In this document: positions 1-32,935 of the stretch, piece by piece | How the letters are laid out: every line of letters starts with the position of its first letter | Position numbering within the stretch: the first letter of the stretch is position 1 | From: Ignavibacteriota bacterium | Lineage (GTDB): Bacteria; Bacteroidota; Ignavibacteria; UBA10030 | Direction of reading: 5' to 3' | Length of the DNA stretch: 32,935 nucleotides | NCBI GenBank assembly: GCA_022616555.1 | Contig: JAKEEG010000023.1 | Location: 1-32,935 of the forward strand | Notes under the pieces: generated by a model | Seen by the model: only the letters and a program-made list of their open reading frames with translations | What the model was told of the DNA's origin: nothing | Database searches by the model: none | Made by a program: the position numbers and the translations under genes

Positions 1-1
1 T

Positions 2-148
2 CAACTCTATATTGCGTTAGACCAGAAGTACTGCACCGAACAGATTTTCAAAGAAACGTTTTCCTTGACGGACGAAGTGGGAAAAATGATAGCCGGTTTA
101 ATGAAGTATCTTCAGCAAACCAAAGTCAGGGGACCAAAATTCAAATGA
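2..148 (+). CDS. four-helix bundle (S23-like) protein, C-terminal part
   Basis: The reading frame is open from the window edge to a TGA at 146-148 and gives 48 residues beginning QLYIALDQKYCTEQIF. The pattern (Q-L-x-I-A-L-D-x-x-Y, then a hydrophobic heptad ending in D-E-V-G-K-M-I-x-G-L-M-K-Y-L) is the last helix pair of the small four-helix-bundle family first known from 23S rRNA intervening sequences. The family is usually about 115-125 residues, so roughly 70 residues are missing to the left. Its function is unknown; it forms small oligomers. The stop codon overlaps the start codon of the next small gene (ATGA at 145-148). No rRNA is seen here, so this is a free-standing copy. Confidence 0.7.
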   Translation, partial: QLYIALDQKYCTEQIFKETFSLTDEVGKMIAGLMKYLQQTKVRGPKFK

Positions 149-312
149 ATGGTTCAGAGAGTCTTAACTCGCAACTGGAAACTGGAAACTCGAAACTTTT
201 AGAAGAGCATCCACCATTTCTTAAAACGTGGCATAAACTCTACTCATTCGTTGTTGCGGAGTTGGTCGTGCTCATTATCGTCTTCTACGCTTTCATGAAA
301 CTCTTCTCATGA
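145..312 (+). CDS. small single-span membrane protein coupled to the symporter
   Basis: A 55-residue frame starts at ATG 145 and stops at TGA 310-312. Its last four bases are shared with the start of the symporter (ATGA, 309-312), so translation of the two is probably coupled. Residues 1-20 are polar; residues 33-55 (YSFVVAELVVLIIVFYAFMK) form one hydrophobic helix. The layout resembles small accessory subunits found just upstream of some sodium/solute symporters, but I do not recognise it as the known DUF4212 small subunit. The first 18 codons lie in a run of AACTGGAAACT-like units similar to intergenic repeats elsewhere in the window, so the true start could be later, although no ATG follows before the helix. 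Function is inferred from position only. Confidence 0.6.
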   Translation: MNGSESLNSQLETGNSKLLEEHPPFLKTWHKLYSFVVAELVVLIIVFYAFMKLFS

Positions 313-2006
313 CCACCTTCGACTGGATTGTCCTTTTCCTCACTCTTGCATCAATTGTCCTGTACGGCATTTACAAAGGCAGGGGCAGCAAAAATATTCA
401 GGGCTACCTGCTTGCCGACCGAAAGATGAAATGGTACGTCATCGCATTTTCCATCATGGCGACGCAGGCGAGCGCCATTACGTTTACTTCAACGCCCGGT
501 CAAGCGTTTGTCGATGGCATGAGGTTCGTGCAGTTTTATTTCGGCCTGCCGCTCGCCATGGTGATTCTTGCTGTCACAGCGGTGCCAATTTTTCACAAGC
601 TCGGTGTCTACACGGCATACGAGTATCTTGAACACCGTTTCGACCTCAAAACCCGCGTGCTCACAAGCCTGATCTTCCTCGTTTCGCGCGGGCTTGCCGT
701 CGGCATTACCATCTACGCTCCCTCGATTATCCTCTCCGTAATGCTAGGATGGGATATTCGCATCACCTCGACGCTCATCGGCGGCGCAATTATCATTTAT
801 ACGACTACCGGAGGCGTGAAATCCGTCAGTTGGACGCACGTTCAGCAGATGTTTATCATCATGTCCGGCATGCTCATCGCTTTCATTATTGCTGTGTCAC
901 TCTTACCGGAGGACGTTTCATTCTTTGATGCCTTGAGGGTTGCCGGAGCGAGCGGAAAGCTCAACGCAGTCGATTTCACATTCGACCTCGATAACCGTTA
1001 CAATTTCTGGTCCGGCTTAATCGGAGGGATGTTTGTAGCTTTGGCGTACTTTGGTACCGACCAGTCACAAGTCCAACGCTATCTCACCGGTCAGTCTGTG
1101 ACGGAAAGCCGCATGGGACTGCTTCTGAATGGCATGCTTAAGGTGCCGATGCAGTTCTTCATTCTCCTGCTAGGTGTGTTGGTATTTGTGTTTTACCAGT
1201 TTGAAAAACCCCCGCTCGTTTTTAATCCCGTTGAAACTCAAGCTATTGCAGCAAGCGAGTATAGTGAGGTGTATCGTCAGTTGGAAGAACAATATGACGA
1301 TGCCTTTCACTCGAAGCAATCAGCTATACAAGAATACCTCGCTGCCCGGCAGAGCGGCAATGAGGCGGCAACAGCTGAGGCAAAGCAGGAAATCGCCGCA
1401 GCGAACAGCATCAGTAGTTCACTCAGATTACAGGCAGCCGAGTTACTGCAGAAAAACGGCCAGGATTCAAACGACACGAATTATATTTTTCTCTCGTTCG
1501 TGCTGAAATACCTCCCGACCGGATTAGTCGGATTGCTCTTCGCGTGTATCTTTGCAGCGACAATGTCTTCGACTTCCGGTGAGTTGAGCGCGTTGGCATC
1601 ATCTACAATCATTGATGTGTACAAACGTTTATTCAATCGTACAGCAGATGAGAAGCACTATCTCGTCGTTTCACGCGCGGCGATGGCGTTATGGGGAGTG
1701 TACGGCATTGCCTTCGCCCAATTCGCCAGCCAGTTGGGCACGCTGGTTGAAGCCGTTAATATCATAGGCTCGCTGTTTTATGGAACGATGCTGGGAGTTT
1801 TCTTGCTGGCTTTTTATTTCAAGCGTGTCGGTGGTACAGCAACATTCATCGCCGCGTTCGTCGGCGAAGCGGCGGTGTTTTCGTGTTTCATGTTTACAGA
1901 CATTTCCTGGCTATGGTATAATGTGGTTGGGTGTGGAGTGGTGGTGGGAGGAGCGGTTCTGCTAAATCCGTTCTTAAATACAAAAGCCTCGCCCGAAAAA
2001 GGGTAA
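309..2006 (+). CDS. sodium:solute symporter (SSS family)
   Basis: A 565-residue inner-membrane transporter of the LeuT-fold sodium/solute symporter family, expected to bring a solute into the cell with Na+. It has a helix at the N-terminus, then a GYLLADRKMKWY segment and the S-x-x-A-T-Q-A-S-A-I-T-F motif (about residues 49-60) typical of the first sodium-binding helices, and about 13 membrane segments in all. The substrate cannot be told from sequence. A polar, helix-forming insertion of some 85 residues (about 300-390, rich in E, Q, A and K) splits the membrane core. The ATG overlaps the stop of the small membrane protein. The gene ends inside the stem of a terminator hairpin. Confidence 0.9.
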   Translation: MTTFDWIVLFLTLASIVLYGIYKGRGSKNIQGYLLADRKMKWYVIAFSIMATQASAITFTSTPGQAFVDGMRFVQFYFGLPLAMVILAVTAVPIFHKLGVYTAYEYLEHRFDLKTRVLTSLIFLVSRGLAVGITIYAPSIILSVMLGWDIRITSTLIGGAIIIYTTTGGVKSVSWTHVQQMFIIMSGMLIAFIIAVSLLPEDVSFFDALRVAGASGKLNAVDFTFDLDNRYNFWSGLIGGMFVALAYFGTDQSQVQRYLTGQSVTESRMGLLLNGMLKVPMQFFILLLGVLVFVFYQFEKPPLVFNPVETQAIAASEYSEVYRQLEEQYDDAFHSKQSAIQEYLAARQSGNEAATAEAKQEIAAANSISSSLRLQAAELLQKNGQDSNDTNYIFLSFVLKYLPTGLVGLLFACIFAATMSSTSGELSALASSTIIDVYKRLFNRTADEKHYLVVSRAAMALWGVYGIAFAQFASQLGTLVEAVNIIGSLFYGTMLGVFLLAFYFKRVGGTATFIAAFVGEAAVFSCFMFTDISWLWYNVVGCGVVVGGAVLLNPFLNTKASPEKG

Positions 2007-2021
2007 GGCTTTTGCTTTTTT
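1982..2021 (+). terminator. intrinsic terminator after the symporter
   Basis: AAAAGCCT at 1982-1989 pairs perfectly with AGGCTTTT at 2006-2013, with extra CCC/GGG pairing inside, and a run of six T follows at 2016-2021. The symporter stop codon (2004-2006) lies in the hairpin. The minus-strand gene that converges from the right ends at 2040, so the hairpin may also help end that transcript, though the T run is only on the + side. Confidence 0.8.
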
Positions 2022-2039
2022 AGATCCAACAGCCTAAAC

Positions 2040-2939
2040 TTACTTCGTCCCTGTTTTATCTTTCCACTCAGTAACCATATTCTCAGTCGCGGTGACCATC
2101 ACTTTCTGAAAATCCGGCAGTTTATCAACACCGCTTGCGCGTATAATCTTTAATCCTTCTTCACCTGCTTCAACAGCCTCCTTGTATTTTCCCTCGAAAG
2201 CAAGAAGCTCAGCTTTTGTGCGGAGGTTGAAGAAACTCTTGTTTAACGCGATCGATCTATTGACCCACTCCATTGCTTCTTTGAGGTAGAGTTTGTTATC
2301 GGCAGCAAAGCGGGCGGCGTTGCTGAGTTCCTGCCATCGTCCGACGGACGCTTGGAGGAGCGGGAGAAGGTTGAATTCCACATTGAATGCCACCCGGACT
2401 TTCTCCCATTCAAGCACGACGCGAGCGGTGGTCGGGGTGAGCTCGTCAAAGTAAAATGTCTCCCATTCCACGTTTGGGATTGTTTCAGGCTTTGCCGTGA
2501 ATCGGAGCGTATCGTAGCTTTGGTCGTAGACCGTGCCCCAATTGTCGACCTCGGAGTTAAAAACGAGTGTCCATTCTTTTTCTCCGGGGATGGCGACGAA
2601 GCGGTACATTCCAGCTCGCAGCCTCTTCCCAGCAATCGTCACGTCGTGGCTAAAGCTGAAAAGCGTCGGCTCGTTCGCTCCTACGCGCCACACGTCGCCG
2701 TATGGCTGAAGCGCGCCGGATGACTTCGGCCCGAAAATCGTACGTCCTTTAACTCCAGGTCGATGGTAATAAAGTGTCACGTCGCTCAAACCGACCATTT
2801 GTGTGATTTTTGCTCCCTGGCTTGTTCGCGGTGAACGAAGCACAGGTAGCGTGGGTGAGTAAGCTTGCTGTGCAGATGCTCCATCAAGAGCTAATATTGT
2901 ACAACACAGCACGAGTACAAAACGTATGTATTTGTTCAT
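2040..2939 (-). CDS. DUF2911 domain secreted protein
   Basis: 299 residues from the ATG at 2937-2939, chosen because a perfect AAGGAGGA lies about 6 bases upstream; a further upstream ATG would put this ribosome binding site inside the gene. Residues 1-24 form a signal peptide (hydrophobic FVLVLCCTILALDGASA, then QQ). Residues 35-185 match the DUF2911 family: S-P-R at the front, then the Y-G-D-V-W-R-V-G-A-N-E block and the WTLVFNSEVDNWG block. About residues 205-299 are helical and TPR-like. The family is common in Bacteroidota and its role is unknown; it is expected in the periplasm or at the cell surface. It converges with the symporter. Confidence 0.85.
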   Translation of the reverse strand: MNKYIRFVLVLCCTILALDGASAQQAYSPTLPVLRSPRTSQGAKITQMVGLSDVTLYYHRPGVKGRTIFGPKSSGALQPYGDVWRVGANEPTLFSFSHDVTIAGKRLRAGMYRFVAIPGEKEWTLVFNSEVDNWGTVYDQSYDTLRFTAKPETIPNVEWETFYFDELTPTTARVVLEWEKVRVAFNVEFNLLPLLQASVGRWQELSNAARFAADNKLYLKEAMEWVNRSIALNKSFFNLRTKAELLAFEGKYKEAVEAGEEGLKIIRASGVDKLPDFQKVMVTATENMVTEWKDKTGTK

Positions 2940-3010
2940 ATCATCCTCCTTAAAGTAAGTCATTCATAAAAAAAACTTCGTATTTCTTAGTGTCCTTTGC
3001 GTCGTTTGCA

Positions 3011-3033
3011 TCCCGCCGTTTTATTTGGCGGGA
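3011..3033. repeat. GC-rich hairpin, possible terminator
   Basis: TCCCGCC (3011-3017) and GGCGGGA (3027-3033) pair perfectly around a 9-base AT-rich loop, 13 bases past the stop of the aminotransferase. No T run follows on either strand, so a Rho-independent terminator is not certain; it may be a repeat remnant that stabilises the transcript end. Confidence 0.4.
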
Positions 3034-3045
3034 CGTGGATGAACA

Positions 3046-4380
3046 TCAGCTTTTCGGCAATCCATTCTTTGCAACATGCTCCATCACTTCGCAGAAGCGG
3101 TCCAGCTCGTGTAAGGTTGTATACACATTGGGAGTAATGCGCAGCCCTTTGAATTCTTCATGAACGATCGGCGTCACAAAAATCTTGTGCTTGCTGAACA
3201 GATAGCTTCCCATGGCGACAGGGTCGATATCGACGATCTCGACATTTGCAATGCCACACGACTGCGTTGGGTCGAACGACGTGTTGAATCGCACATTTGA
3301 CAGGTGCTTCAGCTTGTTCGCCCAGTAGTCTCGCAGGTAGCGGAGGCGCGCTTCTTTGCGCTTTGGTCCGATGCCGCGATGGAACAGAATCGCTTCCCCA
3401 ATGGCCAAATGAATTGCCGCCGAGTGCGTCCCTATCTCCTCGTATTTCCTAATGTCTGTAGCCTGTTTCTTTTCTGCTGCCATCAGGGGCCAGAGCTTCT
3501 CGATTTTATCACGCTTCACATACAGAAGCCCCGTACCCTTAGGAGCGAACAACCACTTGTGCAGACTAGTTCCGTAATAGTCGCAGCCGAGGTCGCTTTG
3601 CGTGAAATCAAAATGCGCGAATGTATGCGCGCCGTCGACGATGACCTCGATGCCTTTCGAGCGGGCGAGCTCGCACACGGCTTTCACGGGCGTTATCTGT
3701 CCCGTGATGTTCACCATATGCGATATTAAAATAAGCCGCGTTTTGCTCGTGATTCCTTTTGCAAAGGCGTCCACGATTTCATTCAGATTCTGCGGCGGAA
3801 TGGGTATTTTCACTGTCTTGAGCACCAGTCCTTCGCGCAGTTCTCTTTGCCTGAGCGTGGTGAGCATCCTCGGATAATCCTGAGTAGTCGTCAACACTTC
3901 GTCCCCGGATTTCAAATCCATGCCCATGAGCAGAATTTCCAGCGATTCTGACGCGTTGCGCGTGATGGCTATCTCCTCGCGGTCGCACCCGAAGATCTTC
4001 GCAAGCCCGGTGCGTATCGTCTCCACTTGCGGCTCCAACAATTGCCACATGGTGTAGGCAGTTGCGTCTTCTTGCTGCCATTGATAGCGCACGAGAGCTT
4101 CGGTGACTATGCGCGGGGAGGGGGAGACGCCGCCGTTGTTCAGGTTGATGATGCCGCGTGTAACAGTGAAAGCCTGCTGGATTTCATACCAGAAATCCTC
4201 ATCCATCGCCGCTTGCTCGGGTGTGAGGTGCCCGACACGCTTGCCGGCTGCGTAGAGGTCATTAAGCATGGCTGCAACGGTAGAAGATGTGAGTGCGGCA
4301 AGTCCAACACCCTTGCCGACTTTGGAGAGAAAATCACGGCGGGAAAGTTCTGATACCGAAGACAGGGGTACGTTCATCAT
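3046..4380 (-). CDS. class V aminotransferase with Tat signal (isopenicillin-N-epimerase-like)
   Basis: 444 residues from ATG at 4378-4380, preceded by AAAGGA; a second ATG follows directly at 4375-4377. The N-terminus carries a twin-arginine signal, S-R-R-D-F-L at residues 13-18, followed by a hydrophobic stretch to about 43, so the protein should be exported folded with its PLP. The fold-type I core follows: N-N-G-G-V-S-P near 81, the N-A-S-E-S-L-E phosphate-binding region near 142, V-D-G-A-H with Asp249, and the Schiff-base lysine Lys275 in T-S-L-H-K-W. It resembles isopenicillin N epimerase and cysteine-desulfurase relatives; the substrate is unknown. It stands alone between DUF2911 and a GNAT gene. 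Confidence 0.85.
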   Translation of the reverse strand: MMNVPLSSVSELSRRDFLSKVGKGVGLAALTSSTVAAMLNDLYAAGKRVGHLTPEQAAMDEDFWYEIQQAFTVTRGIINLNNGGVSPSPRIVTEALVRYQWQQEDATAYTMWQLLEPQVETIRTGLAKIFGCDREEIAITRNASESLEILLMGMDLKSGDEVLTTTQDYPRMLTTLRQRELREGLVLKTVKIPIPPQNLNEIVDAFAKGITSKTRLILISHMVNITGQITPVKAVCELARSKGIEVIVDGAHTFAHFDFTQSDLGCDYYGTSLHKWLFAPKGTGLLYVKRDKIEKLWPLMAAEKKQATDIRKYEEIGTHSAAIHLAIGEAILFHRGIGPKRKEARLRYLRDYWANKLKHLSNVRFNTSFDPTQSCGIANVEIVDIDPVAMGSYLFSKHKIFVTPIVHEEFKGLRITPNVYTTLHELDRFCEVMEHVAKNGLPKS

Positions 4381-4470
4381 AGTGTCCTTTAAGAATGAAG
4401 AGAATAGAAAAAATCTGTGAAGGCGACGTGCTTGCCCCTTTGGGAGCGCCACGTCGCCTGCCCTAAATCA

Positions 4471-5028
4471 TCAGGTACCACTCCAATCCTTCGCCAACAT
4501 CGAGTACACATGCAAATCAACAAAATGGTCGTACAGCCACTCAGCTTGCCGCAGCGTGCCCTCGAACCGAAAGCCGAGCCGTTTGGGAATCGCGCAGCTT
4601 CTCGCGTTGCCCGTTGCGCAACGGATATCGACGCGGTTGAGCGAGAGATTTTTGAACGCGTATGTCGTCAGTGCGCTGCATGCACGAGTCATCATACCTT
4701 TGCCTTCGTACTGTTTCGCTATCCAGTACCCGATCATCGCGCTTCTGTTCTGCCAGTCGATGGGATGGAAGCCAATCACGCCGGCAATTGCCCCGTTGTG
4801 CCGTATACTTGCGTTGAAACAAATCTGGTTGTCGTACTGCACCCTGCAGGAATGGAGGAACTGCATGGTGTCTTCCACGCGCGTATTGTGGTCTAGCCAC
4901 GGCAGCCACTCGCGCAAGTGTTTGCGGTTCTCGTCCACTAAACGAAACAATGGCTCCGCATCTGATTCATCAAGAAGGCGCAGTTCCAATTCATTGTCAA
5001 TATGCAGCGTGCTGAAAGTAAAACCCAC
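4471..5028 (-). CDS. GNAT acetyltransferase, RimJ/RimL type
   Basis: 185 residues starting with GTG at 5026-5028, three bases after the stop of the P1 peptidase gene, so probably in one transcript with it. The sequence has the RimL pattern: L-E-L-R-L-L near residue 14, H-L-R-E-W-L-P-W-L-D at 37-46, G-x-I-G-F around 83, the acetyl-CoA loop I-A-K-Q-Y-E-G-K-G-M-M-T near 103-114, and N-x-R-S near 142 followed by L-G-F-R-F-E-G. This family moves acetyl groups from acetyl-CoA to N-terminal or other amines; ribosomal L7/L12 is the classical substrate, but the true target here is not known. Cytoplasmic. Confidence 0.88.
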   Translation of the reverse strand: MGFTFSTLHIDNELELRLLDESDAEPLFRLVDENRKHLREWLPWLDHNTRVEDTMQFLHSCRVQYDNQICFNASIRHNGAIAGVIGFHPIDWQNRSAMIGYWIAKQYEGKGMMTRACSALTTYAFKNLSLNRVDIRCATGNARSCAIPKRLGFRFEGTLRQAEWLYDHFVDLHVYSMLAKDWSGT

Positions 5029-5031
5029 TGT

Positions 5032-6189
5032 TTATTCTACCAGCCTATTATATTTCCTCAGCACCTCTCTCAGCCTGTCGTGCGGGAGTGCATACACCGT
5101 ATTTCCATCGCGCCCCACCATCGTCTCGGCAGCGACCAGGGCGTTTACGATGGCCTCCTCCGTCGCTTGAACTGTTGCCTCAAACAATGGATTGATACGC
5201 TCGTTAGGAAGCATGTCCAGCTTCACCGTACTGGATGATGCCCCAGCGGCAGCATTCGCAGTCGAGAAGGCGATAAAAATATCGCCGGAGGAATTTCCTC
5301 CTACGCCGCCCATGATGCCGATGCCCAGCGCCACACGTTTCACAACTCTTTTCATTTGGTGAGGCAGGAGGGGAGCGTCAGTCGCAACTACGACAATGAT
5401 CGAACCCGTATCATCGCCAAGGTTGCCGCGGGTAGGGAGCAAATCCGGAATTTCCTTTCCCACGGGAACACCGGCAATGCGCATGTGTCTTCGCCCACCG
5501 TAGTTACCCTGCACGAGCACTCCAACGGTGTAGCCGCCTTGCTCATCAGTGAGTTTGCGCGACGCCGTACCAATACCACCCTTGAAGCCGTGAACAACCA
5601 TTCCCGTCCCTCCGCCGACGTTGCCTTCGGCTACGGCGCCGGTTTTCGCGTTATCCAGCGCTTCGTACACATGCTTCGGTTTTACGTGGAAGCCGTTGAT
5701 GTCGTTCAGAAACCCGTCCCACGTCTCGGCAATCACGGGCAGCGACCACAACTGCTGCGTTTTCTTCTGCCGTTCAATCTGCCATGCGATCACCGCGTCA
5801 TGTACCACGCCGACACTATGAGTATTGGTAATCATTACCGGTCCATCGAGTAATCCGGATTCCTCCACCCACGTTGTGCCGGTCATTTCGCCGTTGCCGT
5901 TCAGCGTGAACCACGCCGCAAAGCACTGCTCGTTCGAGGTTTTCCCTCGCGGCAGTATGGCGGTTACGCCTGTACGCGCCGGACCCTTTCCGACCACAAG
6001 CTTGCCGTTGCCTTCGATAATGGTCGAGTGCCCGACTTCAACACCGGCGACATCCGTAATGGCGTTCAACTTGCCGGGCTGGCCATCAAATGGTACGCCG
6101 AGGTCACGCGCACGCGGTTTCTGTTGAGCGGAGATTGTGGTGGAGAAAAGAAAAAGGAGCAGGGCTACGCCCACGCGCAGGAATTTCAT
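5032..6189 (-). CDS. P1 family (DmpA-like) aminopeptidase, secreted
   Basis: 385 residues from the ATG at 6187-6189, chosen because GAGG lies 5 bases upstream and the start leads straight into a signal peptide (MKFLRVGVALLLFLFSTTISAQQ). The remainder matches P1-family peptidases, N-terminal nucleophile enzymes that cut themselves into two chains: A-I-T-D-V-A-G-V-x-V-G-H near 43-54, N-V-G-G-G-T-G near 190, and D-D-T-G-S-I-I-V at 259-266. By family knowledge the cut falls between Gly262 and Ser263, leaving Ser263 as the new N-terminal nucleophile of a roughly 123-residue chain. Likely a periplasmic enzyme acting on small D- or beta-amino-acid peptides; substrate is not shown by the sequence. 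Confidence 0.9.
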   Translation of the reverse strand: MKFLRVGVALLLFLFSTTISAQQKPRARDLGVPFDGQPGKLNAITDVAGVEVGHSTIIEGNGKLVVGKGPARTGVTAILPRGKTSNEQCFAAWFTLNGNGEMTGTTWVEESGLLDGPVMITNTHSVGVVHDAVIAWQIERQKKTQQLWSLPVIAETWDGFLNDINGFHVKPKHVYEALDNAKTGAVAEGNVGGGTGMVVHGFKGGIGTASRKLTDEQGGYTVGVLVQGNYGGRRHMRIAGVPVGKEIPDLLPTRGNLGDDTGSIIVVVATDAPLLPHQMKRVVKRVALGIGIMGGVGGNSSGDIFIAFSTANAAAGASSSTVKLDMLPNERINPLFEATVQATEEAIVNALVAAETMVGRDGNTVYALPHDRLREVLRKYNRLVE

Positions 6190-6217
6190 GACGACCTCAA
6201 AATTAAGATAAGAAACG

Positions 6218-6535
6218 TTATTGCTGATCTTGTTTGTATTCAAACCTGTTCCAGAAGTATGCTGAGAGGCTCATTAACGCAAGAATGATGAGTATCCCAG
6301 CATACAGGAACATGTCCCCGATTTCCCCGAATGCGATGACGCCGAAGAAGGAAAGAACCGTCGGGGCGATAATAAGGAGAGCGACGACGATCGAGATGAG
6401 ATGATACCGCGTGCGCCAGTGCTGCTTGAGCATCAGCTTCGCGCCGCAGCTTCGGCACACAAGTCGAACGGGATCAAACAGCACAAGCCATCGTTTGAAT
6501 GAAATCGGTTCCTGCTGGCAAGATGGACATTTCAT
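6218..6535 (-). CDS. zinc-ribbon membrane protein
   Basis: 105 residues from ATG at 6533-6535, with GGAGA about 8 bases upstream. The N-terminus carries two C-x-x-C pairs (CPSC at residues 3-6 and CRSC at 27-30), the layout of a zinc ribbon. Two membrane helices follow (about 48-68 and 76-96), then a short charged tail. Zinc-ribbon plus two helices is a common design for small membrane proteins of unknown role. It lies 28 bases upstream of the P1 peptidase gene in the same direction and may share its transcript. Confidence 0.75.
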   Translation of the reverse strand: MKCPSCQQEPISFKRWLVLFDPVRLVCRSCGAKLMLKQHWRTRYHLISIVVALLIIAPTVLSFFGVIAFGEIGDMFLYAGILIILALMSLSAYFWNRFEYKQDQQ

Positions 6536-6579
6536 GATTAGATTCTCCGTAAATGGACTCCCAAAAAACAAACTTTATG

Positions 6580-6613
6580 TCATTGCGAGCGTTTTTACGC
6601 GAAGCAATCTCGC
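6580..6613. repeat. palindromic repeat family A, copy 1
   Basis: TCATTGCGAGCG, a T-rich loop, then CGCGAAGCAATCTCGC. ATTGC pairs with GCAAT and GCG with CGC, giving an imperfect hairpin. The same unit recurs at 14970-15000 and 23865-23898, and inverted within 6949-7032. This copy lies just past the end of the GIY-YIG gene. Confidence 0.8.
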
Positions 6614-6639
6614 GGTTAATTGCTGTGAAAAAGTCGTAT

Positions 6640-6936
6640 TCAAGGTTGCAAATCTTCTGACAAATCTCGCCACTCTGGGTTCATCGCACTAATGAGATCC
6701 AACTTTTTCTGACGCGAACCGGCTTTTAGTTGTTTTTCGCGTGCTATTGCGGCCTGAACATCTTCATGGACTTCGTACCAAACGAGCTTTGTCAAATTGT
6801 AACGACTTGTAAATCCTTTGATAAGTTTATGTTTGTGTTGATAGACTCTCTTTGGAAGATCGCTCGTAAAGCCCGTATAAAGCACTTCGTTTGTCTTATT
6901 GGTCATTATATAATCGTAGTAGAACTTCTTCTTCAT
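6640..6936 (-). CDS. GIY-YIG domain nuclease, single-domain
   Basis: 98 residues, the length of stand-alone GIY-YIG proteins (UPF0213/YhbQ type). The two family motifs are present in modified form: Y-D-Y-I-M at residues 7-11 for GIY and L-Y-T-G-F-T at 19-24 for YIG, then the conserved Arg30 in L-P-K-R-V-Y-Q-H-K, and Glu67 in A-R-E-K-Q-L-K, where the metal-binding glutamate is expected. These enzymes nick or cut DNA. The gene has no operon partner and lies between inverted copies of repeat family A (6580-6613 and 6949-7032), which suggests repeat spread or self-movement. The start at 6936 has no clear ribosome binding site. Confidence 0.85.
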   Translation of the reverse strand: MKKKFYYDYIMTNKTNEVLYTGFTSDLPKRVYQHKHKLIKGFTSRYNLTKLVWYEVHEDVQAAIAREKQLKAGSRQKKLDLISAMNPEWRDLSEDLQP

Positions 6937-6948
6937 AATCTCAAGATG

Positions 6949-7032
6949 TTGTCATTGCGAAAGATCTATGTAAAACGATTTCATGTTTTCTTCCGCGAGA
7001 TTGCTTCGGCAAAAGGCGCCTCGCAATGACAA
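6949..7032. repeat. 84-bp element with perfect 12-bp inverted ends (family A)
   Basis: TTGTCATTGCGA at 6949-6960 is the exact reverse complement of TCGCAATGACAA at 7021-7032. The right half (about 6994-7032) is family A in minus orientation. The element sits in the 123-base gap between the thiolase stop and the GIY-YIG start, so it looks like a small non-autonomous palindromic element. Confidence 0.8.
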
Positions 7033-7059
7033 TTCAAGGTATTTTTTTTTGAGATTGTT

Positions 7060-8277
7060 TTAATAAAGTTCCACCACTGTCGCAATACCCTGCCCCACAC
7101 CAATGCACATCGTTGCGACGCCATAACGAACGTTGCGGCGTTTCATCTCGTGCACGAGCGTCGTCATAATCCGCGCGCCGCTGCAGCCGAGTGGGTGCCC
7201 AATGGCAATCGCGCCGCCGTTGACATTCACAATCTCCGGATTGATGCCCAAATCGCGGATCACCGCGAGCGATTGCGATGCGAACGCCTCGTTCAACTCC
7301 ATAAGCCCAATATCTTTAATAGATAAGCCGGCTTTCTTCAGCGCTAGTTGCGTTGCGGGCACGGGACCGATGCCCATGTAACGTGGATCAACTCCCGCTA
7401 CGCCCGTTGCCACAATGCGCGCAAGGGGAGCGTAGCCGTGCTGTTTCGCGGCTGATTCGCTCATGATGAGCGTTGCAGCCGCGCCATCGTTTAGCGATGA
7501 TGAATTTCCCGCCGTCACCGAGCCGCTTTTGCGGAACGCCGGTTGGAGCTTCGCCAGCTTTTCGAGCGACGTATCCGACCGCGGTCCCTCATCCGCACTG
7601 ACTATGACGGGATCGCCTTTTTTCTGTGGAATCTCAACCGTTACAAATTCGTTTTTAAATTTTCCATCCGCTTGCGCCTTCACTGCACGCTGGTGACTGC
7701 GGAGTGCGAACGCATCTTGGTCCTCGCGTTTCACTTTCCATTTCTCGGCGACATTCTCCGCCGTCTCACCCATGGATTCCAAAGGGAACATGGCTTCGAG
7801 CTTCGGGTTCGGATACCGCCAGCCGAGCGCCGTGTCGTACGCCGTCAAATTGCCATAGAGCGCCTGCCCGCTGACGTTTTTCGGCACTGAGTACGGCGCG
7901 CGTGTCATGCTTTCTACGCCTCCGGCGATTATGACTTCATACTCGCCGCTCCATACCGACCGCGCCGCCATGTTGATGGCTTCAAGGCTCGAGCCGCACA
8001 GCCGGTTGACAGTCGTGGCGGGTACGGAGTAAGGAAATCCCGCCAACAGCACTGCCATGCGGGCTATGTTCCTGTTATCCTCGCCAGCCTGGTTCGCGCA
8101 GCCCCAGAACACATCTTCCACGAGCGCCGCGTCAAGCTTTGTGCGCTCAGCAAGCTTGCGCAGAATGTGCCCGCTGAGGTCATCCGGGCGCACATCTTTC
8201 AATACGCCGCCGTATTTTCCTACCGGCGTCCGCACCGCATCGACGATGACTGCTTCGTGCTCTCGTTTTGTTGGCAT
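7060..8277 (-). CDS. acetyl-CoA acyltransferase (thiolase), 3-oxoadipyl-CoA thiolase-like
   Basis: A 405-residue thiolase, full length for the family. It cleaves a 3-oxoacyl-CoA with CoA to acetyl-CoA and a shortened acyl-CoA. The nucleophile is Cys94 in N-R-L-C-G-S-S; the catalytic His361 is in G-H-P-L-G-C-S-G and the second Cys391 in [13 protein letters not shown] near 329-333 is also intact. Cytoplasmic, normally a tetramer. Sequence style ([12 protein letters not shown] near the start) fits the PcaF/PaaJ degradative group better than biosynthetic thiolases, and the nearby PaaG-, PaaF- and PaaH-like genes support this, but a general beta-oxidation role is possible. It is separated from them by the MauE/rhodanese/DUF1573 genes. 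Confidence 0.9.
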
Positions 8278-8280
8278 CAG

Positions 8281-8389
8281 GCTTTAGGAGATGGGAGATA
8301 GGTTATAGGATGTAGTGAGTGAATAAATAGTCATAGGTGTGAAATTCCCCGTGCTATAACCTAATATCTATCACCTATGACCTGCTGTA
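8281..8389. repeat. AGGTTATAG-type inverted repeat region
   Basis: The 93-base gap upstream of the thiolase holds runs of GGAGATGGGAGATAGGTTATAG type, and a reversed match CTATAACCTAATATCTATCA further right; AGGTTATAG and CTATAACCT pair as a loose hairpin. The repeat runs into the last codons of the MauE-like gene. No clear promoter was seen. Confidence 0.5.
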
Positions 8390-8856
8390 TCAAGATTCGC
8401 ACGCTCGCTAAGGTACTTCTGCAGCGTAAACTTAACACTCGTTGAATAAAAAAGAAAGGTCGTTAATGCGATTAAAATAAGGTTTTCTGCAAATTTCGTC
8501 CAGCCGATTTTCCCTGCTTCCGGATCCTGCGTAAAACAGCCGCAGGAAATGTCCAGCCCCCGAATAAGCGCCGAAACAATCGCAGCCGTGAAGATAACGA
8601 GCAGGGAAGTGAGCAACAACGCGCTGCCGCGCATAAACACACCTGCTATGACCGCAATGCCGCAAAGCAGTTCAACCCAAGGCAGGATAGTTGCTGCAAG
8701 CGTCGTTAAGTCCTCGCCCAGCAAGCGATAGTTATTAATTGAGCCGGCAAATGCCTCAGGGTCCGCGGCTTTATCGATGCTCGCGAAGATAAACACAAAT
8801 CCGATGAAGACACGGACGGCGACGCTCACGTAGTCGTTGGCGAGAAGGGACTTCAT
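8371..8856 (-). CDS. MauE/DoxX-like membrane protein
   Basis: 161 residues from ATG at 8854-8856, with AGGAGG just upstream; the start overlaps the rhodanese stop (ATGA, 8853-8856). Four membrane helices are visible (about 9-28, 52-73, 77-98 and 116-136). The motif L-D-I-S-C-G-C-F, with Cys105 and Cys107, is typical of the MauE branch of DoxX-like proteins, which are linked to thiol/disulfide chemistry in the cell envelope. The coupling to a rhodanese and a DUF1573 protein that also has a C-G-C motif hints at a sulfur or thiol-redox job. The last codons (TAGHR) come from the repeat that follows the gene. Confidence 0.8.
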   Translation of the reverse strand: MKSLLANDYVSVAVRVFIGFVFIFASIDKAADPEAFAGSINNYRLLGEDLTTLAATILPWVELLCGIAVIAGVFMRGSALLLTSLLVIFTAAIVSALIRGLDISCGCFTQDPEAGKIGWTKFAENLILIALTTFLFYSTSVKFTLQKYLSERANLDTAGHR

Positions 8857-9365
8857 TGCGCCTCCTGCTCGGTTGGAAGATTGCCCGCAGTCCATTCGCG
8901 CCAGCCGCCGAAAAAGATGCGCACATTGGAGAACCCAGAACCGAACAGCTTCGCCGCGAATTCAATACTTGAATTACACTCGGCGCCGTCACAGTACACG
9001 ACAATGGGCTTGTCTTTGGGGTAGCCGCCAAGCTCGCCAACTCGCGCGTCGAAATCCTTGAGCGGGATATTGATTGCCCCGGCAATATGCCCAAGCTTAT
9101 AGTCGAACTCGTGCCGCGAGTCAATGAACAGCGCCACACCCGAGTTGCGCAACTGTTGCGCTTCGGGCAGGTGGATCATCTTCGGGCCGGGGAGCGGCGC
9201 GTCAGCCGCAGAAGCCTCCGCCGAAGAAGTTTCCGAAAGTACGGTAACCTCAGATCTTTTCGCGAAAAACCCTTTTTCCATCGTCGCAGTGTAAGAAAAC
9301 CCTAACACGCTTGCAACGATGAGTATCAACCCGCCTTCGCGGAACGCCTGTCGGAAGTCGCTCAA
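8853..9365 (-). CDS. membrane-anchored rhodanese-like protein
   Basis: 170 residues with a TTG start at 9363-9365 that overlaps the TGA of the DUF1573 gene; GGGAG lies about 11 bases upstream. Residues 11-28 form one membrane helix (GGLILIVASVLGFSYTA), then a linker rich in Ser, Glu and Ala, then a rhodanese domain from about 63 to 168 with F-I-D-S-R near 80-84, G-H-I-x-G-A-I-N-I near 92-100, and the active loop V-V-Y-C-D-G-A-E-C. Cys125 is the expected sulfur-carrying residue; Cys130 in the same loop is unusual. The next in-frame ATG would remove the anchor, which argues for the TTG. Probably faces the periplasm. Confidence 0.85.
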   Translation of the reverse strand: MSDFRQAFREGGLILIVASVLGFSYTATMEKGFFAKRSEVTVLSETSSAEASAADAPLPGPKMIHLPEAQQLRNSGVALFIDSRHEFDYKLGHIAGAINIPLKDFDARVGELGGYPKDKPIVVYCDGAECNSSIEFAAKLFGSGFSNVRIFFGGWREWTAGNLPTEQEAQ

Positions 9366-10051
9366 CCGGGTTTTACTCCCATCACGCTCACGCGCACCGG
9401 CACACGCGGCTGGTTCTTGCTATCCGTCTCGATGAAAATTTCCTCGTTAACGTACCCCTCTTTTTTCTGATTGACGGTGATGGTGAGTTTCAATTCTTCG
9501 GAAGGTTTCAACCTCTTCGGCGTGTACGTTACGGATATGCCGTCGTTTTTTATCGCTATGCCCGTTACGCTAATTTGCTTGTCGGAGACGTTCCGAAAAC
9601 TTATCGTCTCGGTCACCGATTTGCCCAACTGCACACTCCCGAGCCACAGAACGTTGTTTTTGGTCACCGGTTCCAGCTCTTCTTTAATTTCAACGGTAAG
9701 CTTCACGCTTGTCTGTGGCTTCACCGGGTCGTTGCTCGTAATGTAGACGTATTTCGTCGCTGGGCCCCGGAACCCTGTCGAGTTAAACTCAACCTTAATC
9801 ACGTCTGATTCTCCCGGCGCAAGCTCGGATTTCGGCTGTTTTACCGTCGTGCATCCGCAGGAAGATTGAACATGCGTAATCTTCAAGACGTCCTCGCCTG
9901 CATTCGTAAGTTTAATTTCTGCCGGCTTGGACATGCCGCTGTAAATTGTGCCAAGCTCGATGAGTTCACTACTCACAACAAGCTTTGGTTGCGCAGCAAG
10001 TGAAAAGGTAACAACGAAAATTGTCGCCATTGTCATTCGCACGTGTTTCAT
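9362..10051 (-). CDS. DUF1573 secreted protein
   Basis: 229 residues from ATG at 10049-10051 with AAGGAG 6 bases upstream. Residues 1-20 are a signal peptide (MTMATIFVVTFSLAA, then QP). The body is two immunoglobulin-like (ASH/MSP type) domains, about 24-115 and 120-229. The first has the DUF1573 signature S-S-C-G-C-T with Cys65 and Cys67. The family is widespread in Bacteroidota; its function is unknown and it is expected in the periplasm or outside. It is the first gene of a tight three-gene unit with the rhodanese and MauE-like genes, all overlapping by up to four bases. Confidence 0.9.
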   Translation of the reverse strand: MKHVRMTMATIFVVTFSLAAQPKLVVSSELIELGTIYSGMSKPAEIKLTNAGEDVLKITHVQSSCGCTTVKQPKSELAPGESDVIKVEFNSTGFRGPATKYVYITSNDPVKPQTSVKLTVEIKEELEPVTKNNVLWLGSVQLGKSVTETISFRNVSDKQISVTGIAIKNDGISVTYTPKRLKPSEELKLTITVNQKKEGYVNEEIFIETDSKNQPRVPVRVSVMGVKPG

Positions 10052-10092
10052 ACTATCTCCTTATGAAAATCATTCAAATCCTCTAGATTCCA

Positions 10093-10130
10093 CTTCCCTA
10101 ATTTTTTAGGGAAGGGTTAGGGGATGGGTT
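10093..10130. repeat. palindromic repeat family C, copy 1
   Basis: CTTCCCTAA (10093-10101) and TTAGGGAAG (10106-10114) form a perfect 9-bp stem with a TTTT loop, followed by GGTTAGGGGATGGGTT. The same trailing string occurs at 15126-15142. It separates the dehydrogenase-like gene from DUF1573 and has no T run in the minus direction. Confidence 0.7.
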
Positions 10131-10139
10131 CCAAAAAAA

Positions 10140-10931
10140 TTATTGCTTCTTCCACCACTCGCCCGTATGCGCCAGCATTTTCAGCAATGGCGAAATCCGG
10201 TACCGGTCTTCGCTCAAATCGTTTTCGATCGCGCTGAGCACCGAATACACATGCTTGAATCCGATCTTGCCTCCCCATTCGATGGGTCCAAGAGGATAAT
10301 TCGTGCCTAGCTTCATCGCCGTATCGACATCCTGCGGCGTGGCGACGTCTTCCTGCACAACAAACGTCGCTTCGTTCACCAATTGGCAGAGGATGCGGGG
10401 GAGAACCATCCCCACGCGGTCCTGCACTACTTCAATCTCTTTTCCAAGCGATTGCATAAATCGCTGCACGACCTCCACCGTTTCCTTCGGCGTGTGGACG
10501 GTCGGCGCGGTCTCAACGATGCGCTGCTGCGAGAACGACGGCAGAGCCCCGATGCCGACGAGCCGGTGTTTTCCGGAAATCCATGTTGCTTGCTCCGTTG
10601 CCGCAACCGTTACCGAATTTGTCAGAATCGGCGCGGTCGCCGCCAGTGCTTTATCCAATGTAACAAGATTTTTCTTCTTGTGTTCCTTATCTGCAATTGT
10701 TAGTTCCAAGGCGACCGCTGTGTTGCGGGCGGTTGTTGAGCTGACTTTTACTGTCCCCTCGAATTTCGGAGCGGGTTTCGGTGATTCGTTCCAATCTACA
10801 ACAACGCTATAGCCTTTATCCGCACATAGATTGGCGTATTCTTCCACAAGCGGAGAGTCGCCCACAATATAGACGACTGAGTGTCCGCTTGTTCCCTTTG
10901 TGTGCGTTGTTGATGAAGTCTTTTTCGCCAT
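10140..10931 (-). CDS. 3-hydroxyacyl-CoA dehydrogenase-like protein with degenerate NAD site
   Basis: 263 residues laid out like a 3-hydroxyacyl-CoA dehydrogenase. The C-terminal half is well kept (R-V-G-M-V-L-P-R near 172, then N-E-A-T-F and Y-P-L-G-P-I-E-W-G near 234-242), matching the CoA-side helical domain. The N-terminal nucleotide-binding loop reads V-G-D-S-P-L instead of G-x-G-T-M-G, and where the intact neighbour has the catalytic H-F-F-N-P this protein has I-G-A-L-P-S-F. It therefore probably does not oxidise hydroxyacyl-CoA by itself. It ends 88 bases before DUF1573 and starts three bases after the intact paralogue, so the two are co-translated and may form a mixed dimer. This role is inference. 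Confidence 0.75.
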   Translation of the reverse strand: MAKKTSSTTHTKGTSGHSVVYIVGDSPLVEEYANLCADKGYSVVVDWNESPKPAPKFEGTVKVSSTTARNTAVALELTIADKEHKKKNLVTLDKALAATAPILTNSVTVAATEQATWISGKHRLVGIGALPSFSQQRIVETAPTVHTPKETVEVVQRFMQSLGKEIEVVQDRVGMVLPRILCQLVNEATFVVQEDVATPQDVDTAMKLGTNYPLGPIEWGGKIGFKHVYSVLSAIENDLSEDRYRISPLLKMLAHTGEWWKKQ

Positions 10932-10934
10932 GAA

Positions 10935-11795
10935 TTACTTCTTATCCTCGTACTTGTAAAAGCCTTGCCCGGACTTCCGCCCAATGTGTCCCGCATCCAC
11001 CATGCGCTTTTGAATCAGGTGCGGGCGGTACCTCGGCTCGCCGAAATACTGTTCGTACATCGATTGCGTCACCGCAAAATTGATATCGATGCCAATTAAA
11101 TCCATCAGCTCGAACGGCCCCATAGCGAACCCGCCACCTTCCTTCACAATGCGGTCGATTTGCTCTACCGTTGCTACATTTTCTCCGAGCAACCGAAGCG
11201 CCTCGCCATAAAACGGCCGCGCGACGCGGTTCACGATAAAGCCCGGTGTGTCTTTTGCGACAACGGGCGTTTTGTCGATTTGCTTTGCAAGCTCTATGGT
11301 ATGGTCAACGGTTTCCTGAGATGTCCGCTCGCCGCGCACAACTTCAACGAGTTTCATGATGTGGGCGGGGTTAAAGAAGTGTAATCCTACCGCTCGCTCC
11401 GGTACACGGAGCACTGATGCCATTGCCGTGACTGAGAGGGAGGACGTGTTCGTTGCGAGTATCGTTGTCGGTTTTGTGTCAGCTTCAAGGTGGCGGAAGA
11501 GATCTTTTTTTACCGTCAGGTCTTCGATAACGGCTTCGACGATGAATTCGCATTGCTTCAGGTCGTGCAGTTTCGTGCGAGGATGGATGCGCCCGAAGGC
11601 CTCGGTCATCTGCTCCTGCGTCAGCTTGCCGCGGTTCACACCCTTGCGAAAGTCATACTTAATTCGTTCCAACGCTTGCCGCAGGATCGTGTCGTTCACG
11701 TCGTACAACAGCACATCCACGCCCGAAAGCGCCGCTGCTTGCGCTATGCCGGAACCCATCGTGCCCGCGCCGACGATGCCGAAATGTTTCACCAT
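10935..11795 (-). CDS. 3-hydroxyacyl-CoA (3-hydroxybutyryl/PaaH-like) dehydrogenase
   Basis: A 286-residue cytoplasmic enzyme that oxidises an L-3-hydroxyacyl-CoA to the 3-oxo form with NAD+. The Rossmann loop G-A-G-T-M-G-S-G (residues 9-16) is intact, the catalytic His139 lies in G-L-H-F-F-N-P, followed by M-K-L-V-E-V-V-R-G, and the C-terminal domain has D-T-P-G-F-I-V-N-R-V and G-P-F-E-L-M-D-L-I-G. The length is the short form (PaaH/Hbd), not the fused FadB. No good ribosome binding site is seen before the ATG at 11793-11795. It follows the PaaG-like gene and precedes the degenerate paralogue. Confidence 0.92.
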   Translation of the reverse strand: MVKHFGIVGAGTMGSGIAQAAALSGVDVLLYDVNDTILRQALERIKYDFRKGVNRGKLTQEQMTEAFGRIHPRTKLHDLKQCEFIVEAVIEDLTVKKDLFRHLEADTKPTTILATNTSSLSVTAMASVLRVPERAVGLHFFNPAHIMKLVEVVRGERTSQETVDHTIELAKQIDKTPVVAKDTPGFIVNRVARPFYGEALRLLGENVATVEQIDRIVKEGGGFAMGPFELMDLIGIDINFAVTQSMYEQYFGEPRYRPHLIQKRMVDAGHIGRKSGQGFYKYEDKK

Positions 11796-11900
11796 AGGGG
11801 GTTTTAAAACGTAGAATGATTGCAGGAAACGTACTCAATAGAAGCCTGAAAAACAACAACACAAACTAACGCGAAGGCGTCTCGCCGAGCAATAATTTGC

Positions 11901-12692
11901 TTACCTTCCTTTAAACTGCGCCGGGCGTTTTTCCAAAAAAGCTTGCACGCCTTCTTTGTGGTCATCGGTAAGCGAGGCAATTTCTTGTATGTACGCCTCG
12001 TAGTCGAGCAACGCATCGAGGTCGGCGGTGAGTGCCTTGTTCAGCGCGCGTTTGATGAGCCCGATGGATTTCGTCGGAGCCTTCGCCAGCTTCTCGGCAA
12101 TTTCCATCGTCGTCTTTTCCAACTCCGCCGTGGGCACGACTTTATTGACGAGCCCCACGCGCTCCGCTTCCTGTGCGGTGATGTCGCCGCCGAGCGCGAC
12201 ATATTCGAACGCCTTTGCCATTCCCACCAATCGCGGTAAAAACCAGTGCGAGCCGGTATCTGGAACGAGTGCGATGCGAATAAAGACCTCGATCAACTTC
12301 GCATGGTCTGCCATAATCCGCATATCGCACGCGAGGGCTAAGCTCATGCCGGCTCCCGCCGCCACGCCGTTGATCATCCCGATAATCGGCTTTTCCATGT
12401 TCCGCATTCTGCGAATCATCGGGTTATAGTTTTTCTCCAGTGATTCCTTAAGCGAGCGTCGCGTGTCCTTCCCGGAATGCTCTTTTAAGTCTTGTCCGGA
12501 GCAGAACGCCTTCTCGTCGGCGCCGCGTATCACCACGCACCGGACGTTCTGGTCCTTCTCCGCTTCCTTCAGCGCATCGTTCATTTCTTTCTTCATCGCC
12601 TCGTTGAAGGCGTTAAACACCTCAGGGCGATTCAGCGTGATTGTCAGGACATTATTTGTGTTAGAGTAGAGGAGCGTTGTATAGTTTTGCAT
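11901..12692 (-). CDS. paaG: PaaG-like 1,2-epoxyphenylacetyl-CoA isomerase / enoyl-CoA hydratase
   Basis: 263 residues from ATG at 12690-12692. A longer frame back to 12731 starts inside a palindromic repeat and was not used. The crotonase core is clear: A-F-C-S-G-Q-D-L-K at 62-70, Y-N-P-M-I-R-R-M near 89-96, G-V-A-A-G-A-G-M-S-L-A-L-A-C-D at 109-123, and I-A-L-V-P-D-T-G-S-H-W with Asp145. The Y-N-P and P-D-T-G pattern, and lack of the second glutamate of ordinary hydratases, match E. coli PaaG (262 residues), which turns the ring epoxide of phenylacetyl-CoA into an oxepin and isomerises later intermediates. It is the first gene of a block with the dehydrogenases; the upper pathway is absent here. 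Confidence 0.78.
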   Translation of the reverse strand: MQNYTTLLYSNTNNVLTITLNRPEVFNAFNEAMKKEMNDALKEAEKDQNVRCVVIRGADEKAFCSGQDLKEHSGKDTRRSLKESLEKNYNPMIRRMRNMEKPIIGMINGVAAGAGMSLALACDMRIMADHAKLIEVFIRIALVPDTGSHWFLPRLVGMAKAFEYVALGGDITAQEAERVGLVNKVVPTAELEKTTMEIAEKLAKAPTKSIGLIKRALNKALTADLDALLDYEAYIQEIASLTDDHKEGVQAFLEKRPAQFKGR

Positions 12693-12717
12693 GGGGTGTT
12701 GAAATATTGGTTTTTTG

Positions 12718-12768
12718 GGTAGGACAGACATTCTTGTCTGTCACAGGCAGATATTCCTGCCTGTCCTA
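12718..12768. repeat. palindromic repeat family B (GGACAGACA), left of RAYT
   Basis: GACAGACA (12723-12730) and TGTCTGTC (12735-12742) pair around TTCT; ACAGGCAG (12743-12750) and CTGCCTGT (12757-12764) pair around ATATTC. The outer TAGGACAG and CTGTCCTA also pair, so the whole is a cruciform. The stop codon of the transposase gene (12766-12768) is the last three bases. Confidence 0.85.
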
Positions 12769-13233
12769 TTCAAAAATTTCGCGATTGAAATACCAGCCCT
12801 GATAAGTCCAAGGGTCTAAAGTTAACTCCTTCTTTACTGGATTATTCAACATATAGTTAAACTTTTCGTCAAATTCTTTCTGGTTTCTGATAATTCGATC
12901 AAAAGACTCATTGAGCCAAATACTGCCCTTTGTTTTTCTCATTCTGTTTATTTTGTTTGCTGAGACACCTTTGATGCCTTTCATGATTCGGCTCAAATCG
13001 TAGTTGCTTTTTTGTCGGAGGAGAATGTGTACATGGTCAGGCATGACAACAGCTGCAAGGAGTGAATAATATTTATCTTGTCCTTCTTTGATGTGTTTTA
13101 AGACTGCAACTTGTTCTTTTTCTGAGAGTACAGTTGATTTTGTCCGGAAGGTAACGAAATATACCGCGTCGTGAATGGTCCAATGGGGGAGATGTCTGCG
13201 CGTAATTTGAAGTTGTGGATTAGACGTGTCCAT
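12766..13233 (-). CDS. REP-associated tyrosine transposase (RAYT, Y1_Tnp/IS200-like)
   Basis: 155 residues. A Y1-type single-strand DNA transposase: the HUH motif is His67-Val-His69 in V-V-M-P-D-H-V-H-I-L, and the catalytic tyrosine is expected at Tyr127 in N-Y-M-L-N-N-P. W-L-N-E-S-F-D-R-I-I-R near 106-116 is typical of RAYTs. Such proteins bind and cut REP palindromes. Both flanks here carry family B palindromes (12718-12768 and 13247-13383), and the gene's own stop lies inside one. No classical IS left/right ends or TnpB partner are seen, so it is a domesticated-type stand-alone gene. No clear ribosome binding site precedes the ATG. Confidence 0.92.
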   Translation of the reverse strand: MDTSNPQLQITRRHLPHWTIHDAVYFVTFRTKSTVLSEKEQVAVLKHIKEGQDKYYSLLAAVVMPDHVHILLRQKSNYDLSRIMKGIKGVSANKINRMRKTKGSIWLNESFDRIIRNQKEFDEKFNYMLNNPVKKELTLDPWTYQGWYFNREIFE

Positions 13234-13246
13234 TTCTAAAAATATT

Positions 13247-13383
13247 GAGTAGGACAGACATTTGCCGAAGGCATCCCTTTGGGACTTGTCTGTCTATATC
13301 AGACATTCTTGTCTGTCCTCGACTTGTTCAAGTAAATGACAGGCAAACATATTTTTGTCAGACAGGAATGTCTGACCTACCCC
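13247..13383. repeat. palindromic repeat family B cluster, right of RAYT
   Basis: Several units: GTAGGACAGACATT with an inserted GCCGAAGGC stretch and CTTGTCTGTC; then CAGACATT with TTGTCTGTCC; then GACAGGC with TCAGACAGGAATGTCTGA near 13358-13375. The middle and outer arms pair with each other and with the left-hand copy at 12718-12768. This is a mosaic (BIME-like) array. Confidence 0.8.
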
Positions 13384-13420
13384 AAAGCAATGGCTAATAT
13401 AACAATCTCCCCGCTCTTTT

Positions 13421-14917
13421 TCACTCCCGGAATTTCTTTTTCCTTCGCTTCTTTGACGTAAATTTTTCAGCCATTTCGCCGATGAGTTTCCGCCAATCGC
13501 TTTTTTTGTCCGGGTGCGAATGGGTATGTTTGCCTTCTGCCTGTTGGCGAAGCTCCTGGGAGGACGCATTTGCTTCGAGCCTCTTGCTTTCAGAATGCCC
13601 GCGGAACCTGCGCTTTTGTTGTGGTCGCCCGTGGTGGCCCTCTCCGCTCTTTTTTTGGTGTTGTTGCCGTGGATGGTGTTGTCTATGCTGGGAATGAGTT
13701 TTTGGATGACGCGTTTGCCCGGTGGACGTCTCTGCCATTAGTGCATTTGCTGATGCAGCCCCAGGCGCGACCGCAGGTCCAGCCGGCTTGGTGTAATCAA
13801 AACCCGGATAGTGTTGAAGCGGGAAATGTTTGGACGTGAACCGCTCGAGTCTTCTGAGCGAATCAACGTCCTCCCGCGCAACGAAGGTAATCGCATCGCC
13901 CGTCGCGCTTGCGCGCCCCGTGCGCCCGATTCGATGGATGTAGTCTTCCGGGAATCCGGGAATATCATAGTTCACCACGTGTGAGATACCCTCCACGTCG
14001 ATGCCGCGCGCAGCAACGTCCGTTGCAACGAGCACGCGGAACTCTCCGTTCCTGAATCCTCCCAGCGCGCGCATGCGCTGTGCTTGCGTCCGGTTAGAAT
14101 GGATGGCGGTTGACCTGACGCCGTTTTTTTCTAAACGCTTCGAAATCTTATCCGCACCGTGTTTCGTGCGGGAGAACACCAGCACGCTATCAAGCTCCTT
14201 CTGCTTCAGCATAAAGAGCAGCAGCTCCATTTTTCTGTCCGGCGAGATGGAATAAAACGACTGCCGCACGGAATCCACCGGAGCACGGCGCTCACCGATT
14301 TCTATCAGCACCGGATGCTTTTGCAATGCCGACATCAGGTCGCGCACCTCTTTGGACATCGTGGCGGAAAACATCAGCGTCTGCCGCTCGGCGGGCACGT
14401 GGGACACAATTTTCTTCACATCTTTAATAAAGCCCATGTCAAACATCCTGTCCGCTTCGTCGATCACCAGGATTTGCACGTGCCGCAAGTCCACGCTGCG
14501 GCGCTCGAGATGGTCCAAGAGTCTGCCCGGAGTTGCGATCACGATATCCACGCCGCGCTGCAATCGTTTCAGCTGATTCTGCATGTTCGTGCCGCCATAG
14601 ATGGCAAGTGTGCGTGTGTGCAAGAACCGTCCGTAGGTACTGATGGCGTCTTCGATTTGCTGGGCAAGTTCCCGCGTCGGAGTTAAAATTAACGCTCGGC
14701 AGTGATGCGTCTTGGTATGGTGTTTTGCGAGATGCTGGAGGATAGGGAGGACGAACGCCGCTGTTTTCCCGGTTCCCGTTTGAGCCGAGCCGATAATGTC
14801 CTTGCCCGAAAGCGCCGCCGGTATCGCGCGCGATTGGATTTCCGTCGGTGCGACAAATCCGGTGGCTAAAATCCCCTGCACGAGTTCATCGGACAGGCCT
14901 AACGTTTTGAATGGCAT
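13421..14917 (-). CDS. rhlE: DEAD-box RNA helicase, RhlE type
   Basis: A 498-residue ATP-dependent RNA helicase of the cytoplasm, involved in RNA unwinding for ribosome assembly or decay. The Q motif region is at 1-28, motif I A-Q-T-G-T-G-K-T at 45-52, P-T-R-E-L-A near 80-85, motif II D-E-A-D at 153-156, motif III S-A-T at 184-186, A-R-G-I-D near 303-307, and motif VI H-R-I-G-R-T-G-R at 328-335. The tail from about 385 is polar and basic, with many His, Gln and Lys, and ends in a lysine/arginine run, typical of RhlE tails that bind RNA. It has its own transcript, with repeats on both sides. The start ATG is at 14915-14917. Confidence 0.92.
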   Translation of the reverse strand: MPFKTLGLSDELVQGILATGFVAPTEIQSRAIPAALSGKDIIGSAQTGTGKTAAFVLPILQHLAKHHTKTHHCRALILTPTRELAQQIEDAISTYGRFLHTRTLAIYGGTNMQNQLKRLQRGVDIVIATPGRLLDHLERRSVDLRHVQILVIDEADRMFDMGFIKDVKKIVSHVPAERQTLMFSATMSKEVRDLMSALQKHPVLIEIGERRAPVDSVRQSFYSISPDRKMELLLFMLKQKELDSVLVFSRTKHGADKISKRLEKNGVRSTAIHSNRTQAQRMRALGGFRNGEFRVLVATDVAARGIDVEGISHVVNYDIPGFPEDYIHRIGRTGRASATGDAITFVAREDVDSLRRLERFTSKHFPLQHYPGFDYTKPAGPAVAPGAASANALMAETSTGQTRHPKTHSQHRQHHPRQQHQKKSGEGHHGRPQQKRRFRGHSESKRLEANASSQELRQQAEGKHTHSHPDKKSDWRKLIGEMAEKFTSKKRRKKKFRE

Positions 14918-14929
14918 ATGTTTTTTTTT

Positions 14930-14960
14930 CAGTTTAAAGTTTCAGGTTTAAAGTCTAAAG
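14930..14960. repeat. AGTTTAAAGT-type low-complexity repeat
   Basis: AGTTTAAAGTTTCAGG followed by TTTAAAGTCTAAAG, just upstream of the helicase. The same words occur in reverse at 19514-19554 in the 3' end of a crotonase gene; related AACTGGAAACT words occur at 157-198. Confidence 0.6.
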
Positions 14961-14969
14961 TCCATTTTT

Positions 14970-15000
14970 GTCATTGCGAGCGTTTTGTGCGAAGCAATCC
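14970..15000. repeat. palindromic repeat family A, copy 3
   Basis: GTCATTGCGAGCGTTTTG followed by TGCGAAGCAATCC, a near-match of the units at 6580-6613 and 23865-23898 (same order and orientation, differing in the loop and the final bases). It is the first of several repeats in the 1-kb gene-free stretch 14918-15942. Confidence 0.8.
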
Positions 15001-15064
15001 CACCAACGAATAAATCGAGACTGCTTCTCTGAAAAACCCTCGCTGTGCTGCCAGCTTTTCTTTC

Positions 15065-15096
15065 TGGGAGGGAGTTCCCACTCCCGACCCTCCCTC
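15065..15096. repeat. GGGAGGGAGT hairpin repeat
   Basis: GGGAGGG (15066-15072) pairs with CCCTCCC (15088-15094), and GGAGT with ACTCC inside it around TCCC. A TCTTTATT tail follows on the + strand, so it could also weakly terminate a + transcript, but no + gene lies upstream. Confidence 0.55.
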
Positions 15097-15108
15097 TTTA
15101 TTCCCTGC

Positions 15109-15250
15109 TCTAACCATTAGGGAAGGGGTTAGGGGATGGGTTCGTTATAAATAGCTATAATGTTTTGTCCCTTCCCCTCTAGGGGAAGGACAGGATGGGG
15201 TCATCACTCAAAAATGACCTCACCCTAACCCTCTCCTAAAGGAGAGGGAA
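15109..15250. repeat. palindromic repeat family C, tandem copies
   Basis: Three parts: TTAGGGAAGGGG with GTTAGGGGATGGGTT (about 15117-15142, as at 10106-10130); CCTTCCCCT/AGGGGAAGG, a perfect 9-bp stem (15170-15189); and CCCTCTCC/GGAGAGGG, an 8-bp stem around a TAAA loop (15229-15248). All share the CCTAACCC/GGGGATGGG wording. Confidence 0.75.
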
Positions 15251-15324
15251 CGAATTCATTATTTTTCTCAATAAAAACGCTAAATTGTAATCTTTACAAA
15301 ATGTAATTTACCTTCATTTTGTAC

Positions 15325-15353
15325 TTGACAATGAAGAATCGATTCATTACATT
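15325..15353 (+). promoter_or_regulatory. candidate sigma-70-like promoter
   Basis: TTGACA at 15325-15330, a 17-base spacer, and TACATT at 15348-15353, in an AT-rich stretch. It points rightwards into the GC-rich structured element at 15438-15624. No protein gene follows, so if real it would drive a non-coding transcript. The spacing is ideal, but such AT-rich matches arise by chance. Confidence 0.35.
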
Positions 15354-15437
15354 ATTATTGCTTTAATGAAGTACGATAATTAACGCTGATGCACGCGGGA
15401 GGGCCCAAACCTGCTTACATCGGTATTGCTTATTTTA

Positions 15438-15624
15438 TCCTAACCCCAAATAGGGGCTGTCCCAACCGGGGTTCGCAGTAGGAGCCACACGACGCGAGTC
15501 TGCACCAATCGGATTCGGGCTTCTGAACCCCATGAGCCTGTCTCGCAAGCTGCACGGCGAGAAGGGCCGAGCGGACAAGTCAGCTCTTTTAACATCCTCG
15601 GTGTGACGCCCCTTTCGGTTAGGA
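15438..15624 (-). ncRNA. candidate structured RNA, possibly HEARO/omega-RNA-like, orphan
   Basis: A GC-rich block in AT-rich surroundings with nested long-range pairing. TCCTAACC (15438-15445) pairs with GGTTAGGA (15617-15624), AGGGGC (15452-15457) with GCCCCT (15608-15613), and the next GTC (15459-15461) with GAC (15605-15607), giving a 17-bp closing helix with small internal loops. Inside, GGGGTTC (15468-15474) pairs with GAACCCC (15525-15531), and short hairpins form at 15495-15517 and CTCGC/GCGAG (15542-15561). Read on the minus strand, the wording recalls to me HNH-associated RNAs (HEARO, the guide RNAs of IscB transposons), but this is memory, not a search. No IscB, IsrB or TnpB gene is in the window. 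The + strand cannot be excluded, and a promoter candidate points that way. Confidence 0.4.
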
Positions 15625-15689
15625 CTTAAAACCAAGAAGGTAGATACAATGTAACCAGAAATCAGTTAAGAACATATTGAATTCAACAG

Positions 15690-15800
15690 GGTAGGACAGA
15701 CATTCTTGTCTGTCCAAGACTAGCTCTATTGGGTAGGACAGACCTGCCTGCGGCAGGCAGGCATTTGCCGAGGACATCCCCTTGGGACCTGTCTGTCAAA
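15690..15800. repeat. palindromic repeat family B, distal copies
   Basis: Two units: GTAGGACAGACATTC with TTGTCTGTCC (15691-15715), and GTAGGACAGACCTGCCTGC with GGCAGGCAGG, ATTTGCCGAGGACATCCC and GGGACCTGTCTGTC (15732-15798). The second has the same inserted TTTGCCGA-GGCATCC segment as the copy at 13260, so they are one subfamily. About 2.5 kb from the RAYT gene. Confidence 0.8.
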
Positions 15801-15903
15801 ACCTATCGCTACGTAGAAAACCCTCCACCCCGCAACGCTACTTCTCAAGAAGGAACAGGTGGGGTGCGGAGGAAAGCAAGATTTATGATTTAGCCTTTGT
15901 TTT

Positions 15904-15930
15904 ATTGATTCAGTGAATCAATCGTCAATC
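15904..15930. repeat. palindromic repeat family D, copy 1
   Basis: ATTGATTCA (15904-15912) and TGAATCAAT (15914-15922), then CGTCAAT. Related copies are at 19452-19486 and 30411-30467. It lies 13 bases past the stop of the T9SS cargo gene. Confidence 0.7.
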
Positions 15931-15942
15931 AGAAAATACTAT

Positions 15943-17262
15943 TCATTTCACCAAAACCATCTTCCTCGTCTCAGTATATTGCGGCGTCACCAAACGATAA
16001 AAATATGTCCCGCTCGGAAATCCTGTCGCATCCCAATACTTGTGGTAAATCCCTTGGTCGAGCTCCTCGTTAATCAGCGTTGCGACCTCTCTGCCGAGCG
16101 CATCGACAATCGTGAGTTTTACATGCATCATTTCGTTCAGCTTAAATTTGATAGTGGTGTTGGGGTTAAACGGGTTGGGGTAGTTCTGGTCGAGACTAAT
16201 GAACGCGGGAACATCCGGCCGCGTCTCAACGGTAGTAACCGGGTCGGTCGTGAATTTGTAAATCGTTCTTCCGCTGGCGTAACCGAGCGTATCGCCGAAC
16301 ATGCGGAAGCGGTTCAGGTTCGCGCCGAACGAAGGCGTCCACGTTGCGCCGCCATCGGTTGTTTCGTACGCGAGGCTGTTGAAGCCTCCCGCCCAGCCGC
16401 GCTGCCCGTCCGCGAGAAATTGAATCCCCTGCATCTCCATGGAGTACGTGCCGGCGGGAAACGATTTCGTCTCCCACGTCAGTCCGCCGTCTGTGGTTTT
16501 GAGATAGCTTGGAACCGCATTTGCGGAACCGAACGGGAACGGCTCTATCGAAACATATCCTGTTGCGGCTGTCGGGAAGGTAATCTTCCAGCAAAGCTGT
16601 CCGGCTTGCGTTCCTTGATAAACGGTATTCCACGAATCGCCGCCGTCGGTGGTACGCAAGACGAGCGCTTTTTTAGAGTTGAGATCCGCGCCTTCGATGG
16701 ATGACCCGACGACATATCCGGTATCGAGCGAGAAAAAATAAATATCGACGAGCGACCCGGCATAGACATTCATATTTTTGACTGTCCAGTTCGCGCCGCC
16801 GTCCGTTGTTTTAATGAAATAGGGAGTCGCCTCCGGATTGTATCGCCCCACGGCGAACACGTACGAAGTATCGATAGAAAACAAGCCGCAAACCGCGGCC
16901 GGTCCGGAGGGAAGATCAAGTACCGGCGACCACGTTGCGCCACCGTCGGTTGTGCGCCACAACGGCGCGCCGGAAAGCGAGCCGAGCCATCCATTGTTTG
17001 CGTCTGTAAACCGGATGCTGCGGCCTGCGGCAGCAATGTTTGTAAACGACCAGCTCGTGCCGCCGTCGGTAGTTTTATATACGTTCGTACCGGCAACGCG
17101 CACGGCAGCCCAGCCCGTATACGGGTTGATGAAATACAAATCGTCGATTTTGCCGGTGATAACCGGAGCGTTGGGCAGGGCTTTCCATTCAGGCTGGTCT
17201 TGAGCATGGAGGATGAAGTAAGCAGGCGAGACAAAAAGCAGTACAACAAAAAGTTTTCTCAT
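15943..17262 (-). CDS. T9SS-sorted beta-propeller (YCF48/BNR-like) protein
   Basis: 439 residues. A signal peptide (1-20, FVVLLFVSPAYFILHAQ) is followed by a propeller with six copies of a T-T-D-G-G-x-[ST]-W motif spaced 45-60 residues apart, as in photosystem II assembly factor-like and sialidase-type propellers. Residues from about 347 form a type A sorting domain of the type IX secretion system: Q-N-Y-P-N-P-F-N-P, then I-K-F-x-L, D-A-L-G-R-E-V-A-T-L, G-x-Y, Y-W-D-A-T-G-F-P-S-G-T-Y-F-Y-R-L, and a final K-M-V-L-V-K. It should be secreted across the outer membrane and fixed to the surface. Starts 12 bases after a PorV-like gene. The binding target is not shown. Confidence 0.92.
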   Translation of the reverse strand: MRKLFVVLLFVSPAYFILHAQDQPEWKALPNAPVITGKIDDLYFINPYTGWAAVRVAGTNVYKTTDGGTSWSFTNIAAAGRSIRFTDANNGWLGSLSGAPLWRTTDGGATWSPVLDLPSGPAAVCGLFSIDTSYVFAVGRYNPEATPYFIKTTDGGANWTVKNMNVYAGSLVDIYFFSLDTGYVVGSSIEGADLNSKKALVLRTTDGGDSWNTVYQGTQAGQLCWKITFPTAATGYVSIEPFPFGSANAVPSYLKTTDGGLTWETKSFPAGTYSMEMQGIQFLADGQRGWAGGFNSLAYETTDGGATWTPSFGANLNRFRMFGDTLGYASGRTIYKFTTDPVTTVETRPDVPAFISLDQNYPNPFNPNTTIKFKLNEMMHVKLTIVDALGREVATLINEELDQGIYHKYWDATGFPSGTYFYRLVTPQYTETRKMVLVK

Positions 17263-17274
17263 GACAAATATTAT

Positions 17275-18543
17275 TTACCTGATGGTAATTATCAACCCTT
17301 TATATTTCGTTTCGTCGAGTGGGGCATCATCTGCAACAGTTTGGTACTTACTATAATGGATTGCGCCGTCAATATGTTCTCTCAGAAATGCCAGTATGCC
17401 CGTGGATGATGGTCCGCCGGTGACTATGTCGATGATGTTCCAGACGCCTTTCAGGTGCACACCATAACCGAACGTCGTATACAGGCGCGTCCCGGTTCCG
17501 TTGAACCGCCCGATTCGGATTGAGTACAATTCGAAAACGGACATGCGCCAGCCGGTGAGAATCTCCATCGTGGAATTGTTCTTGCCAAGTATCAGGCCAT
17601 CGAAGAGGTTGATATCGCCCAGCCCGGTCTGGTAAGTCGCCACTCCGGGGGAAGAATATTGCACGAGGAGGTCTTCTGTTTGTCTCGCAAACGCGAGGCT
17701 GAAAAATTTCATCCCCGCCAGGTTATCGTTTCCGTAAACGCTATACTCCGCGGAAAACCCCACGCTTGCATAACGGGGGAGCGGGTCGGCTTCTGTGGGA
17801 TCTCCATACACGACCTGATCACCGATATTACTCCTTGCGTACGCGATTGAGATGTCGAGTGTTGAACGTGTGTTAGGGACAAGGGAAAACACGCTTTCAG
17901 TCGGGTCGTCCATAACCAAGCAGGAAAGCGGGACATTGAGCAGGAAGCCGATATCATACGCCGTGACCTTTGCTTCTCCAGCTCCGGGATCTTGTTCGCC
18001 GCCGAAAGGACTCAGGTGGGAATGGATTTTTTTAATATTTACTCCAAGCCCAAGCTTAACGTAATATTCGACTCCGAATGCAGCCGAATATGCGTTGGAG
18101 ACTTCGTATGAGTGATATGTGCCTATTACTTCCGGGCCATCTGGTGATGCTATGAGGACCTGCCCAAGATTAAGATACACGCGGGAATATCCTATACCGA
18201 GCGAAAGTTTGAAAGGGAGTTCGAGGAAATGGTCTGCATTGATCCCGACCATGCCCGCTCTCACGTCGTATGTCAAATCCGGGATTCCAAACAGTGGAAG
18301 CCATTGCGTTTTGTAGATGTAGGTGGAATATCCCGCATGCCGGCTGAAGCTTTGTAAGCCGAGTTGCCCGGGATTCGAGAGCATTGCTATCGGGTCTTCA
18401 AGTGGCAGTGTGCTTGAGATACCCGCCATCCCGTTTGCCTCAGGTGACGGGCCAAGGAGAAGGAAGGGAACACCGGTAGTCGTAATTTGGCTGTATCCAG
18501 TTGTCGTAGTAACAATGCATAGTATGATGATGAACGTTTTCAT
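17275..18543 (-). CDS. PorV/PorQ-like outer-membrane barrel protein
   Basis: 422 residues with a signal peptide (MKTFIIILCIVTTTTGYSQ) and a body of alternating hydrophobic and polar beta-strands. The front matches the PorV/PorQ/UPF0164 family: F-L-L-L-G-P-S-P-E-A-N-G-M-A-G near residues 27-41 and a P-I-A-M-L-S-N-P-G-Q-L near 51-61. PorV-like proteins work as shuttles or adaptors that hand T9SS cargo to the cell surface. The start has AGAGG 6 bases upstream. It is followed directly by the T9SS cargo gene, so the pair is plausibly a cargo with its dedicated barrel partner, but this pairing is inference. Confidence 0.8.
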   Translation of the reverse strand: MKTFIIILCIVTTTTGYSQITTTGVPFLLLGPSPEANGMAGISSTLPLEDPIAMLSNPGQLGLQSFSRHAGYSTYIYKTQWLPLFGIPDLTYDVRAGMVGINADHFLELPFKLSLGIGYSRVYLNLGQVLIASPDGPEVIGTYHSYEVSNAYSAAFGVEYYVKLGLGVNIKKIHSHLSPFGGEQDPGAGEAKVTAYDIGFLLNVPLSCLVMDDPTESVFSLVPNTRSTLDISIAYARSNIGDQVVYGDPTEADPLPRYASVGFSAEYSVYGNDNLAGMKFFSLAFARQTEDLLVQYSSPGVATYQTGLGDINLFDGLILGKNNSTMEILTGWRMSVFELYSIRIGRFNGTGTRLYTTFGYGVHLKGVWNIIDIVTGGPSSTGILAFLREHIDGAIHYSKYQTVADDAPLDETKYKGLIITIR

Positions 18544-18599
18544 GTTGAACCTCTTGTACTATTTCTCCATTTCTCCTCTGCACCCCCGCTCCCCAGCCT

Positions 18600-18638
18600 G
18601 CCCTGAGCTTGCCTGCCCCGCTCGCGGGGTCGAAGGGC
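18600..18638. repeat. CCCTGAGCTTG...CGAAGGG repeat with inserted hairpin
   Basis: GCCCTGAGCTTG (18600-18611) and CGAAGGGC (18631-18638) are the two halves of a palindrome known from many environmental genomes, where they are adjacent. Here the loop holds CCCCGC/GCGGGG (18616-18621, 18624-18629), an insertion that itself forms a 6-bp stem. Lies between PaaF-like and PorV-like genes. Confidence 0.55.
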
Positions 18639-18649
18639 ACCTTGCCGTT

Positions 18650-19423
18650 TTACCGCCCTTTCCACTCCGGCTTGCGCTTGTCCACGAACGCTTTCATGCC
18701 TTCCTTCTGGTCGTCGCTCGCGAAGAGGAGGTAAAAATTCTTGCGCTCGTATTCCAGTCCCGCTTCGATGGTCGTATCGAACGCCTTCAACACAGCTTCC
18801 TTGGCGAGCCTCACTGCCATCGGCGGCTTGCTGGCAATTTCTTTTGCGAGGTCTTTGGCTTCTTGCAAATAATATTCGACCGGCACGATTTTATTGATGA
18901 GTCCCCATTGCAGCGCTTCTTGCGCCGAAATCATCTTGCCCGTAAGCACTATTTCCATGGCTTTCGCTTTGCCCACCGCGCGCGTAAGCCGTTGCGTTCC
19001 GCCCGCGCCGGGCATGACACCGATGTTGATTTCCGGCTGTCCGAACTTCGCCGTCTCGGATGCAATAATAATGTCGCACGTCATAGACAGTTCGCACCCG
19101 CCGCCCAACGCGAACCCGCTCACCGCGGCGATAATCGGCTTTTTGATTTTGCGGATGCGGTCCCAGCGGGCGAACATATCGCGCACCAGCATGTCCATCG
19201 CCGACGCGTCCGCCATCTCTTTAATATCGGCGCCCGCCGCAAACGCCTTCTCGTTGCCGGTGATGATAACACAGCGCACGTCCTCGTCCTTATCCAGCGC
19301 TTCCAGCGCTTCCACAAGCTCCGCCATCAACTTCATGTTGAGCGCGTTCAGGACGTCAGGCCTGTTCAGTTGAGCGATCGCGTAGCCTTGTTCTTTGGTG
19401 ACTATGATGTGTTGGTAAGCCAT
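18650..19423 (-). CDS. enoyl-CoA hydratase (PaaF/EchA8-like crotonase)
   Basis: 257 residues, the usual crotonase length. It adds water to a 2,3-enoyl-CoA to form the L-3-hydroxyacyl-CoA. N-x-x-R-P-x-V-L-N-A-L-N is near the front, A-F-A-A-G-A-D-I-K-E-M at 60-70, then G-F-A-L-G-G-G-C-E-L with the first catalytic Glu111, and F-G-Q-P-E-I-N-I-G-V-M-P-G-A-G-G-T-Q-R-L with the second, Glu131. Both residues are intact, so this is the straightforward hydratase of the three crotonases here. It fits the PaaF (2,3-dehydroadipyl-CoA hydratase) step or short-chain beta-oxidation. Ends the block of crotonase/EthD-like genes. Confidence 0.9.
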   Translation of the reverse strand: MAYQHIIVTKEQGYAIAQLNRPDVLNALNMKLMAELVEALEALDKDEDVRCVIITGNEKAFAAGADIKEMADASAMDMLVRDMFARWDRIRKIKKPIIAAVSGFALGGGCELSMTCDIIIASETAKFGQPEINIGVMPGAGGTQRLTRAVGKAKAMEIVLTGKMISAQEALQWGLINKIVPVEYYLQEAKDLAKEIASKPPMAVRLAKEAVLKAFDTTIEAGLEYERKNFYLLFASDDQKEGMKAFVDKRKPEWKGR

Positions 19424-19451
19424 GGGTTTAGAAAGTATTTTGTGGTCGTTT

Positions 19452-19486
19452 CATTGAATCATTGACGATTGTTTAATGATTCAATG
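19452..19486. repeat. palindromic repeat family D, copy 2
   Basis: CATTGAATCATT (19452-19463) and AATGATTCAATG (19475-19486) form a perfect 12-bp stem around GACGATTGTTT. The inner CATTGACGATTG word also occurs at 30413-30424 and, inverted, at 15921-15929. It lies in the 77-base gap between two crotonase genes. Confidence 0.75.
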
Positions 19487-19500
19487 GCTCGAGAATTCAA

Positions 19501-20397
19501 TTATCTTCTTTTCTTGCTTTTAACTTTAGACTTTAAACTTTGAACTTTAAACTTATTGCCCGCATATTGTCTTCGCACTTTCTCATAATCAATGGGCCGC
19601 TTCTCGGCGAAAGCCTTGATGCCCTCGACGATCTCCGGCGCTCCGGTGTGCACAGTGAGCCAGTCGCGCACATGCCCGATGGTCATCGCCCACGAAAAGT
19701 CGCGCCAGAAGTTCAACTGTTGTTTCGCGTAGCGCGTCACTTCCGGCAGCTTGCGTACGAGCTTCTTCGTCATGCGCTCCACCGCGGCGTCCAGGTCTCG
19801 GCGGGGCACAACCTCATTAACGAGTCCCCACTCCAACGCTTTGCGCGCTGTAATAGGCTCGCACAGCATGATGATTTCCCTCGCTCGCCGCTCTCCGACG
19901 ATGAGCGGCAGCCACTGCGTTGCGCCGGCCGCCGGCACGCTTCCGCGTTCTACTCCCACGTGGCGGATGTACACATCGTCCGCGACAATGGCGAGGTCGC
20001 ACGACATTTGCAGCTCGTTACCGCCGCCCACCACAATGCCGTTCAGCCGCGCAATTGTCGGTTTGCCGATGTTGCGCAGCCTGTCGTAGGTTTCGATGAA
20101 GACGCCCATCCATTTGTAAAAGTCCTGGGGTCGCTTCAAAAAATCCTGTTTCCACTCTTTTATATCGGCGCCCGTGCAAAACGCCTTGTTGCCCGCGCCG
20201 GTGATGACGACGACCGCGATGCTATCGTCCCACGCGGCGTCCTGCAGCACACCGCCCAACTCCTGCAGTGTTTCGAGGTTCAGGCAGTTGTGGACCTCGG
20301 GCCGGTTAATGGTAATCGTGGCGACCCAGCTCTTCTTTTCGTAGAGCAGATTTTTCAGGCGAAAATTTTTATGCGAGATTCCGGAGTATTTGGACAT
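19501..20397 (-). CDS. crotonase-family protein, BadI/BamA/MenB-like
   Basis: 298 residues from ATG at 20395-20397; a TTG two codons earlier is also possible. The crotonase fold is clear (A-F-C-T-G-A-D-I-K-E-W at 72-82, G-G-G-N-E-L with Glu128). The second active-site glutamate of hydratases is replaced: the aligned position is Gly148 in H-V-G-V-E-R-G-S-V-P-A-A-G-A-T-Q. A Gly there, the R-P-x-D-F/Y insert near 89-95 and the segment W-L-P-L-I-V-G-E-R-R-A-R-E recall MenB and the ring hydrolases BadI and BamA. A role in opening an alicyclic or oxepin-type ring is therefore possible but unproven. The last 13 residues (NKFKVQSLKSKVKSKKRR region) are encoded by a repeat-like AGTTTAAAGT run. Confidence 0.75.
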   Translation of the reverse strand: MSKYSGISHKNFRLKNLLYEKKSWVATITINRPEVHNCLNLETLQELGGVLQDAAWDDSIAVVVITGAGNKAFCTGADIKEWKQDFLKRPQDFYKWMGVFIETYDRLRNIGKPTIARLNGIVVGGGNELQMSCDLAIVADDVYIRHVGVERGSVPAAGATQWLPLIVGERRAREIIMLCEPITARKALEWGLVNEVVPRRDLDAAVERMTKKLVRKLPEVTRYAKQQLNFWRDFSWAMTIGHVRDWLTVHTGAPEIVEGIKAFAEKRPIDYEKVRRQYAGNKFKVQSLKSKVKSKKRR

Positions 20398-20443
20398 GGT
20401 CAATAGTAAATCGGCATTTGGAAATTGTCAATGGGAAATGGGA

Positions 20444-20749
20444 TTAGCTTTCTTTGACTTCCGCGTAAAACATGGTGACGATGCTCGCAGCAAAGCTCAT
20501 TAAATCGCGTGCGGTGGCTTTGCCTTCGGGCGACGCCATCGCTGCGTTGAGCGCGTCTTGTGAGTCGAAGTACATCTCCGCTTGCAGGTAGTGCTTCGGC
20601 TCGCCGATAGGGGCGCCCGTGATTCTGGCGATTTCCAGTTTGCGTAAACCGGGCATTTTCTTCACCAGCGGCGTGTGGATATCAAAATAATGCTGATCGA
20701 ATTCCTGCGTGTTCTCCGGCGTTTTATACAGCGCAATGAGTTTAACCAT
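20444..20749 (-). CDS. EthD-family protein
   Basis: 101 residues, a single ferredoxin-like alpha/beta barrel of the EthD type: Y-K-T-P-E-N-T-Q-E-F-D-Q-H-Y near 8-21, H-T-P-L-V-K-K-M-P-G-L near 25-35, and F-x-S-x-x-A-L-N-A-A-M-A-S-P-E-G near 61-76. Such dimeric proteins bind small aromatic or quinone-like compounds and are often found beside degradation genes; the reaction is unknown. It has AAGG 6 bases before the ATG and is the first gene of the minus-strand block, 46 bases upstream of the BadI-like crotonase, so it is probably co-transcribed with both crotonases. Confidence 0.85.
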   Translation of the reverse strand: MVKLIALYKTPENTQEFDQHYFDIHTPLVKKMPGLRKLEIARITGAPIGEPKHYLQAEMYFDSQDALNAAMASPEGKATARDLMSFAASIVTMFYAEVKES

Positions 20750-20843
20750 GGCACCTTCTCAATAAATGTAGGTTGTAGTGATGAATAGCGGTGTGGCAAT
20801 ATAGATGTATGAGCCCTGAGATGCAAGGCGAGTAACCATGACT

Positions 20844-20875
20844 GTCATTCCCGAATGTTTTTGTCGGGAATCCAG
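20844..20875. repeat. ATTCCCGA hairpin repeat
   Basis: ATTCCCGA (20847-20854) and TCGGGAAT (20864-20871) form a perfect 8-bp stem with a 9-base T-rich loop, with GTC before and CCA after. It lies in the divergent gap 20750-20952 between EthD and glnE. No convincing promoter was seen in that gap. Confidence 0.65.
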
Positions 20876-20952
20876 CAGGGAGATGTCTGCTGAGAATCTG
20901 TGTGTATGACTGACTTTGAGTAGTGAGACCAGTTCTAGCGAATTTGCCGAGT

Positions 20953-23841
20953 ATGTTTAGCACATTTTTGGTACCTTCTATCCGACGATACATGCCACGC
21001 ACGCCACAAACACATACTGCGCGCACATTTGATGCAGCCGCCACGCTTGATTCCATCAAGCGGATGGCGTTCGAAGCCGGAGTTCCTCCAACTGAATTCA
21101 TAAAATCGTTGCAAGCGAATCTTCAACGTACTGCCGACCCTCTGCGCGCGCTCAATAATGTGCAGCGGTTTCTTTCAGCCGGTTTTTCCGAAACGACGCT
21201 GAGGGATTTCCATCGTCATCCAGTGCTGCAGCACGTTGCACTCGAAATTTTTTCTCAGTCTCAGTATCTCGCTGATATTCTTATACGCAACCCCGAGCTG
21301 TTTAATTGGATTACCTCCACCAGCGCGTTGGGGCGCGTAAGTGCCAAGTCTACGTATCTTGATGAGGCGCGCAGAAGTATTGAGCCGTTCGAGCGTTTCG
21401 ACAAAAAAATCAATGCCCTCAAACGGTTTCATCGTCGCGAGTTGCTGCGCATTGGAGCGCGGGAAATCCTGAAGGAGGTAGTCGTCTCTACCACAGCCGA
21501 TGAGCTTTCGCGCCTCGCCGATGCCGTTGTGCAGGTAGTGCTCGAGCTTGTGACACAGCAGGTGTTGGGGAATAATGCTCAAACAGTCCGGAGCATGCTT
21601 GCGGTGATAGGACTAGGCAAGCTCGGCGGAGGCGAGTTGAATTTCAGTTCCGACATCGACCTGCAATTTGTGTACGATGCGGATGGGGATTTTGAAGCAC
21701 CGGAGCTTCGCGTGAAAACCCTGCACGAGCTTTACTCTCGTATTGCGGAAACCACGGTGCGCAAGCTGACCGAGCTTACAGATGAAGGCCGCTTCTACCG
21801 TGTCGATCTGCGTTTGCGCCCGGAAGGCACCATCGGACCGATCGCGCTTTCCCGTGCTGCGGCGATGAATTACTACGAAACTCGCGGCGAGCAGTGGGAG
21901 CGTCAAATGCTCATCAAAGCACGTGTGATAGCGGGAGACATTGAAACGGGCGAACGGTTCTTAAATGAAATCAAGCCGTTTATTTTCCCGCGCACGCAGC
22001 TAAGCAGTCCGCTTGAGGAAATCGCCGCGATAAAACGCAAAATTGAAGCGAACACCGACGCGGAGACGAACATCAAGCTGGGAAGCGGGGGCATTCGGGA
22101 TATTGAGTTTATCATCCAGGCATTGCAAATGTTAAATGCCGGAAAAAATGAAATCCTGCGAGACCGCAATACGCTAACCGCTCTTGAACACTTGAGTGTA
22201 GCGAAACTCTTAAGTGCTCGCGAAGCGAACACACTACGTTCTGCGTATACGTTCCACCGGACGCTGGAACACCGACTGCAATTGTTATTCGGCAAGCAGA
22301 CACATTCGCTCCCCGAATCACCGGCGGAAGTCGAATTTCTCGCGAAACGGCTGGGCTTTCGTAATACGGCGGCATTCAGGCGGACACTTGAACGACACCG
22401 AGCAACTGTGCGGAAAATTTTTGCTTCTGTATTTGTTCTCAAATCAACACCCGCGGCAGCAGCATCCGGGCTATCGCTCCAAGCGTTCCGCAAATTCGTA
22501 TTTTTGGATGGGCGCAAAGCGTCGGAGCGAATCAACAAAGTATTTGAATCGCTCCCTGAATGGCGTGAATCGAAGCTGCAAACAAAGCTGCTTGCGGCAC
22601 TTGCCCAGTACAAAGCGCCGGATTTGGCTTTGCAGAATCTTGCACTTCTTGCAGGCAATAAGCATCTGCGCCGCTCCTTGCTTCAGGCTCTTTCAAGTGA
22701 TGGCGCGCGAGACTTGGTGATGTTGGTTTGCTCTCGCAGCCCTTATCTCGCGCACTTGCTTGCCGCCAGTCCCTTGTTGTTTGAGACGCTCCTCAGCAAT
22801 CCGGCCGAGGTGTTAGACGAAGGTCTGGGATGGGATTTGATGAAGTCCGATTTGGCAAACTATCGCTCGTTCAATGAGTTTAAAATTTCGCTTCGCTGGT
22901 TGAAGGGCAGCATCGATATCGCAAAGGCGGCGAATGACTATTCGAATTTGGCGGATAACCTTGTTATGCAACGCCTACATTCCCTGAGCGCGGATGCTGC
23001 TGTTCCGTTTGCCGTATTCGCCGTGGGCAAGTACGGCGGAAAGGAAATAACCGTCGGTTCCGACCTGGATTTGCTGTTCATCTATCGAAAAGCCGATGAG
23101 TCATCCGCCCTGAAAGCAGAGTCGGTGGCGCGTGACTTCGCAAACGCATTCCTCGAAAATGGCAAGACAGTATATGACATCGATATGCGGCTGAGGCCTG
23201 AGGGCAAAAACGCTCCGCTCGCCGTTGAGATTGAGTACTATCGCGACTATCTTCACAGCCGCGCATCGTTGTGGGAGCGCCAATCGTTGGTGAAGTTCCG
23301 CCCCATTGGCGGAGACGAAGCGTTGCAGGGAGCAGTTATGCTGCTTGTGCAGGAGTATGCGTACTCCGCGCCGTTGCCGCGCCGCTGGGTTGACGACGTC
23401 GCCAGCATGCGCACGACAATCGAACGCGAGCGTACGAAAGGTATGCAATCATCAAATGACCTAAAGGTTGGCAGGGGCGGATTGGTCGATATCGAGTTTC
23501 TCCTCCAGATGTTACAGCTCAAATACGGCGCTGAACGGCAAGAGCTGCGCACAACAAGTTCATTTGAGTTGCTCGATACTCTTCGTTCATCTAAAATTCT
23601 TAAGCGGCATGAGGTTGACCGCTTGTCGGATAATCTGAAGTTCTTACGCTCGCTTGAAACACTCGTGCGTCTCAATGCGACGCAGAGTGGATTCATTTTG
23701 CCAAATCAAAACGACCAGCGTGTTGCACTAGCCGCGGGTATGGGGCAGAAGTCTGTCCGCTCGCTCCTTGCACGCATCAAGAAAATTCAACAAGCAAATA
23801 GGGCACTGTTGCAGCAAGTGTACAAAATATGCAAACAGTAG
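20953..23841 (+). CDS. glnE: glutamine synthetase adenylyltransferase/deadenylyltransferase
   Basis: 962 residues from ATG at 20953; a GTG at 20923 and ATG at 20992 are alternatives, and none has a good ribosome binding site. The protein has two nucleotidyltransferase halves. The first (removes AMP) has G-L-G-K-L-G-G-G-E-L-N-F-S-S-D-I-D-L with the metal-binding Asp234 and Asp236 (in this numbering) and R-L-R-P-E-G-T-I-G-P near 285-295. The second (adds AMP), from about residue 560, has V-G-K-Y-G-G-K-E-I-T-V-G-S-D-L-D-L near 690-712. The enzyme switches glutamine synthetase activity with nitrogen status, under control of PII; no PII or glnA gene is in view. E. coli GlnE has 946 residues, so the length is normal. 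Confidence 0.92.
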   Translation: MFSTFLVPSIRRYMPRTPQTHTARTFDAAATLDSIKRMAFEAGVPPTEFIKSLQANLQRTADPLRALNNVQRFLSAGFSETTLRDFHRHPVLQHVALEIFSQSQYLADILIRNPELFNWITSTSALGRVSAKSTYLDEARRSIEPFERFDKKINALKRFHRRELLRIGAREILKEVVVSTTADELSRLADAVVQVVLELVTQQVLGNNAQTVRSMLAVIGLGKLGGGELNFSSDIDLQFVYDADGDFEAPELRVKTLHELYSRIAETTVRKLTELTDEGRFYRVDLRLRPEGTIGPIALSRAAAMNYYETRGEQWERQMLIKARVIAGDIETGERFLNEIKPFIFPRTQLSSPLEEIAAIKRKIEANTDAETNIKLGSGGIRDIEFIIQALQMLNAGKNEILRDRNTLTALEHLSVAKLLSAREANTLRSAYTFHRTLEHRLQLLFGKQTHSLPESPAEVEFLAKRLGFRNTAAFRRTLERHRATVRKIFASVFVLKSTPAAAASGLSLQAFRKFVFLDGRKASERINKVFESLPEWRESKLQTKLLAALAQYKAPDLALQNLALLAGNKHLRRSLLQALSSDGARDLVMLVCSRSPYLAHLLAASPLLFETLLSNPAEVLDEGLGWDLMKSDLANYRSFNEFKISLRWLKGSIDIAKAANDYSNLADNLVMQRLHSLSADAAVPFAVFAVGKYGGKEITVGSDLDLLFIYRKADESSALKAESVARDFANAFLENGKTVYDIDMRLRPEGKNAPLAVEIEYYRDYLHSRASLWERQSLVKFRPIGGDEALQGAVMLLVQEYAYSAPLPRRWVDDVASMRTTIERERTKGMQSSNDLKVGRGGLVDIEFLLQMLQLKYGAERQELRTTSSFELLDTLRSSKILKRHEVDRLSDNLKFLRSLETLVRLNATQSGFILPNQNDQRVALAAGMGQKSVRSLLARIKKIQQANRALLQQVYKICKQ

Positions 23842-25781
23842 AAATATCGACAAAAAATAAACCTGTCATTGCGAGCGTTTTTCAGCGAAGCAATCTCGTT
23901 TTTCTGCTGAGTGAAAATGGTATCGCCGTGTTGCTCATTCTTATCGTGCTGTTTGTGTACAGCACGACAATGAGCCCTACGGTTTCGTTTGTCGACGCGG
24001 GCGAATTAGCAGCTGTCGCTGTTACGCTGGGCATTGCCCATCCAACAGGATATCCACTCTTTACGTTGCTTGGTCGCTGTGCAGCGATGATACCATTAGG
24101 CGCGGAGGAAATTATCAGGCTTAACTTCCTCTCTGCTTTGTTAACAGCCGTAACGGTTGGATTATTTTTTAAAACGAGTTTGCTGCTTTTTAGGCTCAGG
24201 TTGTTTTCGTCTGAAGACCGTGCGAGCAAAAATTCCACCGGACATTTTCTCGCAGCTGCCGTAGGCTCGCTTGTCTTGGCGTTCTCATCGACATTCTGGT
24301 CGCAATCGACTGTAGTCGAAGTCTATTCGCTCCATATTGTTTTTCTTGTTGCGGCGACCTACTGTTTTCTTCGCGGGGTGGATGCTCAGCGTTACGAGGG
24401 TGGTACCATATCACGGTATCTCGTATTGTTCGCTTTTGTGTTGGGGCTTGGCTTTACGAACCACATGACCATGCTGCTCCTTGCTCCGGCTTTCCTCTAT
24501 CTGTATTTCAGTGTGCTGGGGTGGCAGCGGGAGTCTTTGTTCCGATTGCTCCGGCTTACGCCGTTCTTTCTGCTGGGCTTGTCGGCGTACCTGTACTTGC
24601 CGATTCGGTCAAGCGTCGGCCCTTCTCTCGATTGGGGGCATGCAGCAGACCTTGAGCGTTTTTTATGGCATGTGAGCGGCAAGCAATACCGGTCGTGGAT
24701 GTTTTCCAGTTTTGAAAGCGCGGAAAAACAGTTCCAATTTTTCGTCAACACGTTTCCTGCGGAGTTTCACTATGGCGTTTTTGCTTTTATTCTAATTGGA
24801 ATCCTCGCGGCTGTCAACCGCAATGGCCGCTTGTTTGTTTTTCTCATACTCGCGTTCCTGGGTTGTTTGCTCTATGCCATCAATTACGATATTCACGATA
24901 TCGAATCGTATTTCCTGCTGGCTTATCTTGCTATTGCGTGGTTTTGCGTGCTGGGTGTGAATGCTGTGCACCGATGGATTTCCAAAAAGTTTCCGGAACG
25001 TTTGGGATGGACTTTGCTTGTCCTCCTGTTGCTCCCTGCTGTGCAGTGGTGGAGTAACAATGAGAGGGTGGATCAATCGGAAAATTATCTTGTCCAGGAT
25101 TATACTCACAGTATCCTCAAGAGCGTTGAGCCGAACGCATTTATCCTGACGTACCAATGGGATTACTTTTTCTCAGCATCGTACTATTATCAATACGTGC
25201 GGCAGATGCGTCCCGATGTTGTTATTATCGACAAAGAGTTGCTGCGTCGCTCATGGTATTTTATCATGCTGGAGCGGAATCACCCCTGGCTCATTGAGCG
25301 TTCCCGCGACAAGGTCAATGCTTTCCTCGCTGAGCTGTACAAATTCGAGCACGGCCTGCCGCTGAATCCAGAGGTCATCGAAGAACGCTTCAATGACATG
25401 ATCAATGATTTCATCGACAAGGCGATGGAGGAGCGACCCGTGTACGTCGGCAACGAGATCGAGCCGCAGTTCGCGTATGCGTATCAACGCATGCCGGAGG
25501 GATTGCTGTTTCGGCTTGTGCGTGAAGGCGAGTCAGTTTCACTCAAACCGCTTTCGCTGACATACCGCCCGACGCCGTTCTCGAACGATTACACACTTGG
25601 AATCCGTTACCTCTACGCGCGCATGCTGACAATGAACGCGGCGTTGATGATTGAACAGCAGCAGCTCGCGAACGCCGACAGCACACTCGACCGCGCGTTG
25701 GAAATTGACGCCGCATTTCTGCCCGCGTTGCAATTGCGAGAAGAGCTTCGCACGCGACAACGAGTACCACAATTAAAGTGA
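23829..25781 (+). CDS. DUF2723 / GT117 family membrane glycosyltransferase
   Basis: 650 residues, overlapping the glnE 3' end by 13 bases. After a short cytoplasmic N-terminus, a helix at about 35-55 leads into the family motif F-V-D-A-G-E-L with the Asp/Glu of GT117, then H-P-T-G-Y-P-L-F near 79-86. About 11 membrane helices follow to residue 400, then a soluble C-terminal part with a helical, TPR-like end (about 600-645). Members carry out protein or lipid glycosylation at the membrane, using a lipid-linked sugar; the acceptor is unknown. Residues 12-25 (VIASVFQRSNLVF region) are encoded by palindromic repeat family A, and a GTG at about residue 38 could be the real start. Confidence 0.88.
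   Translation: MQTVEISTKNKPVIASVFQRSNLVFLLSENGIAVLLILIVLFVYSTTMSPTVSFVDAGELAAVAVTLGIAHPTGYPLFTLLGRCAAMIPLGAEEIIRLNFLSALLTAVTVGLFFKTSLLLFRLRLFSSEDRASKNSTGHFLAAAVGSLVLAFSSTFWSQSTVVEVYSLHIVFLVAATYCFLRGVDAQRYEGGTISRYLVLFAFVLGLGFTNHMTMLLLAPAFLYLYFSVLGWQRESLFRLLRLTPFFLLGLSAYLYLPIRSSVGPSLDWGHAADLERFLWHVSGKQYRSWMFSSFESAEKQFQFFVNTFPAEFHYGVFAFILIGILAAVNRNGRLFVFLILAFLGCLLYAINYDIHDIESYFLLAYLAIAWFCVLGVNAVHRWISKKFPERLGWTLLVLLLLPAVQWWSNNERVDQSENYLVQDYTHSILKSVEPNAFILTYQWDYFFSASYYYQYVRQMRPDVVIIDKELLRRSWYFIMLERNHPWLIERSRDKVNAFLAELYKFEHGLPLNPEVIEERFNDMINDFIDKAMEERPVYVGNEIEPQFAYAYQRMPEGLLFRLVREGESVSLKPLSLTYRPTPFSNDYTLGIRYLYARMLTMNAALMIEQQQLANADSTLDRALEIDAAFLPALQLREELRTRQRVPQLK
23865..23898. repeat. palindromic repeat family A, copy in coding sequence
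   Basis: TGTCATTGCGAGCGTTTTTC followed by AGCGAAGCAATCTCG, a close match of the copy at 6580-6613. It lies inside the start of the GT117 gene and keeps the frame open, giving a VIASVFxRSNL peptide. Confidence 0.8.
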
Positions 25782-25825
25782 ATCGGAGTAAGGAGCGATT
25801 TCTGTCTTTTTCTTTCCTTTTTTGT

Positions 25826-25854
25826 TTGAACATCAACTTTCCGTTTGGTATATT
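25826..25854 (+). promoter_or_regulatory. sigma-70-like promoter for asnS
   Basis: TTGAAC (25826-25831), a 17-base spacer and TATATT (25849-25854), 22 bases before the asnS ATG at 25877. A start of transcription near 25861 would leave a very short leader containing a GCCT/AGGC hairpin at 25857-25872. Spacing and position make this the best promoter in the window. Confidence 0.65.
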
Positions 25855-25876
25855 ACGCCTGCTTTTGTAGGCAATT

Positions 25877-27178
25877 ATGGCGCAAAATCGAGTCTATATT
25901 GAAAATTTAAGTCAGTATATTGGGCAGGAGATAACGCTCAACGGCTGGCTCTATAATAAGCGCTCCAGCGGCAAAATCCGTTTCCTGTTGCTTAGGGATG
26001 GGACGGGCATCGTGCAGTGCGTCATGGCTAAGGGACACATTCCCGACGACGTGTTCGCGAAGTTCGACCAGCTTACACAGGAATCGGCATTTTCCATCAG
26101 CGGGAAAGTAAAAAAAGACGAACGCTCGCCCGGTGGGCACGAAATCGATTTGACCGATGTGCAGGTCATTAGCGTTGCACATGAATATCCCATCACGCCA
26201 AAAGAACATGGCGTTGAGTTTCTTGCTGACCGGAGGCATTTGTGGTTGCGCTCATCCCGTCAGCACGCCATTATGCGCGTGCGCCATCGCATTATCAAAG
26301 CTATCCGGGATTTCTTTGACGGCAGGGGATTTACACTTATTGATGCACCGATTCTGACTCCGAACGCCGTCGAGGGCACGACGACATTGTTCGATACCGA
26401 ATACTTTGACCTTGGCAAGGCATTCCTCACGCAATCCGGACAGCTCTACGGTGAAGCGGGTGCTATGGCGTTCGGGAAAATTTATTGCTTTGGCCCCACG
26501 TTCCGCGCCGAAAAATCCAAGACACGCCGTCACCTGACCGAGTTCTGGATGGTGGAGCCGGAAATGGCATTCTATGACCTGAACGACGACATGGACCTCG
26601 CCGAGGAATTTCTAGAGCACATTGTTCAGACCGTTCTGAAAGATTGCGAGCCGGAGCTAAAAGTACTCGAACGCAACACGGCAATGTTGCAGAACGTCAA
26701 GCGTCCGCTTCCTCGCATCAGTTACGACGAAGCTGTTGAGATTCTCCACAAGAAGGGATTGCAATTCGAGTGGGGAGGAGATCTCGGCGCACCGGATGAG
26801 ACTGCCATCTCTGAGCAATTCGACCGCCCGGTAATGGTGCACCGTTATCCCGCGAAGGTCAAGGCATTTTACATGAAGCGCGACCCCAAAAACGCGGAGC
26901 TTGCGCTCGCCGTCGATGTGCTTGCGCCGGAAGGCTACGGCGAGATCATTGGGGGCAGCCAGCGCGAAGACGACCTCGACAAATTACTGGAGCGCATCAA
27001 GGAGCACAACCTTCCACAAGCGGCATTTGAATGGTATTTGGATTTGCGGCGATACGGCAGCGTTCCCCATGCGGGTTTCGGCTTGGGCGTCGAACGCACG
27101 GTCGCTTGGATATGCGGATTAGACCACGTGCGCGAGACCATTCCGTTTCCGCGTATGATTTACCGGCTAACGCCATAG
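25877..27178 (+). CDS. asnS: asparagine--tRNA ligase
   Basis: 433 residues, a class IIb aminoacyl-tRNA synthetase that loads asparagine on tRNA-Asn. An OB-fold anticodon domain covers about 1-110 (L-N-G-W near 20-23 and F-L-L-L-R-D-G near 36-42). The catalytic domain has T-P-N-A-V-E-G-T-T near 160-168, [10 protein letters not shown] near 182-191, motif 2 around 203-222 ([15 protein letters not shown]), and motif 3 at the end, G-F-G-L-G-V-E-R-T then [10 protein letters not shown]. The E-G-T-T, Q-S-G-Q and R-R-H-L-T-E-F-W sequence fits AsnRS rather than AspRS. It has its own promoter, and the next gene begins 8 bases after its stop. Confidence 0.93.
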
Positions 27179-27186
27179 GACACCCA

Positions 27187-28113
27187 TTGCTCAAAGTCAC
27201 CAACCTCCGGAAAGTGTTCGATAGAATTATCGCAGTGGACAGCGTCTCGCTCGAAGTAAAGCGCGGCGAGGTCTTCGGCTTGCTCGGCCCCAACGGCGCC
27301 GGCAAGACGACGACAATACGAATGATACTGAATATCATTCAGCCGGATTCGGGCACGGTAACGTTCAACGGCCTGCCGTTTCGCGAAGAAACGTGGAATA
27401 TCGTAGGTTTCCTTCCTGAAGAGCGCGGGCTGTACAGGAAAAGCAAACTCATCAACACGATTTTGTATTTTGCCACGCTCAAGGGAATGTCGGAACGCGC
27501 CGCAAAGCCTGTTGCCATGAAATGGCTCGAGCGGTTCAGCCTTGTCGACAGCGCGCACCGAAAAGTGGAAGAGCTTTCCAAAGGCAACCAGCAGAAGGTG
27601 CAGTTTATCATTTCAATTTTGCATCGGCCACAGTTGTTGATCCTCGACGAGCCGTTTTCAGGTCTCGACCCTGTGAATCAAATTCTCCTGAAGGATATTC
27701 TCCTGGAACTTCGACAACAAAATACGGCGATAATTTTTTCGACGCACCAAATGGACCAGGCGGAGAAGCTCTCGGATTCCATCTGTCTCATTAATAAAGG
27801 CAGAGTGGTGGTGGAAGGCTCGGTGGCAGATGTGAAGAAACGCTACGGGAAAAATTCAGTACACCTTGAATACGAAGGCGACGGCTCATTCTTGGGAGCG
27901 TTGCCATATGTTCGCCGAGCAGATGTGTACCAAAACTACGCCGAGCTTGAGCTTTCTGATATGAGTCAAACACGGGATTTGCTTACCGGTTTGGATGGCA
28001 AGCTCTCATTGCGAAAATTCGAAATCGTTGAGCCTTCTCTGCACTCTATCTTCCTCAATGTCGTTGGAACACCCGGATCCGCAGCAGCACAACCACGGAA
28101 AGCCACCGCATGA
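27187..28113 (+). CDS. ABC transporter ATP-binding subunit (NatA-like)
   Basis: 308 residues from TTG at 27187-27189, chosen because AGGA lies 6 bases upstream and it avoids overlap with asnS; a far longer in-frame extension lies inside asnS and is rejected. Walker A is G-P-N-G-A-G-K-T (34-41), the signature loop is L-S-K-G-N-Q (130-135) instead of L-S-G-G-Q, Walker B is L-I-L-D-E-P (151-156), and the switch His is in S-T-H-Q-M-D. The region after about 220 is a DUF4162-like C-terminal domain. It powers the permease encoded next (ATGA overlap at 28110-28113). Probably a Na+ or drug/lipid exporter; substrate unknown. Confidence 0.92.
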   Translation: MLKVTNLRKVFDRIIAVDSVSLEVKRGEVFGLLGPNGAGKTTTIRMILNIIQPDSGTVTFNGLPFREETWNIVGFLPEERGLYRKSKLINTILYFATLKGMSERAAKPVAMKWLERFSLVDSAHRKVEELSKGNQQKVQFIISILHRPQLLILDEPFSGLDPVNQILLKDILLELRQQNTAIIFSTHQMDQAEKLSDSICLINKGRVVVEGSVADVKKRYGKNSVHLEYEGDGSFLGALPYVRRADVYQNYAELELSDMSQTRDLLTGLDGKLSLRKFEIVEPSLHSIFLNVVGTPGSAAAQPRKATA

Positions 28114-29354
28114 ACAAAAAACTCGCTGTCGCAAAATGGGAATTCATGGAGAAGATTAAAACGAAGGCGTTTTTGATTTCGCTGATTCTCACTCCGATCA
28201 TTATGGTCGCGTTCGGCGTGCTGCCGAGCCTGCTCGCGATGAAGCCCGACGAGTCATCCGTTGTCATCGGCATCATTGATGAGTCCCGGGCGATTGCAAC
28301 CTCCCTTGCGCAAAAGGTCGACGAGAAGTACCGGTTGCCTGACGGCCAGCCGAATTACATGATCCGCGAATTATTTGACGGGACGAGCGCTGATGAACTT
28401 AAAACACTCGGCAACCGCATGATCGCAAACGACGAGATTGAGGGATATTTTTATATTCCGGCAACAGTCTTTGATAGTGGAATGGTCGAGTACCGCGCTG
28501 AAAACGTGGGAAACTTCCGAACGCAGGAACGGTTCTCACGCACGATCGAGGAAATCGTCATCGAGTGGCGTGCTAAGAAGGAAGGCTATGACCCGCTGTT
28601 GTTGAGGCGGTTGATGGCGAATATAGACGTGAGGTCGATTAAAGTCACAGGCGAGGGCGAGGAAAAGGAATCCGGATTTCTCGAGACGTTCTTCAGTGCC
28701 TACGTCATTATTATGATGTTGATGTTCCTCGTGCTTACTTCGGGGCAGTTACTCATCCGCAGTGTAGTGGAGGAAAAGTCGAATCGCCTCATCGAAGTGC
28801 TCATTTCTTCGTGTTCTGCTCGAGATTTAATGGTAGGAAAGATTATTGGCTTGAGTGGACTCGGTATCGTGCAAGTGACGCTCTGGGCAGTGATCGCCTT
28901 TGTCATTTCTGCGAAATTCAACGCGAGCATTTTTCAATTGGATATTTTTCTTATTGCATTGATTTACTTTTTTCTCGGATATTTATTATACGCGGCAATT
29001 TTCGTGGCGGCGGGTTCGCCTGCCACGACCGAACAAGAGGCACAGCAGCTTACCGGCTATGTGACGTTGCTGTTGGTGTTTCCCATTGTGCTTGCGATGC
29101 CGGTAATGCAGAATCCGGATTCGACGCTTGTGAAAGTGCTCTCATTTATTCCGGTGTTGACTCCCGCGTTCATGGTGATGCGCATGCCGATACAGATGCC
29201 CGAGCTGTGGGAGTTCCTTGCCACGATTGCCTTGTTAATTGTTTCAGTGCTGGGAATGATGTGGGTGGCGGGCAAGATTTTCCGCACCGCAATACTTGTG
29301 TATGGCAAGCGCCCGACGATTTCGGAACTGATACGTTGGCTAAGAGCTGCGTGA
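28110..29354 (+). CDS. ABC-2 type permease (NatB-like)
   Basis: 414 residues. One membrane helix near the N-terminus (about 21-43) is followed by a large extracytoplasmic domain (about 44-190), then five or six helices clustered in the C-terminal half (from about 195: FFSAYVIIMMLMFLVLTSG, then V-V-E-E-K-S-N-R-L-I-E-V-L-I-S-S). This long first loop, the E-E-K-S-N-R motif and the order match NatB of the sodium exporter NatAB and its relatives. The gene overlaps the ATPase by four bases (ATGA), so the two make a two-component exporter. The intergenic hairpins that follow probably mark the end of the transcript. Confidence 0.9.
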   Translation: MNKKLAVAKWEFMEKIKTKAFLISLILTPIIMVAFGVLPSLLAMKPDESSVVIGIIDESRAIATSLAQKVDEKYRLPDGQPNYMIRELFDGTSADELKTLGNRMIANDEIEGYFYIPATVFDSGMVEYRAENVGNFRTQERFSRTIEEIVIEWRAKKEGYDPLLLRRLMANIDVRSIKVTGEGEEKESGFLETFFSAYVIIMMLMFLVLTSGQLLIRSVVEEKSNRLIEVLISSCSARDLMVGKIIGLSGLGIVQVTLWAVIAFVISAKFNASIFQLDIFLIALIYFFLGYLLYAAIFVAAGSPATTEQEAQQLTGYVTLLLVFPIVLAMPVMQNPDSTLVKVLSFIPVLTPAFMVMRMPIQMPELWEFLATIALLIVSVLGMMWVAGKIFRTAILVYGKRPTISELIRWLRAA

Positions 29355-29412
29355 GTTCATTTTTATGGACTGATAATTTCTTGTGATAATTGTAAGTTGA
29401 AGTCAACCACCC

Positions 29413-29533
29413 GTCCCGACAAAAGGCGTTGGGACACCCCTCCTTGGGTAAGGAGGGGAAAAGCGCCGAATTAGCTTTTTGTTCCCCTCACTAAGGGGGA
29501 CGCGTTCCGGTTAGCCTCAGCTAACCGGAATGC
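29413..29533. repeat. three tandem hairpins between the exporter and nuoJ
   Basis: GTCCCGAC/GTTGGGAC (29413-29420, 29428-29435), CCCCTCCTT/AAGGAGGGG (29437-29445, 29450-29458), and GCGTTCCGGTTAGC with GCTAACCGGAATGC around CTCA (29502-29533), a 14-bp stem with one G-T pair. None is followed by a strong T run. They fill the 215-base gap 29355-29569. Confidence 0.75.
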
Positions 29534-29569
29534 AGGGGATTTCAGTTCGGTACTTTAAACAAAAGAGTT

Positions 29570-30094
29570 TTGGTTAGCAACTTGACACTCGAATCCATAC
29601 TCCTTTATAGCCTCAGTGTTATCTTCGTCGGCTCGGCGATTATGGTGATTACCCGCCGCAATCCGGTGATCTCCGCGCTATATCTTATTTTGAATTTCTT
29701 CTGTCTCGCCGGATTGTATCTTACGCTCCATGCGCAGTTCATCGCCGTCATCCAAGTCCTCGTGTATGCCGGTGCGATCATGGTGCTGTTTCTCTTTGTC
29801 ATTATGCTGTTGAATCTCGGCGATGAGCAGCGTTTGAAAGAAAAAATCTCGTTCACAAAGATCATTGCCGCGGGACTGGGTTTCGGATTGCTGATGGAGT
29901 TGATCTACATTGTCGGATTCATCGATGTGCCTATGCCGGCAGGGGATTTCAGCAAGGGTGTGGAGATCGGCACCGTGGAACATATAGGCAAGCAGTTGTT
30001 TACGACGTACTTATTCCCGTTTGAAATCACATCGGTGCTCTTACTCGCCGCAATGGTCGGAGCCGTTGTGCTCGCAAAGCGGCGAATGGATTAA
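29570..30094 (+). CDS. nuoJ: NADH-quinone oxidoreductase subunit J
   Basis: 174 residues with a TTG start at 29570; a second TTG at 29582 is also possible, and neither has a good ribosome binding site. Five membrane helices are visible. The family motifs are [13 protein letters not shown] near 31-43 and [20 protein letters not shown] near 62-81, matching the pi-bulge helix of NuoJ. It is part of the proton-pumping arm of complex I in the inner membrane. The gene is followed after four bases by nuoK, but has no nuoI or nuoH before it. Confidence 0.92.
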
Positions 30095-30098
30095 GACT

Positions 30099-30398
30099 AT
30101 GACGATTCAGACATACCTATTATTGAGTGCGATCGTGTTTATTCTTGGCGTCATCGGTGTGTTGACGCGCCGCAACGCCATCATCGTATTTATGTCGATC
30201 GAGCTGATGCTGAATTCAGTCAACCTCTCGCTCGTGGCGTTCTCGGCGTATCTCGGAGACGCGCGCGGGCAAATGTTGGTATTTTTCGTGATGACTGTCG
30301 CCGCGGCGGAAGCAGCCGTCGGTTTGGCGGTTATCATCGCGCTCTTCCGCAATAAACAAACTGTGAATTTGGACGAAATCAATATCCTGAAATGGTAA
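30099..30398 (+). CDS. nuoK: NADH-quinone oxidoreductase subunit K
   Basis: 99 residues, the normal NuoK length, from ATG at 30099 (a longer frame lies inside nuoJ). Three helices: 5-22, 28-50 and 60-85. The essential glutamates are present: Glu35 in [12 protein letters not shown] and Glu71 in [10 protein letters not shown]. They carry protons through the membrane arm of complex I. Starts four bases after nuoJ; a repeat-bearing gap of 73 bases follows before nuoL. Confidence 0.93.
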
Positions 30399-30410
30399 TA
30401 TAACTATTGT

Positions 30411-30467
30411 GTCATTGACGATTGATTCATTGAATCAATCACACAATGACGCAATGACTCAATCGTA
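30411..30467. repeat. palindromic repeat family D, copy 3
   Basis: GTCATTGACG, then ATTGATTCA (30421-30429) and TGAATCAAT (30431-30439), then CACACAATGACGCAATGACTCAATCG in shorter degenerate units. It fills the nuoK-nuoL gap. The start of nuoL follows directly at 30472. Confidence 0.7.
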
Positions 30468-30471
30468 AATC

Positions 30472-32445
30472 ATGTTTGCTCTCTTCCCCTATATCGTTCT
30501 GTTTCCGCTTATCGGCTTTGCCGTCCTCGGACTATTTGGCAAGAAGTTCAAAAGCGAAAAGCTCGTCGGTATAATCGGCAGCGGTACTGTGGGACTCTCG
30601 TTCCTTACCGCGGCAGCGATTTTTATCCACATGCTCGGATTGGCACCAGACCAGAGGAAGGAAATCGTAGAGCTGTTCACGTGGATTTCCACCTTCACCG
30701 GCACATCGAGCTCGCTCAGCGTTTCCATCGCATACCAAATCGACCAGCTTTCTATCTTGATGGTGCTTGTAGTGACGGGTGTTGGCTTCCTCATCCACGT
30801 GTACTCCATCGGCTACATGCACGGCGACCCGGGCTTCTGGAAATTCTTCGCATACCTGAACCTCTTCATCTTCATGATGCTGAACCTGGTGATGGGAAGC
30901 AATTTCCTATTGATGTTCCTCGGATGGGAGGGCGTCGGACTTTGCTCATACTTGCTCATTGGATTTTGGCACGAGCGTAAGTTTGAAACCGGCGGCTATA
31001 AGCCCGGCACTGCGACGACAAGCGACGCTGCGAAAAAAGCGTTCATCGTCAATCGCATTGGCGATTTCGGTTTCCTCATCGGTATGTTTTTGATTTTCAC
31101 GAAGTTCGGGAGCTTGGATTTTGATACCGTGTTCAATCGTGCGGCAGTGTTGAGCGTGGGTGGGGGAGTGATGTTCTGGATTACGCTCTTGCTGTTTGTC
31201 GGTGCGACTGGGAAGTCAGCGCAAATCCCACTCTTCGTCTGGTTGCCGGATGCGATGGCGGGTCCCACTCCTGTGAGCGCGCTCATCCACGCCGCTACGA
31301 TGGTAACCGCCGGCGTGTATATGGTCGCGCGCTGCTCGGTATTGTTCGCGCTCTCGCCTGAGACATTACAAATTGTTGCTATTATTGGCGCGTTGACGGC
31401 AATCTTTGCCGCAACTATGGGGTTGGTGCAGAACGATATCAAAAAAGTCCTCGCGTATTCCACCGTGAGCCAGCTTGGCTACATGTTTATGGCGATGGGC
31501 GTCGCGGCGTTTACTGCCGGTATTTTCCATCTGGTGACCCACGCGTTCTTCAAGGCACTGCTGTTCCTCGGCTCGGGCGCGGTCATCCATGCAATGCACG
31601 AGGAGCAGGACATTCAGAAGATGGGCGGGTTGAAAGCGTACATGCCCACGACATACAAGACATTCCTCGTCGGTGCGATTGCCATTGCCGGAATTTTCCC
31701 GTTCGCGGGATTTTTTAGCAAGGACGAAATTCTCTGGAAGGCATTCAGCAGCGACTACGGCTCGGTGTTCCTGTGGCTTGCCGGAGTTCTTGGCGCCGCG
31801 CTGACTGCGTTCTACATGTTTCGGCTTGTCTCGCTGACGTTTGAAGGCAAGGAACGCTTCGACCACAAGCATGTGCATCCTCACGAAGCGCCGAAGACGA
31901 TGACTGTCCCGCTCATGGTGCTTGGTGCATTATCGGTTGTCGGTGGATTTATCGGCATACCAGAAAGTCTCTTCGTTGGCAACGCCATCGAGCATTGGCT
32001 GGAGCCGGTGTTTGCAAAAGCAAACGATAAATTGAGTATCGGCTATCATTCGCCTTCGGCTATGGAATATATCCTGATGATACTTTCGCTCGGTATCGCA
32101 GTCGGAGCTATTTACGCCGCGCGCACTATGTATATGAAGCGCACAGAGATCGCCGAAGGCCTCAAGAGCCGGTTTGCCGGACTCCACAAGCTGTTGTGGA
32201 ACAAATATTACGTCGATGAGGCGTACGACGTGAGTGTCGTAACGCCGACAGTAAAGCTTTCCGAATCGCTCTTGTGGAAGGGCGTCGATGTCTCTATTAT
32301 AGACCGGCTTGTGAACGGCTCAGCAAAGCTGATAAATTTCCTGGCAGGCTACGTGCGCCGAATTCAAACTGGCGTCGCGCAGATGTACGCCGTTGTCTTC
32401 GTTGGCGGCATTTTGGTTGTTATTGCATGGATTGTGTTTCGGTAA
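30472..32445 (+). CDS. nuoL: NADH-quinone oxidoreductase subunit L
   Basis: 657 residues, an antiporter-like complex I subunit with about 16 helices and the long lateral C-terminal arm. The key charged residues are present: Glu153 in F-L-G-W-E-G-V-G (the N-terminal channel) and Lys248 in G-A-T-G-K-S-A-Q-I-P-L-F-V-W-L-P-D-A-M. H-A-A-T-M-V-T-A-G-V-Y and the H-x-F-F-K-A-L-L-F-L-G-S-G segment also fit NuoL rather than NuoM. The start lies right after a repeat and has no visible ribosome binding site. Part of nuoJKLM. Confidence 0.95.
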   Translation: MFALFPYIVLFPLIGFAVLGLFGKKFKSEKLVGIIGSGTVGLSFLTAAAIFIHMLGLAPDQRKEIVELFTWISTFTGTSSSLSVSIAYQIDQLSILMVLVVTGVGFLIHVYSIGYMHGDPGFWKFFAYLNLFIFMMLNLVMGSNFLLMFLGWEGVGLCSYLLIGFWHERKFETGGYKPGTATTSDAAKKAFIVNRIGDFGFLIGMFLIFTKFGSLDFDTVFNRAAVLSVGGGVMFWITLLLFVGATGKSAQIPLFVWLPDAMAGPTPVSALIHAATMVTAGVYMVARCSVLFALSPETLQIVAIIGALTAIFAATMGLVQNDIKKVLAYSTVSQLGYMFMAMGVAAFTAGIFHLVTHAFFKALLFLGSGAVIHAMHEEQDIQKMGGLKAYMPTTYKTFLVGAIAIAGIFPFAGFFSKDEILWKAFSSDYGSVFLWLAGVLGAALTAFYMFRLVSLTFEGKERFDHKHVHPHEAPKTMTVPLMVLGALSVVGGFIGIPESLFVGNAIEHWLEPVFAKANDKLSIGYHSPSAMEYILMILSLGIAVGAIYAARTMYMKRTEIAEGLKSRFAGLHKLLWNKYYVDEAYDVSVVTPTVKLSESLLWKGVDVSIIDRLVNGSAKLINFLAGYVRRIQTGVAQMYAVVFVGGILVVIAWIVFR

Positions 32446-32454
32446 AACCTATTG

Positions 32455-32484
32455 TGTAGGGGCACGTGGCTACGTGCCCCTACA
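32455..32484. repeat. GTAGGGGCACGT palindrome between nuoL and nuoM
   Basis: GTAGGGGCACGT (32456-32467) and ACGTGCCCCTAC (32472-32483) form a perfect 12-bp stem with a GGCT loop, extended by one T-A pair. It occupies most of the 45-base gap. A-rich sequence, not a T run, follows on the + strand, so it is not a standard terminator. Confidence 0.75.
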
Positions 32485-32490
32485 AAAATT

Positions 32491-32935
32491 ATGAATCTTC
32501 TTTCCATAATAATATTTCTTCCTCTTGTCGGGGCGCTGGCGGTCTTCGTGCTTGATGCGAAGAAATCCGAGCTTCTCAAACAGGCAGCGTTTATCGTCAG
32601 CCTGGTGACGTTTGCTATTTCCCTGCTGCTCTGGTTCCAATTTGATTCCTCAGCGGCGGAATTTCAGTTTCAGGAACAGTACTCGTGGATTCCCGGACTC
32701 AACATTAGCTACCTCGTCGGCATTGACGGCATGTCGCTGTTGCTTATCGTGCTCACGACGTTTCTCACGCCGCTTGCGCTTCTTGGCACGTGGAATTCCG
32801 TTTCCCACCGCCTCAAAGAATATCTGGTGATGATCCTGCTGCTTGAGGTCGGTATGATCGGCGTGTTTGCCGCGCTCGATTTATTTCTCTTCTATGTGTT
32901 CTGGGAAGCGATGCTGATCCCGATGTACTTCATCA
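32491..32935 (+). CDS. nuoM: NADH-quinone oxidoreductase subunit M, N-terminal part
   Basis: The frame is open from ATG 32491 to the end of the window, giving 148 residues (MNLLSIIIFLPLVGALAVFV at the start). L-V-G-I-D-G-M-S-L-L-L near 75-85 and F-Y-V-F-W-E-A-M-L-I-P-M-Y-F at 134-147, with the conserved Glu139, are NuoM motifs. At least four membrane helices are seen. NuoM is the second of the three antiporter-like proton channels; the remaining approximately 350 residues lie beyond the edge. Confidence 0.92.
   Translation, partial: MNLLSIIIFLPLVGALAVFVLDAKKSELLKQAAFIVSLVTFAISLLLWFQFDSSAAEFQFQEQYSWIPGLNISYLVGIDGMSLLLIVLTTFLTPLALLGTWNSVSHRLKEYLVMILLLEVGMIGVFAALDLFLFYVFWEAMLIPMYFI

Follow-up and report, generated by a model that had tools for sequence, protein, structure and literature searches.

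A dispersed family of candidate structured RNAs with four core types in an Ignavibacteriota genome

Introduction

OLE, ROOL and GOLLD RNAs are intergenic, strongly structured and without protein, features that they share with the family described here. For OLE, an excerpt of PMC12286853 describes a dimer loop that changes from one palindrome to another (GGCC, GAUC and AGCU). HEARO RNAs (RF02033), the guides of IscB transposons, also resemble the family, in their length of approximately 200 nt, their several hairpins and their closing pairs. Stand-alone omega-RNAs have reportedly been seen in Ktedonobacter. Rfam model RF02033 matches 65% of HEARO nuclease 5' UTRs, according to an excerpt of PMC9755519. 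ERIC, MITE and REP sequences are a further comparison, since they too are dispersed intergenic copies with complementary ends.

The locus studied here lies in a window of 32,935 nucleotides, the whole stretch of DNA that was analysed, which is contig C69 of an Ignavibacteriota assembly (2,989,061 bases, 99 contigs, 97.97% complete). In contrast to OLE, ROOL and GOLLD, the family has no Rfam match and comprises, within one genome, numerous copies of several core types; no member was found in the relatives searched. It differs from HEARO in that there is no model match, no IscB domain was found and the promoter-like sequence is on the other strand. The differences from ERIC, MITE and REP sequences are promoter-like sequence of its own, four core types and elaborate predicted folds. 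The titles and opening parts of abstracts covered by a literature search contained no description of this RNA family.

Results

The 187-nt block at 15438–15624 had a GC content of 0.594, compared with 0.315 in the upstream flank (15260–15437) and 0.318 in the downstream flank (15625–15690). It had been described from its sequence as a GC-rich orphan structured RNA candidate in AT-rich surroundings with nested complementary arms, all of which were found at the positions given for them (Table 1). The proposed 17-bp closing helix consists of 8, 6 and 3 pairs with an internal loop and a bulge between them. As predicted, no protein gene lay over the block (no ORF of at least 80 aa covering it). No tRNA or tmRNA was found in the window and no terminator in a scan of 14920–15945. 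Searches with Rfam gave no match in the whole window at the gathering threshold and, at E ≤ 10 within 14900–15960, nothing that overlapped the block.

The predicted fold of the block had an energy of −79 kcal/mol on the plus strand (z −3.60; 1 of 200 shuffles equally good) and −78 kcal/mol on the minus strand (z −1.98; 6 of 200). By itself, this calculated energy was a modest departure from chance. The block goes beyond chance because the cores described below, eight of type A and 11 of type B, retain a fold with compensatory changes. The original prediction of an orphan structured RNA candidate was right.

Table 1. Coordinates of the putative RNA unit and of the nearby transposase gene in the window
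Feature	Position	Strand	Basis or remark
Promoter region	15285–15353	+	AT-rich upstream part; −35 TTGACA 15325–15330; spacer 17; −10 TACATT 15348–15353
Leader	15360–15437	+	Predicted fold; RNA start placed from the −10 box
Leader hairpin	15395–15414	+	Loop AGGGCCCAAA 15400–15409, contains palindrome GGGCCC
Structured core, type A	15438–15624	+	Eight BLAST copies; R1 219.2 bits; covariation
Closing helix P1, 5' arm TCCTAACC	15438–15445	+	Position check
Closing helix P1, 3' arm GGTTAGGA	15617–15624	+	Position check
Helix P2, 5' arm AGGGGC-(T)-GTC	15452–15461	+	Covariation, position check
Helix P2, 3' arm GAC-GCCCCT (GCCCCT from 15608)	15605–15613	+	Covariation, position check
Long arm GGGGTTC ... 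GAACCCC (GAACCCC from 15525), variable hairpin inside	15468–15531	+	Two-sided changes in helices
Tail, purine-rich in most copies	15625–15680	+	Copy alignments
RAYT-like IS200-type transposase gene	12766–13233	−	PF01797, E 5e-12

Further copies were present in the same genome, dispersed over its contigs, by whose names the units are referred to here. BLAST with the block gave nine places, namely eight type A copies, including that of the window, and a fragment at the start of contig C30. The seven other type A copies were 76–93% identical to the window copy. The fragment was left out of the counts; its 98–101 nt also form the end of C87, and C20 shares 88 of them. A covariance model built from the eight type A copies only (R1) matched 20 places, of which 11 were new and full-length (24–49.5 bits; E 2.3e-12 to 2.1e-4, the E-values being rough). 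Two of the R1 places were on contig C31 and were counted once, because the surrounding 3192 bases are identical and their coordinates mirrored. These features, which concern the 3192 bases and not the whole contig, suggest that C31 is an inverted duplicate from assembly. BLAST and R1 together thus gave 18 distinct cores, eight of type A and ten of type B.

A third core type, type C, was found at C30:38720 (unit C30x). Its core of approximately 100 nt has TTCCTGA/TCAGGAA ends, and the unit runs in the order TTGACAATGTAATTT, leader hairpin, type C core and a tail that is purine-rich at its start. A sequence-only promoter model (R2), built from 19 units including the window copy, gave 42 places in the genome at E ≤ 1, 20 of them being the 19 building units (C31 twice). 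The ten best new places were read; eight were RNA units and two (C90, C12) preceded protein genes. The eight were C42 (type C), C71 (the eleventh type B unit) and C18, C78, C1, C35, C83 and C11, which constitute type D (cores of 278–380 nt, n = 6). The resulting family of 27 units (8 A, 11 B, 2 C and 6 D) rests, as far as R2 is concerned, on these ten best new places; twelve weaker places, two wrong-strand matches and alignment A5 were left out. The genome thus holds at least 27 related putative RNA genes of four core types.

The usual unit consisted of a TTGACa-N16/17-TATATT promoter, a hairpin leader, a core closed by TCCTAAC/GTTAGGA and a purine-rich tail. The core ends varied: apart from those of C30x, they were diverged in C18 and C83 and shifted in C84, and C10 had an insert beside the 5' arm. 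This anatomy takes in neither the motif GGTGTGTAC nor a shared, CCGAAATCGAGGCGGTGTGCGC-like downstream repeat, which was observed at approximately +310 to +500 in units C26, C84, C42, C71, C30x, C6, C35 and C1.

Compensatory changes among homologues were present in the type A and type B cores at levels above shuffles. In the eight type A cores, 98.7% of 399 cells were paired and 14 of 50 pairs showed two-sided changes; none of 500 shuffles reached these cores on four measures and one of 500 did so on a fifth. The 11 type B cores had 95.8% of 498 cells paired and two-sided changes in 13 of 46 pairs, and none of 500 shuffles reached any of the five measures. Related sequences can, however, exceed shuffles. 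When the partner was moved by one column in type B, pairing was 44–48%, a control that leans towards the predicted structures because these were derived from the same sequences. The type B fold comprised P1 (TCCTA/TAGGA), P2 (GGCGTC/GACGCC), a long arm with a terminal variable hairpin, and a further hairpin, GTGCCGAG/CTCGGTGC, whose loop is conserved. The type B loop TGAATCTATTTGTCGTCAACT (e.g. L028, C49) was nearly invariant in the 11 cores and was followed by a pyrimidine tract; a pseudoknot between this loop and tract and the purine-rich tail is possible. In type D, two-sided changes were found in 14 of 77 predicted pairs (six cores) with a covariation term of −0.01, and this fold is no more than suggestive, as the term is near zero. 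An alignment of all 18 cores (A7) was poor between types and was left out of the counts; in alignment A10, C82 was one column off.

The block had originally been read on the minus strand, which is probably wrong in view of a shared promoter-like sequence on the plus side and the folding of type B. Alignment folds on the plus and minus strands were −54.5 and −36.3 for type B, −67.2 and −65.7 for type A, and −72.0 and −69.8 for type D. Single cores folded better on the plus strand in 10 of 11 cases for type B, three of six for type D and three of eight for type A. Folding therefore gave a clear strand for type B alone (plus) and was undecisive for types A and D. An excess of GU over AC in the plus-strand structures is biased because the structures were taken from the plus reading, and the minus reading of type A had it likewise (GU 29, AC 9).

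The firmer pointer to the strand was the shared sequence upstream on the plus side, where homology between copies extends past the core. Boxes resembling TTGACa-N16/17-TATATT were placed before 18 of 18 type A and B cores (−35 box to core 93–260 nt) with a permissive pattern over 420 nt and without a shuffled control. A genome search for TTGACAATGTAATTT, chosen independently of position, gave eight exact occurrences and nine with at most one mismatch, and the reversed control gave none. Seven of the eight exact occurrences preceded known cores and the eighth preceded the new type C core. At C64:6542–6585 the promoter contains an inverted repeat, with TTGACAATGTAATTT on the plus and TTGATAATGTAATTT on the minus strand, possibly an operator. 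The window promoter was matched by R2 at 15285–15370 (E 6.6e-9), its copy having been among the 19 in the model; taken alone, it was at chance level (one site, 1.6 expected in shuffles). Elsewhere in the family, R2 matched eight places in seven of 31 genomes at E ≤ 0.001. The seven of these that were read (all but L102) all seemed by eye to precede protein-coding sequence, and the promoter thus looks like an ordinary promoter of the clade. The stretch at 15625–15645, which the minus-strand reading had made a guide, differs between copies and is mostly purine-rich on the plus strand in all alignments. As the plus strand is probable, this stretch becomes the start of the downstream tail.

This orientation also bears on the proposed kinship with HEARO, which was not supported. 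Neither the region 14900–15960 nor the whole genome matched RF02033 at E ≤ 10, and the RRXRR domain of IscB (PF14239) had no match at E ≤ 1 in the genome, 97.97% complete; no control genome exceeded the cut-off in either search. Stand-alone HEARO or omega-RNAs on the minus strand, acting as trans guides of an IscB-like nuclease, would fit a structured RNA that has several copies and a length of about 200 nt. These negative searches, with no positive control over the cut-off, and the promoter-like sequence on the opposite side make this reading very unlikely. A very divergent relative is conceivable, as no control exceeded the cut-off and RF02033 covers only part of the HEARO nucleases. Other known families were equally absent: the Rfam families of OLE, ROOL and GOLLD had no match over the core in the window, in 14900–15960 or at nine further loci, and at the latter Rfam gave two sub-gathering matches at E ≤ 0.5, neither over a core.

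In its closing helix around a multi-hairpin RNA, the unit is reminiscent of retron-type RNAs with their a1/a2 helix. The genome contained no match to the reverse transcriptase domain RVT_1 (PF00078) at E ≤ 1, although three of 14 control genomes were over the cut-off, and we give this explanation hardly any credence. Integron attC sites have the consensus boxes RYYYAAC/GTTRRRY. If TCCTAAC and GTTAGGA were such end boxes around a variable middle, they would fit at six of seven positions, and the middle does vary in length. The outermost base is, however, wrong on both sides, the copies are single and dispersed instead of in arrays, and each type has a strongly conserved middle, so that attC-like sites are highly improbable.

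Promoter groups in alignment A8, judged by eye and without a tree, were independent of core type. C84 (type A) grouped with C64 and C10 (type B), and C87, C26 and C74 (type A) grouped with C9 (type B) and C30x (type C). Part of the leader of the window copy (type A) was common to C40 (type B). By BLAST, an upstream segment in 23 of the 27 units matched two or more of the others; the remaining four (C20, C43, C70 and the copy in the window) were similar to other units in the core region only. Since the promoter groups cut across core types, modules appear to recombine, a pattern that would fit core exchange and ordinary recombination between copies alike.

Such exchange would also fit non-autonomous mobile DNA of the MITE or ERIC kind, with TCCTAAC/GTTAGGA as inverted repeats, a core that acts as DNA and a promoter as cargo. 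The copies, dispersed and intergenic, do not all have equally many relatives and were not found in the other genera searched; a gene for a RAYT-type transposase is 2.2 kb distant (Table 1). Against this stand four core types of different sequence behind the same promoter and leader, and multi-branch folds retained by compensatory change. In addition, the palindromes at the RAYT gene of the window have a different sequence, and the genome has five Y1_Tnp places, of which only two share a contig with a unit. We regard the mobile element as a serious contender that is nonetheless rather unlikely, and the same holds for its part that copying is done by a protein made elsewhere.

Palindromes resembling GGACAGACATTCTTGTCTGTCC surround the RAYT gene (12717–12767, 13227–13319, 13354–13386), and copies of the RAYT-type palindrome lie just 3' of the RNA core (15689–15717, 15758–15797). 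Membership of the core in a REP/REPIN family was rejected, as the RAYT palindromes (12717–13386) are unlike the core and represent a separate family. The window also encodes a small stand-alone GIY-YIG protein (6640–6936, minus strand; PF01541, E 3.5e-16), and a neighbouring protein has a Por_Secre_tail domain, which points to a probably Bacteroidota-like lineage.

In the predicted leader folds, hairpin loops were rich in palindromes. Palindromes of 4 nt were present in 20 of 27 units, compared with an average of 10.6 and at most 16 in 100 runs of shuffling, and those of 6 nt in six of 27, compared with an average of 1.8 and at most 5. As the units are related, these counts are not independent. 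Of the six longer palindromes, two were AT-only, and several loops were the centres of perfect inverted repeats. The palindromic leader loops resemble OLE, whose dimer-contact loop has a palindrome that changes between homologues, according to the excerpt (PMC12286853). By analogy, they are a hint, as a lead and not as proof, that the RNAs might form dimers by self-pairing.

Outside the genome, BLAST with the block gave no match in 99 relatives. R1 was likewise without a match in the rest of the family (31 genomes, E ≤ 0.1) and, with stricter filters that lose weak matches, in 390 other class genomes. Type D cores, searched by BLAST in 391 class genomes at similarly strict settings that lose weak matches, matched their own genome and one 45-nt stretch (E 1.5e-4) that is apparently coding. 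One type B pattern was used to scan a species collection; it gave 17 places, and R1 matched none of the 17 loci. The public collections may lack records of the genome studied here. In viral contigs, a type A pattern gave one place (27 nt core-like, with an ORF running through), a second type A pattern and a type B pattern none, and a type D pattern three places (22–29 nt core-like). Plasmids gave four short matches for type A (E 2–7) and none for types B and D, and phages, searched with the type A query only, seven short matches (E 7). These candidates were rejected. The family thus appears confined to one lineage among the genomes searched; this lineage may mean one genus, because the relatives compared include no genome of the same genus.

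Discussion

On balance, we consider it probable that the block is a gene for a structured RNA, one of many related copies. These genes would have their own promoters, and their RNAs would probably act in free form and possibly dimerize via the leader loop. Transcription of each unit would start from its own promoter and, on the plus strand, yield an RNA that is a few hundred nt long. This RNA would begin with a hairpin domain at its 5' end, continue with a core between the arms of a TCCTAAC/GTTAGGA-like helix and finish with a tail that is mostly rich in purines. With less certainty, it may work free-standing, either in trans or as a scaffold, and two copies of it may pair with each other via the palindrome in the leader hairpin loop.

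Judged from sequence, the units are most likely free-standing transcribed RNAs. Counting against an RNA are the strand, on which types A and D do not decide, and the possibility of a mobile, promoter-carrying DNA element. We hypothesize further, as a bolder and on the whole unlikely proposal, that the at least 27 genes are modular, with cores swapped among shared promoters, leaders and tails, and that their RNAs form self-sorting homodimers via the palindromes, a kind of RNA not previously described.

With at least 27 units, strong covariation in two core types and no match of the core model in 31 relatives, this genome alone provides an alignment of the grade needed for fold prediction. The putative RNA genes would represent a natural experiment in RNA module exchange. 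If the loop palindromes drive self-pairing, the family would be a further case, beside OLE, of an RNA homodimer that can be read from sequence.
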